This document shows positions 1-50,551 of a stretch of 50,551 nt of DNA, one piece after another; positions within the stretch are counted from its first letter, which is position 1, and each line of letters starts with the position of its first letter. A program made the translations under genes and the position numbers. Source of the stretch: Actinomycetota bacterium. GTDB taxonomy: Bacteria; Actinomycetota; Acidimicrobiia; Acidimicrobiales; Microtrichaceae. The DNA is taken from positions 1 to 50,551 of the forward strand of contig VGBZ01000005.1 in assembly GCA_016870275.1 (NCBI GenBank). The letters run 5' to 3'. The notes beneath the pieces were generated by a model, which searched no databases, was not told the DNA's origin, and worked only from the letters and a program-made list of their open reading frames with translations.

Positions 1-604
1 GGACCTGGGGCTGAACGAGTGGATCCGGGGTCTGGCTCCGGAGGGCTCCCTACTGCGCACCCTTGCAGATGCGTGGTCCTGGATCGGATCCGGGGCCCGC
101 ACCGGGCCGATCGTGCTCGTGTCCGCAGCGGTGCTCCTCGTGCTGCGGCAGTGGCGATGGGCGGTGTACCTGCTCGCATCGGCGGAGATCGGGTACCTGA
201 TCTCCGACCTCGCCAAGCTGGGAGTCGGTCGGGAGCGTCCTCCGTGGACGAACTTCGGCCCGCTCGCCGCTGGGACGTCGTTTCCGTCGGGGCACACCTT
301 CGGCGGCATCACCGCCTGGGTGGCGCTCGGCGTGGTGTTCTGCTTCCTGCTCCCCAGGGCGTGGTCGACCGTGCTGACTGGCATCTGCTGGACCATCGGC
401 CTGCTTCAGGGCCCGTCCCGACTGCTGGTCGGTGCGCACTGGGTGAGCGACGTGATGGGCAGTCTCCTGCTCGGCGGCGGATGGCTGCTCGTCGTGTCGG
501 GCGTGTGCTTGAGGTGGTGGGGGACGCCGGCTGACCCGTTGGGGTCCGCCCGGTCCTCATCGCAGTACGCCCCCTGGGACTCGAACCCAGAACCTGCGGA
601 TTAA
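1..604 (+). CDS. PAP2-family membrane phosphatase, 5' end outside the window
   Basis: This is a type 2 phosphatidic acid phosphatase-like enzyme that probably removes phosphate from a lipid phosphate or polyprenyl pyrophosphate at the membrane. The frame is open from base 2, so the true start lies upstream. All three PAP2 signatures are visible: KLGVGRERP (motif 1), PSGHT (motif 2) and SRLLVGAHWVSD (motif 3, with its catalytic His and Asp). Hydrophobic segments surround them. The frame stays open through GC-rich sequence and stops at 602-604, inside the 3' half of the convergent tRNA-Lys gene, so its last 13 codons are antisense to that tRNA. That tail (YAPWDSNPEPAD) is tRNA-derived and is unlikely to be functional. 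A second PAP2 gene lies at 49369-49944. The family call is firm; the substrate is unknown. Confidence 0.85.
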   Translation, partial: DLGLNEWIRGLAPEGSLLRTLADAWSWIGSGARTGPIVLVSAAVLLVLRQWRWAVYLLASAEIGYLISDLAKLGVGRERPPWTNFGPLAAGTSFPSGHTFGGITAWVALGVVFCFLLPRAWSTVLTGICWTIGLLQGPSRLLVGAHWVSDVMGSLLLGGGWLLVVSGVCLRWWGTPADPLGSARSSSQYAPWDSNPEPAD

Positions 605-639
605 GAGTCCGATGCTCTGACCAATTGAGCTAGAGGCGC
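566..639 (-). tRNA. tRNA-Lys (anticodon CTT)
   Basis: Read on the minus strand, this folds into a full cloverleaf. The acceptor is GCGCCTC paired with GGGGCGT, with U8-A9, a GCTC/GAGC D stem, anticodon stem TCGGA/TCCGC and loop CTCTTAA (anticodon CTT). The T arm is CTGGG-TTCGAGT-CCCAG and the discriminator base is A. CCA is not encoded (the next bases are CTG). A short GCCCGC/GCGGGC hairpin lies just upstream at 643-658, between this gene and tRNA-His; it has no T run and may be a processing or termination element. Confidence 0.95.
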
Positions 640-732
640 AGGGCCCGCCGTTGCGGGCTTACGGAGTGTAGCGACGCCCTCGGGTCCGACCGAACCGGAA
701 CTGGCGTCACCAGCACCACCGCATACGAATGG

Positions 733-808
733 GGTGACCGAGGGGATTTGAACCCCCGACCTCCAGGGCCACAACCTGGCGCTCTCACCTAGCTGAGCTA
801 CGGCCACC
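733..808 (-). tRNA. tRNA-His (anticodon GTG)
   Basis: This is a cloverleaf on the minus strand. The acceptor is GTGGCCG with CGGTCAC, the D stem GCTC/GAGC, the anticodon stem CCAGG/CCTGG and the loop TTGTGGC, giving anticodon GTG. The extra G at -1 (base 808) opposite discriminator C73 (base 733) is the hallmark of tRNA-His. CCA is encoded (bases 732-730 on the minus strand). It is probably co-transcribed with tRNA-Lys, which lies about 90 nt downstream on the same strand. Confidence 0.95.
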
Positions 809-895
809 ATGCCGGTCGCTGATCCTAGACGGTGCTGGCCGTGACCCTCGGATCGTGAGTCGCTGAGGGGGCTCCGTGCGAGAATCAGTGTGCAG

Positions 896-969
896 GCCCT
901 CGTAGCTCAGCTGGATAGAGCAGCGGACTTCTAATCCGCCGGTCGCAGGTTCGAATCCTGCCGAGGGCG
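896..969 (+). tRNA. tRNA-Arg (anticodon TCT)
   Basis: This is a plus-strand cloverleaf with acceptor GCCCTCG/CGAGGGC, D stem GCTC/GAGC, anticodon stem GCGGA/TCCGC and loop CTTCTAA (anticodon TCT, reading AGA/AGG). The T arm is GCAGG-TTCGAAT-CCTGC, the discriminator is G, and CCA is encoded at 970-972. It is divergent from tRNA-His, with 87 nt between them. The 192 nt from here to the ferritin-like gene holds only that gene's promoter. Confidence 0.95.
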
Positions 970-1152
970 CCACTCGTCGACTGTTGGTTCGCAGGGAACG
1001 TCGTGCCGATGCGTCACGACGGCGGCGACGCCCAGCGTGCTGCCAAGCTCGCGGGTGGTGTCGTTCATCGCCGACCCTCGGCCTTCTCTCGGGGAGTGAG
1101 CCGAGACTGGATTCGGTCGCCGGCGCCGCGACGTCCGGCGACGGGTTCGGGA

Positions 1153-1158
1153 TAGGTT
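1153..1158 (+). promoter_or_regulatory. Leaderless-type -10 hexamer for the ferritin-like gene
   Basis: TAGGTT ends 6 nt before the ATG at 1165. This spacing places the predicted transcription start at or next to the start codon, and no Shine-Dalgarno-like sequence is present. The same TAnnnT-N6-start pattern recurs across the window. Confidence 0.55.
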
Positions 1159-1164
1159 CAGGAA

Positions 1165-1650
1165 ATGGACGAACTTGAGGACTTCTACACTGCCAACGCC
1201 CGCTTGGGTGGTGTCGCCACGCTCGACGTGGAGTCGATGTGGGCGGTGTTCCGTCTGGAGCGGACCGGCCACGAGTTCTACGTGGGCCTCGCCGAGCGGA
1301 TCGACCATCCGGAGGCGGCCGAGCTGCTCCGTCGCAACGGGACCGAGGAACTGGCGCACGCCCGCAGGATCCTGAAGGCGATCGGACTGACGCTGCGCGA
1401 GGAGGTCGAGCCATCCGAGGAACAGCTGGCGACCCACCCGGTACCGCTGCCCGATGCAGTCGATGCCGACCTGCTGGCGCTCGTCGTGGCCGGGGAGCAG
1501 CAGGCCGACGCCGGATACCAGGCATGGGCCGATCAGGTCGACGATCCGGAGGTCGCCAAGCTGCTCCGTCTCAACGGGCGGGAGGAGACGATCCACGCCG
1601 AGCGGGTCGCCCGGGCAGTGGAGCTGATGCAGGCGGCGGCCACTGACTGA
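1165..1650 (+). CDS. Ferritin-like/rubrerythrin-type diiron protein
   Basis: This is a 161-residue, largely helical cytoplasmic protein with two copies of a ferritin-like half. E62-x-x-H65 (EELAH) and E141-x-x-H144 (EETIH) are the two ExxH metal-binding motifs; E32/E37 and E111 are candidates for the other carboxylate ligands. There is no rubredoxin-like Cys4 tail, so it resembles the short erythrin or ferritin-like domain proteins linked to peroxide or iron handling. It starts at an ATG 6 nt after a TAGGTT hexamer and stands alone, convergent with sbcC. The fold call is good; the actual substrate (iron storage, peroxide, or another role) is unknown. Confidence 0.75.
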   Translation: MDELEDFYTANARLGGVATLDVESMWAVFRLERTGHEFYVGLAERIDHPEAAELLRRNGTEELAHARRILKAIGLTLREEVEPSEEQLATHPVPLPDAVDADLLALVVAGEQQADAGYQAWADQVDDPEVAKLLRLNGREETIHAERVARAVELMQAAATD

Positions 1651-1671
1651 CCGGAGCGCTCCGCATCGTGC

Positions 1672-4600
1672 TCAGGGGAGCACGGTCAGCCGGGAGCCCC
1701 GACCGTCGGGTCGTCGCTCCACCTGGATGCCGACGTGGAGCCGTTCCTTCATGGCCTCGACGTGGGTGATGACCCCGATGGTGCGACCGGTGGCGTGCAG
1801 CGACTGGAGTGTCTCGATCGCATCGTCCAGGGCGTCGGGGTCGAGTGCGCCGAAGCCCTCATCTACGAACAGGGCTTCGAAGCGGTGTCCGCTGCCAGTG
1901 CCGCCCTGACTGACCACGTCGGCCAGCCCGAGGGCGAGGGCGAGTGAGGCCTGGAACTGTTCGCCGCCGGAGAGCGATGCGGTGCTTCGGCCCTGCCCGG
2001 TCTCGGCGTCGAACACCTCCAGGCCCAGGCCCTGCGACCTTCGCGCATCGCTGGTATCCGGTCGGACTCCGAGGGAGTACCGGCCGTTCGTCATCGCGCG
2101 GAGGTGCTCGTTCGCCGCCCGGGTCACCCGCTCCAGCTCCCGTGCCAGGATCCACCGCTTGAGGGGGATCTTCGGGCCCCCGCCGTCCTTGCAGACGGTG
2201 TGGGCGCGGGACAGGAGCTCGAGCGTCTCGCGTGTGCCGGCGGACCCGGCCTCGACATCGGCGTGACGATCGAGCGCATCCTGGGTCCGGTCCAGCGCAG
2301 ACCGGACCTGGTGCAGCCGGTTGCGGAGCCGCTCTGCGATTGCAGCGAGCCGCTGGTTGGTCGACTCGGCGGCCTCCACGTCGGGCCGCTCCTCGGGAAC
2401 TCCCTGCTCCTCGAGCGTCTCGAGTCTGCCGGTGCACCTGGTGATCTCGGTGGTGACGGTCTCGAGTGCCTGGAGCAGCCGGCCCTCGACCTCGATGTCG
2501 ATGACGACGGCCTGTGCGTCAGCGGCGGAGGCGAACCCGCTGCGCTCGAGCGCATCGGCCGCCCGCGCCGCAGCCTCCTGGTGGGCGCCGGTGGCGACCC
2601 GTACCTCGTTGGCCGCGTTCTCGAGCGGAGGGACGAGTCTGTCGAGCCCGGCGAGGTGCCCGGTGAGCGACTCGACCTCGGCTCGATCGATGTCCGCTGC
2701 GTTGATGCGAGCGTTCTCAACGGTGCTGGTGTGCGTCTCCCGCTGGCGGTCGACCTCGGTCAATCGGCCGGTGGTGTCCGTCGCCGCCAGCACCGCCTCG
2801 GTTCGCCGCTTCTCCACCGCCTGACGTTCCTCGGTGAGCTTCGCCTGCTCGGACTTGGCCCGTTCCGCCGCTTCCACTGCCGCCTTGGCGTCGGCGAGGC
2901 TGACCTCGAGTTCGTCCACGGTTCGGGTTGCGGCCTCGCCGAGCTCGACGGTGATGCGCCGCTCCTCGATCTCAGCGTCCTGACGGACGCGTACTGCCGC
3001 GTCCCTGGCCGATGCGGCGGCATCCAGGTCGGTCTGGTCGACCGGCTCGTCACCGGACGAGGTGGCCGGCTCCGGATGGTCACGACTCCCGCAGACGGGG
3101 CACGGCTCGTCGGCGATGAGTCCGGCCGCCAGTCGGGGCGCCGATGTCGCCACGAAACGGCCGAGCACCTCGGCGTGGACGGCGGTCAACCTGCTTGCCT
3201 CGTTGGTGGCCTCGACTGCGCGGACCCGGGCCTCATCCAGATCGCGTCGGGCGGTGATCGCCGACTCGGCGACCGTGACCTGTTGCTCCAGCATCGCGAG
3301 GTCGGCGACCTGAGCTGCGAGTGGAATGAGCAGCTCGTCGATGACGGTCAGCCGATTCTGATCGGCGTCGACCTGCTGCTGGTGTCGGGCCACCTCCTGG
3401 GCGAGGAGCTCCCGGTTCCGGTCGGACTGCTCGAGTTCGGCGATCGCCTGGTCCAAGGCCGCGAGCGCTGCGACCTGGGCCCGGTGCTGGTTGCGGAGCC
3501 CGTCGAGGAGTTCGCGGGTCGCCTCGGGGGAGCCGTCCGTCGGCATCGCTCCGAGATCGAGCAGGATCCGATCGATGGGTTCGCGGGCGAGACGCACCTG
3601 CTCCTCGGAGTTCGTCAACGCATCGGATGCTGCTCGGGCGGAGACGGTGGCATCGACGACGGGTCGGGCGTGCTGTGATCGCCGGGCCCGCTCAGCGCCC
3701 TCTTCGGCATCGGGGCGTTGGCTGCGGAGTCCTTCGATCTGGGCGCCGAGGGTCACTGCCTGGTCGAATCGATCCGCCGCCGACTGGGCATGGCTCAGCG
3801 CGGCGGCGGCGTTCGTCGCTGCGTCCGCCGCTGCTGCGTCCTCCTGCTCGAGGTCGGCCAGGGCCGGTTCCGTGGCCACGAGTCTCGAGCGGAGATCCAG
3901 TGGGTCGAGGTCGGCGGTCGCCTGATCGACTGGTGCGGGCTCGTCGTCCTCGGGATCCGAGTCCGCTGCGCCGACCGATTCACCCGGTTTGCTCGGTTCG
4001 TCGTCGGCATCAGCGGCCGTGTGGTCTGCACCCGATGCGTCCTCTGGGTCGGCTGGTTCCCGCAGCGACGTCTCGGCCAGGTCGAGTTCGCGTGCGGCTG
4101 CGCTGAGGTGGGACCGGAGTTCCCGATCCGCGTCGTCGACCGAACTGCTCGCCTCGTCGGCCCGCCGCTTGAGCTCGTCGACGATCACGTCGAAGAGACG
4201 TCCGTCGAAGAGTTGCTCGAGCAGGGCCTCCCGGTCCTTCGAGTCGGCGAGGAGGAACTCGGTCACCTTCGCCTGCGGGAGGAGCACGACCCGCTGGAAC
4301 TGGCTGGCGCTCAGGCCCACGAGCTCCTTGATCTTCGCATCCACGTTGGTGACCCCGGTAGCGACCGGTTCCGTCGAGTCGTCACCGACGATGGTCAGGT
4401 GCGCATTGGTGCGTTCGGTCACGAACTCGGCCGAGGCGTTCTTCCCCCGCCGCTCCTGTGTCGGAACCCGTTCGACGATGTAGGTCTCGTCGCCGACCCG
4501 GAACGTGAGTTTGACCTCGGTCCGGATACCGCGCTCCGCATGGTGCGATCTGATCTCAGCGGAGCTCTTGAGGGGCATGGACCCGTAGAGCGCGTAGCTC

Positions 4601-4743
4601 ATGGCGTCCAGGATGGTGGTCTTGCCGGTGCCGGTGTCCCCGGCCACGACGAACAGGCCGCAGTGTTCCAGGGTGGTGAGGTCGACCTCGACCCGCTCGG
4701 GATAGGGGCCGAACGCCTGGAACTCGATCCGCAGCGGCCTCAC
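1672..4743 (-). CDS. sbcC: SbcC: SMC-like ATPase subunit of the SbcCD nuclease
   Basis: SbcC (Rad50-like) pairs with SbcD (Mre11-like) to open DNA hairpins and process double-strand ends. The 1,023-residue product has Walker A GDTGTGKTT (residues 35-43, K41) at the N terminus, long Ala/Glu/Arg-rich coiled coils, a central zinc hook CPVC near residue 547, the ABC signature SLSGGEQFQASLALALGL and Walker B ALFVDEGFGALD near the C terminus. An Asp/Glu/Pro/Ala-rich, low-complexity stretch at about residues 225-280 is an insertion into the first coiled coil. The ATG overlaps the sbcD stop by 4 bp (ATGA), so the pair is translationally coupled. The length is normal for the family. Confidence 0.95.
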   Translation of the reverse strand: MRPLRIEFQAFGPYPERVEVDLTTLEHCGLFVVAGDTGTGKTTILDAMSYALYGSMPLKSSAEIRSHHAERGIRTEVKLTFRVGDETYIVERVPTQERRGKNASAEFVTERTNAHLTIVGDDSTEPVATGVTNVDAKIKELVGLSASQFQRVVLLPQAKVTEFLLADSKDREALLEQLFDGRLFDVIVDELKRRADEASSSVDDADRELRSHLSAAARELDLAETSLREPADPEDASGADHTAADADDEPSKPGESVGAADSDPEDDEPAPVDQATADLDPLDLRSRLVATEPALADLEQEDAAAADAATNAAAALSHAQSAADRFDQAVTLGAQIEGLRSQRPDAEEGAERARRSQHARPVVDATVSARAASDALTNSEEQVRLAREPIDRILLDLGAMPTDGSPEATRELLDGLRNQHRAQVAALAALDQAIAELEQSDRNRELLAQEVARHQQQVDADQNRLTVIDELLIPLAAQVADLAMLEQQVTVAESAITARRDLDEARVRAVEATNEASRLTAVHAEVLGRFVATSAPRLAAGLIADEPCPVCGSRDHPEPATSSGDEPVDQTDLDAAASARDAAVRVRQDAEIEERRITVELGEAATRTVDELEVSLADAKAAVEAAERAKSEQAKLTEERQAVEKRRTEAVLAATDTTGRLTEVDRQRETHTSTVENARINAADIDRAEVESLTGHLAGLDRLVPPLENAANEVRVATGAHQEAAARAADALERSGFASAADAQAVVIDIEVEGRLLQALETVTTEITRCTGRLETLEEQGVPEERPDVEAAESTNQRLAAIAERLRNRLHQVRSALDRTQDALDRHADVEAGSAGTRETLELLSRAHTVCKDGGGPKIPLKRWILARELERVTRAANEHLRAMTNGRYSLGVRPDTSDARRSQGLGLEVFDAETGQGRSTASLSGGEQFQASLALALGLADVVSQGGTGSGHRFEALFVDEGFGALDPDALDDAIETLQSLHATGRTIGVITHVEAMKERLHVGIQVERRPDGRGSRLTVLP

Positions 4744-5954
4744 TGCTCGACCGCCTGGACACTCGTTGCGACCACATCGGTCAGGAGCTCGAGGACCGCC
4801 CCCGTAGGGGGTGATCCCTCGGCGGCCTCCCAGAAGCTGGACACCGCCTGCAGGGGAGGCACCTCTCGGATGTTCTCGGGTGCGGGGCCGGGCCCGTGGC
4901 CGTCGGCCACCGGAGCGAGTCGGACCTCGACGACGAACGGGTAGACGTCGAGCAGTCTGGCCTTCGCCTCCCTCACTGTCTCGCGATCGGTCACGGTGGC
5001 CTGCACGAAGCCGTTGTGTGCCTCGGGGAACCTGCCCGGTTCGAGGAGTTCATCGATCGTCCCGCTGATCCGGTGGACCGCCCGTCCGACCGGGACGGGC
5101 ACCTGCTCCACGGTGCAGGTGCCGTCAGTGGCCAGGTCGACGATGGTCACCGACTTCGGGTGGTCCTCGGAGAACGAGTAGGGGAGCGGCGTGCCCGAGT
5201 AGCGGACGTGTCCACCGTCGACCGGGACGTCCTGCGGGCGGTGGAGGTGACCGAGCGCGGTGTAGGAGAACCCGGAGAACAACTCCGCCCCGACCTGTCC
5301 GGTTCCTCCGACCTCGAGGCGACGCTCGGACGCGGACTCCGCCCCGCCGGCGACGAACGCATGGGCGACGGCGAGCGAGCGGCCGCACGTGAGGCCCGGC
5401 CGGGCGAGCGCCACGGCGTCGGTCAGTACCGACGCGTGCGTCCGTCGACTCCGGCGACGGAGCAGGACGTCCACGTCGACGTCCTCGGAGTCGCCGTGCT
5501 CGTCGGTGTCCCGGGCGGCGGGGTCCGTGCCGAATCCGTCGGGGGCGATCTGTGGGTGGAGGAACGGGAGGAGCACCAGGTCGAGCGGACCGTCCGATGC
5601 GGGCAACGGGATGACCTCGCCGATCCGGTCGTATCCGCCGCGGAGCAGCAGTCCGCTCTGGTCGAGCAGCTCGGAGTAGGCGGCGACCCGGTCGGCCGCG
5701 TCGTGGTTCCCCGTGATCGCGACGACCTTGGCGCGGGTGGCGAGCAGGCGGCGAACCGTGTCCCGGAACAGGTCGATCGACTCCGTCGGGGCGATGGCCC
5801 GGTCGTAGATGTCACCGGCGATCACCACCAGTTCGCAGCCCTGCTCGCCGACCAACTTCACGAACCAGTCGCAGAACCGGGCCTGGTCGTCACGGAGCGA
5901 CACCTCGCCGAACGAACGGCCCAGGTGCCAGTCGCTGGTGTGCGCAATCCTCAC
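4740..5954 (-). CDS. sbcD: SbcD: Mre11-like exonuclease subunit of SbcCD
   Basis: This is the metallophosphoesterase nuclease that works with SbcC on double-strand breaks and hairpins. The N terminus carries the Mre11 metal motifs in order: HTSDWHLGR, VIAGDIYDR and ITGNHDAADR, followed by ALGHLHRPQ. The frame is open further upstream to 6062, but that extension is low-complexity. The conserved family N terminus (VRIAHTSDWHLG) begins at the GTG at 5952-5954, which is chosen as the start (404 residues). This GTG overlaps the stop of a short upstream reading frame (5951-5995). It is divergent from the ABC exporter gene at 6182. Confidence 0.92.
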   Translation of the reverse strand: MRIAHTSDWHLGRSFGEVSLRDDQARFCDWFVKLVGEQGCELVVIAGDIYDRAIAPTESIDLFRDTVRRLLATRAKVVAITGNHDAADRVAAYSELLDQSGLLLRGGYDRIGEVIPLPASDGPLDLVLLPFLHPQIAPDGFGTDPAARDTDEHGDSEDVDVDVLLRRRSRRTHASVLTDAVALARPGLTCGRSLAVAHAFVAGGAESASERRLEVGGTGQVGAELFSGFSYTALGHLHRPQDVPVDGGHVRYSGTPLPYSFSEDHPKSVTIVDLATDGTCTVEQVPVPVGRAVHRISGTIDELLEPGRFPEAHNGFVQATVTDRETVREAKARLLDVYPFVVEVRLAPVADGHGPGPAPENIREVPPLQAVSSFWEAAEGSPPTGAVLELLTDVVATSVQAVEQ

Positions 5955-5995
5955 GGCGCGGTCGCCGGTTGCTCGCCCTGGTGCTTCATCTCCAC
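5951..5995 (-). CDS. Possible 14-codon leader peptide upstream of sbcD
   Basis: On the minus strand a TAGCGT hexamer (6009-6004) lies 8 nt before a GTG at 5995. From there a 14-codon frame (VEMKHQGEQPATAP) runs to a TGA at 5953-5951, which overlaps the sbcD GTG at 5954-5952 (GTGA). If the mRNA starts at or near 5995, ribosomes would enter sbcD by stop-start coupling. There is no in-frame sbcD start at the expected transcript 5' end. The peptide resembles no family I know; the evidence is only architecture. Confidence 0.3.
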   Translation of the reverse strand: MEMKHQGEQPATAP

Positions 5996-6181
5996 GAGTG
6001 CGGACGCTACTCGGGGGGTGGGACAGCATCGCCGGACGGAATTGTGGCGGTGGACCGCTCATTCGGCTGAGCGGTCGAACTGCACGCGGGCTCCGATTGG
6101 CACGTTTCCCGACGTTGCCGTGTCCGGCGTCGCGGTGGCCGGCGTTTGTGAGGCCCGTTGTGAGCGGGGAGACTGCTCGCA

Positions 6182-7831
6182 GTGCCAGAGATCCCCCTGA
6201 GTGTCACCAGCGATGCCGCCGTGGTGGCGCCGCAATCCAACGTCACGGCGTTGCGTACCGCCCGGCGTCGGCGGGAACTCGGAGGCCGGGACTGGGGTGA
6301 GCTCGCCTACCGGGTCTACACGACGTCGCTGGGTGCGCTGGTGGCCGTGGTGTTCCTGTCCGGCCTGGTCGGCGACGATCGCCTCGATCCGGAGCAGGCG
6401 GCATCGCTCGTCGACCGACTGCCTACGTGGATCGCCGTCCTCGGCGCCGTGGTCGTCGCGCTCGGGGTTCGTTCGGGTCGACGCGGCGGCCCGGTGGCGC
6501 TCGAGCTCCCCGACGTGTTCCACCTCCTCCTCGCACCCGTGTCCCGAGGCGGGGTGCTCCGACGGCCGGTCGCCTCGCTGGTCATCTACCGGGTGGGCGG
6601 TGCTGCGATCGTCGGAGGTCTGGCCGGGTCGCTCGTGGACCAACGACTCGACGGCCCGGCCGCCCCGTGGGTGTTCTCCGGCGGTGTCGCCGGTGCCACC
6701 CTGGCGGCGCTCGTCCTGGGTGCGGCGCTCGTCGCCGGGAGCCGCCGCATCCCCGGGTTGCTCCTCACCGCCGTGGCGTGGTTGCTGGTCGCTTGGTCGG
6801 TCGCTGCTGCGCTGGTCGATGGCATCCCGACGTCGCCGTTCGCCGCCGTGGGTGACCTGTTGGTCTGGCCCGAGCAGTCCGCCCCGTTGGCGCTGTTGGC
6901 GATCCCGGCCGCAGTCGCCCTGGTCGTCCTCGGCGCCCTCGGCATCGGCGGCCTGTCGATCGAGTTGGCGGTCCGGCGGACGGCACTCGTCGGTCAACTC
7001 CGCTTCGCCGTCACCCAGCAGGACGTGCGTGCTGTGGTCCTGCTGCGGCGGCAGCTCGCCTCGGAGCACCACCGACGCCGTTCGTGGATCCCGCGGCTTC
7101 CGCAGGGGCTCGCCGACCGGGCGCCGGTCCTGGCCCGTGATCTGGCCAGCACCGGCCGGTGGCCGCTGCGGCGGGTGGTTCGCGTCCTCGTTGCCGGACT
7201 GATCGCTGCGTTCGCCGCCCGAGGGGTGTGGTCAGGCACGACGCCGCTCATCGTCGTCGCCGGATTGGCCACCTATCTGGTGGGACTCGATGCGCTCGAG
7301 CCACTCGCCCAGGAGATCGACCACCCCACGCTCCCTGAGTCCATGCCGGAGTGGCGCGGGAAGCTGGCGGTGCAGCACCTGCTCGGGCCGACGATCATCG
7401 TGTTCATCGTCGGGCTGCTCGCCGGAACGGTGGCGGTGGGCGTGGGCCCTTCGTCCGAGGGGTGGGAGGTCCTCGCCGCTGTGCTCGTGCCGGTGGTGCT
7501 GACTGCGGTCACGGGTGCGGCGATCACCGTGATCGGTGACCAGCCGACCGCCGCACCCGACGTCGGTCTGGCACAACCGGAGGTGGCCGGTCCACGTCTG
7601 CTGATGCGCCTGGCGTGGCCGCCGCTCGTGGCCGTGATCGGCTTCGTTCCGCTCCTCGTGGCCCGGTCTGCGGCGGCCGATCAGGTTCCGCTGCTCGGCC
7701 CGACACTCGCCGTCTCCGCTCCGGTGGTGGCGCTGGCGCTCGCTATCGCCGGGTGGGCGCGGTTCCGTGATGACATCCACCGGGCGATCGCCGAGTCGAC
7801 CGGAGCGTCGAGTGCCGGAGGTGCCGCATGA
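6182..7831 (+). CDS. Multi-spanning membrane protein, probable ABC exporter permease
   Basis: This is a 549-residue integral membrane protein with roughly ten to twelve hydrophobic segments (for example near residues 45-62, 78-97, 130-147 and 158-180) and a positively charged loop in the middle. It has no enzyme motif. It starts at a GTG preceded by GGGGAG about 10 nt upstream and overlaps the next gene, an ABC ATPase, by ATGA, so the two are one transcription and translation unit. This is the usual layout of a one-permease ABC-2-like exporter. I cannot assign a substrate. The start could be a few codons later, because the first 28 residues are hydrophilic. Confidence 0.65.
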   Translation: MPEIPLSVTSDAAVVAPQSNVTALRTARRRRELGGRDWGELAYRVYTTSLGALVAVVFLSGLVGDDRLDPEQAASLVDRLPTWIAVLGAVVVALGVRSGRRGGPVALELPDVFHLLLAPVSRGGVLRRPVASLVIYRVGGAAIVGGLAGSLVDQRLDGPAAPWVFSGGVAGATLAALVLGAALVAGSRRIPGLLLTAVAWLLVAWSVAAALVDGIPTSPFAAVGDLLVWPEQSAPLALLAIPAAVALVVLGALGIGGLSIELAVRRTALVGQLRFAVTQQDVRAVVLLRRQLASEHHRRRSWIPRLPQGLADRAPVLARDLASTGRWPLRRVVRVLVAGLIAAFAARGVWSGTTPLIVVAGLATYLVGLDALEPLAQEIDHPTLPESMPEWRGKLAVQHLLGPTIIVFIVGLLAGTVAVGVGPSSEGWEVLAAVLVPVVLTAVTGAAITVIGDQPTAAPDVGLAQPEVAGPRLLMRLAWPPLVAVIGFVPLLVARSAAADQVPLLGPTLAVSAPVVALALAIAGWARFRDDIHRAIAESTGASSAGGAA

Positions 7832-8523
7832 GTTCCGATGAGATCGCCGTGAGCGTCGAGGAGTTGTCGAAGCGATACGGCGACGTCGATGCCCTGGCGC
7901 CGCTCGACCTGGAGGTTCCGGCGGGCGAGTCGGTTGTGCTGGTCGGCCACAACGGCTCCGGCAAGTCCACTCTCCTCGGGATGCTCGCAGGAGTGTTGGA
8001 GCCGACTGAGGGAACTGCGGCGATCCACGGCTGCACCGTCGACTCGATCGCAGCGCGGCGTCACCGCTCCTGGCTCCCCGACACCCCCGTGCTCTACGAC
8101 GACCTGAGCGTCCGGGAGCACCTCGAGTACGTGAGTCGACTGCACGGTGACTGTGACGAGGCGGTCAACGACGACCTCGTGGAGCGGCTCGGGCTCGTCG
8201 ACCGCTACGACGATCTCCCGTCGCAGTTCAGCCGGGGTCTGCGGCAGAAGACTGCGATCGCCGTGGCGTTCTGTCGGCCCTTCAGCGTCTTGCTCGTCGA
8301 CGAGCCCTTCGTCGGACTCGACGCCGCCGGCCGGTCCGCCATGTTGGAGTTGCTCGCCGAGAGCGTCGACAACGGTGCCTCGGTCGTCGTTGCGACCCAT
8401 GATCCAGCGGTGATCGAGCGGTTCGAGCGGGGAGTGGTGCTCGAGAACGGTGTGTTGGTCCACGACGGGCCGGCGGGTTCTGTTCACGAGTACCTCACGG
8501 TCGACGATCGCCGGAGCGGCTGA
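7828..8523 (+). CDS. ABC transporter ATP-binding protein
   Basis: This 231-residue nucleotide-binding subunit would power the membrane protein encoded just upstream. Walker A is GHNGSGKST (residues 40-48), Walker B is VLLVDEPFVGLD and the H-loop is ATHDPA. The signature motif reads FSRGLRQK rather than LSGGQ, a pattern seen in CcmA/NatA-type exporter ATPases. The ATG overlaps the permease stop (ATGA). No further transporter genes follow. Confidence 0.92.
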   Translation: MSSDEIAVSVEELSKRYGDVDALAPLDLEVPAGESVVLVGHNGSGKSTLLGMLAGVLEPTEGTAAIHGCTVDSIAARRHRSWLPDTPVLYDDLSVREHLEYVSRLHGDCDEAVNDDLVERLGLVDRYDDLPSQFSRGLRQKTAIAVAFCRPFSVLLVDEPFVGLDAAGRSAMLELLAESVDNGASVVVATHDPAVIERFERGVVLENGVLVHDGPAGSVHEYLTVDDRRSG

Positions 8524-8603
8524 GTTCTCCCGCTCCGCTGGCGAGTACCCGAGGGTGAGGCCGCAGCGGGGACCACCGCCGAGACCAAGTGCATGAACGC
8601 TGT

Positions 8604-8609
8604 TAATCT
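8604..8609 (+). promoter_or_regulatory. Leaderless-type -10 hexamer for the flavoprotein gene
   Basis: TAATCT ends 6 nt before the GTG at 8616. No ribosome-binding site is visible, so a leaderless transcript is predicted. Confidence 0.5.
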
Positions 8610-8615
8610 CTGAAC

Positions 8616-10283
8616 GTGCGGCGGCGGGAACTGCTCGGAGCGATGGGGGTGCTGGGCGCGGCCGCTGCGGTCGGCTCATCAGCGACGGCGTGCGCTCCAC
8701 CGGGCCCTCCGGGTCCACCGCTCCCCCCACCCGCTGACCCCCTCGACGTCCTGTTCCCACCCGACGCTCGTCGGAGGATCGTCACCGTTGCGCCCCGTAA
8801 CCCGTCGGCGCCGCCGGTCCTCGGTCGTCGGGGTGAGCGGTCGGCGCTCGTCATCGGCGGAGGGATCGCCGGGCTCTCGGCGGCGCTCGAACTCGCCGAA
8901 CGGGGCTACGCCGTCGTGGTACGGGAGGCCGACTCGGTACTCGGAGGCCGTCTCGCCACCCGCGACCTCGATCCGGGGCTCGGTCGGACGTTCCGGGTCG
9001 AGCACGGACTCCACATGTGGTTCGACAACTACCGGACGTTCGCTGACATCCGTCACCGGCTCGGGGTGAACGACATGTTCCGCCCGTACGATCAGGTCGA
9101 CTTCGTCTTCCGCAATTACCTCCCCGAGCGGCTCGAGTCCACCCCGAAGCTGTTCCCGTTCAATCTGGCCGGGATCGTCGATCGTTCACCCAACCTCGAC
9201 TGGCCCGACGTGTTCGGGAGCCTCGGCATCTTCGGTGACCTGCTCGGGTTCACCATGAACAACCTCTACGAACGGCTCGACGACGTCACGTTCCTGCAGT
9301 GGATCGAACGCAACCGGGTGTCCCCGGCGTTCCGTGACGTCGTGTTCCTCCCGGCAGCGCATGTCACGTTGAACCGGGTCACCGACCTGTCGGCGGCGGA
9401 GATGTTGTTGTTCCAACACCTCTACTTCACGTCACAGCCGTTCGCCTTCGACCGGGACGTCACGACCACCGATCACGCCACCGCCGTCATCGACCCGTGG
9501 GCGGCGCGTCTGCGGTCGCTCGGCGTCGACGTTCGCACTTCGGCGCCGGTCCCGGGGCTGCGGTTCGAGTCCGGCCGTGCCGTCGGGGTGGTCGACGAGG
9601 TCGATCGTTACGACTGGGTGGTGCTCGCCACCGACGTCGGAGGAATCCAGCGTGTCCTGCGGGGCTCCCTCGCAGACGCTGCATCTGCACCGGCACTCGC
9701 CGGTCTGCGTGACGTCGTCGGGCCGATGGCGGTTGCGCCTCCCTACCGGATCCTGCGGGTGTGGTTCGACCGTCCGCTGTCGCCCGGCCGGCCCGACGTG
9801 ATCGAGACGCCGCAGCACGACCCGGTTGCACTCATCTGCCTGTTCCACCAGATCGAGGACGAGTCCCGCGCCTGGGCCGAGGACACCGGCGGTTCGGTCG
9901 TCGAGTTCCACCTCTACTCTCTCGACGGCGACCTCGCCACGGTTGACGACGATGCGGTGTGGCCGGCGATCAGGCCGACCGTGCTCGAGGTGGTTCCCGA
10001 GCTCGCCGATGCGCAGGTCCTCGGCTCGACGATCGGGAACTACGAGAACTTCACATCCTTCGCCACCGGTCAGGGACGTCTTCGGCCTGACCACACCGGT
10101 GCCCAGATCGAGGGTCTGTCGAACGTGTTGCTCGCCGGGGACTGGATCGACTGTGCCGTGCCGTCGGCGCTCATGGAGCGTTCGGTGCTCACCGGTCGTC
10201 TGGCGGCCAACGAGTGCCTGCTCACCGACGGGGTGCGTGAGGTCGGGTACTCCCACGTGACCCCGTTCGGCCCGACCCGCTGA
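8616..10283 (+). CDS. Exported FAD-dependent oxidoreductase, carotenoid-desaturase/amine-oxidase-like
   Basis: This is a 555-residue flavoprotein of the phytoene-desaturase/amine-oxidase fold. The N terminus MRRRELLGAMGVLG followed by an Ala-rich stretch and SATAC looks like a twin-arginine signal with a weak lipobox. That would place a folded, FAD-loaded enzyme outside the membrane. The dinucleotide-binding motif VIGGGIAGLSAALELAERG follows at about residues 78-96, then GGRL and VEHGLHMWFDNYRTF. The C-terminal FAD motif is LLAGDWIDCAVPSALMERS. The layout is most like isorenieratene-synthase/CrtU-type desaturases, which are normally cytoplasmic. The gene starts at a GTG with a leaderless promoter. 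The reaction is unknown; carotenoid or terpenoid oxidation is a family-level guess. Confidence 0.75.
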   Translation: MRRRELLGAMGVLGAAAAVGSSATACAPPGPPGPPLPPPADPLDVLFPPDARRRIVTVAPRNPSAPPVLGRRGERSALVIGGGIAGLSAALELAERGYAVVVREADSVLGGRLATRDLDPGLGRTFRVEHGLHMWFDNYRTFADIRHRLGVNDMFRPYDQVDFVFRNYLPERLESTPKLFPFNLAGIVDRSPNLDWPDVFGSLGIFGDLLGFTMNNLYERLDDVTFLQWIERNRVSPAFRDVVFLPAAHVTLNRVTDLSAAEMLLFQHLYFTSQPFAFDRDVTTTDHATAVIDPWAARLRSLGVDVRTSAPVPGLRFESGRAVGVVDEVDRYDWVVLATDVGGIQRVLRGSLADAASAPALAGLRDVVGPMAVAPPYRILRVWFDRPLSPGRPDVIETPQHDPVALICLFHQIEDESRAWAEDTGGSVVEFHLYSLDGDLATVDDDAVWPAIRPTVLEVVPELADAQVLGSTIGNYENFTSFATGQGRLRPDHTGAQIEGLSNVLLAGDWIDCAVPSALMERSVLTGRLAANECLLTDGVREVGYSHVTPFGPTR

Positions 10284-10346
10284 TCAGGCGGTGTGATCCG
10301 GTCACAGCAGTCGTCGGCCGTCGGTGCGCCAGTCAATACGTGGGCC

Positions 10347-10352
10347 TAGCTT
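10347..10352 (+). promoter_or_regulatory. Leaderless-type -10 hexamer for the aminotransferase gene
   Basis: TAGCTT ends exactly 6 nt before the ATG at 10359, and there is no Shine-Dalgarno motif. Confidence 0.5.
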
Positions 10353-10358
10353 GGCGCC

Positions 10359-11711
10359 ATGAGCGGAATCGACCGGAGCCGGCTGGGTGAACTGACCGCC
10401 GCCGAGACCCGTGCGTTCGTCGAGAGTCACCCCCGGTCGGCCGAGTTGCACGAGCAGGCCCGTCGATCGCTGCTCGCCGGCGTCCCCATGAACTGGATGA
10501 CGCGCTGGCCGGGTCCGCACCCGGTGTTCGTGGACCACGCCGAAGGGGCCCGGTTCACCGACGTGGACGGCAACACCTACGTCGACCTGTGCCTCGGCGA
10601 CACGGGCGCCATGACCGGTCACTCGCTCCCGGTGACGGTCGAGGCGCTCGCTCGACGGGCACCGACTGGAATCACCACCATGTTGCCCAACGCCGACGCC
10701 GTGGCCGTCGGGGAGCAGTTGCGGGAACGGTTCGGGCTCCCCGTCTGGCAGATTGCCATGACCGCCACCGATGCCAACCGTTTCGCCCTCCGCCTGGCCC
10801 GTCACGCCACCGGACGACGAAGAGTGCTCGTGTTCAACTGGTGCTACCACGGCACCGTCGACGAGGCGCTCAACGTCCTCGATCCGGACGGTCGTGTCGT
10901 GCCCCGGCCCGGCAACACGGGATGGGCGGTCGACCCGTCGGAGTTCGTCGACGTGGTCGAGTTCAACGATGTCGATGCCCTGCGGACCGTCCTCGAACGC
11001 GGTGAGGTGGCGGCAGTGCTCGCCGAACCGGCGCTGACCAACATCGGGATCGTCTCGCCGGACCCGGGCTTCCATGACCAACTCCGTCACCTCACCCGAG
11101 CGACCGGGACGTTGTTGATCATCGACGAGACGCACACGATCTGTGTCGGTCCGGGCGGTGCCACTCGGGCGTGGGGGCTCGAACCCGACCTGTTCGTCAT
11201 CGGCAAACCGATCGGCGGCGGCGTTCCGTGTGCCGCCTACGGCATGACTGCGGAGGTGGCCGGCGCCGTGCTGGAGGCGGCGAGCGGTGAGGATGCCGAT
11301 GTCTCGGGAATCGGCGGGACGCTGACAGCGAGCCCACTGGCGCTGGCTGCCGTGCGTGCCACGCTCGACGGTGCTCTCCGAGGGGAGGACTTCGCCGTGA
11401 GCGTGCCGCTGGCCCAGCGGTGGGCCGATGGCGTGCAGCAGGTGATCGACGACCACCGTGTGCCGTGGACAGTGCATCGGCTCGGGTGTCGAGCGGAGTA
11501 CTGGTTCTGTCCGGCTCCCCGTAACGGTGGAGAGGCCGCAGCGGCCATCGACCACGAACTCGATGCGTTTCTGCACCTGTGGTGCCTCAACCGGGGGGTC
11601 CTGCTGACCCCGTTCCACAACATGGCGCTGTTCTGCCCGTCCCACACGGTCGAGGACGTCGACCGGCACACCCGGGTCTTCGCCGACGCCGTCGCTGCGC
11701 TCACCGGTTGA
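10359..11711 (+). CDS. Class III PLP-dependent aminotransferase (HemL-like)
   Basis: This 450-residue protein belongs to the fold-type I, class III aminotransferases and is closest by eye to glutamate-1-semialdehyde aminomutase. Visible features are the N-terminal DVDGNTYVDLCLGDTGAMTGH, the TDANRFALRLAR cofactor region, the LLIIDETHT segment that holds the PLP-ring Asp/Glu, and the Schiff-base lysine in IGKPIGGGVP (K283). It lacks the true HemL motif HGSEAVM, having MTATDANRF instead. It is therefore more likely a HemL paralogue acting on another amino acid or keto acid. It is a single gene with a leaderless promoter, ended by hairpins at 11938-12000. Confidence 0.85.
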   Translation: MSGIDRSRLGELTAAETRAFVESHPRSAELHEQARRSLLAGVPMNWMTRWPGPHPVFVDHAEGARFTDVDGNTYVDLCLGDTGAMTGHSLPVTVEALARRAPTGITTMLPNADAVAVGEQLRERFGLPVWQIAMTATDANRFALRLARHATGRRRVLVFNWCYHGTVDEALNVLDPDGRVVPRPGNTGWAVDPSEFVDVVEFNDVDALRTVLERGEVAAVLAEPALTNIGIVSPDPGFHDQLRHLTRATGTLLIIDETHTICVGPGGATRAWGLEPDLFVIGKPIGGGVPCAAYGMTAEVAGAVLEAASGEDADVSGIGGTLTASPLALAAVRATLDGALRGEDFAVSVPLAQRWADGVQQVIDDHRVPWTVHRLGCRAEYWFCPAPRNGGEAAAAIDHELDAFLHLWCLNRGVLLTPFHNMALFCPSHTVEDVDRHTRVFADAVAALTG

Positions 11712-11937
11712 GCGTCCGGACGTCCCGTTGCGGAATCGCCCTCGACGGATGGATTCGTTCGCTGGGTTGGGCCCGTGAACACTGCTCACCCCGACGGAGC
11801 AAGCCCTGTGACGAAGAGCCTCTCGGGTGGTTCGTCCGGCGGCGGGATTTGGGGCATGATGCCCGACGTGGCTTCGGCCATGGTTCGTCGTCCTCCCATC
11901 CACCCTTCCTCTCCCATGGACGACGTACCGGGGGACT

Positions 11938-11970
11938 CTCCTCACCGGCTTGATGGGGTCCGGTGAGGAG
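11938..11970. terminator. Perfect 11-bp hairpin between convergent genes
   Basis: CTCCTCACCGG (11938-11948) is followed by an 11-nt loop and its exact reverse complement (11960-11970). It lies between the convergent aminotransferase and truncated haemoglobin genes, and so can act on either strand. It has no T run. The rest of the 300-nt gap (11712-12011) has no supported gene. Confidence 0.6.
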
Positions 11971-11979
11971 AAACCCCCG

Positions 11980-12000
11980 ACCCTCGTTCTGCCTGAGGGT
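11980..12000. terminator. Second hairpin of the tandem terminator
   Basis: ACCCTC (11980-11985) pairs with GAGGGT (11995-12000) around a 9-nt loop, 9 nt after the 11-bp hairpin and 11 nt before the end of the haemoglobin gene. Two stems in a row suggest a bidirectional, Rho-independent-like termination zone without U tracts. Confidence 0.45.
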
Positions 12001-12011
12001 GTTCGAAACGG

Positions 12012-12617
12012 TCAGGTCGGGTCGTTCACGAGATGTGCTGCGGCCATGGTGAAGTAGTCGACGAACTGCCGCTCGACCACTTCGAGTTCCCCCGGCTCGA
12101 GTCCACCGGGTCCCCCGTCGTCGGCCCGTGTCCGCCCAGACCGCAGCGTCGCTGACAACGCAGAGGTCATCGCTGCGAGCCAGTGATCACGAGCGACGGC
12201 ATCGATCCGGTACGGGGCGTGACGCATCCGCAGTCGGGGGTGGCCTCGCCGGTCCGAGTACGTCGTGGGTCCACCCCAGTACTGCGCCAGGAACAGGGCG
12301 AGACGCTCGGCTGCCGGGCCGAGGTCATCGGGATCGGGGTACAGCGACAACAGGACCGGATCCGCTTCGACGCCGTCGTAGAAGCGTCGTGCGAGTTCTT
12401 CGAAGAACGGCTGGCCGCCGACTGTCTGGAACATGCTCGCCACGTCCGACGATTCGTCGGAAGCCGCAGTCGCCTCGGTGTGCTCGGTGCTGTTGGTCTG
12501 ATCAGGGTGGCGACGCCGGCCGGGTGCACCGACGGAGATTCGTAGCCCCTCGGCCGGATCGTCCCCGGACCTCGTGGTCGGGTTGTCCGGTTCGTTTCCC
12601 TCCTGCGCACTGTTCAC
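12012..12617 (-). CDS. glbO: Truncated haemoglobin, group II (GlbO-type), with N-terminal extension
   Basis: This haem protein binds O2/NO, and actinobacterial HbO proteins are linked to respiration and oxidative stress. The globin domain (about residues 62-200) shows FFEELARRFYDGV (B helix, Tyr B10), LFLAQYWGGP, RGHPRLRMRHAPYRI (proximal His in RMRHAP) and DHWLAAM (Trp G8), all typical of group II. The first 61 residues are hydrophilic and disordered-looking, with no signal peptide. An internal ATG at 12434 would give a family-length protein (about 140 residues), so the N terminus is uncertain. No leaderless promoter or good ribosome-binding site marks the GTG at 12617. Confidence 0.88.
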   Translation of the reverse strand: MNSAQEGNEPDNPTTRSGDDPAEGLRISVGAPGRRRHPDQTNSTEHTEATAASDESSDVASMFQTVGGQPFFEELARRFYDGVEADPVLLSLYPDPDDLGPAAERLALFLAQYWGGPTTYSDRRGHPRLRMRHAPYRIDAVARDHWLAAMTSALSATLRSGRTRADDGGPGGLEPGELEVVERQFVDYFTMAAAHLVNDPT

Positions 12618-12733
12618 CCGACAATGCTGGTGCGCAACCGGCTCTCACGGCCAGCCGACGCGCCCGGCCGACCGGCCCCGGGTCGGGCGCTGAGTGGAGT
12701 GTGGTCTGTGCCCGGGGGGTAGCATCTCGGTCC

Positions 12734-13075
12734 GTGGGTCAGCCGGTTTCCGTCATCGAGAAGCGTTCGAGCCGACCTGGCGTGGTCCGCTTTGAGATCA
12801 ACCGGGTGCTCACCGGCACCGGTCACGAGCGTTACGTCGAGGGCGAACCCATCCTGGGCGACCGGCCACCCGACGTTTTGGCCCGTCGGTTGTTCGAACG
12901 TGGCGGGATCGACCGGATCCACATCAACTCCAACGTGGTCACCGTCGACCTGACCAAGGGTGCCGATGACACCTCGGGCATCGCCGAGATCATCGCCGAT
13001 CTCTACACGTTCTACCGGCCCGGCGTTGAGGTCCCGACCCCGGAGTCGTTCGGCGCCCCGGCAACGACCGAGTAG
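12734..13075 (+). CDS. NifU N-terminal-like (Nfu-N scaffold-type) small protein
   Basis: This 113-residue protein has a conserved central block (FEINRVLTGTGHERY, then RRLFERGG, then INSNVVTVDLTKG) that resembles the Nfu/NifU N-terminal domain found alone in many Actinobacteria. It has no Cys, so it cannot hold an Fe-S cluster by itself. The frame is open far upstream, but codon use and conservation start at the GTG at 12734, which sits 8 nt after TAGCAT (12720-12725). It lies immediately upstream of the SOS-controlled imuA' gene, separated by its own stop at 13075 and the LexA palindrome. Its role in cluster assembly is not demonstrated. Confidence 0.6.
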   Translation: MGQPVSVIEKRSSRPGVVRFEINRVLTGTGHERYVEGEPILGDRPPDVLARRLFERGGIDRIHINSNVVTVDLTKGADDTSGIAEIIADLYTFYRPGVEVPTPESFGAPATTE

Positions 13076-13086
13076 CGAACCTCTTG

Positions 13087-13116
13087 CACAGTATCGAACA
13101 CATGTTCGATACTGTG
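13087..13116. promoter_or_regulatory. LexA (SOS) box upstream of imuA'
   Basis: This is a 30-bp palindrome: 13-bp perfect arms (13087-13099 and 13104-13116) around a 4-nt spacer ACAT. The core TCGAACACATGTTCGA (13094-13109) matches the actinobacterial SOS consensus TCGAAC-N4-GTTCGA. The right arm contains the TACTGT hexamer (13110-13115), a predicted leaderless -10 element 5 nt before the GTG at 13121. LexA binding would therefore cover the promoter. Confidence 0.92.
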
Positions 13117-13120
13117 TCCC

Positions 13121-13891
13121 GTGACCGGGGGGCGACCGCAGCAGCTCGAGGACCTGCGTGATCTGGTGGCGTCGCTCGAGCCGGTCGTCCCCGCCCACGA
13201 GCGGGTCCTCCCGGTCGACCCGGCCGTTGCGTCACTGTTCCCGTTCGGTGGGCTGCGCCGGGGCACCACGCTCTGGATCGGTGGGACCGCTGGAGCGACC
13301 ACCCTCGCTCTGGGGCTGATCGCCGGCCCGACCCGCCAGGGTTCGTGGGTCGGGGCGTTGTCGGTGGCCTCGGTCGGCTGGGCGGCGGCGGCCCAACTCG
13401 GTGTCGATCTCCACCGATTGGCTGTCGTCCGCGCCGATGGACCGGACTGGACGGTCGCCGCTGCGGCCCTCGTCGACGCCTTCGACATCGTGTTGTTCGG
13501 GCCGGATCACCGACCGGCCCGACGTGACGTCCTGCGGATCGCCGCCCGGGCGCGTGAGCGGGGGACCGTGGTGGTCGCCTTCGGAGGCACCGAACAGGAG
13601 CGGGCCTGGCCCGGATCGGACCTCCGCCTCCACATCCAACCCGACGGCACTGCCCGTTGGCACGGTGTGGGCCGAGGCTGGGGTCGGCTGATCGGTCGTC
13701 GCCTGCAGGTGACGATCAGCGGACGGCACGGAGTCGACCGTCCCCGGGTGGTCGAGCTCTGGTCGCCCGGTCCCGCCGGGGTACTCGATTCCCCGGTCAC
13801 TGCCCCGGTCACTGCCCCGGTCACCGCTCCGGTCGACCAACCTCGTCGGGATACGGCCAGGATCCTGCAGTTTCCGGCGCAGCCGGCCTGA
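13121..13891 (+). CDS. imuA': ImuA': RecA-like accessory protein of the SOS mutasome
   Basis: ImuA' acts with ImuB and DnaE2 in damage-induced mutagenic lesion bypass. The 256-residue protein has a RecA-like core: LFPFGGLRRGTTLWIGGTAGATTLALGL followed by a Walker-B-like VDAFDIVLFG. The P-loop position reads GGTAGATT, without the Lys of a true Walker A, so ATP hydrolysis is doubtful. This fits what is known of the degenerate ImuA' proteins. Near the C terminus three 12-bp repeats (13793-13828) encode VTAP units. The GTG start lies 5 nt after the TACTGT hexamer within the LexA palindrome. imuB begins 1 nt after its stop. The identification rests on weak sequence similarity plus very strong context. 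Confidence 0.85.
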   Translation: MTGGRPQQLEDLRDLVASLEPVVPAHERVLPVDPAVASLFPFGGLRRGTTLWIGGTAGATTLALGLIAGPTRQGSWVGALSVASVGWAAAAQLGVDLHRLAVVRADGPDWTVAAAALVDAFDIVLFGPDHRPARRDVLRIAARARERGTVVVAFGGTEQERAWPGSDLRLHIQPDGTARWHGVGRGWGRLIGRRLQVTISGRHGVDRPRVVELWSPGPAGVLDSPVTAPVTAPVTAPVDQPRRDTARILQFPAQPA

Positions 13892-13892
13892 G

Positions 13893-15524
13893 ATGGACGC
13901 GTCGCAGCAGTTGCGGTCACTCGCGATCGAGGTGGCCGACTTCCCGGCGGTCGCCACTGGCCGACCGTCCGGAACCCCCGTGGCCGTCCTCCACGCCAAC
14001 CGGGTGGTGGCGGTCTCGCCGACGGCCCGCACCAGCGGGGTCGTCCCCGGCCTCCGCCGCCGGGAAGCCCAGTCGCGTTGTCCGGCGCTGGAGATCCACT
14101 CCGCTGATGTCGCTCGGGACGCCCGGGCATTCGAACCAGCCCTGCAGTCGATCGAGGAACTCGCACCCCGGATCGAAGTGGTCTCCGCCGGTCGCTGTGT
14201 GCTCCCCACTCGGGGCCCTTCCCGCTACCACGGCGGTGACCGGTCCCTGGCGAACCTGATCCGGGACCGGGTGCGGACGGCCCTCGGGTCGGTTGCGGTC
14301 GTCGGCGTCGGGGTCGCCGACGGTCCCCGGGCGGCACAGATCGTCGCTGCCGAGTCGCTTCGCTCCGGCGCCCCCGTCGTGGTCGGCCCCGGAGCGACGG
14401 CGACCCACCTGGCTCCGCTCCCCGTGGCCGTCCTGGCTGCGGTCATCCCGTTGGCTGCCCCGACTCCCGCCGGCACCCACCCGCCGTCTGCTCCCGCCAA
14501 CGGGTTCGCCGATCTGCTCGTCCGTCTCGGCATCCGCACCGTCGGTCACTTTGCGGCGCTGCCCGCTCCCGACGTCTCCGCCCGGTTCGGCGTCGTCGGC
14601 CGACTGGCTCACCAGGTGGCCACTGGGACCGAGACCGTCCCCGCCGACGTCGTGGATCCGCCCGCCGACCTCGTCGTCGCCACCGACGTGGATCCCCCGA
14701 TCGCTCAGGTCGAACGGGCCACGTTCGTGGCGAAGGTCCTCGCCGACGAACTCGCCGATCGGCTCGGCGTTCGGGGTCTGGTCTGCACCCGGGTGCTGGT
14801 TGCGATCGAGACCGTCGACGGGGAACGGTTGGAACGGTTGTGGCGTCACGAGGGTTCGCTGACCCCATCGGCGGTGGCCCAACGCGTCCGCTGGCAGCTC
14901 GACGGTTGGCGTCGGGGCCGGGTCCGCCACGATGACTCAGGGGGTGTGTGTCGGATGGAGTTGATCCCCGACCAGATCGTCCCCGACGCCGGTCGTCAAC
15001 TCGGATTCTGGGGTGGCTCCGATGACGCCACCACCCGGGCACTCCGGGCGTTGGCCCGGATCCAGGGGCAACTGGGGGCGGGGGCGGTCCTCGTCCCGGA
15101 GTGGCATGGTGGTCGGGCCCCGGCGGAACAGATCCGACTCGTCCCGCTCGAGGCGGTGGACCTCTCGGCTCGTGCGGATCCCCCCAACGCCCCGTGGCCC
15201 GGGATGATCCCGCCGCCCGCTCCGGCCCGCATCTGGACCTCCCCCCGGTCGGTCGATCTCCTCGACGCCGCAGGCACCCCGGTTCGGGTCAGCGGTCGGG
15301 GGGAACTGAGTGCCGCACCGCAACGCTGCTGTGTCGAGCGAGGCGACTGGACGGAGGTGGATGCGTGGGCCGGACCGTGGTGCAGCGATGAGCGCTGGTG
15401 GGACGCAACGGGCCACCGCCGCCGGGCCCGCCTGCAGATCGTGATCGCCACCCCTGCGGGTCACGAGGCCCATCTGGTGACACTCGAGTCGGGTTCGTGG
15501 TGGTTGGAGGCCAGCTACGACTGA
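13893..15524 (+). CDS. imuB: ImuB: inactive Y-family polymerase homologue, mutasome hub
   Basis: ImuB is the Y-family-like protein that bridges the sliding clamp and DnaE2; it does not polymerise DNA itself. The 543-residue product aligns with the family pattern: an N-terminal Y-family palm (LAIEVADFPAVATG), then VVPGLRRREAQSRCP and the block VSAGRCVLPTRGPSRYHGG. Active Y-family enzymes have an Asp-Glu pair in the last region, which is absent here, as in characterised ImuB proteins. The finger/little-finger part (GIRTVGHFAALPAPDVSARFG) and a C-terminal extension follow. It begins 1 nt after the imuA' stop, so the two form an operon under the LexA box. The usual third gene, dnaE2, is not next but at 21997. 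Confidence 0.92.
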   Translation: MDASQQLRSLAIEVADFPAVATGRPSGTPVAVLHANRVVAVSPTARTSGVVPGLRRREAQSRCPALEIHSADVARDARAFEPALQSIEELAPRIEVVSAGRCVLPTRGPSRYHGGDRSLANLIRDRVRTALGSVAVVGVGVADGPRAAQIVAAESLRSGAPVVVGPGATATHLAPLPVAVLAAVIPLAAPTPAGTHPPSAPANGFADLLVRLGIRTVGHFAALPAPDVSARFGVVGRLAHQVATGTETVPADVVDPPADLVVATDVDPPIAQVERATFVAKVLADELADRLGVRGLVCTRVLVAIETVDGERLERLWRHEGSLTPSAVAQRVRWQLDGWRRGRVRHDDSGGVCRMELIPDQIVPDAGRQLGFWGGSDDATTRALRALARIQGQLGAGAVLVPEWHGGRAPAEQIRLVPLEAVDLSARADPPNAPWPGMIPPPAPARIWTSPRSVDLLDAAGTPVRVSGRGELSAAPQRCCVERGDWTEVDAWAGPWCSDERWWDATGHRRRARLQIVIATPAGHEAHLVTLESGSWWLEASYD

Positions 15525-15642
15525 GGTCGACTGACCGCTTCTTCAGCATCGGCTGCCTACTCGGGTACGGATGCTGCGAGAATGGGGAGAATGCGTCGGA
15601 CGTCGACGTCCGACCACACGCCGAGCGCAGGAGCGAGCACAC

Positions 15643-16341
15643 ATGTCCGACACCCCCGAGGCCCGGGTTCTGATCGTCGAGGACGAGGAGGCACTCGCTG
15701 CCGGTGTGGCCCGGGGTCTCACTGACGACGGGTTCGCCGTCGACGTGGTCCACGACGGCCTGAGTGGCCTCGAGCGGGCCCGCAGCGACGACATCGACGT
15801 GGTCGTGCTCGACATCATGCTGCCCGGGATGAACGGCTACAAGGTCTGCCGGACACTTCGGGACGAGGGTGTCGGCACCCCGATCCTCATGCTCACCGCC
15901 AAGGACGGAGAGTACGACGAGGCCGAAGCGCTCGACACCGGGGCCGACGACTTCCTGTCCAAGCCCTTCAGCTACGTGGTGCTGGTCGCCCGCATCCGGG
16001 CACTGCTGCGGCGCTCGGCCGACGGCCGAGGTCAGCCGCTCGTCATCGGCGACTTGAAGCTCGATCCGCTGTCTCGCACCTGCTGGCGCGGTGAGACCCG
16101 AGTCGAGCTGACCACCCGCGAGTACGAGCTCCTCGAGACGCTGATGCGTCGGCCGGGCTTGGTCTTCGACAAGCAGGACCTCCTCGACAAGGTGTGGGGC
16201 GAGGACTTCGAGGGCGATCCGAACGTCGTCGAGGTCTACATCGGCTACCTGCGCAAGAAGCTCGACCGGCCGTTCGGTCGCAACGACATCCGTACGGTGC
16301 GCGGTATCGGCTACCGGATCGGAAGTGAGGCCAATGGGTGA
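15643..16341 (+). CDS. OmpR/PhoB-family response regulator
   Basis: This is the output protein of a two-component system with the kinase encoded next. The 232-residue product has a receiver domain with the acidic pocket E13-D14, phospho-acceptor D57 (VVLDIMLPGMNGY), T85 and K107 (LSKPF). A winged-helix DNA-binding domain follows from about residue 130 (TTREYELLETLMRRPG and YIGYLRKKLDRP). The ATG at 15643 is preceded by AGGAG about 8 nt upstream, so this gene is translated from a normal ribosome-binding site. An upstream in-frame extension to 15571 is not supported. The stop overlaps the kinase start by 8 nt. Confidence 0.93.
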   Translation: MSDTPEARVLIVEDEEALAAGVARGLTDDGFAVDVVHDGLSGLERARSDDIDVVVLDIMLPGMNGYKVCRTLRDEGVGTPILMLTAKDGEYDEAEALDTGADDFLSKPFSYVVLVARIRALLRRSADGRGQPLVIGDLKLDPLSRTCWRGETRVELTTREYELLETLMRRPGLVFDKQDLLDKVWGEDFEGDPNVVEVYIGYLRKKLDRPFGRNDIRTVRGIGYRIGSEANG

Positions 16342-17881
16342 CGCCGTCGCCCGTCGGCGGGTGACGCTCGGTGACCGGTGGCGCAACTCGGTTCGCTTCC
16401 GGTCGACGGCGATCGTCGTCGTGATGGTCGGAGCGTCGCTCGCCGTCGGCTTGTTCGTCATCGACCAGTGGTTGAGCGTGGCGTTGCGCAACGACGTCGG
16501 GAACCGCAGCAGCCGGGTGGTCGAGTCGATGGCCGCCGCCCTCACCCAGGGGCAGGTGCCCGCCGAGTTGTTCTCCTCCCCGGCTGAGTTCCAGCAGCGG
16601 ATCTCCTCGGAGCAGGGACCGATGGGCAACATCGAGGACTTCGACGAGGTCATCAGCTCGACCTACTTTTACCTCGACGGTCCGGCCTTCTCGCAGCTCA
16701 AGGTCCGCGGCGTCGACGGTCAGGGCCGTCTGGTGTTGTTCGGTCGCAACGCTCCGATGATGCCCCCGGCCGATGAGTCCTTCGAGGTGACACGGACCGT
16801 GCCCACGCGCTGGGGCGAGTTGACGATCCACGCCGTGTCGTCGGTAGGCGAGGTCGACCGTTCGGTCGCTGCGTTCCGCAACGTCCTCATCCCGTTGTTC
16901 CTCCTGTTGACGTTCTCTGCGGGCTACCTCACGTGGAAGATGACCGGGGTGGCGCTGGTGCCGGTCGGCGCCATGACCCGACGGGTGCGGGAGATCACCG
17001 CCACCGGCGGGCTCGACTCCCGGGTGCCGGTGTCGCCCATCGGCGACGAGGTGACCGATCTGGGGGAGACGCTCAACGCCATGCTCGATCGCGTGGAGGC
17101 AGCTGCAATCCGCCAGCGGCAGTTCGTCTCCGACGCCAGTCACGAGTTGCGCTCGCCCATCTCGTCGATCCGCGCCCAACTCGAGTCGGCGTTGCGCAGC
17201 CCTGAGCCGACTGACTGGCCGGAGGTGGCCCGCGTGGTGCTCGCCGAGGACGAACGGCTCGACCATCTCGTGGCGAACCTACTGGCGCTGGCGAGAATCG
17301 ATGAGGGCCGCACGACCCCTCGCGGCGAGGTGGACCTCGACGACATCGTGCTCACTCAAAGGTCCCGCATGAGTTCGGTGGCACTCGACCTCAGCGGAGT
17401 CCTCGCCGGCCGGGTCTGGGGCAACCAGGACGAACTCACCAGCGTGGTCCGCAACCTGCTCGACAACGCCGCCCGGCACTCCGAGGGTTGCGTGTCGGTG
17501 GGGGTGCAGACGGTCGGCCCGTGGGTCGTGCTCCGTGTCGGCGACGACGGGCCCGGCATCGTGCCCGAGGAGCGGGCGAGTGTCTTCGAGCGCTTCACCC
17601 GTCTCCAGGCCGGCCGGGCTCGTGACCAGGGCGGAGCCGGCCTCGGTCTGGCTCTGACCAAGCGGATCGTCGAGCAGCACGGCGGCCGCATCACCGTCGA
17701 GGACGATCCGCTCGGCGGGGCGTGCTTCGTCGTGGCGCTACCGGCGCTGAATTGGCATTCCGATCTCCTGGACGCAGACCAGACCGACGACCAGATCGAG
17801 GATCCGCCCGACGGTCTCCTCGACGGCCGACCCGACGGCGTCGATCACCCCGAGGACGCTCCAGCACCGACATTGCGCTGA
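16334..17881 (+). CDS. Sensor histidine kinase (HAMP, HisKA, HATPase)
   Basis: This membrane sensor would phosphorylate the preceding response regulator. Of about 515 residues, a first membrane segment (about 22-45) and a second (about 175-197) bracket a roughly 130-residue extracytoplasmic sensor region. A HAMP linker follows, then the H-box SDASHELRSPISS with phospho-acceptor H270, the N-box NLLDNAARHSEG, VGDDGPGIVPEE (G1) and GGAGLGLALTKRIVEQHGG (G2). The domain order is that of MtrB/MprB-type kinases. The start is the ATG at 16334 (8-nt overlap with the regulator); a GTG at 16325 is the alternative. The Asp-rich C-terminal tail (residues 480-515) overlaps the 3' end of the convergent EAL gene by 37 bp. 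Confidence 0.93.
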   Translation: MGDAVARRRVTLGDRWRNSVRFRSTAIVVVMVGASLAVGLFVIDQWLSVALRNDVGNRSSRVVESMAAALTQGQVPAELFSSPAEFQQRISSEQGPMGNIEDFDEVISSTYFYLDGPAFSQLKVRGVDGQGRLVLFGRNAPMMPPADESFEVTRTVPTRWGELTIHAVSSVGEVDRSVAAFRNVLIPLFLLLTFSAGYLTWKMTGVALVPVGAMTRRVREITATGGLDSRVPVSPIGDEVTDLGETLNAMLDRVEAAAIRQRQFVSDASHELRSPISSIRAQLESALRSPEPTDWPEVARVVLAEDERLDHLVANLLALARIDEGRTTPRGEVDLDDIVLTQRSRMSSVALDLSGVLAGRVWGNQDELTSVVRNLLDNAARHSEGCVSVGVQTVGPWVVLRVGDDGPGIVPEERASVFERFTRLQAGRARDQGGAGLGLALTKRIVEQHGGRITVEDDPLGGACFVVALPALNWHSDLLDADQTDDQIEDPPDGLLDGRPDGVDHPEDAPAPTLR

Positions 17882-20004
17882 GCGGGATTGCGCTGACCGG
17901 GGTCCGCCCGCCGGCCGGCGTCAGCGCTGCGTTCGTCACGGAGCCGTCGTTCGAACGCCGCCGCCGGGAGCGGCGGGGCGTAGAGGAACCCCTGCACGAC
18001 GTCACAGCCGGCGTCGGCGAGGAACTCCCGTTGGGCCTCCGTTTCGACTCCCTCGGCCACGGCGATGATGCCGAGGTTGTGGGCCATCGAGATGATCGTG
18101 CGGGTGATCGTCCCGCTGCGGCCGTCGCGGAGATCGTTCACGAACTGTCGGTCGATCTTGAGCGCGTGCAGGGGGAGCGAGTGCAGGTACGACAGCGACG
18201 AGTAGCCCGTGCCGAAGTCGTCGAGAGCGATCAGGAACCCGAGTTGGTCGAGTTCGCCCAGGCGTCGAGCTGCGGCCCGAAGATCCTGAACGAGGAGGCT
18301 CTCGGTGATCTCGAGTTCGATCCGCTGTGCGGGAACTCCGGCCTCGTTGAGCACTCGGGACAGCCGTTCGACGTACTGCGGGTGTTCGAACTCGGTGGCC
18401 GAGACGTTGACCGCCACCCGAACGTCGGTCGGCAGGAGGCCGATATCGATCCACCGGCGCACGTCGTGGGCCACCTTGGTGAGGACGAGGTCGCCGATGG
18501 CGACGATCGAACCGCTCTCCTCGGCCGCCGGGATGAACACCGATGGCGGGATCGGTCCCCGTTGCGGGTGGTGCCAGCGCAGGAGTGCCTCCGCCGCCGA
18601 CAGCGAACTGGTCCGCAGATCGACGAGTGGCTGATAGTGGATGTCGAGATCGTGTTGGGCGACTGCGCTTCGCAACTCGGCATCGACGGCGAGTCCCCGG
18701 TGGACCCGGCCGCCTCCGCTCGGTGCCGGAAACTCGACGGAGTGACGGGAGTCGGTCCGACTCGCAGCGACTGCCCGGCCCGCAGCGAGCATGAGTCCCT
18801 CAGCGTCGTTGGCGTCCCCCGGTGAGCGGGCCACGCCGACCGACGCCGTCAGCCGCACCGTCAGGTCGTCGATGCGAAACGGCTCGCTCAGCCGCCGTTG
18901 GATCTCCTCGGCGAGTCCACGCAGGCGGCTGTCGAAAGCGAGGCTTGCTCCATCGGCGGTGAGCACCACGAGGAACTCGTCCACGCCGATCCGGCCGATC
19001 TCGATGCCGCGGTCACCGAGGTCCCGGAGCCGCGCTGCGAGTTGCACCAGTACGACGTCACCGACGGACGTGCTGAACGACTCGTTGATCGTGCGGAAAT
19101 CGTCCACGTCGACGTGCAGGACCCCGGTGCGAATGCTGCTGCGGGCCGCCTCGCCGTTCTCGACCAGCGACTTCAGGTTCCCGACGATCCTGGCCCTCGA
19201 TGCCAACCCGGTGAGCGGATCCGACCCGGCGAGTCGGTCGATCGTCGCTGCGGTCTCCCGGTCGGTGGTCTGGTCCCGGAGGACGATCACCACGCCGGCA
19301 GGTGCAGGAGTGGGGCTCGGGAGCGGGTGGGCGATCATCGAGAACCACGGCCGCTCGCCACGCACGTGGCGAAGCGTCATGCTGGCGCTGCTGGCGCTGC
19401 GGGCCTTGCGCAGTGCCGTGACCGGGGCGGTCGTGCGGGGATCGGGAGTCGAGCCGTCCTCCAACACCAGATCCCATGGCGGATCGTGAACGCTTCGATC
19501 GAGGATCTGGTCCTGGCGCTGTGACACCAGTCGACAGAAGGCGGCGTTGACGCTGGTGATCCGGCCGGAGGCGTCGACGAGTGCGACTCCCTCGTCGAGG
19601 ATCTCAGCGACGGTCGTCCAGGACTGGTCGGCTGTCGGATCCGCAGCGGCCCGGGGGATCAACTCGGAGATCACCAGGACGACGTCGGCCTCGTCCGGCC
19701 TGTCGGCGGCGTGACGGGTGAGCCAGAGGCGCACCGGACGGATCTCCTCGAGGGTGCGGAGTCGCGACGACAGCGGGTGAGCTTCTGCTCCGATCAACCG
19801 ATCGACGACTGCGGCCCAGCGTTCCTCGTCGTAGCCGGGATCGAGCAGCTCGCCGATGGTCGCAGTGTCCGACGAGGGTCCACAGGCCGATCGAGCGGCC
19901 GGGTTGGCGCAGGTGATCCGCCCGGAGGCAGCATCAACGATCCAGGCTGGTTCCGGCAGTCGCTCGATCGCTGAAGTCGCCAGGGCGAGGTGAGGGCCGC
20001 TCAC
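17845..20004 (-). CDS. PAS-PAS-GGDEF-EAL cyclic-di-GMP protein with degenerate GGDEF
   Basis: This 719-residue cytoplasmic protein has two PAS-like sensor domains (about residues 10-130 and 130-255), a GGDEF domain (about 260-430) and an EAL phosphodiesterase domain (about 445-700). The diguanylate cyclase signature reads RIGVDEF: the second Gly is Val, which should impair or abolish synthesis. The EAL domain keeps its key motifs (EALLRW, VAVNVSATEFEH, LEITESLL, ALDDFGTGYSSL, LKIDRQF, AEGVETEAQ), so it is likely an active c-di-GMP phosphodiesterase. It has no membrane segment. The GTG start lies 6 nt after TACCCT (20016-20011), and the gene is convergent with the kinase. Confidence 0.92.
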   Translation of the reverse strand: MSGPHLALATSAIERLPEPAWIVDAASGRITCANPAARSACGPSSDTATIGELLDPGYDEERWAAVVDRLIGAEAHPLSSRLRTLEEIRPVRLWLTRHAADRPDEADVVLVISELIPRAAADPTADQSWTTVAEILDEGVALVDASGRITSVNAAFCRLVSQRQDQILDRSVHDPPWDLVLEDGSTPDPRTTAPVTALRKARSASSASMTLRHVRGERPWFSMIAHPLPSPTPAPAGVVIVLRDQTTDRETAATIDRLAGSDPLTGLASRARIVGNLKSLVENGEAARSSIRTGVLHVDVDDFRTINESFSTSVGDVVLVQLAARLRDLGDRGIEIGRIGVDEFLVVLTADGASLAFDSRLRGLAEEIQRRLSEPFRIDDLTVRLTASVGVARSPGDANDAEGLMLAAGRAVAASRTDSRHSVEFPAPSGGGRVHRGLAVDAELRSAVAQHDLDIHYQPLVDLRTSSLSAAEALLRWHHPQRGPIPPSVFIPAAEESGSIVAIGDLVLTKVAHDVRRWIDIGLLPTDVRVAVNVSATEFEHPQYVERLSRVLNEAGVPAQRIELEITESLLVQDLRAAARRLGELDQLGFLIALDDFGTGYSSLSYLHSLPLHALKIDRQFVNDLRDGRSGTITRTIISMAHNLGIIAVAEGVETEAQREFLADAGCDVVQGFLYAPPLPAAAFERRLRDERSADAGRRADPGQRNPAQRNVGAGASSG

Positions 20005-20010
20005 CCGGTC

Positions 20011-20016
20011 AGGGTA
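20011..20016 (-). promoter_or_regulatory. Leaderless-type -10 hexamer for the GGDEF-EAL gene
   Basis: On the minus strand TACCCT ends 6 nt before the GTG at 20004, and no ribosome-binding site is visible. Confidence 0.5.
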
Positions 20017-20064
20017 GGAGCGGCACCACGTGATCGGGTGGATGGCTCGTCCACCCGACGGCGC

Positions 20065-21894
20065 TCACCGTGAAGGACCCGGGAGTCGTCCTGCGGCCTC
20101 AGCGGCGTCCTCGGCTGCTCCGAGTTGGGCGTCGATCAGCTCGAGCCCGGCCGACCAGAACCCCGGATCGGCGAGATCGCAGTCCACGATCCTCCCGAGG
20201 GTCTCCGGGTCGGCCGAGCCGCCGGATCGCAGCAGTTCGAGGTACGCCGGGACGAATCCGGCGCCCTGTTGCCGGTAGCGGGCGTAGACCGACAGGGCCA
20301 GGAGCTGCCCGTAGGCGTACGCGTACACGTACCCGGGGGTGGCGATGAAGTGCGGGATGTAGCTCCACCAGGTCAGGTAGCCATCGGTGAGTTCGACCGT
20401 GTCACCGAGCATTCCTCGCTGCGACTCGCCCCACAGGTCCCCGAAGCGCTCCACCGACAGCTCGCCATCGTCACGACGGGAACGGTGGACGGCATCCTCG
20501 AACCGGTTCATGGCGACCTGGCGGAAGACCGTGGCGATGGAGTCCTCGAGCGACGAGGCCAACAGCGCAAACCGCTGATCGGGGTCGTCGAGGCGCTCGA
20601 GGAGAGCAGAGTTGGTCATCGTCTCGCCGAACACCGATGCGGTCTCGGCGAGCGTCAGCGGAGTGGACTGGTGGAACACGCCCTGCTCCCGCGACAGGTA
20701 GGCGTGAACCCCGTGGCCGAGTTCGTGGGCGAGCGTGAGGACGTCGCGGTTGCTCGACGTCCAGTTCAACAACACGTACGGGTGGTGCGAGGGAACGGTG
20801 TAGGCGCAGAACGCACCGGGCCGCTTGCCCGGTCGGACGGGAGCATCGATCCACCCCTCGTCGACGAACCGACGGGCGATGTCGGCGAGTTCCGGTGAGA
20901 AGCGTCCGTAGGCGTCGAGCACGATGGCCGTGGCCTCGTTCCACCCGATGCTCGACTCGTCAGATGCGACCGAGGCCATCCGGTCGTAGTCGGCGAGTCG
21001 CTCGAGCCCCAGCACTGCGGCCTTCAGGCGGTACCAGCGCTGCGGAATGTCGTAGCGGGCGACGACCGCCTCCACGAGCGCCTCGACGGAGTCGTCGCTG
21101 GCCTCGTTGGCCAGGTTCCTCGAGGAGATCCACGACGGGTAGTGGCGCAGGCGGTCGTCGGTGGACTTGTCGAGCAGGAGCGTGTTGAAGATGTACGCCC
21201 GCGTTCTCAGACCCGGTTCGAGTCCGGCGGTCACCGCCGCAGCAGCGGTGGCTCGCACCTCCCGGTCGGGGTGTTGCAGGAGGGTGAGGCCCTGTTCGAG
21301 GGCAACGGTCCCACCGAGATCCTCGGGCAGATCCACGGCGATCGACGAGGTCTGCTCGTCGAAGAGTCGGACCCATGCGGCTGTCCCGCTCGGATGGAAC
21401 GCCGTGAGCACCCGTTCCTCGGGTTCACCGAGGAGGTGGTCGCGATAGCGGCGGATCGAACGGAGGTGGTGGGCGCAGAAGTCGAGGCGCGGGTCGGCGA
21501 GGAGCTGTTCGACGTGAGCGTCGTCGAGTGCGGCCCACTCGAGCTCGAAGAACACGAGTTGCTCTGCGGTCGCTGTGCTGCGCTCTTGGACGACCATCAT
21601 CTCTGCACCCCGTTCGGGGTCGGTGACGTTCTCGGACAATCGCAGCATCACGTAGTTGCCGACCCGCCCTTGGAGGTCAGCGAGTTCCGCAGAGCGCTCC
21701 ATGGCCTCAGCGAGCGCCTCACTGGACAGTTCAGCGACGAGGCCGCGCAGGTTGGCCAGCTCGGCGGCCAGCTGATCGCTGCGTTCGAGGAGTTGTTCGA
21801 TCGTGGCCCCGTCGAGCAGTCCGCTGAGATCCCAGGCGACGTCAGCGGCGCGCAGATCGGTTTCATCCGGGGTGGTCTGGTCGGTGTCGCTCAC
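20065..21894 (-). CDS. pepF: Oligoendopeptidase F-like M3 metallopeptidase
   Basis: This zinc peptidase cleaves short peptides in the cytoplasm. The 609-residue protein shows the M3 active site LAHELGHGVHAYLS (HExxH) with the downstream Glu in TLAETASVFGE. The N-terminal PepF-type helical domain (about residues 18-200) and the C-terminal IATPGYVYAYAYGQLLALSVYARY block follow the family order. There is no signal peptide. The GTG at 21894 is 7 nt after TAGCCT (21907-21902). It is divergent from dnaE2, with about 100 nt in between that also carries the second LexA box. A connection to SOS is not implied by anything in the protein. Confidence 0.93.
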   Translation of the reverse strand: MSDTDQTTPDETDLRAADVAWDLSGLLDGATIEQLLERSDQLAAELANLRGLVAELSSEALAEAMERSAELADLQGRVGNYVMLRLSENVTDPERGAEMMVVQERSTATAEQLVFFELEWAALDDAHVEQLLADPRLDFCAHHLRSIRRYRDHLLGEPEERVLTAFHPSGTAAWVRLFDEQTSSIAVDLPEDLGGTVALEQGLTLLQHPDREVRATAAAAVTAGLEPGLRTRAYIFNTLLLDKSTDDRLRHYPSWISSRNLANEASDDSVEALVEAVVARYDIPQRWYRLKAAVLGLERLADYDRMASVASDESSIGWNEATAIVLDAYGRFSPELADIARRFVDEGWIDAPVRPGKRPGAFCAYTVPSHHPYVLLNWTSSNRDVLTLAHELGHGVHAYLSREQGVFHQSTPLTLAETASVFGETMTNSALLERLDDPDQRFALLASSLEDSIATVFRQVAMNRFEDAVHRSRRDDGELSVERFGDLWGESQRGMLGDTVELTDGYLTWWSYIPHFIATPGYVYAYAYGQLLALSVYARYRQQGAGFVPAYLELLRSGGSADPETLGRIVDCDLADPGFWSAGLELIDAQLGAAEDAAEAAGRLPGPSR

Positions 21895-21901
21895 GTGGGT
21901 C

Positions 21902-21907
21902 AGGCTA
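21902..21907 (-). promoter_or_regulatory. Leaderless-type -10 hexamer for pepF
   Basis: TAGCCT on the minus strand ends 7 nt before the GTG at 21894. It is 57 nt from the LexA core of dnaE2 on the other strand. Confidence 0.45.
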
Positions 21908-21963
21908 CGTGGCGGCTCGTCCAGTCCGGTTCAGCGTGGTCCGGCCGGGAGGTGCAGCGCTGG

Positions 21964-21989
21964 CGCTGTCGAACACATGTTCGATAGCG
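21964..21989. promoter_or_regulatory. LexA (SOS) box upstream of dnaE2
   Basis: The core TCGAACACATGTTCGA (21969-21984) is identical, including the ACAT spacer, to the imuA' box. The flanks extend the palindrome to 26 bp with one mismatched pair. TAGCGT (21985-21990) follows the core directly and ends 6 nt before the GTG at 21997, again placing the predicted -10 element within the operator. Confidence 0.92.
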
Positions 21990-21996
21990 TGTGCAT

Positions 21997-24900
21997 GTGG
22001 GCTTCACCAACCCCGACGTGCCGTGGTCCGAACTCGAGCGTCGCCTCTCCGACCGGCCGCCGGGCGCCGCCCCGGCCGCAGCGGATCGCCCCGGTGACGG
22101 CAGCGACGCCCCGGCGTGGTCTCGCCGGCGTCCCACCTACGAGCCGCCTGCCGATGTGAACCGGACCGGGGCACCTCCCGCCCGGCCCTGTTCGGGTTAC
22201 GCCGAACTGCACTGCCACTCGGCGTTCTCGTTCCTCGACGGCGCCTCCATGCCCGAGGCGCTGGTGGAGGAGGCGGCTCGTCTGGGACTCGACGCCCTGG
22301 CGCTCACCGACCACGACGGCTGTTACGGCGTGGTGCGCTTCGCCGAGGCCGCCCGGGCGGTCGGACTGCCGACGGTGTTCGGCGTCGAGCTCACGTTGAA
22401 CGCCACCGAGTCACGCGCCGGGCCTGCCGATCCGACCGGTGAGCACCTGTTGGTGTTGGCCCGTGATCCTCAGGGGTACGCCGCTTTGGCCTCGCTCGTG
22501 TCCCGGGCGCAGATGGCAGGGGAGAAGGGTCATCCCCGGCTCGCCTTCGCTGAGGTGGCCGAGGCCGCCTCGGGCCGGGCCCGGGGACACTGGGCGGTGT
22601 TGACCGGCGGTCGCAAGGGCACGGTGCCCGCCCGGTTGTTGGCGCAGGGCCCGGCAGCGGCCGAACGGGAACTGCGCAGCCTGGTTGCTGCGTTCGGGGC
22701 GGACCACACGTTCGTGGAGTTGTGGGATCACGCTGATCCGCTGGACTCGGCTCGCAACGACGCCATGGCTGACCTCGCAGTCCGACTCGGGGTGCAGCCC
22801 GTGGCCACCAACGCCGTCCACTACGCCACCCCGGCCCGACGTCGGCTGGCCTCGGCCATGGCTGCGGTCAGGTCCCGTCGGAGCCTCGACGAGATCGACG
22901 GCTGGTTGCCGGCAGGCTGGCAGGCCCATCTGCGCACTGCGGCTGAGCAGCGACGGCGCTTCGCCCGTTACCCCGGGGTGGTCGACGCCGCCGGCGGGCT
23001 CGGGCGGGCGTGTGCGTTCGATCTGTCGCTGGTGGCGCCGGCGCTGCCGCCGTACCCCTGCCCTGTCGGATCCGACGGTGTGCCGCTCAGCGAGCCGGCG
23101 TTCCTCCGTCAGCTGGTGGAGGAGGGTGGCACCCGTCGCTACGGCCCCCGTCACGCCGAACGAGTGGCCGGGGCCTGGGCCCAACTCGACCACGAACTCG
23201 ACCTGATCGAGCAACTGGGTTTCTGCGGCTACTTCCTCGTCGTGTGGGACATCGTCGAGTTCTGCCGGCGTTCTGCGATCCTCTGCCAGGGCCGGGGGTC
23301 GGCGGCCAACTCGGCGGTGTGTTTCGCTCTCGGGGTCACCGCTGTCGACGCCGTCCAACTGGGGCTGCTGTTCGAACGATTCCTGTCACCAGAACGCGAC
23401 GGACCACCCGACATCGACCTCGACATCGAGTCCGGGCGTCGGGAGGAGGTGATCCAGTACGTCTACGAGCGTTACGGCCGGTCACACGCCGCCCAGGTGG
23501 CCAACGTGATCACCTATCGAGCCCGCTCCGCCGTCCGTGACGCCGCCCGGGCGCTCGGGTTCGCTCCCGGCCAGCAGGATGCCTGGTCCCGTCAGGTGGA
23601 CCGGTGGCGGGGGGTGCCGTCGATCGACGCAGCGTTGGCGGGGGGCGATGCCCCCGGTGGGGTGGACATCCCGGTGCCGGTACTGGAGCTCGCTGCACAG
23701 TTCGAGGACCTGCCCCGTCACCTGGGCATCCACTCGGGAGGCATGGTCATCTGCGACCGGCCCGTGGTGGAGGTCTGTCCGGTCGAGTGGGCCAGCATGC
23801 CGGGCCGGACGGTCCTGCAGTGGGACAAGGACGACTGCGCCGGTGCCGGTCTGGTCAAGTTCGATCTGCTCGGCCTGGGCATGCTCTCGGCGCTGCACCG
23901 TTGCGTGGACCTGGTGCGCGACCACCACGCTGTCGACGTCGATCTGGCCACCATCGCTCAGGAGGACGCCGTCTACGACATGCTCTGCCGGGCGGATTCG
24001 GTGGGGGTGTTCCAGGTGGAGTCACGGGCGCAGATGGCCACGCTGCCGCGGTTGCGCCCGCGGTGCTTCTACGACCTGGTGGTGGAGGTGGCACTCATCC
24101 GCCCGGGTCCCATCCAGGGAGGGTCGGTCCACCCGTACATCCGTCGGCGCCGGGGTGAGGAGCCGGTCACGTACCTCCACCCGGCGCTCGAACCGGCGCT
24201 CGCCAAGACGCTCGGGGTGCCACTGTTCCAGGAACAGCTCATGCAGATGGCCATCGACGTGGCCGGCTTCACCCCGGCCGAGGCCGACCAACTCCGTCAG
24301 GCCATGGGGTCCAAGCGTTCGGCGCAGCGCATGCGAGCCCTGCGCGCCCGCTTCGATGCCGGTCTGGCCGAGCGTGGGGTGGTGGGCGATGTGGCCGAGG
24401 CCATCTGGGACAAGCTGGCGGCCTTCGCCAACTACGGATTCCCCGAGTCGCACTCGGTGAGCTTCGCCTACCTGGTGTACGCCTCGGCGTGGTTCAAGTA
24501 CCACTACCCGGCGGCGTTCTGCGTGGCGTTGTTGAACTCCCAGCCGATGGGGTTCTACTCGCCTCAGTCGCTCGTCCAGGACGCCCGGCGTCACGGCGTG
24601 GAGGTGTTCGGGCCCGACGTGCAGCACTCTGCTGACGTGGCCACGCTCCAGGGGGACGGGTCCTCGCTGCCGGTGGTGCGGCTCGGGTTGTCGTTGGTCC
24701 GGGGCATCGGAGGGGAGCTGGCCGAACGCATCGCCGATGGTGCCCCCTACCGGGACCTCGAGGACGTCGCCCGGCGGACCGGAGCGGACCGGGCCCAGTT
24801 GGAGGCGCTCGCCACCGCCGGAGCGTTCGCGTCCCTCCGTGACCGGGAGGGCCGTCCGCTCGACCGGCGCCGCGCCCTGTGGGCCGCTGGCGCGGCCGCC

Positions 24901-25380
24901 GAGGCGCGTCCGGACCGGCTCCCGGGCACCGCTGGGGCGATCGTCGCCCCGTGCCTCCCCGGCATGGATCCGTGGGAGGAGTCCACCGCCGACCTGTGGT
25001 CCACTGGGGTGACTCCCTCTGGCCATCCGTTCGAACTGCTCCGTGAGGAACTCGATCGCAGAGGGGTGGTCCCGGCCGCCGAACTGTTGCAGCGGGCCGA
25101 CGGCTCGACGATCCGGGTCGCCGGTGTGGTCACCCACCGGCAGCGCCCGGCCACGGCCCGGGGGGTCACGTTCGTCAACCTCGAGGACGACACGGGTCTG
25201 GTCAACGTGGTGGTGTCGGTGGGGTGTTGGGAACGCCACCGGCGGGTGGTTCGCGACGCCCCGGCGTTGTGCATCCGTGGTCGACTCGAGCGGACGGTCG
25301 ACGGGGTCGTCAACATCGTGGCGCACCGCATCGAACCCCTCGAGGTGCAGGTGCCGGCCTCGGCGCGCGACTTCCGCTGA
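21997..25380 (+). CDS. dnaE2: DnaE2: error-prone C-family DNA polymerase alpha subunit
   Basis: DnaE2 is the catalytic polymerase of the ImuA'/ImuB mutasome. The 1,127-residue product has an N-terminal PHP domain (AELHCHSAFSFLDGAS and ALALTDHDGCYG) and the C-family palm with GRGSAANSAVCFALG and PPDIDLDIESGRREEV, whose Asp pair binds metal. It then has KDDCAGAGLVKFDLLGLGML, the second catalytic segment, the helix-hairpin-helix region LVRGIGGELAERIADG and a C-terminal OB fold (IRVAGVVTHRQRPATARG). A GTG at 21991 is also in frame. The GTG at 21997 gives the family-like start MGFTNPDVPWSELE and the same promoter spacing as imuA'. The LexA box makes it SOS-induced. Confidence 0.95.
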   Translation: MGFTNPDVPWSELERRLSDRPPGAAPAAADRPGDGSDAPAWSRRRPTYEPPADVNRTGAPPARPCSGYAELHCHSAFSFLDGASMPEALVEEAARLGLDALALTDHDGCYGVVRFAEAARAVGLPTVFGVELTLNATESRAGPADPTGEHLLVLARDPQGYAALASLVSRAQMAGEKGHPRLAFAEVAEAASGRARGHWAVLTGGRKGTVPARLLAQGPAAAERELRSLVAAFGADHTFVELWDHADPLDSARNDAMADLAVRLGVQPVATNAVHYATPARRRLASAMAAVRSRRSLDEIDGWLPAGWQAHLRTAAEQRRRFARYPGVVDAAGGLGRACAFDLSLVAPALPPYPCPVGSDGVPLSEPAFLRQLVEEGGTRRYGPRHAERVAGAWAQLDHELDLIEQLGFCGYFLVVWDIVEFCRRSAILCQGRGSAANSAVCFALGVTAVDAVQLGLLFERFLSPERDGPPDIDLDIESGRREEVIQYVYERYGRSHAAQVANVITYRARSAVRDAARALGFAPGQQDAWSRQVDRWRGVPSIDAALAGGDAPGGVDIPVPVLELAAQFEDLPRHLGIHSGGMVICDRPVVEVCPVEWASMPGRTVLQWDKDDCAGAGLVKFDLLGLGMLSALHRCVDLVRDHHAVDVDLATIAQEDAVYDMLCRADSVGVFQVESRAQMATLPRLRPRCFYDLVVEVALIRPGPIQGGSVHPYIRRRRGEEPVTYLHPALEPALAKTLGVPLFQEQLMQMAIDVAGFTPAEADQLRQAMGSKRSAQRMRALRARFDAGLAERGVVGDVAEAIWDKLAAFANYGFPESHSVSFAYLVYASAWFKYHYPAAFCVALLNSQPMGFYSPQSLVQDARRHGVEVFGPDVQHSADVATLQGDGSSLPVVRLGLSLVRGIGGELAERIADGAPYRDLEDVARRTGADRAQLEALATAGAFASLRDREGRPLDRRRALWAAGAAAEARPDRLPGTAGAIVAPCLPGMDPWEESTADLWSTGVTPSGHPFELLREELDRRGVVPAAELLQRADGSTIRVAGVVTHRQRPATARGVTFVNLEDDTGLVNVVVSVGCWERHRRVVRDAPALCIRGRLERTVDGVVNIVAHRIEPLEVQVPASARDFR

Positions 25381-25451
25381 CCGCGGCGCATCGTCGCGAC
25401 CGGCGCCACTAGGGTCCGTGCTCGCCACCACGCCCACGAATGGAGCCTCCG

Positions 25452-26183
25452 ATGCCAATCCACGGAACCCTCTTCCAGGACTACGCCGAGACCACCGGCG
25501 CCGACCCGTTCACCCTGCAGAACAAGAAGATGCTCAAGGTCTTCATGCAGTACGGGCCGGTCATGGCCAAGACCGGCTCGATGGTCGCCTACCAAGGTGA
25601 CGTCCGGTTCGTGAAGGCCGGCTCGGGCGGCCTCAACAAGATGGTGAAGTCCAAGCTCACCGGCGAGGGCGTCGACCTGATGACCTGCGAGGGGAACGGC
25701 GAGCTCTTCCTCGCCGACACCGCGTCGGAGATCCAGGTCTTCTACCTCGAGAACGACCTGGTGTCGGTCAACGGGGCGAGCATCCTGGCGTTCTCGCAGT
25801 CCATCGAGTGGGACATCCACCGGGTCGGCACTGGAGCTGCCCTGACCTCCGGCAACCTCTACAACGTGAGTCTGCGTGGCACTGGCTACGTGGCGGTGAC
25901 CACCAAGGGTGACCCGGTCGTACTCGACGTGGCCGGGGCTCCGACGTTCGCCGACGCCGACGCCGTGGTCCTGTGGACCTCGGGTGTGTCGATGGACGTG
26001 CGGGTGGACACCGGCGGCATCAAGTCGCTCATCCGCGGTGGGAGTGGCGAGCTGCTCCAGATGGCCTTCGGCGGCCAGGGCTACGTCATGGTGCAGCCCT
26101 CTGAGAGCGTCATCATCGGCGGCGCCCAGGCCAACCAGTCCTCGGGCGGTGGCGGTGTCCTCGGCGGTCTGCTCGGGGGTTGA
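25452..26183 (+). CDS. AIM24-family protein
   Basis: This 243-residue protein belongs to the AIM24/TRAP-like beta-rich family, recognised from KTGSMVAYQGDVRF, the central GNGELFLAD and LVSVNGASILAF, and the C-terminal GQGYVMVQPSES. The family is widespread in Actinobacteria and has no settled biochemical role. It has no signal peptide or membrane segment and ends in a Gly-rich tail. The ATG at 25452 is preceded by GGAG with 6-nt spacing, so it is preferred over the ATG at 25440. It stands alone between dnaE2 and the peptidase gene. Confidence 0.85.
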   Translation: MPIHGTLFQDYAETTGADPFTLQNKKMLKVFMQYGPVMAKTGSMVAYQGDVRFVKAGSGGLNKMVKSKLTGEGVDLMTCEGNGELFLADTASEIQVFYLENDLVSVNGASILAFSQSIEWDIHRVGTGAALTSGNLYNVSLRGTGYVAVTTKGDPVVLDVAGAPTFADADAVVLWTSGVSMDVRVDTGGIKSLIRGGSGELLQMAFGGQGYVMVQPSESVIIGGAQANQSSGGGGVLGGLLGG

Positions 26184-26268
26184 CCGCTCACCCCCCAACA
26201 CTCGCGGGTCGACCTGCCCGCCACGGTGAGCGACAACCGATGTGGAATCTCCACGGTCCGAGGCCATG

Positions 26269-27543
26269 ATGTTCAGGATGGACAGCGGGCCAGGTCCTCT
26301 GTGGTGCACCCCGACGCGCCGTCGATCGGTCGCTGTCGTCGTCACGGTGCTCCTCGTGGTTCTGGCGCTCGCATCACCGCCGGGTGGAGCGCAGACGAGT
26401 GCCGACTCGCCCAGCCCGTCAATTGGTTCGCAGTCCGATTCGCAGTCCGGTCCGCCGGTGACCACGCCGGGTCAGCGGGCGCGGACCGAGGCGGAGATCG
26501 ACCTGACCCGAGCATCTCAGGAGCAGGTCCTCAACGAGATCGAACGTCTCCGCACCCAGATCGCAGACCAGGGCGCGGTTGCGGACGCTGCCCGGAGTCG
26601 GGCCGCCGCTGCGGCAGCGGCGTCCGCCGAGGCCCAAGGCCGAGCGGACGTGGCCGCAGCCAACGCCATGCGCAATCGCAGTCAGTTCCAGTCCTACGTG
26701 ACCGAGTCATTCATCCGACCGCCCTCACAGGAGCTACTCACCCTGCTCGCAGTGTCTGCGGTCCGTGACGACAGCCACGTGGTCGGGATGGTCCGCTCAG
26801 TGGCCGAGGGACGGCAGCGGCGGGTTGAGGCGTTCGCCGCCGAGCAGCGGGATGCGGAGACGGCACGGGACACCGCTGAGCGGGCCCGAGCGGCTGCTGA
26901 TTCGGAGCGGGGCGCTGCTGAACGTGCTCAGGCCGACCTCGAACAGGGCGTCCGAGACCAGCAGGCGCTCGCAGCTGCGCTCGAGGATCGCCTCGAGCGG
27001 CAGCTCGCCGAGATCGAAGCTCTGCGTGAACTCGACGAGCAGGCGGCACAGGAACTCGCCGAGGCCCAGGCCGCAGCTCGTGCCGCAGCGACGGCGGCGG
27101 GCGTGTCGCCGGGGCAGTCGGCCGGAGCAATCTCCACAGTCGCCGCCGGGCCTCCGGTCGGTCCCGGTGAGATCACGACGGTCAGGGGCATTCCGATCCA
27201 CCAGTCGATCGCAGCCAACCTCGAGGCACTCCTCGCGGCGGCCGCAGCCGATGGTGTGCCGCTGTCGGGGAGCGGGTACCGGAGCAGCGACCGTCAGGTG
27301 CAGCTCCGGCGCGCCCACTGCGGCGCCACGCCGTTCGACGTCTACGAGAAGCCCTCGTCGCAGTGCTCACCGCCCACCGCACGTCCGGGCCGATCCATGC
27401 ACGAGCGCGGCCTCGCCGTCGACTTCCGGAACTGCAGCGTCCGAACGACGGCGTGCTACCGCTGGCTGGCGGCGAACGCAGCCCGGTACGGCCTCCTCAA
27501 CCTGCCTTCCGAACCCTGGCACTGGTCCGTCAACGGACGATGA
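26269..27543 (+). CDS. Secreted coiled-coil M15 (VanY/DacB-like) D,D-carboxypeptidase
   Basis: This is a probable cell-wall peptidase. An N-terminal hydrophobic segment (VAVVVTVLLVVLALA, then ending near GGAQT) exports or anchors it. A Ser/Gln-rich linker leads to a long Ala/Glu/Arg coiled coil (about residues 75-270) like those of NlpC/P60 hydrolases and their activators. The C-terminal peptidase_M15 domain has GYRSSDRQVQLRRAHC, the zinc motif SMHERGLAVDF (His and Asp) and EPWHWSVNG (His). The start is uncertain: ATGs at 26266, 26269 and 26278 and a GTG at 26242 are in frame; 26269 has GAGG 5 nt upstream. The stop is followed by a degenerate region. Confidence 0.85.
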   Translation: MFRMDSGPGPLWCTPTRRRSVAVVVTVLLVVLALASPPGGAQTSADSPSPSIGSQSDSQSGPPVTTPGQRARTEAEIDLTRASQEQVLNEIERLRTQIADQGAVADAARSRAAAAAAASAEAQGRADVAAANAMRNRSQFQSYVTESFIRPPSQELLTLLAVSAVRDDSHVVGMVRSVAEGRQRRVEAFAAEQRDAETARDTAERARAAADSERGAAERAQADLEQGVRDQQALAAALEDRLERQLAEIEALRELDEQAAQELAEAQAAARAAATAAGVSPGQSAGAISTVAAGPPVGPGEITTVRGIPIHQSIAANLEALLAAAAADGVPLSGSGYRSSDRQVQLRRAHCGATPFDVYEKPSSQCSPPTARPGRSMHERGLAVDFRNCSVRTTACYRWLAANAARYGLLNLPSEPWHWSVNGR

Positions 27544-27585
27544 AGCCGGCCTCCGGTCCGGTCGGGGCGTCCCGTGGTTGCGGGC

Positions 27586-27957
27586 TCAAGGTTGAGCAGT
27601 GGCCCACGCCGATTGCGTCCCTCCGAGCGCCTCGGGGGTGATGCGGACTGCTCCGCTCTCCTCGACGAGGGCCTGCCCGTCGTCGGAGAGGATCAGGTCG
27701 GTGAGGGCGTTGGCCGTCGGATTGGTAACTGCCTCTTCCCGGTCGAGGTAGAGGTCGAGCTGCCGCTGAACGGGGTAGGTGCCGGCGGCGATCGTCTCGG
27801 CGTTCGGCGCAACGCATGCCCCGTCCAGCGAGATGGCCACCGCCTTCGCCGCCCCCGTAGTGCCAGCGAGGTCGGTGTACCCGACGATGCCCAGGTCGGC
27901 CGGTCGGCTCACCGACTCGCTGACCGTGAGGCTGCTCGACGGCGAGGTCGTCACATC
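27586..27957 (-). pseudogene. Fragment of a PstS-like phosphate-binding protein (C-terminal part only)
   Basis: The 120-odd codons read DLGIVGYTDLAG, then AKAVAISLDGACVAPNAETIAAGTYPVQRQLDLYL, then LSDDGQALVEESGAVRI, which is the C-terminal third of a PstS-type substrate-binding protein. The signal peptide and N-terminal lobe are missing. Homology to the family stops at about 27957, where the minus-strand frame meets the LivK fragment on the opposite strand. No promoter or credible start exists here (the GTG at 27954 is internal). I call it a truncated remnant left by a rearrangement. Confidence 0.75.
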
Positions 27958-27960
27958 GGC

Positions 27961-28419
27961 CCGCAGCTCGGTGCCACGACGATCATCGTCGCCGAGGCGT
28001 GCCAGAGCACCGACCTGCTCGACGTCGTCGGTCCTGCGGCCAACGGGGTTCTCGCCTCAGGTCCCGATGTGGGCGAGTTCGCCGACAGCGCGTTCTACGC
28101 CCGGGAGATGCGGCCGGGGCTCGAGCGTCAGCTCGGCGGACCGCCGACCGGGGTGTACCACACGTACGCGTTCGACGCGACGAACCTGCTCCTCAGTGCG
28201 GTGCGCCGCGCCGCGGTGCGGCTCCCCGGTGGCGCGCTCCGGATCGACCGAGAGGCACTGCGCAGCGCGATGCTCGAGGTCGACGGCTATCCGGGGGTGT
28301 CGGGGCAACTCACCTGACGCCCCAATGGCGGTTTCGCGCAGTCGGTGCGCATCGCGCTCTATCGGGCGCCGGCGTGGCCGGTGGCGCAGGCCGAGCCCCC
28401 GGCGCCGGTGTTCTCCTAG
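27961..28419 (+). pseudogene. Fragment of a LivK-like amino-acid-binding protein with an in-frame stop
   Basis: From 27964 the plus strand reads QLGATTIIVAEACQSTDLL, GPAANGVLASGPDVGEF and GVYHTYAFDATNLLLSA, which is the C-terminal half of a branched-chain-amino-acid type (Peripla_BP_6) binding protein. The N-terminal half is absent. The frame hits TGA at 28315-28317 just after GVSGQLT, yet family-like sequence (RPNGGFAQSVRIALYR) continues in the same frame to a TAG at 28417-28419. It is therefore truncated at both ends of the normal coding region. Together with the PstS fragment it fills 27586-28419; 28420-28483 shows nothing else. Confidence 0.75.
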
Positions 28420-28483
28420 ACCAAGGCGTTGGCGTCGGTCGTCGGCACCGGGTGACGCCGCAGCGCCGGTTGCTCTTGGCCGG

Positions 28484-29365
28484 TCACTGCCGCAGGCGGG
28501 CCAGCAGGCGGAGCATCTCCAGGTAGAGCCAGATCAGCGTGACGAGCAGGCCGAACGCGCCGTACCAGTCCATGTAGCGGGGGAGACCCGCCTTGGATCC
28601 CTGCTCGATGAAGTCGAAGTCGAGGATCAGGTTGAGTGCGGCGACGCACACGACCACCAGGCTGATGCCGATACCGAGGGGCGATCCGCTCGACCAGAAG
28701 CCCTCGGCGACACCGAAGATGTTGAGGATGAAGATGCCGAGGTACATGAACGCGATCCCGAAGGTGGCAGCGATCACGCCCTTGACGAACTTCGGGGTGG
28801 CCCGGAGGATCCGCAGGCCGTAGAGAGCGAGCATCACGATGAACACGCCGAAGGTGGCGAGCACCGCTTGCGGGACGATTCCCTCGAACTGGGCCCCGAA
28901 GATCGCTGAGATCGCCCCGAGGAAGTAGCCCTCGACCGCGGCGTACAGCGGTGCGGTGATCCGGGCGAAGTGCGGCTTGAACGCAGTCAGGATCGCCAGG
29001 CCCAGGCCGGCGAAGACCGACAGGAACAGCAGGATCGGCTGGGTGGGGCTGGCGCTGAAGACCGGCTGGCCGGCCTCGATGCCGACCTGTGTGACCGTGA
29101 CTGACTGCCAGCCGAAGAACGCCGTGACGAGGAGGACACCGAAGAGGACGCCGGTGGCGGCGGCCACGCCGCCCATGGTCATCACCTTGCCGTCGGTGGC
29201 CCGCTGTTGGAGGTGGGCTCCCCGCTGTGAGGCCGTGGCGGCGTCGGCTGCTGCGGCGGTGGTGGTGCCGGCGGCGCTGCCGGCCTGGGCGTTGCGCCAC
29301 TCGTCGCTCGGTGAGTTGGCTCCGACGCCGAACGCCTGATCGTTCAGGATGGGGTTGCGTGACAT
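28484..29365 (-). CDS. Bax inhibitor-1/YccA-family membrane protein
   Basis: This 293-residue protein has seven predicted membrane segments after a hydrophilic Ala/Thr-rich N-terminal region of about 60 residues. The family start MSRNPILNDQAF and the first-helix block KVMTMGGVAAATGVLF match actinobacterial BI-1/YccA proteins. The C-terminal helix region includes LNLILDFDFIEQGSKAG with its conserved Asp residues. Members are linked to ion (calcium/proton) leak and membrane-protease control in other bacteria; no specific role can be read here. GAGGAT lies 3 nt before the ATG at 29365, so this gene uses a ribosome-binding site. It is divergent from the PhoU/TrkA-C gene. Confidence 0.9.
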   Translation of the reverse strand: MSRNPILNDQAFGVGANSPSDEWRNAQAGSAAGTTTAAAADAATASQRGAHLQQRATDGKVMTMGGVAAATGVLFGVLLVTAFFGWQSVTVTQVGIEAGQPVFSASPTQPILLFLSVFAGLGLAILTAFKPHFARITAPLYAAVEGYFLGAISAIFGAQFEGIVPQAVLATFGVFIVMLALYGLRILRATPKFVKGVIAATFGIAFMYLGIFILNIFGVAEGFWSSGSPLGIGISLVVVCVAALNLILDFDFIEQGSKAGLPRYMDWYGAFGLLVTLIWLYLEMLRLLARLRQ

Positions 29366-29494
29366 GGGATCCTCGGGGTTGTTCCGTGCTGTCCCGATGC
29401 GGTCAGCACCGGAATGTTACCGCCCGTCGTACGGGTCAGCGGGTGCGGCGAGCCGTCGTGGACGGGCGTCCTCCGCCTATCCTGAATAATCACT

Positions 29495-30745
29495 ATGGAT
29501 GCCCGACCTCGGAGTCTCCGCACCATGCTCGCCGAGGCCAAGGACGCCTCGGAGATCATGGTCGATCTGGCCTACGCCGCGGTCTACTTCAACGATCCGG
29601 GCATGGCCGACGAGCTCGGCGAGCTCGAGGAGCGCATGAACGATCTGGTCCAGGAGATGCGCGCCGTGTGCATCCTCGCCGTGCGCCGGCCCGCCGAGGC
29701 CGAGGGGATGGCCTCGGTGCTGCAGGTCATCTCGGCGATCGAGGGCATCGCCAACGCCGCAGTCGACATCTCCCGGTTGGTGACCCACCGGCTGGGGATT
29801 CCCGATGAGCTGATTGCCGATCTGTCCAACGCCGAGGAGGTCTCGCACCGGGTCTGGATCCGTGAGGGCTCGCACATGGCGCACCGGCCGCTCAAGGACC
29901 TCGAGCTCCCGGTCCAGTGCGGCATGCGGGTCGTCGCCGTCCGCCGGGACCGGTCGTGGATGATCGAGGAGGTCGACGGCGACGTCGTCCTGGTCCCCGG
30001 TGACGTCCTGTTCCTGCGCGGTTCGCCGGCCGGGATCGTCCGCCTCCACGAGCTCGCCGCCGCACCCACCTGGGAACCGCCCGAGGTCTCCGTACCCGAT
30101 GCGCTCACCGACCTGGACCGCGCGGTCGACGTGCTCGTGGAGATGAAGGACACCTCCGAGGCTGCGGTCGGTCTGGCCTACTCGGCGCTCGCCCTGCAGG
30201 ACGCCGGACTGGCGGCCGAGGTCAACCACCTCGCCGAGCGGCTCGACGCCATGAAGGATCGGCTGCAGCTGTGGGTGCTCCGGGCCGCCAAGCACGACGT
30301 CGACCCGGCGCCGCTGCGCGGCCTCCTGCAGCTTGCTGCGGCCGCCGAGGAGCTCGGTGACCAGGCCAACGCCATGGTGTGGTTGATCGCAGACGACTAC
30401 AAGGTCCACCCGATCGTGAAGGTGGCACTCGGTCAGGCCGACGTTGTATCAACCCGGGTGCCGGTCGCTCCGGGTTCGACGGCTGACGGTCGACGGCTCT
30501 CGGAGCTCCAGCTCGACATCGAACCGGGGTTCTCGGTACTGGCCATCCGGCGGGACAACCGCTACATCTACAGACCCCGGGGGTACGTGATCCTCTCCGC
30601 CGGGGATGAGTTGATCGCCACGGGTCCCCACGAGGGGCGCGACCGGCTCGGTGAGTTGTGCGGGTGGCAGGTCGTCTCCGACGACGACGACCCGACCGGC
30701 CAGGTGCAACTCGTACCCCTCGCCGCCGGTCGCGCCTCCGGCTGA
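29495..30745 (+). CDS. Tandem PhoU-TrkA_C protein, probable potassium-transport regulator
   Basis: This 416-residue soluble protein is an internal duplication: a PhoU-like helical domain (about 1-110) and a TrkA-C domain (about 118-195), then a second PhoU-like domain (about 206-312) and a second TrkA-C (about 320-402). The paired segments AKDASEIMVDLAYAAVYFND and MKDTSEAAVGLAYSALALQD show the repeat directly. TrkA-C domains bind nucleotides such as c-di-AMP in several cation channels, so a role in K+ channel or transporter gating is likely, but no channel gene is adjacent. TATCCT (29478-29483) lies 11 nt before the ATG; the 5' leader would be very short. Confidence 0.85.
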   Translation: MDARPRSLRTMLAEAKDASEIMVDLAYAAVYFNDPGMADELGELEERMNDLVQEMRAVCILAVRRPAEAEGMASVLQVISAIEGIANAAVDISRLVTHRLGIPDELIADLSNAEEVSHRVWIREGSHMAHRPLKDLELPVQCGMRVVAVRRDRSWMIEEVDGDVVLVPGDVLFLRGSPAGIVRLHELAAAPTWEPPEVSVPDALTDLDRAVDVLVEMKDTSEAAVGLAYSALALQDAGLAAEVNHLAERLDAMKDRLQLWVLRAAKHDVDPAPLRGLLQLAAAAEELGDQANAMVWLIADDYKVHPIVKVALGQADVVSTRVPVAPGSTADGRRLSELQLDIEPGFSVLAIRRDNRYIYRPRGYVILSAGDELIATGPHEGRDRLGELCGWQVVSDDDDPTGQVQLVPLAAGRASG

Positions 30746-30754
30746 GGCCGGCGC

Positions 30755-30760
30755 TACCCT
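30755..30760 (+). promoter_or_regulatory. Leaderless-type -10 hexamer for mca
   Basis: TACCCT ends 6 nt before the GTG at 30767, within the short gap after the PhoU/TrkA-C gene, so mca may have its own leaderless promoter. Confidence 0.5.
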
Positions 30761-30766
30761 GCGGCC

Positions 30767-31636
30767 GTGAACGAACCGCTCCGCCTGCTCTGCGTGCACG
30801 CGCACCCCGACGACGAGGCGTCCAAGGGTGCGGCGACCGTGGCGCGGTACGCCGCAGAGGGGATCCCGTCCACGCTCGTGTGCTGCACAGGAGGCGAGGC
30901 GGGGGAGATCCTGAACGAGGCCGTCGACACGCCCGAGAATCGGGCCCGGCTCAGTGAGCTCCGCCTCGAGGAACTTGCCGCGTCGGTCGAGATCATCGGG
31001 TACGACCGGCTCGAACTGCTCGGTTATCACGACTCCGGTATGCCGGACACGCCCGTGAACGAGCGGGCCGACAACTTCTGGAACGCTCCGCTGGACGAGG
31101 CCACTGAGGCGCTCGTCCAGATCGTCCGCCGCGATCGTCCACAGGTGATCGTCACCTACGCCGACGACCAGCGGAACTACGCCCACCCGGATCACCTCAA
31201 GGTGCACGAGGTGTCGGTCGCAGCGTTCGTCCGTGCCGGCGACCCCGAGTGGTGCCCCGACGCCGGGGATCCGTGGACGCCGTCGAAGCTCTACTACTCC
31301 ACCTGGTCCAAACGCCGGATGTTCGCTCTGCACCACCGGTTCCTCGAGCTCGGGATCGAGTCGCCCTTCGACGACGAGTGGCTGGCCCGCGTGGAGGAGT
31401 TCAGCCAGGACGATCGGATCACCACCCAGGTGGACGTGGCCGGGTTCTACGGAGTGCGGGAGGCGGCGCTCAAGGCGCACGCCACGCAGGTCGCCCCTGA
31501 CTCGCCGTTCTGGTTCGGCCTCCCCGGCGACGAGGTCGTCGGGCTGCACCCGTGGGACGACTACATCCTCGCCGAGTCCCGGGTGCCGACCGCGCTGCCC
31601 GAGGACGACCTCTTCGCCGGTGTCGCCGGACGGTAG
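30767..31636 (+). CDS. mca: Mca: mycothiol S-conjugate amidase
   Basis: Mca cleaves mycothiol conjugates of electrophiles and drugs to release the mercapturic acid for export, the actinobacterial thiol detoxification route. The 289-residue LmbE/PIG-L-fold protein has the zinc motif HAHPDDE (H13, D16) and the distal YADDQRNYAHPDHLKVHE (H140, D142, H143). CCTGGEAGEILN and the mid-domain GYHDSGMPD are family landmarks. Its length and C-terminal FWFGLPGDE segment favour Mca over MshB. The stop is 10 nt before the downstream ChbG-like gene, suggesting co-expression. The presence of Mca supports a mycothiol-making actinobacterium. Confidence 0.9.
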   Translation: MNEPLRLLCVHAHPDDEASKGAATVARYAAEGIPSTLVCCTGGEAGEILNEAVDTPENRARLSELRLEELAASVEIIGYDRLELLGYHDSGMPDTPVNERADNFWNAPLDEATEALVQIVRRDRPQVIVTYADDQRNYAHPDHLKVHEVSVAAFVRAGDPEWCPDAGDPWTPSKLYYSTWSKRRMFALHHRFLELGIESPFDDEWLARVEEFSQDDRITTQVDVAGFYGVREAALKAHATQVAPDSPFWFGLPGDEVVGLHPWDDYILAESRVPTALPEDDLFAGVAGR

Positions 31637-31646
31637 CGTCGGGTCG

Positions 31647-32480
31647 GTGACCTCGCTCGTCGAACGTCTCGGACATCCTGCCGACGCCCGCGTCCTGATC
31701 GTCAACTGCGACGACCTGGGCCTCTGTCACGCCGCCAACGAGGGGGTCTACGACGCCCTGCACGACGGTCTGGCCACCTCGGCGTCGCTCATGGTCCCGG
31801 CGCCCTGGGCTCGCGAGGCGAGGCTGCGCGACCGTGGTGACGACATCGGGATCCACCTGACGCTGAACGCTGAGTGGGAGAACTACCGGTGGGGTCCGAT
31901 CACGGTGGCGCCATCGCTGCTCGGTGGCGATGGTGGGTTCCCGGCGACCGTGGACGATGTCTGGGACCACGCCGACCTCGACGAGGTGCGCCGTGAGTTG
32001 CGGGCGCAGATCGAGCGCGCCGTGGAGTGGGGTTTCGACGTGACCCACCTCGATTCGCACATGGGGACCCTCCAGTTGCGCCCGGAGTTCTTCGATGTGT
32101 ACCTCGACCTCGCCGTGGAGTTCGCTCTCCCGTTCCGGCTCTCCGGAGCCAGCACCGAAGCCGTCGTCGGGTTCCCGTTCCGAGCCCTCGCCGCGGAGGA
32201 GGGCGTGGTGTTCCCGGATCACCTCGTCATCCCGCCGCCCGGGCCGACCCGGCCGGCGTTCGAACGGCTCCTCGAGGATCTCCGCCCAGGGGTGACCGAG
32301 ATCTTCCTGCACCCGGCCACCGATCACGCCGAACTCCGGTCGCTCATGCCGGAGTGGGCCGAGCGGGTCGATGACCACGCTGTGTTGTGCGCCGACCCGG
32401 CGTTCCGGAATCGGGTCGAAGCCTCCGGGGTGGTGCTCGGTTCGTGGCGGGCATTGCGCGAGGCCCAGCGCGCCGGCTGA
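31647..32480 (+). CDS. ChbG/YdjC-family carbohydrate deacetylase
   Basis: This 277-residue member of the YdjC family probably removes acetyl groups from a small amino sugar. The metal and catalytic motifs are NCDDLGLCHAANEGV (Asp pair), DDIGIHLTLNAEW (His) and THLDSHMGTLQ (His), and VTEIFLHPATD closes the domain. The open frame extends upstream inside mca in another phase, but the GTG at 31647 gives the family-like start, 7 nt after TAGCGT (31634-31639, which overlaps the mca stop). It may work with Mca on sugar-containing conjugates; that link is inferred only from adjacency. Confidence 0.85.
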   Translation: MTSLVERLGHPADARVLIVNCDDLGLCHAANEGVYDALHDGLATSASLMVPAPWAREARLRDRGDDIGIHLTLNAEWENYRWGPITVAPSLLGGDGGFPATVDDVWDHADLDEVRRELRAQIERAVEWGFDVTHLDSHMGTLQLRPEFFDVYLDLAVEFALPFRLSGASTEAVVGFPFRALAAEEGVVFPDHLVIPPPGPTRPAFERLLEDLRPGVTEIFLHPATDHAELRSLMPEWAERVDDHAVLCADPAFRNRVEASGVVLGSWRALREAQRAG

Positions 32481-32520
32481 TCCTCATCGATCGGTGGAAA
32501 CGACCCTGTAGAGGCGGCGT

Positions 32521-33033
32521 TCAGCGAGGGAACGGCAGGTCTGCGGCGCATGCTCCCCAGAGACCCGAGCCGTTGGACTTGGCGGCCCGGGCGGCATCGG
32601 CGAGCGTGGCCGTGTAGGCGACGTTCGGCTTGTAGACAATCGATGCGGCGTACCCGTCGAGCACCATGGCCCGGTTCACGAACAGATCGTCGCGGGTACG
32701 GAAGACGTAGGCCAGCAGACGGTCGAACTTGTCGCGGGGCTCGACGTCGAGTTCGAGCCGCACTGCGGTGCCCTCGGGGAGGAGCCCCTTTAGATGCGCC
32801 GAAGCCTCGGGACCGAAGCACTCGACGGGGGAGTCCTGCTTGACGCTCTCCGGAGTGTCGATACCGATGAACCGGACTCGCTCGTCGACGCCATCGACCT
32901 CGGCCACGATGGTGTCGCCGTCGACCACCCGAACGACGGTGGCGTTGGCGCCGCTCGACTCCGCTCCGGAACCGCCACCGCACCCGGCGAGGAGCCCCGC
33001 CACGACCACGGCGATTCCGGCCGACCTAGACAC
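32521..33033 (-). CDS. Secreted staphylococcal-nuclease-like lipoprotein
   Basis: This 170-residue product has a signal peptide (SAGIAVVVAGLLAGC) with lipobox LLAGC, a Gly/Ser linker and an SNase (thermonuclease) domain from about residue 30. The domain shows VVDGDTIVAEVDG, VRFIGIDTPES (catalytic Arg and acidic region) and KFDRLLAYVF (second Arg), and ends in SNGSGLWG. It would be anchored outside the membrane and degrade DNA or RNA. The GTG at 33033 overlaps the thiolase stop by 8 nt and is preferred over the ATG at 33063, which would add ten residues and lengthen the overlap. The two genes may be co-transcribed. Confidence 0.87.
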   Translation of the reverse strand: MSRSAGIAVVVAGLLAGCGGGSGAESSGANATVVRVVDGDTIVAEVDGVDERVRFIGIDTPESVKQDSPVECFGPEASAHLKGLLPEGTAVRLELDVEPRDKFDRLLAYVFRTRDDLFVNRAMVLDGYAASIVYKPNVAYTATLADAARAAKSNGSGLWGACAADLPFPR

Positions 33034-34204
33034 GGTCGATGATCGTGCCCGTCCCGAGCCCACCGCCGCAGCACATGCTGATCAGCGCCGAGTTGCCTCC
33101 GGTGCGCTCGAGCTCGTGAACGGCCTTGGTCAGGAGGAACGCTCCGGTGGCACCGAGCGGGTGCCCGAGCGCAATGGCCCCACCGTTGGGGTTGGTGCGG
33201 TCGAGGTCGGCACCGGTGGCGCGGGCCCAGGCGAGCACGACCGAGGCGAACGCCTCGTTGATCTCGAACAGGTCGAAGCTGTCGATCGTGCGGCCGGTGC
33301 GCTCCAGCAGCCGCTCCGTGGCGTCGATCGGTCCGGTCAGCATCAGCACCGGATCGACGCCGACCAGACACGTGTCGACCACGACAGCCCGTGGCGTCAG
33401 GCCGAGCGCCTCGGCCTTCTCTGCCGACATCATGAGCACCGCCGAGGCGCCGTCGGAGATCTGCGAGGACGACCCGGCGGTGTGCACGCCGTCCTCACGG
33501 GCCACCGGCTTCAGGCCGGCGAGCGCCTCAGCGGTGGTGTTGCGCAGGCCCTCGTCCCGGGTGATGACCTGCGTCTCGCCGGTGGGTTCGCCGTCCTCGC
33601 CGAGCACCGGCGCAGTGACGGGGACGATCTGGTTGCCGAAGCGGTCCTCGTCCCAGGCCTTTGCGGCGCGCTCCTGGCTGGCGAGCGCGAACGCGTCGGT
33701 GTCGGCCCGGGTGACCTCCCAGCGATCGGCGATGCGCTCGGCACCTTCGAATTGCGATGTCGGCTCGTACAGCGGGAAGTACGACTTGGGGAGCGGGACG
33801 CCGAAGCCGAGCTTCTTGGACGCGCTCGCACCGATGGGCACCCGGCTCATGGACTCCACCCCGCAGGCGACTGCCACGTCGACGGTGCCGGACGCCACGA
33901 GCGACGCCGCCAGGTTGGTGGCCTGCTGGGAGGACCCGCACTGGGTGTCGACGGTGGTGGCCGCCGTCGAGATGGGCAGCCCGGCGGTCAGCCACGCGGT
34001 GCGGGCGGTGTTGAACGACTGCTGGCCCACCTGCGAGACGCAGCCGCCGACGACCTGCTCGACCTGGGTCGGGTCGACACCGGACCGCTCGATCACGCCG
34101 GCCAGCACGGCGGACAGCAGGTCGGCGGGGTGGACCCCGGCGAGCCCGCCGTTTCGACGGCCGATCGGGGTCCGGAGAGCTTCGATGATCACGACGTCGG
34201 TCAT
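33026..34204 (-). CDS. Acetyl-CoA acetyltransferase (thiolase)
   Basis: This 392-residue thiolase either condenses two acyl-CoA units or cleaves a 3-ketoacyl-CoA in beta-oxidation. The acylated nucleophile is C89 (VDTQCGSSQQA). The catalytic His lies in NPNGGAIALGHPLGATGA and the second Cys in SMCCGGGLGTGTI. Length and motifs are those of FadA/AtoB-type enzymes. The ATG at 34204 is 6 nt after TAGGAT on the minus strand and has no ribosome-binding site. A thioesterase, a WS/DGAT and an acyl ligase elsewhere in the window are other lipid genes, but none is in this unit. Confidence 0.93.
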   Translation of the reverse strand: MTDVVIIEALRTPIGRRNGGLAGVHPADLLSAVLAGVIERSGVDPTQVEQVVGGCVSQVGQQSFNTARTAWLTAGLPISTAATTVDTQCGSSQQATNLAASLVASGTVDVAVACGVESMSRVPIGASASKKLGFGVPLPKSYFPLYEPTSQFEGAERIADRWEVTRADTDAFALASQERAAKAWDEDRFGNQIVPVTAPVLGEDGEPTGETQVITRDEGLRNTTAEALAGLKPVAREDGVHTAGSSSQISDGASAVLMMSAEKAEALGLTPRAVVVDTCLVGVDPVLMLTGPIDATERLLERTGRTIDSFDLFEINEAFASVVLAWARATGADLDRTNPNGGAIALGHPLGATGAFLLTKAVHELERTGGNSALISMCCGGGLGTGTIIDRV

Positions 34205-34210
34205 GACCCG

Positions 34211-34216
34211 ATCCTA
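34211..34216 (-). promoter_or_regulatory. Leaderless-type -10 hexamer for the thiolase
   Basis: TAGGAT (minus strand) ends exactly 6 nt before the ATG at 34204. Confidence 0.5.
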
Positions 34217-34238
34217 GGGGCGAGACAGCCGGGAGGCC

Positions 34239-34685
34239 TCAGGCGGCGCGGTGAGCGCGACCCGGTCCATTGGGGTCACTCGTGCCCCCGGGGTGGTCGG
34301 GAGACGAGGTTGCGACACTGCTGGCGGGCCGCCCGTTGGTGCGAGCGGCCGGGGCGAGGAGCTCGCCGAGACGGGCCAAGCGCTCCTCGGCCCGCGCCCG
34401 GCTGCGCTCCTCGGCGCGAGCGGTGGCCTCGTGCAGTTGGGCCCGGGCCGCAGCGACGCCCAAGCGGCCCAGATCCACGGTTCGGCGGTCGAGGCGACCG
34501 TTACGTCCCGATGACCCCGAGCGGCCGGCCCGCCCGGCCCGCCGGGTCTGGCTGGCCTTGCTGGGGGGAACAACAGCGGACTCAGCCGCTCGATCTGACG
34601 CAGCAACCACGGGAGTCGACGGCAGGTTCGCCTGGGCAGGCGAATCCAGCTCGGCGTCTGGGATGAGTCGAAGCTGCGAGGACAC
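34239..34685 (-). CDS. Uncharacterised charged, coiled-coil-like protein
   Basis: I do not recognise this gene. The frame gives 148 residues from a GTG at 34685, with GGAGG about 12 nt upstream. The N-terminal half is Ser/Ala-rich. A basic Gly/Arg stretch then leads to a helical, Arg/Glu/Ala-rich segment (LGRLGVAAARAQLHEA, then AEERSRARAEERLARLGELL) and a Gly/Asn tail. A second frame over the same DNA (ATG at 34693, ending at 34214) is also open and has better ribosome-binding-site spacing, but its product is Pro/Arg-rich with no regular structure. It lies downstream of the 24-bp repeat array and the decarboxylase gene. Function unknown. Confidence 0.4.
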   Translation of the reverse strand: MSSQLRLIPDAELDSPAQANLPSTPVVAASDRAAESAVVPPSKASQTRRAGRAGRSGSSGRNGRLDRRTVDLGRLGVAAARAQLHEATARAEERSRARAEERLARLGELLAPAARTNGRPASSVATSSPDHPGGTSDPNGPGRAHRAA

Positions 34686-34756
34686 GAGTGCATCCTGCCT
34701 CCGACCTGTGACAGCCAGCCGGTCGCCCCCGCCGGAAGCTGTGGATTCTGGCAGCT

Positions 34757-34876
34757 CAGTTCCTCGCTGAGCGTTCCGCTCAGTTCCTCGCTGAGCGTTC
34801 CGCTCAGTTCCTCGCTGAGCGTTCCGCTCAGTTCCTCGCTGAGCGTTCCGCTCAGTTCCTCGCTGAGCGTTCCGCT
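34757..34876. repeat. Five perfect tandem copies of a 24-bp hairpin unit
   Basis: Five identical 24-bp units fill 34757-34876 and are followed by a 4-nt start of a sixth. Each unit contains GCTCAG-TTCCTCG-CTGAGC and, across unit borders, CTGAGC-GTTCC-GCTCAG, so the array can fold into alternating 6-bp hairpins on either strand. The gadB stop codon (34876-34878) sits at the array edge, so the array forms the 3' untranslated region of gadB. If read through in one frame it would encode ERNAQRGT repeats. The perfect identity suggests recent expansion by slippage. Confidence 0.95.
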
Positions 34877-36267
34877 CAGTGGTGGTACGCCCCGGACTCC
34901 TCCTGGGTCTGCACGGAGCTCGGCGGGTGCGCATCCAGAAAGGCGATCGCATCCTGAAGGTCCTGGATCAGCACGTCGATGCGCTCCCGGTCGATCTCCT
35001 GGCGGATCAGCGCCCGCTGCACGAGCTGGTTCGACAGGTCGCCGGTGAGTGGGTAGGCGGGGACCTGCCAGCCGCGGGTCCGCAGCCGGTCGGCGAGTTC
35101 GAGCAGCGACCACTTGGTCGTCGTGTCGTCGTCGGGCAGCTTCCAGGTGACCGCCGGGATGCCGGCCTCGGGTCGACCGTCGAAGACGATCTCGAAGCGC
35201 CCCGTGTTGCCGATCGCATCTGCGAGGTGCTGGCCGTTGGCGTACGCGGCCCCGTGGATGCCCTCGTAGCCGACCCGGCCCAGCCGGACGAACAGGTAGT
35301 ACTGGGCGGCGATCTGGCCGGCGGGGCGTGAGAAGTTGAGCTGGAACGTCGGCATGTCGCCACCCAGGTAGGTGACGTGGAAGATCAGCTCCTCCGGCAG
35401 CTCCGCGGCGTCACGCCACAGCACCCAGCCGGTGCCGAGCGGTGCCAGACCGAACTTGTGGCCCGAGGCGTTGATGGACTTCACACGGGGGACCCGGAAG
35501 TCCCAAGGGAGCTCCGGAGCGCAGAACGGTGCAGTGAACCCGCCGCTGGCGGCGTCGACGTGGATGTCGACGTCCAGTCCGGTGCGGGCCTGCAGGTCGT
35601 CGAGCGCGGCGGCGAGGTCGGCGACGGGTTCGTACTCACCGGTGTACGTCACGCCGAGCGTCGGCACGACGCCGATCGTGTGCTCGTCGACCAGGGCGAC
35701 CATCGACTCGGGGTCCATGCAGTAGCGGCCGGTCGTCATGCCGACCTCACGCTGCTCCACGTCCCAGTAGCGACAGAACTTGTCCCACACCACCTGCACC
35801 GGTCCGCACACCACGTTGGGCGTGTCGGTCGACTTGCCCTCGGCCTGCCGCTTCGCCTTCCACCGACGAAGCATCGCCATGCCGGCGAGCATGGCGGCCT
35901 CGGAGGACCCGATGGCCGACGTGCCTACCGGGTTGTGGGCGTCGGGGGCGTGCCACAGGTCGGCGAGCATGGCGACGCAGCGTCGCTCCAGTTCTGCGGA
36001 CTGCGGGTACTCGTCCTTGTCGATCAGGTTCTTTGAGATCGACAGGTCCATGATGCGTCGAATCTGGTCGGACTCCCGGGTCTGGCAGAACGTCGCCAGA
36101 TTCTGGCTGGCGACTCCGTCGAGCTCGAGGGAGGACTCGACGAGCTTGAAGGCGGCGTTCGGGTCGAAGGTGTGCTCCGGGAACCGGTACTTGGGGACGA
36201 CCTCGGCGAGCAGGCTGAAGATCGGGGCGTTGAGGTCGTCCAGGGCGGAGCGGTGGTGCAGGGGCAT
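34876..36267 (-). CDS. gadB: Glutamate decarboxylase
   Basis: This PLP enzyme converts glutamate to GABA with uptake of a proton, as used in acid resistance and GABA metabolism. The 463-residue protein follows GadA/GadB throughout: NPVGTSAIGSSEAAMLAGMA, VDEHTIGVVPTLGVTYTGEY, HVDAASGGFTAPF (PLP-binding Asp) and the Schiff-base lysine K271 in INASGHKFGLAPLG. It ends in YHH; in E. coli GadB a near-terminal His mediates closing of the active site at neutral pH, so similar control is possible. No glutamate/GABA antiporter is nearby. A CATACT sequence lies 7 nt before the ATG at 36267. Its stop codon touches the 24-bp repeat array. Confidence 0.93.
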   Translation of the reverse strand: MPLHHRSALDDLNAPIFSLLAEVVPKYRFPEHTFDPNAAFKLVESSLELDGVASQNLATFCQTRESDQIRRIMDLSISKNLIDKDEYPQSAELERRCVAMLADLWHAPDAHNPVGTSAIGSSEAAMLAGMAMLRRWKAKRQAEGKSTDTPNVVCGPVQVVWDKFCRYWDVEQREVGMTTGRYCMDPESMVALVDEHTIGVVPTLGVTYTGEYEPVADLAAALDDLQARTGLDVDIHVDAASGGFTAPFCAPELPWDFRVPRVKSINASGHKFGLAPLGTGWVLWRDAAELPEELIFHVTYLGGDMPTFQLNFSRPAGQIAAQYYLFVRLGRVGYEGIHGAAYANGQHLADAIGNTGRFEIVFDGRPEAGIPAVTWKLPDDDTTTKWSLLELADRLRTRGWQVPAYPLTGDLSNQLVQRALIRQEIDRERIDVLIQDLQDAIAFLDAHPPSSVQTQEESGAYHH

Positions 36268-36305
36268 GCCGGCCAGTATGCCCGCCGCTTGTAGCCTCGG
36301 CCGCC

Positions 36306-37106
36306 GTGGACGTCACCGAGTTCCTTGGTCTCGAGCCCTCCGATGGCCACGGTCGGTACTCCATGCTCGTCACCGAGGACCTGATGACGGGCGGTCAGTT
36401 CCTCTTCGGCGGGTGCGGCCTGGCCGCCGCAGTTGCCTCGATGGAGCAGGTGTGCGACCGGCCGGTGGTGTGGGCGACCGCCCAGTACCTGAGCTTCGCG
36501 ATGCTGGGGGAGCAGCTCGACCTGGACGTGACGGTCGTGGTGGAGGGGCGCCAGACGTCCCAGGCCCGCGCCACGGCGCACGTGGGTGATCGAGAGGTGT
36601 TGACCGTGAACGCAGCACTCGGCTCGCGGATGCTGGACGCATCAGGTCAGTGGCAGGTGATGCCGCAGGTTCCGGGCCCGCAGGACTGCCCGGGCCGCGC
36701 GCCGCGCTTCGGACAGGAGCGATCGATCATGACCCGGCTCGACGTGCGCATCGCCGTTGGGCGCGGCTGGGACGACCTCGACGGCAACCCTCGGCTCGAC
36801 GGTCGCAGCGCGCTGTGGGTGCGCATGCCCGACGTGGAGATGTCGGCTGGGGCGCTCGCCGTGCTGGGGGACTACGTGCCGTTCGGGATCTCGCAGTCAC
36901 TCGGCGGGTGGTGGCCGTCGAACAGCCTGGACAACACGCTCCGGGTGGTGCGCCTCGAGCCGGCCGACTGGGTGCTCGTCGACGTTCGGGTTGACGGGCT
37001 CTGGGACGGGTTCGGCCACGGGTCCGTCTACCTGTGGAGCGAGGCGGGCGTGCTGCTCGCATCCGCCAGCCAGTCGGCGCTGGTCCGCAACCGTCGCCTC
37101 GACTGA
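36306..37106 (+). CDS. Acyl-CoA thioesterase-like double-hotdog protein
   Basis: This 266-residue protein is of the thioesterase superfamily (TesB/4HBT_3-like tandem hotdog) and probably hydrolyses an acyl-CoA. The N-terminal hotdog includes the LFGGCGLAAAVASM helix and ATAQYLSFA. The second begins near residue 145 (MTRLDVRIAVG) and contains VLGDYVPFGISQSLGG and SLDNTLRVVRLEPADWVLVDVRVDG, typical of these proteins. The GTG at 36306 is 8 nt after TAGCCT (36292-36297). It is divergent from gadB and 58 nt upstream of an LLM oxidoreductase. The substrate is unknown. Confidence 0.78.
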   Translation: MDVTEFLGLEPSDGHGRYSMLVTEDLMTGGQFLFGGCGLAAAVASMEQVCDRPVVWATAQYLSFAMLGEQLDLDVTVVVEGRQTSQARATAHVGDREVLTVNAALGSRMLDASGQWQVMPQVPGPQDCPGRAPRFGQERSIMTRLDVRIAVGRGWDDLDGNPRLDGRSALWVRMPDVEMSAGALAVLGDYVPFGISQSLGGWWPSNSLDNTLRVVRLEPADWVLVDVRVDGLWDGFGHGSVYLWSEAGVLLASASQSALVRNRRLD

Positions 37107-37152
37107 ACAGCCGGGCCCCGGCAACACCGCGACCGCCTGTGTGTGGCTCGCG

Positions 37153-37158
37153 TAGGGT
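37153..37158 (+). promoter_or_regulatory. Leaderless-type -10 hexamer for the LLM oxidoreductase
   Basis: TAGGGT ends 6 nt before the ATG at 37165; no ribosome-binding site. Confidence 0.5.
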
Positions 37159-37164
37159 CGCCCC

Positions 37165-38157
37165 ATGTCCGACGCACCCGTCCCGCCCGCCGGTCCCCGC
37201 TGGGGCATGACCATCCCCTTCGAACGGGTCCCGCTGCACGAACAGCGTGAGTGGATCGTCGAGCTCGCCGACCTGGGCTACACCGACGTCTGGTCGTCCG
37301 AGGCCAACGGCGCCGATGCGTTCACCCCGCTCGCGCTCGCCTCGGCGTGGGCGCCGACACTCCGCCTCGGCAGCGCGATCGTGCCCGCGTACACCCGGGG
37401 CCCCGCACTGCTCGCGCAGAGCGTCGCGACCATGGCCGACGCCGCGCCCGGGCGGTTCGCCTTTGGGATCGGGACGTCGTCCAACGTGATCGTCGAGCAG
37501 TGGAACGGCCTGGAGTTCCGCGACCCCTACCGCCAGGTGGCCGACACCATCGCGTTCCTCCGACAGGCGCTCACCGGCGAGAAGGTCTCGGGCACGTTCG
37601 GCTGCTGGGACGTCCGGGGGTTCCGCCTCGGCATTCGGCCCGAGCAGGCCCCGCCGATCCTGGTGGGAGCGCTTCGCTCCGGGATGCTGCGCCTCGCCGG
37701 TCGCGACGGCGACGGTGCGATCATCAACTGGCTCTCGGCCGAGGATGTGCTCACCGTCGCGCCGATCGTGCAGTCCGCCGGCGGTGGCGTCCCCAAGGAG
37801 GTCGTCGCCCGGTTGTTCGTGGCGCCGACGACCGACCGCGAGACGGTGCTCAACTTCGGCAAGGTCGCCATTGCGGCGTACCTGAACGTGCCCGTGTACG
37901 CGGCGTTCCACGAGTGGCTCGGCCGGGGCGAGCAACTCGCTGAGATGTGGCGTCAGTGGGACGCCGGTGACCGCAAGGGCGCCCTCGAGGCGATCCCCGA
38001 CTCGCTTGTCGACGAGCTGATCATCTCGGGTCCGCCCGAGGCGTGCCGGGAGCACATCGGTCGGTACGTCGCCAACGGGGTGACCACGCCGGCGCTCGCG
38101 CTCCTCCCGTTCGGCTACGACGTGCGTCAAGCTGTGAGAGACCTCGCCCCACGCTGA
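37165..38157 (+). CDS. LLM-class (F420-dependent type) oxidoreductase
   Basis: This is a 330-residue luciferase-like TIM-barrel flavin/F420 enzyme. Landmarks are GYTDVWSSEANGADAFTPLALAS, LRLGSAIVPAYTRGPALLAQ, RFAFGIGTSSNVIVEQWNG and PPILVGALRSGMLRLAG. The overall pattern is that of actinobacterial F420-dependent LLM proteins rather than bacterial luciferase. It is related to the second LLM gene at 46545-47585. The stop codon lies inside the first copy of the palindromic repeat (38153-38179), which may act as its terminator. The substrate cannot be assigned. Confidence 0.9.
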   Translation: MSDAPVPPAGPRWGMTIPFERVPLHEQREWIVELADLGYTDVWSSEANGADAFTPLALASAWAPTLRLGSAIVPAYTRGPALLAQSVATMADAAPGRFAFGIGTSSNVIVEQWNGLEFRDPYRQVADTIAFLRQALTGEKVSGTFGCWDVRGFRLGIRPEQAPPILVGALRSGMLRLAGRDGDGAIINWLSAEDVLTVAPIVQSAGGGVPKEVVARLFVAPTTDRETVLNFGKVAIAAYLNVPVYAAFHEWLGRGEQLAEMWRQWDAGDRKGALEAIPDSLVDELIISGPPEACREHIGRYVANGVTTPALALLPFGYDVRQAVRDLAPR

Positions 38158-38179
38158 GGGTGCTTCTGCGGAAGCGCCC
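38153..38179. repeat. Left copy of a 27-bp palindromic repeat flanking a two-gene module
   Basis: This copy matches 39158-39184 at 26 of 27 positions. It folds as GGGTGCTTC, a TGCG loop closed by C-G (a UNCG-type tetraloop), and GAAGCGCCC, a 9-bp stem with one G-U pair. It begins 2 nt before the stop codon of the LLM gene. It can serve as a terminator or as one end of a mobile or recombining cassette. Confidence 0.85.
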
Positions 38180-38199
38180 GGTCCCGGCGGACCGCTCGG

Positions 38200-38205
38200 T
38201 AGCCT
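38200..38205 (+). promoter_or_regulatory. Leaderless-type -10 hexamer for the nucleotidyltransferase module
   Basis: TAGCCT ends 6 nt before the GTG at 38212 and lies 21 nt after the left palindromic repeat, so the module carries its own promoter. Confidence 0.5.
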
Positions 38206-38211
38206 GACCCT

Positions 38212-38610
38212 GTGTCCGACGCCACCACGGGGATCGCCACGGCTGCCTCGCTCGCGGAACAGGTCCGTGACCTGTCGTCGGACGAGGATCGTCTCCGGTG
38301 CTGCGTCGGCTGGTTCTCAGAAGTGGGAGCGATCGACGACCCGGTGGTCGCGTCGAGTCTGGTCGCCGACCTGCCCCCGAGCACCGGTGACCGTCGGTTC
38401 GACGCGCTCATCGGTGGGCTGGTGGAGCACTTGGGTTGCCTGGGCGCGCTGTCGGTCCCTGCGTGGGTCCACGACGGCGACCGGTTCCTGGAGGTGTTCT
38501 GGTTTCCGGTCGACCTGCCGTCGCTGCGCGTGACCGGACTCCGCGACGCTCCCGCCGCGCTGGCCCGACGGTGCGTGTTCCTCGATCGGCGTGAGCTGGC
38601 ACGTGTCTGA
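38212..38610 (+). CDS. Small protein partnered with a nucleotidyltransferase (putative antitoxin)
   Basis: This 132-residue soluble, probably helical protein resembles (from memory of the pattern) the small proteins encoded just upstream of DUF6036-type nucleotidyltransferases in Actinobacteria. These share a GDxRxDALxxxLxEHL block (here GDRRFDALIGGLVEHL), a WxxDxxRFL segment and a C-terminal DxPSLRxxxLxxxPAALxRRxxFxDRxxL (here from VDLPSLRV to LDRRELARV). It starts at a GTG with a leaderless promoter and overlaps the next gene. The two-gene, overlapping layout is toxin-antitoxin-like, with this as the likelier antitoxin. No DNA-binding motif is obvious. The role is inferred. Confidence 0.65.
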   Translation: MSDATTGIATAASLAEQVRDLSSDEDRLRCCVGWFSEVGAIDDPVVASSLVADLPPSTGDRRFDALIGGLVEHLGCLGALSVPAWVHDGDRFLEVFWFPVDLPSLRVTGLRDAPAALARRCVFLDRRELARV

Positions 38611-39127
38611 CGGGGCGCTGTGGTCCCGTGAGCAGTTGACGGAGCTGTTCACCGACCTGGCCGAGCGCCTGGCCGACAGGGGGGTGACGGCGTCGGTGTA
38701 CGTGATCGGCGGTGCGGCGATCAGCATGTCGTTCGACGCTCGTCGCGCCACCCGTGACATCGACGCTGTCGTGCTGGACGGCCACGGAGCGCTCATGGAG
38801 GAGGTGCGCTCGGTCGCCCTGGACCGCAACCTGCCGTCCACCTGGCTGAACGAGCAGGCCGCGGCCTACGTGTCGCCGCTCCCGGACCCCGATGCGCTCG
38901 TGGTGTTCGACCATCCGGCACTCCGGGTTGCGGCGGCCTCGGCGGCACCGCTGCTCGCCATGAAGATGGCCGCCGCCCGGCCCACCGACGTCGAGGACAT
39001 CAAGATGCTGGCAGCGGTGCTCGACCTGACCTCACCCGACCAGGCCGTTGCCGTGTTCGAGCGGGTGTTCCCTGGAGCGACGCTGGGGGATCGTCAGCGG
39101 CTGGTCGTCACCGACGCGCTGGCCTGA
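38603..39127 (+). CDS. DUF6036-like nucleotidyltransferase (putative toxin)
   Basis: This protein of about 174 residues has the nucleotidyltransferase signature VIGGAAISMSFDARRATRDIDAVV: the GG pair near the start and the D-x-D metal pair in TRDIDAV. The middle (STWLNEQAAAYV) and the later LLAMKMAAARPTDVEDIKMLAAVL helix are typical of the DUF6036/AbiEii-like nucleotidyltransferase group. The GTG at 38603 overlaps the upstream stop by 8 nt; a GTG at 38591 would add four residues. It is translationally coupled to its partner. Such enzymes in toxin-antitoxin pairs modify tRNA or other nucleic acids; the target here is unknown. The module is bracketed by palindromic repeats. Confidence 0.7.
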   Translation: MSDGALWSREQLTELFTDLAERLADRGVTASVYVIGGAAISMSFDARRATRDIDAVVLDGHGALMEEVRSVALDRNLPSTWLNEQAAAYVSPLPDPDALVVFDHPALRVAAASAAPLLAMKMAAARPTDVEDIKMLAAVLDLTSPDQAVAVFERVFPGATLGDRQRLVVTDALA

Positions 39128-39133
39128 CGGGCG

Positions 39134-39184
39134 GGGCGCTTCCGCGGAAGCATCTGGGCTGAGGGTGCTTCCGCGGAAGCGCCC
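39134..39184. repeat. 19-bp perfect inverted repeat containing the right copy of the flanking palindrome
   Basis: GGGCGCTTCCGCGGAAGCA (39134-39152) and its exact reverse complement (39166-39184) are separated by 13 nt. Each arm holds the self-complementary GCTTCCGCGGAAGC. The segment 39158-39184 is a near-exact direct repeat of 38153-38179. The structure lies between the convergent nucleotidyltransferase and amidase genes, so it may be a bidirectional terminator, but its complexity exceeds what termination needs. Confidence 0.9.
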
Positions 39185-39203
39185 AGCCCGGCCCGGGGAA
39201 CCC

Positions 39204-40610
39204 TCAGAGCGAGGGGTGACGGTCGGCCCAGGGGGCTGCGGCCTCGAGTTGCGCGCCCAGCTGCAGCAGTAGCCGGTCCTGCCACGGACCGGCGGCGAAC
39301 TGGACCCCGACCGGTAGACCCGAGTCGTCGACGTGCAGCGGCAGGGAGATCGCAGGCTGGCCTGTCACGTTGAACACGGCCGTGTAGCAGGCCATCGGCG
39401 TGGCGTTGGCGATCGGTGCGCTGGGTTCCTCCTCGGCGCCCAGCCAGATCGCCCCCACCCGGGGTGGCAGCACGGCCATGGTCGGCGAGACCAGCACGTC
39501 GAAATCCCGGCCGAACTGCTCGGTGAACTGCCGCGAGGCCAGCTGCAGCTGCTGGAGGGACTCGACGTAGGTGATGGCATCGTAGGTGCGCGCCGAGACC
39601 CGGTCTGCGCGCACGTGCGGCTCCAACTTGGTCTCGTCGACGATCGGCGTGCCCGCCGAGATGGTCGACCACACGATCAGGAACGAGGTGAGGAACGCCG
39701 CCGCGTCGGGCCAGTGGGGCGGTGCCAGCTCGACGTGGTGGCCGAGTGCCTCAAGCTGCGCGCCCGCTGCGTCCATGGCGTCGACCACCGCCGGGTCGGG
39801 CTCCAGTCCGAGCGCGTTCTCTGCGCACAGTCGGATGCGTAGTCGGCCGGGATCCTCCCTGACGGCGTCACGGAACGGTGTGTCCTCGGGCGGGGCGAAG
39901 TTCCACGAGCCCGGGTCGGGTGCGCCCAGCACGTCGAGCACTGCTGCGGTGTCGGCCACGGTCCGGGTGAGCACGCCGTTGGTCGACGCACCGTGCAGTG
40001 ACTCCACCCGGCCCAGCACTCGGTTGCGGCTCGGCTTGAGACCGACCAGTCCGTTGCACGACGCCGGGATCCGGATCGACCCGCCGCCGTCGCTCGCGTG
40101 TGCCACCGGAGCCATGCCCGCAGCGACCGCCGCCCCGGCACCGCCCGAGGACCCGCCGGGAGTGTGGTCGGTGTTCCACGGGTTGCGGGTCGCTCCGAAC
40201 CGCTGGGACTCGGTGCAGGAGATGGCGCCGAACTCGGGGGTCGCGGTCTTGCCCATGAGGACGAAGCCGGCGTCCTCGAGTCGCTCGACCTCGAGGCTGT
40301 CCTGGTCGACCGGACCGTCAGCGGTTCCCAGGGAGCCGTACGAGGTGGGCCAGCCCTCCACGTCGTCGAGGTCCTTGATGGGCACGGGCACCCCGCAGAA
40401 CGGCGGCAGGTCTGCGGCGTCCCGGCTGGTCACCAGGTCCGCAGCGGCTTGCGCCTCGGCCCGGGCCCGGTCGTCGTCACGGAACACCACGGCGTTCAGG
40501 ACGGGGTTCAGGCGGTCCACCTCGGACAGGTACTCGTCGAGCACCTCGACGGGTGACACCTCCCGGCGTCGGATCGCAGCGGCCAGGTCGATGGCGGTGT
40601 GGAACGGCAC
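39204..40610 (-). CDS. Amidase-signature family hydrolase
   Basis: This 468-residue enzyme hydrolyses an amide through the Ser-cisSer-Lys triad. The triad residues are visible: K79 (VPVPIKDLDD), S154 in TPGGSSGGAGAAVAAG and S178 in SDGGGSIRIPASCNG. It does not sit with gatB/gatC, so it is a stand-alone amidase rather than GatA. There is no signal peptide. The GTG start at 40610 is 6 nt after TACCGT on the minus strand. It is divergent from the RpiB-like gene, with only about 75 nt carrying both leaderless promoters. The substrate is unknown. Confidence 0.92.
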   Translation of the reverse strand: MPFHTAIDLAAAIRRREVSPVEVLDEYLSEVDRLNPVLNAVVFRDDDRARAEAQAAADLVTSRDAADLPPFCGVPVPIKDLDDVEGWPTSYGSLGTADGPVDQDSLEVERLEDAGFVLMGKTATPEFGAISCTESQRFGATRNPWNTDHTPGGSSGGAGAAVAAGMAPVAHASDGGGSIRIPASCNGLVGLKPSRNRVLGRVESLHGASTNGVLTRTVADTAAVLDVLGAPDPGSWNFAPPEDTPFRDAVREDPGRLRIRLCAENALGLEPDPAVVDAMDAAGAQLEALGHHVELAPPHWPDAAAFLTSFLIVWSTISAGTPIVDETKLEPHVRADRVSARTYDAITYVESLQQLQLASRQFTEQFGRDFDVLVSPTMAVLPPRVGAIWLGAEEEPSAPIANATPMACYTAVFNVTGQPAISLPLHVDDSGLPVGVQFAAGPWQDRLLLQLGAQLEAAAPWADRHPSL

Positions 40611-40616
40611 GGCGGC

Positions 40617-40622
40617 ACGGTA
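40617..40622 (-). promoter_or_regulatory. Leaderless-type -10 hexamer for the amidase
   Basis: TACCGT (minus strand) ends 6 nt before the GTG at 40610. Confidence 0.5.
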
Positions 40623-40672
40623 CCCGAGTCCACAGCGGCGGGGCGGGAGCGGCGACGCTCGTGGGCCGACGG

Positions 40673-40678
40673 TACGAT
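40673..40678 (+). promoter_or_regulatory. Leaderless-type -10 hexamer that fixes the RpiB-like start
   Basis: TACGAT ends 6 nt before the GTG at 40685. It is this spacing that selects 40685 over the upstream starts of the open frame. Confidence 0.5.
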
Positions 40679-40684
40679 TTGGCG

Positions 40685-41098
40685 GTGGACGTGGCGTTCG
40701 GGGCCGACGAGGTCACGCCGACGACCGAGGCCCTCGTGGCGTGGCTCGGGGAGCAGGGACATCGGGTGAGGTTGGTGGGCGGAACCCCCGAGTGGCCCGA
40801 GGTCGGCCGTCTCGTCGGCGAAGCGGTGGCGTCGGGGTCCGTCGACGTGGGGGTCGTCTGCTGCTGGACCGGCACCGGAGTCTCGATCGCCGCCAACAAG
40901 GTCGCCGGCGTACGGGCGGCACTGTGCACCGACGCCGCCACGGCAGCCGGTGCCCGGCGGTGGAATGATGCCAACGTGCTGGCGATCGGTCTGCGCCTGA
41001 CCACGCCGACGGTGGCGGTCGAGGCCCTCGAGGCATTCCTGTCGACGTCGACGGACCCGTCCGAGAACGGAGCCGTCGCCCGCCTCGAGCCCGACTGA
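40685..41098 (+). CDS. RpiB/LacAB-family sugar-phosphate isomerase
   Basis: This 137-residue member of the ribose-5-phosphate isomerase B family would interconvert aldose and ketose phosphates. The N-terminal VAFGADE matches the RpiB start, VVCCWTGTGVSIAANKVAGVRAALC is the active-site region and RRWNDANVLAIGLRL the conserved C-terminal block. The usual C-G-T-G active-site Cys region reads C-C-W-T-G, and the loop after the start is shorter than in standard RpiB. This may therefore be a divergent paralogue rather than the pentose-phosphate enzyme. The frame is open to 40553, but that part overlaps the amidase gene and is not conserved. Confidence 0.82.
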   Translation: MDVAFGADEVTPTTEALVAWLGEQGHRVRLVGGTPEWPEVGRLVGEAVASGSVDVGVVCCWTGTGVSIAANKVAGVRAALCTDAATAAGARRWNDANVLAIGLRLTTPTVAVEALEAFLSTSTDPSENGAVARLEPD

Positions 41099-41108
41099 GG
41101 GACCCGGT

Positions 41109-42692
41109 TCAGCCGGCCCCGGCAGCGGGTGCGCGCGGTGCACGCACCGCCGCGAGCACGGCGGACCGGACTGCACGTTTGTCGACCTTGCCGGACGCGT
41201 TGGTCGGCAGCGTGTCGAACGTGACCACGTGGCGGGGCCGCTTGAACCCGGCGAGCCGTCCCTCGCTCCATGCGCGCAGCTCCGTCGGGGCGAGATCCGG
41301 ATCGGTGCCGTCGGTCCACACGACGGCAGCGCACACCGCCTCGCCCCAACGTTCGTCGGGCGTCCCGACCACGGCCACGGCCCGCACCAGCTTGTGGCCG
41401 GCGAGCACGTCCTCGACCTCCCGGGACGAGACGTTCTCGCCCCCGGTGATCACCAGGTCTTTGAGGCGGTCGACGATCCTCAGGACGCCGTCGTCGTCGA
41501 CGGTCCCCAGATCCCCGGTGCGGATCCACGCGGTGCCGTCCGGGTCGGTGTGGAGGACAGCGGCTGTCTCCTCGGGTTGGTTCCAGTAGCCGGCGCACAC
41601 CTGGGGTCCACTCACCAGGATCTCGCCCGCAGTGTCGGTAGGGAGCTCGTCGCCGGCCTCATCGGCGATCCGCACCCGGACGAGTGGTCCGGGTCGCCCG
41701 GCGGCGGCGAGCAGCTCGGGGGCGTCGTCCACGGCCTGACGGTGATCCTCTGGGCCCAGGAACACGGCATTCCCCGAGAGCTCGGTCATGCCGTAGCCCT
41801 GGGCGAGACCAACCCCGGGGAGCTCCGCCAGGGTCCGTCGGATCAGGTCCGGCGGCATGGCCGAGGCGCCGTAGGAGATCCGGCTCAGGCTGGAGAGGTC
41901 GGTCGCAGCCCGGTCCGGGTGATCGAGGAGCATGGCCACCATGGTCGGAGCGAGGGACACCTGGGTTACGCGCTCCCGTTCGATCGTCGCCAGCGCGTCG
42001 GCGGCGTCGAACCTGGCGGCCAGGACGACCGGCCGCCCCTGCTGGTGGGCGTGGACCACGTTGTACGCGGCGATGTGGAACAGCGGGAACGGGAACATGT
42101 AGACGTCGTCGGGGCCCATCGGGCGGGCCTCGGCCCCGTTGGCGACCGCCGCCAGCACGGAGCGGTGGGTGAGCAGGACCCCCTTGGGACGACCGGTCGT
42201 GCCGGAGGTGTGGATCAACCAGACGGGGTCGTCCTCGTGGGCGGGTGCGGGTTCGACCACCGGTCCGGCGAGCAGGTCATCGACGTGGCGCGCCCCGGGC
42301 GGCGGGTCGTCGAGCGACCACCACGACCGGACGCTGCCCAGATCGTCGGCGCGCTCGACCAGCCGTTCGACGTGCTCTGTGGTCCCCACCACCACGGTCG
42401 GGGCGGCGTCGGCGAGCACGTCGACCAGTTCGTCGGTTGTGTGTCGCGTGTTGCCCATGGCGAGCAGTGTCCCCGCCCGGGGCGCAGCGTAGAGGAGCGC
42501 AGCGAACTCGGGCCGGTTGTCGGCGACGACGGCCACCCGGTCGCCCGGGACGCTGTGCCGGGCGAGGCCGCTCCCCAGCGCGTCGACCAGTTCGGCGAAG
42601 CCGACGGCGTCCCAGCGCCGGTCACCGGCGACGAGCGACGGCGCCGAGGGCTCGGACGCTGCCGCCGCTCGAGGCACGTCGTGGAGGAGCAC
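41109..42692 (-). CDS. AMP-dependent acyl-CoA synthetase/ligase
   Basis: This 527-residue ANL-superfamily enzyme activates a carboxylic acid as acyl-AMP and then usually the CoA thioester. Visible motifs are A3 LIHTSGTTGRPKGVLLTH, A5 LAQGYGMTELSGNAVFLG, A7/A8 WIRTGDLGTVDDDGVLRIVDRLKDLV and A10 TNASGKVDKRAV with the catalytic Lys. The length is normal. The gene starts 14 nt after the stop of the carotenoid oxygenase gene on the same strand and has no promoter motif of its own, so the two probably form an operon. The acid substrate is unknown. Confidence 0.92.
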   Translation of the reverse strand: MLLHDVPRAAAASEPSAPSLVAGDRRWDAVGFAELVDALGSGLARHSVPGDRVAVVADNRPEFAALLYAAPRAGTLLAMGNTRHTTDELVDVLADAAPTVVVGTTEHVERLVERADDLGSVRSWWSLDDPPPGARHVDDLLAGPVVEPAPAHEDDPVWLIHTSGTTGRPKGVLLTHRSVLAAVANGAEARPMGPDDVYMFPFPLFHIAAYNVVHAHQQGRPVVLAARFDAADALATIERERVTQVSLAPTMVAMLLDHPDRAATDLSSLSRISYGASAMPPDLIRRTLAELPGVGLAQGYGMTELSGNAVFLGPEDHRQAVDDAPELLAAAGRPGPLVRVRIADEAGDELPTDTAGEILVSGPQVCAGYWNQPEETAAVLHTDPDGTAWIRTGDLGTVDDDGVLRIVDRLKDLVITGGENVSSREVEDVLAGHKLVRAVAVVGTPDERWGEAVCAAVVWTDGTDPDLAPTELRAWSEGRLAGFKRPRHVVTFDTLPTNASGKVDKRAVRSAVLAAVRAPRAPAAGAG

Positions 42693-42706
42693 CGATGTCG
42701 GGCCGG

Positions 42707-44140
42707 TCAGTCGAGCGTCGGGAGCCAGTTGCCGTGGAAACCGAACGGCACGCGTCGAGGCAGCCGCACTTCGGCGACGGGCCCAGCTGAGACGTCGCGG
42801 GCATCGAGCACGACGAAGGAACTGGTGCCCTCGGCCAGATCAGTGACGATGTTGATGAGCCATCCGTCATCCTCGGAGGAGCCGTCGGGGTCAGCGGCGA
42901 ACACTGCCTCGCCACACACCGAGGTGGGCCCGTAGACGTGCTCACTCGAGGTGCCCTTGTCCAGGTCGAACCAGATCACGCCGTCGAACTCGACGCCTTC
43001 CTGACCCCAGTGACGGGTGTGAGCGTGCGCGCCGTAACGGTGCGCAACACCGTTGTAGGAGTCGTTGATCCGAGGGAAGTCGCCGGTGCGGTCGTCGAGT
43101 TGTCGGTCGGTGACGGTGCCGGCAACCGGGTCGATCTCCCAGCGCCACAGGTACGGGCGAACGTGGTCCTCGGGCGGTGAATCGTCCCCGAACGCCGTCG
43201 GCATCGCCTCGGAACGGCATCCGGTGACGACGATCCGCCCGTCCTCGTCGTGGGCGTTGAGAAAGTGGAACACGTAGAACGGTTCGACGTCGATCCACAC
43301 GGTGTCGGTTCCTTCGCCGTCGCGTGGCATGACGCCGATGCGCGCACCGGTCTCTGGTTGCCAGCGGATGGCCGTGCCGCCGTTCATGAGCGACTCGCCG
43401 TCGAAGAGCGCCGGGAGGTCGAAGAACACCGCAGCCGACTCGGTGGTCACGAAGTCGTGCATCATCACCGAACGTCCGATGGAGATGTCGGTGGAGCGCA
43501 CCAACGCACCGGACCGATCGGCCACGTGGTACCGGAGGTACGGGGGGAACGGCGAGTAACCGAAGAACAACAACTCGCCGGTGGCCGCATCCCAACGAGG
43601 GTGGGCGGTCATGGCACCGTGCAGCGCCCCGTCGAAGTCGTACTCCCCGACGGTCGCCAACTCCGGCGTCACCTCGGTCGGGTGCGCTCCCTCCATGAGT
43701 GCCAGGTGCCGTCCGGCGTGACGGATGATGTTGGTGTTGGCAGTGTTCTTGTACATCCCCCCCGCCTCGATCGCCTCGGCGGACGGCATGGAGAACTCAT
43801 TCAGGCCGCCGTAGACGGAGTGCCCGACGGACTGTTCGTAGCGGAGACCTCTCGAGTCGATCCAGCGATTGCGGTACTCGACACCGCCCTCGCCGTCGAG
43901 GTAGATCCCGTGGAGCATGCCGTCGCCGTCGAAGACGTGATACCGCCCGGGCGGCGGGAAGAATGGGTTGGAGCCATTGCGCAGGTATGCGCCGCGCAGG
44001 CCAGCGGGAAGCTCTCCGGTGACCTCGAGGGCAACGTCGTGTCGTTCGTCGTGGACCGGCTCGTACTGGCCGAGGAGGTAGGGCGTGTCGACATCAGTGA
44101 ATGCTGCTGCGAGTTCGCTCGAGGACTCGGTGGTGGTCAC
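42707..44140 (-). CDS. Carotenoid cleavage oxygenase (RPE65/CCD family)
   Basis: This non-haem iron dioxygenase is predicted to cleave double bonds of carotenoids or related stilbenes. The 477-residue beta-propeller protein shows the family opening GAYLRNGSNPFFPPPGRYHVFDGDGMLHG. The four iron-binding His lie in MTAHPRWD, MMHDFVTTE, FHFLNAHDEDG and the C-terminal VPFGFHGNWLP. There is no signal peptide. The GTG at 44140 has AAGGAG 6 nt upstream, so translation uses a ribosome-binding site. Flanking same-strand genes encode a CrtC/AttH-like protein (upstream) and an acyl ligase (downstream), suggesting a small terpenoid or apocarotenoid pathway. Confidence 0.92.
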   Translation of the reverse strand: MTTTESSSELAAAFTDVDTPYLLGQYEPVHDERHDVALEVTGELPAGLRGAYLRNGSNPFFPPPGRYHVFDGDGMLHGIYLDGEGGVEYRNRWIDSRGLRYEQSVGHSVYGGLNEFSMPSAEAIEAGGMYKNTANTNIIRHAGRHLALMEGAHPTEVTPELATVGEYDFDGALHGAMTAHPRWDAATGELLFFGYSPFPPYLRYHVADRSGALVRSTDISIGRSVMMHDFVTTESAAVFFDLPALFDGESLMNGGTAIRWQPETGARIGVMPRDGEGTDTVWIDVEPFYVFHFLNAHDEDGRIVVTGCRSEAMPTAFGDDSPPEDHVRPYLWRWEIDPVAGTVTDRQLDDRTGDFPRINDSYNGVAHRYGAHAHTRHWGQEGVEFDGVIWFDLDKGTSSEHVYGPTSVCGEAVFAADPDGSSEDDGWLINIVTDLAEGTSSFVVLDARDVSAGPVAEVRLPRRVPFGFHGNWLPTLD

Positions 44141-44246
44141 GGCACGCTCCTTCTCGGTTCACCGGGATCGACCGGGTCCGAATCGCAGGACACCGCAGTT
44201 GTTGCGCCGACCCTGACGCCAGCATAGATCCTTTGGCGAACAGTGT

Positions 44247-45287
44247 TCACTCGGCGCGGCCGACGGGTTCGCCGTCGATGATCTGATCGAGGTACTCCGA
44301 CAACCCGTAACCGGTCGTGGCGCTCGGGTCAGAGCTGTCGTGTCCGGGTTCGGATGCGCTGAGCGGCCGGTCGAGCGTCCAGACGGTGAGCCCCTCGGAG
44401 ATGCGGGTCACGCGGCCGTCGCGTCGGTTGCGGAGCGGGATCAGGTTCCGGACCTCGCCGGTGAGCTCTCGGCGAAGTGGTCCGTCGGGTCCACGGACGT
44501 CGAATCGGGCCGTGATCTGCTGGTGGTAGAGGTCCTCGCCGATCCACTCGGTCGAGATCTCGACATGGTCGACCGGGCGCAGTCCGGTGCCGTCCCAGAC
44601 GAACCCGCCCCGGGTGCCGGGCCCGTCGGCGCGGGCGATTCGGCTGAGCATCATGCCGGTGCCGTCGCCCATGTTGACCGTGAGCCAGCGGTAGTACCAA
44701 GGGGCCTGCCACGTGCGCGGCCCCCAGGAATGATCACGCAGGCCCCGTCCGTCGACGCTCCACTCCTCCTCGCCGACGCGCACCGTGCCCCGTGCCTGCA
44801 CGAGCTGTTCGTAGTGGCCGCGGGCGAACTCCTCGCCGGGTCGTTCGTGGGATTCCTCGGGCTCGCCGCCGAAGGGGGTGGACGCACCCGAGTAGGTGAG
44901 GTCCACCGACGCTGTCTCCCACGGGTTGGACGTGAACGCTGCTCGCGGGTCGGCCATGTCGAGCGGCTCGTCGAGAATGACGAGCTTCCCGTCGTAACGG
45001 ACCCGCAGTTCCTCGAACGGTGTGATCACCTCGAAGCTCGCCCCGCCTGCAGCGAACCGCTCGTTGCTGTCGATCTCGGGTCGGTGGAACGTGAACGCCA
45101 CCCGGCCGTCAGGCAGGTACAGACACACCGTCATTTCTGCGTGGCCCTCGTTGGGGCGGTTTCCGATCCGTACGAACCCGCCGAGTTGTTCGCTCGGGTC
45201 GAAGAAGTTGAAGTACATGGACTCGTTGAACGTGGGCTCGGGGCCCGGGTGCATGTACTCGTCGGCGGGTTCGAGCCGTACCTTCAC
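44247..45287 (-). CDS. CrtC/AttH-like lipocalin-fold protein (DUF7064/7065-type)
   Basis: This 346-residue protein has two beta-barrel halves. The diagnostic block is RGLRDHSWGPRTWQAPWYYRW, shared with CrtC/AttH-type and DUF7064 proteins, preceded by FNFFDPSEQLGGFVRIGNRPNEG. CrtC-type members hydrate carotenoids, but this shorter group is uncharacterised. The frame is open to 45560, but the GTG at 45287 has GGGGG 5 nt upstream and begins the conserved part (VKVRLEPADEYMHP). The 106-nt gap to the carotenoid oxygenase gene on the same strand holds only that gene's ribosome-binding site. The function is inferred from fold and neighbour. Confidence 0.65.
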   Translation of the reverse strand: MKVRLEPADEYMHPGPEPTFNESMYFNFFDPSEQLGGFVRIGNRPNEGHAEMTVCLYLPDGRVAFTFHRPEIDSNERFAAGGASFEVITPFEELRVRYDGKLVILDEPLDMADPRAAFTSNPWETASVDLTYSGASTPFGGEPEESHERPGEEFARGHYEQLVQARGTVRVGEEEWSVDGRGLRDHSWGPRTWQAPWYYRWLTVNMGDGTGMMLSRIARADGPGTRGGFVWDGTGLRPVDHVEISTEWIGEDLYHQQITARFDVRGPDGPLRRELTGEVRNLIPLRNRRDGRVTRISEGLTVWTLDRPLSASEPGHDSSDPSATTGYGLSEYLDQIIDGEPVGRAE

Positions 45288-45322
45288 GTGGTCCCCCTGT
45301 GCTGCTGATCTCCTGGCGCAGC

Positions 45323-46552
45323 CTAGGGCTGATCGGTCGTGTCGGGTCTCGCTGAGTGATCTCCAACAGTGTGACGATCGCCGACGTCGAGTGCGGCGCG
45401 GAGGTGGTCGGTGAGGTCGTCGACGCTGGTGTGGGCGTTGAGGCCACTCGGATTCGGCGCCACGTACACCGGCGTTCCACCGAGCTGCTGGGTCTGTTCC
45501 CCGAGCTGCGCCCGACGGTCGCCTGTGGCGTGGCGCCACCCGGTGATTCCGAGCACGCACACCACTCCCGGCTGAAGCCAGCCGCAGAGCCGCTCGAGAC
45601 GTCCGAGACCAGCAGCGAACTCGGCCGGTTCGAGTTCGTCAGCTCGGGGCGTTGCCCGCTTCACGAGGTCACTCATCCCGATGCGTCCGTGGCGGAGGAG
45701 GTCGGTCGGGTCCCGGTCGACTCGGGCCAGTCCGCTCGCCAACAGCGCCGGCCACGCCCGGTTGCCGGGCCGGGCGAAGCCCACGCCGGCATCTGCGGCG
45801 AACAGCGACGGGTTGAGGCCGACCAGCAGGAGACGCATGGCCGGTCCCACGGTGTCGGCGAGGGTTCGCTCTCGGCGCAGCACGAGACGGTGGAACGTCA
45901 CGCCGTCTGATTCGGGGCGGACACTCGACTCGACGATGGAGAAGCCCGACCCGGCGATGACCGTTGCGAGGAGATCGGACTCCCAGTGCGAGAACGATCG
46001 TCCACTGAAGTCGTCCCGGGCCCATTCGGCGTGCTCGGTCGCCACGGCAGCGCTGGCGTCATCGGCTCCGAACACACTCAGGTGCACCCCGCCTCCAACG
46101 GCGACACTCCGGTGCAGATCCCACAGCGCCAATGGCACGAGTCGGCGGTCGAGGTGCACGTAGCTCTTGTTGACCCAGGCGGCGCGCAGCGAGTGTCGGG
46201 CGAAGGGCAGCGCCCGCAGATCGAGCTGAACCCGGGGTGCGTGCGGTGCGTACTGGGGAACGAGGTCCAGCATCGCTCGCGCTGCATCCGCAGCGACCGT
46301 TCCGGCAGGAAGCGACGGTAGGTGCCAGCCGGGTCCGCAACCCAGATCGACCACGGCGCCCGGCGGGGATGACTCGTCGGTGAGGAGTTCACTGAACGTC
46401 GTGGCGTCGTCGGTGTTCGGCCGTCGCCGCTCCTCCCACTCTGCGCCGCGCTGTTCGTAGACGTCGATCGTGCGCCGGTGCGGATCAGGCACCGGCTCAG
46501 GCACCGACTCAGGCACCGGCTCAGGCACCGGCTCAGGCACCGACTCAGGCAC
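45323..46552 (-). CDS. Fusion of SAM-dependent methyltransferase and Mug-type DNA glycosylase
   Basis: Two enzymes are fused in 409 residues. Residues about 25-230 are a class I methyltransferase with the SAM motif VVDLGCGPG (68-75) and a C-terminal EGF-like beta strand region. Residues about 238-400 match the G:U/T mismatch-specific glycosylase Mug: LLLVGLNPSL (245-250; Mug GINPGL), FARPGNRAWPALLASGL, the GIGMSDLVKR-like IGMSDLVKRAT and the DNA-intercalation loop NPSGLN (367-372). The N terminus is built from six 12-bp repeats (VPEP/VPES), each with a GTG, so the true start is ambiguous between 46552 and 46492. The first GTG overlaps the upstream LLM stop by 8 nt. Domain calls are firm; the substrate of the methyltransferase is unknown. 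Confidence 0.82.
   Translation of the reverse strand: MPESVPEPVPEPVPESVPEPVPDPHRRTIDVYEQRGAEWEERRRPNTDDATTFSELLTDESSPPGAVVDLGCGPGWHLPSLPAGTVAADAARAMLDLVPQYAPHAPRVQLDLRALPFARHSLRAAWVNKSYVHLDRRLVPLALWDLHRSVAVGGGVHLSVFGADDASAAVATEHAEWARDDFSGRSFSHWESDLLATVIAGSGFSIVESSVRPESDGVTFHRLVLRRERTLADTVGPAMRLLLVGLNPSLFAADAGVGFARPGNRAWPALLASGLARVDRDPTDLLRHGRIGMSDLVKRATPRADELEPAEFAAGLGRLERLCGWLQPGVVCVLGITGWRHATGDRRAQLGEQTQQLGGTPVYVAPNPSGLNAHTSVDDLTDHLRAALDVGDRHTVGDHSARPDTTDQP
46481..46552. repeat. Six tandem 12-bp repeats at the start of the methyltransferase-Mug gene
   Basis: On the minus strand six units of GTGCCTGAGCCG and close variants (GTGCCTGAGTCG, last unit GTGCCTGATCCG) run from 46552 to 46481. Each is four codons long and begins with a possible GTG start. 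The stop of the upstream LLM gene is formed in the first unit. Copy number changes would keep frame. Confidence 0.92.
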
Positions 46553-47585
46553 CGGCGACGGCGTCGATCGTGTCGTCGATCGTGCGGCGACGGTCCTCCC
46601 CCCACGGCAGCGGCATGATCACCGGCACGTCCACTCCGGCGGAGCGGTACTCGCCAACGGTGGCGCGAATGTGCGCAGCATCACCACAGACGTCGATCTG
46701 GTCGCACATCTGATCCGACATCGCCGCAACCGCCGCATCTCGGTCGCCGGCTTCACGCGCCGCCCGGAGCGCTTCGATCTCCTCGGCGTAGCCCGCCCGG
46801 GCGAAGGCCGTGGCGTAGGCGGGGACGACGGCGTAGGAGAAGAGGTCCCGTCGGGCTGCGGGCCGGGCTGCGAGCGGATCACAGACGCCGACGTGCACGT
46901 ATGCGAACACGGTGCAGCTTCCGGCGGGACGTCCGGCCGCCGATTCGCCGGCTCGGACCTGCTCCACGCACCACGGCACGGCACTGGCCGGGAGGTAGTT
47001 CAACAACACGCCGTCGGCGGCCTCGCCGGCGAGTCGGAGCATCCGCTCGTTGAGGGCGCCGAGCACGAGTTCGGGTCGCCGTTCACCGAGCCGGACCCCG
47101 AGGCGGAACCCGCTGATCGGGTGGTCGCCGTCGATCTGGTCGCCGTCGGTCTGGTCGACCCGCTCCCCGGTCAGGCACGCACGGGTGAGTCCCAGATACG
47201 AGCGCATCCGGGCGACCGGGCGGTCGCCGTACTCGGCGCCGTGCCACCGGCCGACGACCACAGGCGAGGAGATTCCGACCCCGAGGAGGATCCGTCGATC
47301 CGGGTGGGCCTCCTGCAGCGTGGCGGCTCCCATGGCGGCGAGCGGCGGGGTCCGGAGTTGCACTGCGAGCACTCCGGTGCCCAGGTCGAGCCCGTCGACG
47401 TGCGCTCCGATGTGAGCGAGCGTGGCGAAGGCCTCCGGTCCGGTGGTCTCGGCGGTCCAGAAGGACCCGTAGCCGGCGTCCGCGGCCCGTTGGGCCGCTT
47501 CGCACGCGGCGCGCAGGCCGAGGCTCTGGAAGCTGGCGAACGTGATGCCGGGCCGTTGTTGCTCTCCCGGACTGCTGCGATTCAT
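46545..47585 (-). CDS. LLM-class (F420-dependent type) oxidoreductase
   Basis: This 346-residue luciferase-like protein is related to the one at 37165-38157. Landmarks are GYGSFWTAETTGPEAFATLAHI, LDLGTGVLAVQLRTPPLAAM, RILLGVGISSPVVVGRWHGAEY and ELVLGALNERMLRLAG. A short insert around residues 143-155 (DQTDGDQIDGDH) comes from a small internal nucleotide repeat. The ATG at 47585 is 6 nt after TAGCGT. It runs directly into the methyltransferase-Mug gene with an 8-nt overlap, so these two are co-translated, although no biochemical link is obvious. Confidence 0.9.
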   Translation of the reverse strand: MNRSSPGEQQRPGITFASFQSLGLRAACEAAQRAADAGYGSFWTAETTGPEAFATLAHIGAHVDGLDLGTGVLAVQLRTPPLAAMGAATLQEAHPDRRILLGVGISSPVVVGRWHGAEYGDRPVARMRSYLGLTRACLTGERVDQTDGDQIDGDHPISGFRLGVRLGERRPELVLGALNERMLRLAGEAADGVLLNYLPASAVPWCVEQVRAGESAAGRPAGSCTVFAYVHVGVCDPLAARPAARRDLFSYAVVPAYATAFARAGYAEEIEALRAAREAGDRDAAVAAMSDQMCDQIDVCGDAAHIRATVGEYRSAGVDVPVIMPLPWGEDRRRTIDDTIDAVAGA

Positions 47586-47591
47586 CGACCC

Positions 47592-47597
47592 ACGCTA
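47592..47597 (-). promoter_or_regulatory. Leaderless-type -10 hexamer for the LLM/methyltransferase-Mug operon
   Basis: TAGCGT (minus strand) ends 6 nt before the ATG at 47585. Confidence 0.5.
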
Positions 47598-47675
47598 GGC
47601 GAGGACCCAAACTGACGTGGAGGTGTCACACCGCAGCGGTATTCTGTGAGAACGAACTCGAGCCGAGGAGGGCCC

Positions 47676-47900
47676 GTGACCGAAGTGACCGACCTGCCCG
47701 ACAGCAGCGAACTCGAGAACCTCATCGGCGCCACCGCTCTCGCCGGGGTCGATTCGGTGCGTGAAGCCATCCAAATCATCGAGGGCGGTCTGCAGGGTGT
47801 TCTCGATCGGGAACTCGTCTCGACGTCCGAAGTCGCCGATCTACTCCTCGACCTCCGTTCGATCCTCGCCCGGGCCGAGAGCCAGCTCGTCGCTGGCTGA
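47676..47900 (+). CDS. Small acidic helical protein of unknown function
   Basis: I do not recognise this 74-residue protein. It is acidic and probably helical (LIGATALAGVDSVREAIQII, then VADLLLDLRSILARAE). The GTG at 47676 has GAGGAGG at 47665-47671, one of the best ribosome-binding sites in the window, and a possible -10 TATTCT at 47640-47645. Its last 60 bp overlap the 3' end of the convergent WS/DGAT gene. Good initiation signals and low Pro/Arg content argue that it is real. Confidence 0.6.
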   Translation: MTEVTDLPDSSELENLIGATALAGVDSVREAIQIIEGGLQGVLDRELVSTSEVADLLLDLRSILARAESQLVAG

Positions 47901-49316
47901 GCGGTCCGGTATCCGAGCGACGGCACCCAAGATCTCTTCGTAGGCACGGTTCACCTCAGCGAGCAGCATCTCGGGTCGTTCGACTGCTGCGGTGTCCACG
48001 ACCAGCCCCATGCACAACTGGCCGTTGTAGCTCATCGTCGTCAGGTTGAACGCAGTGCCTGCGAGTGGCCCAATCGGGTAGTTGCCCTCGATCAAGGATC
48101 CAGCAACGAACAGGTCGAACGGCGCAGCCTTCACGTTCGAACAGACGAAGTCGACCGCCCCGGCGATCTGCTGACCCGCTCGGACCACCACGACAGAGGG
48201 CAGGAGCGCCAACCACGACGATGCAGTGTCGACGGAGTCGAGGGCTCGTTCCCCCTTGACGTCGGAGAGGATCTCGTGCACCGCTCGGACCCGATCGATC
48301 GGGTCCATTTCGCCGGTGGGCACGAGCGACTGACTCGGCGAGAAGGCGTTGCCCCCCGCTGAACGATCGTGGCGGGTACTGATCGGGATCGACACGCGCA
48401 GGGCGTCGATCGGGGCGCCGACGAGACGGTGGTACTCACCGGCCGCCGCTGCGGCGCCCGCCACGAAGACGTCGTTGACGGTGGCCCCGATGGCGTGGGC
48501 GGCGTCGATCACCTCGGCGAGCGAGACCTGTGTCGTGTCGAACCATCGGTCGAGCGAGCGTTCTCGCCAGATGGGGGAGTGACGGGGATCCATGACCACC
48601 TGCCGGATGGCGGAGTTGACCGTCGCAGCGGCCCGGCTGGTGCTGTCCCCGAGGGTGCTCGGGTGCGCCACCGCACCACCGACTCCGGCGAGGACGCCGG
48701 CGATCAGGTCCACCGGCTGCCGCAGCGCCGCCGCAGCGGTGGAACCCAGCCGGGAGAACGAACTCGGGGTGTCATCGGTCTGGGTGGGCACATCGGCACT
48801 GACGGAGGTGGGTTCGCCCGGGCGTTCCGACGGAGGTGGATCCCGTTCGAGGTCGAGGAACTCCACCGAGAGGCGTATACCGCCCTCGCCGTCGGTGATC
48901 GTGTGATGCAGCCGTTGCAACATGGCGGCGCGACCGTCAGCGAGTCCCTCGATGATGATGAACTCCCACAGCGGCCGTGACCGGTCGAGTGGCTGACGGG
49001 ACAAGGTGGCGACCAGCGTGGTGAGTTCGCTGTGGCCGGCATTCCCGCCGAGGTCGATCCATCGAAGGTGCCGGTCGACGTCGAAATCGGGATCCTCGTG
49101 CCACTCCGGCGGGCTGAAGCGACCGTTGGGGGTTCGGACCCGTTGTCGAAGACGAGGAACCCGGCCGCAGGTCCGGATGAGTCGGGCCCGGAGAAGGTCC
49201 CGATCCGGCGGGCGGTCGAGCGTGGTGAGGTTGGCGAACATCGAACTCAGGTTGGGGTCCCGTTCGAGTTCCCACATCACGGCCTCGAACGGGGTCATCT
49301 GGTTCTCACCCGCCAC
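47841..49316 (-). CDS. Wax ester synthase/diacylglycerol acyltransferase (WS/DGAT)
   Basis: This enzyme transfers a fatty acyl group from acyl-CoA to an alcohol or diacylglycerol, making wax esters or triacylglycerol at the membrane. The 491-residue protein carries the catalytic motif HHTITDG (residues 137-143, HHxxxDG), PLDRSRPLWEF and the C-terminal SNVKAAPFDLFVAG and YNGQLCMGLVVD blocks of the family. The N-terminal MTPFEAVMWELE replaces the usual MS(P/A)xDxxFL start. The GTG at 49316 is 6 nt after TAGCGT, and a GAGGG lies just upstream. Triacylglycerol storage fits an actinobacterium. The 3' end overlaps the small convergent gene by 60 bp. Confidence 0.92.
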   Translation of the reverse strand: MAGENQMTPFEAVMWELERDPNLSSMFANLTTLDRPPDRDLLRARLIRTCGRVPRLRQRVRTPNGRFSPPEWHEDPDFDVDRHLRWIDLGGNAGHSELTTLVATLSRQPLDRSRPLWEFIIIEGLADGRAAMLQRLHHTITDGEGGIRLSVEFLDLERDPPPSERPGEPTSVSADVPTQTDDTPSSFSRLGSTAAAALRQPVDLIAGVLAGVGGAVAHPSTLGDSTSRAAATVNSAIRQVVMDPRHSPIWRERSLDRWFDTTQVSLAEVIDAAHAIGATVNDVFVAGAAAAAGEYHRLVGAPIDALRVSIPISTRHDRSAGGNAFSPSQSLVPTGEMDPIDRVRAVHEILSDVKGERALDSVDTASSWLALLPSVVVVRAGQQIAGAVDFVCSNVKAAPFDLFVAGSLIEGNYPIGPLAGTAFNLTTMSYNGQLCMGLVVDTAAVERPEMLLAEVNRAYEEILGAVARIPDRSASDELALGPGEDRTEVEE

Positions 49317-49322
49317 GCCCTC

Positions 49323-49328
49323 ACGCTA
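49323..49328 (-). promoter_or_regulatory. Leaderless-type -10 hexamer for WS/DGAT
   Basis: TAGCGT (minus strand) ends 6 nt before the GTG at 49316. Confidence 0.5.
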
Positions 49329-49368
49329 CCGGGATCGACGGGTCGAGTGCCTCAGGACTGCCCGGTGG

Positions 49369-49944
49369 TCACGTCGATGGCCAGATGCCAGTGGCGATCC
49401 GGCCGACGGTGCGTCCGATGGCGGCGCCCCCGATGATGTCGGAGGCGTGGTGCACGCCGACATGGACTCGGCTCCAGGCCACTGCTGCAGCGAGGGTCCA
49501 CCAGAGCGGCCCGGCTCCCAGATCGGCGCTGAGCATGGTCGCTGAGCACGCTGCGGCCGAGGCGTGACCGCTCGGAAAGCTCGATGTGCGGGGCTCGCGC
49601 AGATCGTGGGGATGGTCATCGACGGACGTCGGACGGCGGCGACGGAACCACGACTTCACCACGCCGTTCACGGCGACCTGCTCGGCGACGAGCACGGCGC
49701 TGCGCCGGAGAGCGTTGCGGCGGTGTGCTGATGCGTTCCCTCCGGCGGCGCCGATGGACCACGCAACGACCGTGGCGTCGATGGCGTTGACGCCGTGCCA
49801 GATGGCGCTGTGGTTTCCCGCCTGGCTGAGCGTGTAGAGGAGGCGATCGAGGTTCGGTGAACCACGGCCGGCGCTGGCGAGTCGCTCGCCGAGGGCATCG
49901 ACTGTGCGAACGTACGGGTGGCCGAAGGCGCCCCGGTTGGGCAT
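49369..49944 (-). CDS. PAP2-family phosphatase
   Basis: This 191-residue phosphatase has the three PAP2 motifs: VKSWFRRRRPT (KxxxxxxRP), FPSGHASAA and SRVHVGVHHASD. Hydrophobic helices follow the second and third motifs, so it is probably membrane-bound and acts on a lipid or polyprenyl phosphate. The ATG at 49944 shares one base with the stop of the upstream nuclease gene (TGATG), so it is translationally coupled to it. The frame is open to 50091, but that extension overlaps the nuclease. WS/DGAT lies just downstream on the same strand; a phosphatidate phosphatase would supply its diacylglycerol, although this is only a plausible link. Confidence 0.88.
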   Translation of the reverse strand: MPNRGAFGHPYVRTVDALGERLASAGRGSPNLDRLLYTLSQAGNHSAIWHGVNAIDATVVAWSIGAAGGNASAHRRNALRRSAVLVAEQVAVNGVVKSWFRRRRPTSVDDHPHDLREPRTSSFPSGHASAAACSATMLSADLGAGPLWWTLAAAVAWSRVHVGVHHASDIIGGAAIGRTVGRIATGIWPST

Positions 49945-50551
49945 CAGGTGGGTCCGGCGAGGTTCACGGCGGCCTGTGCCGGGTCGCCGCCGAACGCAGG
50001 GCAGTAGGCCTGGAACGCACACCACCGGCAGAGCGCCCCTGGGCGTGGCCGGAAGTCTTCGTTCTCGCACGCCCGTTCGATGGCGGACCACACCGCCTTG
50101 ACCCGTCGTTCGGTGCCGCGGTTGGACTGCTCGGATGTGGGGGTGGAGATGATCTGTGGTTCTCCGCCGAGGTAGACGAGTTGCACCCGGACCGGCCGGC
50201 GTCCGAGGACGTGTTCACAGAGCATCGAGTAGAAGTGGACGCCGCCCATGCGGGACCCGAGTTGGTCCGGTGATGGAGCTCGCCCGGTCTTGTAGTCGGT
50301 GACGACCAGGTGACTCTCGCTGTCGAGTTCGAGCCTGTCGATGATGCCGCGGACCGTGACGCCGCCCAGATCGGCTGTGAGCATCATCTCGACTCCGACG
50401 GCCTCGACGGTCGAGGGATCCTCCAGCGTGAAGTACCGCTCGACCATGACCGAGGCGTCCCGTGCGAACCGTTGGGCCTCGGCGGGGGAGAGGTCGAGAC
50501 CCTGGTAGTCGGAGTCCTGTTCCATCTCGGTGAGGGCCTGCTCGAGGCACT
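49944..50551 (-). CDS. RecB-family PD-(D/E)XK nuclease, N-terminal part outside the window
   Basis: This is the C-terminal 200 residues of a RecB/Cas4-like exonuclease; the frame is open to the window edge. The catalytic core is visible as GIIDRLELD and VVTDYKTGRAP (motif II/III with the catalytic Asp and Lys). A Cys motif C-x2-C-x5-C (ALCRWCAFQAYCP) near the C terminus, with a further Cys upstream (SMLCEHVLG), suggests an iron-sulphur cluster like those in AddB/Cas4. It may be a free-standing RecB-like protein or the end of a larger helicase-nuclease. No cas genes or CRISPR repeats are present. Confidence 0.85.
   Translation of the reverse strand, partial: CLEQALTEMEQDSDYQGLDLSPAEAQRFARDASVMVERYFTLEDPSTVEAVGVEMMLTADLGGVTVRGIIDRLELDSESHLVVTDYKTGRAPSPDQLGSRMGGVHFYSMLCEHVLGRRPVRVQLVYLGGEPQIISTPTSEQSNRGTERRVKAVWSAIERACENEDFRPRPGALCRWCAFQAYCPAFGGDPAQAAVNLAGPT

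Follow-up and report, generated by a model that had tools for sequence, protein, structure and literature searches.

The window analysed here, a stretch of 50,551 nucleotides of contig VGBZ01000005.1 from a member of the Microtrichaceae (Acidimicrobiales), very probably carries a translesion mutasome of the ImuA'-ImuB-DnaE2 type whose cassette is split in two, is co-controlled by LexA and was inherited in the split state by this acidimicrobial bacterium. The imuA'-imuB pair and dnaE2 would each have a promoter overlaid by an operator to which LexA binds, and damage would activate RecA, leading to cleavage of LexA and release of both units together despite the four genes that lie between them. 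The split itself would go back at least to the base of the family, and dnaE2 would retain an operator of its own because the upstream promoter is no longer shared.

The features of the region are listed in Table 1. The polymerase, ImuB, ImuA' and a predicted LexA site for each transcription unit were all found, which places the predicted products in the ImuA'-ImuB-DnaE2 SOS mutasome. DnaE2 scores 1441 bits with NF004225 (cut-off 939); with NF004226, the replicative model, it reaches 710 bits, under the cut-off of 1002. For dnaE2, GTG 21997 is a likelier start than 21991; the sequence GFTNPDVPW opens the protein after 21997. The catalytic motif of Y-family polymerases is of the acidic SIDE type, and ImuB, as judged by eye, has SAGR at this position, consistent with a Y-family fold without the catalytic acidic motif. 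Comparison of ImuA' and ImuB with the sequences of the PDB returned nothing useful. The distance from imuB to dnaE2 is 6.47 kb, and profile searches agree with the preliminary description, which had put a two-component system, a GGDEF-EAL protein and pepF in the roughly 6.5 kb between the halves. Two further genes flank the region. A small conserved protein is encoded at about 12740–13075, just 5' of imuA', with a weak Nfu_N match (E 0.015); of 113 loci with imuA', 47 have a homologue. A VanY-type carboxypeptidase gene (window 26242–27543) lies 3' of dnaE2; in L031, L041, L055, L057 and L090 such a gene follows imuB on the opposite strand.

Table 1. Features of the split cassette and of the region between its halves, in window coordinates.
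Feature	Position	Strand	Basis and remarks
Putative imuA' promoter	13084–13113	+	-35-like TTGCAC 13084–13089, 18 nt, -10-like GATACT 13108–13113; read by eye
LexA operator 1 (predicted), TCGAACACATGTTCGA	13094–13109		Within 30-bp inverted repeat 13087–13116, 14-nt perfect arms, 2-nt centre
imuA', RecA-like mutasome accessory factor	13121–13891	+	NCBIfam NF058630, E 1e-34, 119.5 bits (cut-off 65)
imuB	13893–15524	+	Pfam IMS, E 1e-12
Response regulator (RR), OmpR type	15643–16341	+	Domain profile match
Sensor histidine kinase (HK)	16325–17881	+	Domain profile match; in 18/18 family gaps
PAS-GGDEF-EAL protein	17845–20004	-	Domain profile match; in 12/18 family gaps
M3 family oligoendopeptidase, pepF-like	20065–21894	-	Divergent from dnaE2; in 14/18 family gaps
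LexA operator 2 (predicted), same 16-mer	21969–21984		End overlaps -10-like GATAGC 21983–21988
dnaE2, error-prone C-family polymerase	21997–25380	+	NCBIfam NF004225

Identical 16-nt sites just 5' of imuA'-imuB and of dnaE2 had been described previously, and both their coordinates and their placement were confirmed in the sequence. When up to 3 mismatches to the 16-mer are allowed, the window holds 4 matches (the 2 sites on both strands) against 0.20 expected, and 4 or more were seen in none of 100 shuffles; the two occurrences are not chance. The operators start 27 nt (imuA') and 28 nt (dnaE2) ahead of the start codon, a spacing from which both mRNAs may be leaderless. Given the positions of TTGCAC and GATACT, operator 1 would span the spacer and the -10 element of the putative imuA' promoter. 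No clear -35 element was seen by eye before dnaE2, and a sigma-70 promoter scan listed neither the imuA' nor the dnaE2 promoter. Within the family, an operator with up to 2 mismatches lies near imuA' in all 17 loci where a search was possible and before dnaE2 in all 18 loci with both genes, and the string TTGCCAGTA-operator-TACTGG recurs in 4 of 9 displayed family rows.

Sites of the same type precede lexA and recA. A single LexA_DNA_bind match was obtained in the draft genome, which comprises 3.2 Mb in 137 contigs, and upstream of this lexA (C34:25315–25432) sites with 2, 1, 1 and 3 mismatches were found at 25315, 25344, 25374 and 25417, while the site upstream of recA, ACGAACACCTGTTCGT, has 2 mismatches, both at the outermost positions. 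With similar sites in these two places, LexA operators are the natural reading of the window sites, which are probably just that, and at which we infer LexA binding. One LexA regulon across both halves, as the preliminary description proposed, is supported by these sites and by the predicted operator at each half. Sites with 2 mismatches number 661 per strand genome-wide against 84 for the reversed pattern, so that such a site is informative by its place alone. Exact copies of the 16-mer number three in the whole draft, the third being 5' of a DUF222 gene. LexA-type operators precede DUF222 genes in L003 (1501–2906), L005 and L006 (contigs C14, C57 and C65 of the same genome); the L003 gene also has a weak HNH match just under the cut-off, and the L006 fragment has no Pfam match and resembles L005 by eye. 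The sequence TGTCACA, which we take to resemble the PafBC -35 element, lies 5' of the sites in L003, L005 and L006 and also of those in L004 and L007. In M. tuberculosis, too, genes of the HNH type are counted among the SOS genes, according to passages of PMC7911356 and PMC8151990.

The split layout is old and common in the order and is not peculiar to the genome of the window. Among 118 genomes of the order searched, ImuB was matched in at least 109 and DnaE2 in at least 116, at cut-offs that also admit paralogues. After the hits were re-typed, ImuB was retained in 97 genomes, DnaE2 in 98 and both in 93, among the matches listed. In 16 of these 93 (again among the matches listed), many of which are drafts, imuB and dnaE2 are on different contigs, and the remaining 77 same-contig genomes include that of the window. 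Measured from alignment edges, the gaps in the 77, among the matches listed, are up to 300 bp in 28, 301–2500 bp in 12, 2501–20000 bp in 35 and more than 20 kb in 1, with the two genes on different strands in 1, which left 49 of 77 not compact. Placing starts in the DNA allowed 73 to be re-scored (29 compact, 44 not), with G059 and G098 becoming compact, and four keep the first score (G032 compact; G089, G101 and G105 not). In total, among the matches listed, 47 of the 77 same-contig genomes are not compact and 30 are compact. In the family of the window, 33 genomes were searched and 29 have ImuB; 28 loci were analysed, and G120 was excluded as a fragment match. The gap is 2.2 to 11.6 kb in all 18 stretches with both genes and 17.8 kb in G139, so that none of the 19 scorable family genomes is compact; in the other nine loci the contig or stretch ended before the second gene.

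Presence of an operator before dnaE2 goes with the split. For this comparison, 139 loci with both genes were assembled, 135 after removal of duplicates, with at least 17 from Micromonosporaceae, Mycobacteriaceae, Nocardia and relatives. A dnaE2 operator was defined as a site with up to 2 mismatches at -60 to -8 from a start placed by homology; the commonest operator start is -28 from the start codon. Across the 135 loci an operator is found in 3/50 with gaps up to 300 bp, 4/6 at 301–1000 bp, 13/16 at 1001–2500 bp and 57/63 above 2500 bp, and the corresponding values for genomes of the order alone are 3/29, 2/3, 7/8 and 28/33. Of the 79 loci with gaps beyond 1 kb, 70 thus have a separate operator for dnaE2 and 9 are without a site at -60 to -8, compared with 35 of 1580 (2.2%) random windows within gaps and 0 of 79 for the reversed motif. 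Given the background of 661 against 84, the reversed motif is a mild control and the random windows are the better one. In 11 independent pairs chosen to control for kinship, the operator goes with the split in a mean of 6.6 pairs and against it in 0.1, with no difference in 4.4 (median p 0.016); at a 1-kb cut-off the test is weaker (median p 0.031, range to 0.29). That dnaE2 has its own operator where the cassette is split is a conserved rule and a modest comparative result. Three loci, L138, L156 and L162, are compact yet have an operator between imuB and dnaE2, and are candidates for intermediates.

The history of the split was traced on a FastTree phylogeny of DnaE2 with 130 rows, from which five loci with a short DnaE2 were omitted and which was rooted on four proteobacterial plasmid loci. 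This tree may not follow the species tree, and several of its inner branches have low support. Changes between the compact and split states number 13 at the minimum, and 11 of them are forced by starred branches. In the outgroup imuB and dnaE2 abut in 4/4 loci, with imuA listed in three, and the tree takes 13 steps with a compact root and 14 with a split one. A contiguous cassette is therefore the likely state of the deep ancestor, by a margin of one step. The former contiguous operon suggested in the preliminary description thus stands, narrowly, for the deep ancestor, whereas a recent interruption does not, since the split dates from the base of the family or earlier. All four cost schemes place it at or before the node joining 15 family rows (support 0.60). 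Equal costs give 1 split and 12 re-fusions, as does a scheme in which splitting costs double; when re-fusion costs double there are 8 splits and 6 re-fusions, and when it is barred, 34 splits. As the counts depend on the scheme and several inner branches have low support, no number of reversals is claimed. One early split in which dnaE2 gained a LexA promoter, followed by about a dozen re-fusions through loss of the intervening genes, each with loss of the redundant dnaE2 operator, is a tentative history that we consider possible though on balance somewhat doubtful.

It could also be proposed that a contiguous operon was interrupted in this lineage by the block of genes and that the imuA' operator was copied to dnaE2, hence the identity of the two sites. 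The 16-mers of the window are indeed identical, and the outgroup cassettes are contiguous at imuB-dnaE2, but we regard this account as very improbable. Among 63 loci with two operators, the window alone has an identical pair, and random pairing gives a mean of 0.485. The pairs of three same-genus relatives are unequal, with dnaE2 and imuA' operator centres of GTGT and ACCT (L195), GTGT and AGGT (L197) and GTGT and ACGT (G072); the sequences flanking the two operators of the window differ; and the age of the split under all four cost schemes argues against an interruption here. With one identical pair where about 0.49 is expected, and with unequal pairs in the same genus, the identity is most simply a coincidence under a strong shared consensus, and the earlier interpretation of it as the trace of a duplicated operator or of an interruption is not upheld. 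Duplication of the operator was rejected on the pairing test, the three unequal pairs and the differing flanks, and recent insertion into the cassette on family synteny and rooted parsimony. Independent arrival of dnaE2, by transfer or translocation, with its own SOS promoter and with no contiguous stage in this line, would account for the nearly fixed spacing between dnaE2 and its own operator in most split loci, and the compact and split roots are only one step apart. It does not predict that the halves share a strand in 76 of the 77 same-contig genomes of the order and lie within 20 kb in 75 (among the matches listed), and we hold it to be improbable.

A different reading concerns the genes between the halves. 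Gene order in relatives had been named as the comparison that would decide whether the four intervening genes always lie there, and the outcome is mixed: they are not universal in the order, but a non-compact layout is common and the RR-HK pair lies 3' of imuB in all 27 informative family loci (L207, whose sequence ends too early, was left out). RR is on the same strand as imuB throughout and within 400 nt of it in 23, and a simple scan of the window gave no terminator-like site between the two genes. These observations would fit a single LexA-driven imuA'-imuB-RR-HK transcript that couples the sensor system to DNA damage. We nevertheless consider this unlikely. The interval between imuB and RR, when folded as RNA, has a z of -1.9 and shows no clear terminator. 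No strong LexA site lies between imuB and RR, and RR is 1.1 to 7.0 kb from imuB in 4 of the 27 loci (L199, L201, L203 and L204). Moreover, a CCTGAGAA-like or CCTGAGAAnCTG-like element precedes RR in 13 of the 17 family loci examined, as would be expected of a separate promoter or autoregulatory site. In the window it reads CTGCGAGAATG (15574–15584), with a similar string in L195 and three copies in L209, L213 and L214. The element, a possible promoter or response regulator binding site, suggests that the RR-HK pair has its own promoter; the start of RR is more likely ATG 15643, behind AGGAG, than 15571. Control of the intervening genes by SOS sites of their own was rejected, as no other site with up to 1 mismatch was found between the two operators and the four with 2 mismatches (14161, 16262, 18140 and 21785) are each inside a gene. 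With no strong site and a conserved element of its own before the two-component pair, the four genes between the halves probably do not belong to the SOS genes.

Outside the family of the window the gene content of the gap is mixed, as judged from 85 loci with a gap of more than 300 bp, in which a simple caller that makes some wrong-strand calls gave 333 ORFs in 209 clusters. In other families a membrane protein of about 390 aa (cluster c2, without a Pfam match) follows imuB in L030, L033, L139, L184, L127 and others. Of the 118 genomes of the order, 29 encode this protein, not always close to the cassette, and it is a candidate member of the SOS operon.

Split cassettes under LexA control have been described before. 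The closest known arrangement is that of mycobacteria, where, as in the window, imuA'-imuB and dnaE2 form two loci that are each LexA-controlled (PMC3901139), though the content of the gap is unlike that of the window. The separation of dnaE2 in mycobacteria, mentioned in the preliminary description, was recovered in L086, L096 and L099, which are split and have an exact-consensus dnaE2 operator. A passage of PMC10421592 places the mycobacterial cassette genes under PafBC as well. According to section 13 of PMC3901139, nearly every configuration of the cassette is found, separate loci with an SOS box apiece among them; a passage of PMC3919608 describes LexA-regulated cassettes as contiguous or split, and split cassettes are also named in parts of PMC10421592 and PMC8072749. 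The contiguous imuA-imuB-dnaE2 operon of Proteobacteria has the same polymerase and an ImuB-type partner, and SOS control is reported for it in a passage of PMC3901139. In the four plasmid records imuB and dnaE2 abut, and the operon has ImuA rather than ImuA'. In compact imuA'-imuB-dnaE2 loci, which occur in the Acidimicrobiales and in Micromonosporaceae, homologous genes are arranged as in the window with a gap of up to 300 bp, and 47 of 50 compact loci are without an operator directly before dnaE2, unlike the window. Among the papers listed for Acidimicrobi with dnaE2, or with LexA and SOS (PMC10205998 being one), nothing on the present gene order was found. As reviews already describe a split LexA-controlled cassette, the window alone adds little, and the comparative result is of some value.

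As the presence of a dnaE2 operator follows the break between the halves through many state changes, the order forms a natural series for questions about the breaking of operons, and in particular whether an operon breaks before or after its downstream gene gains a promoter of its own. If the history of one early split and repeated re-fusion is true, the breaking and re-making of this operon would be reversible while the regulon stays whole.
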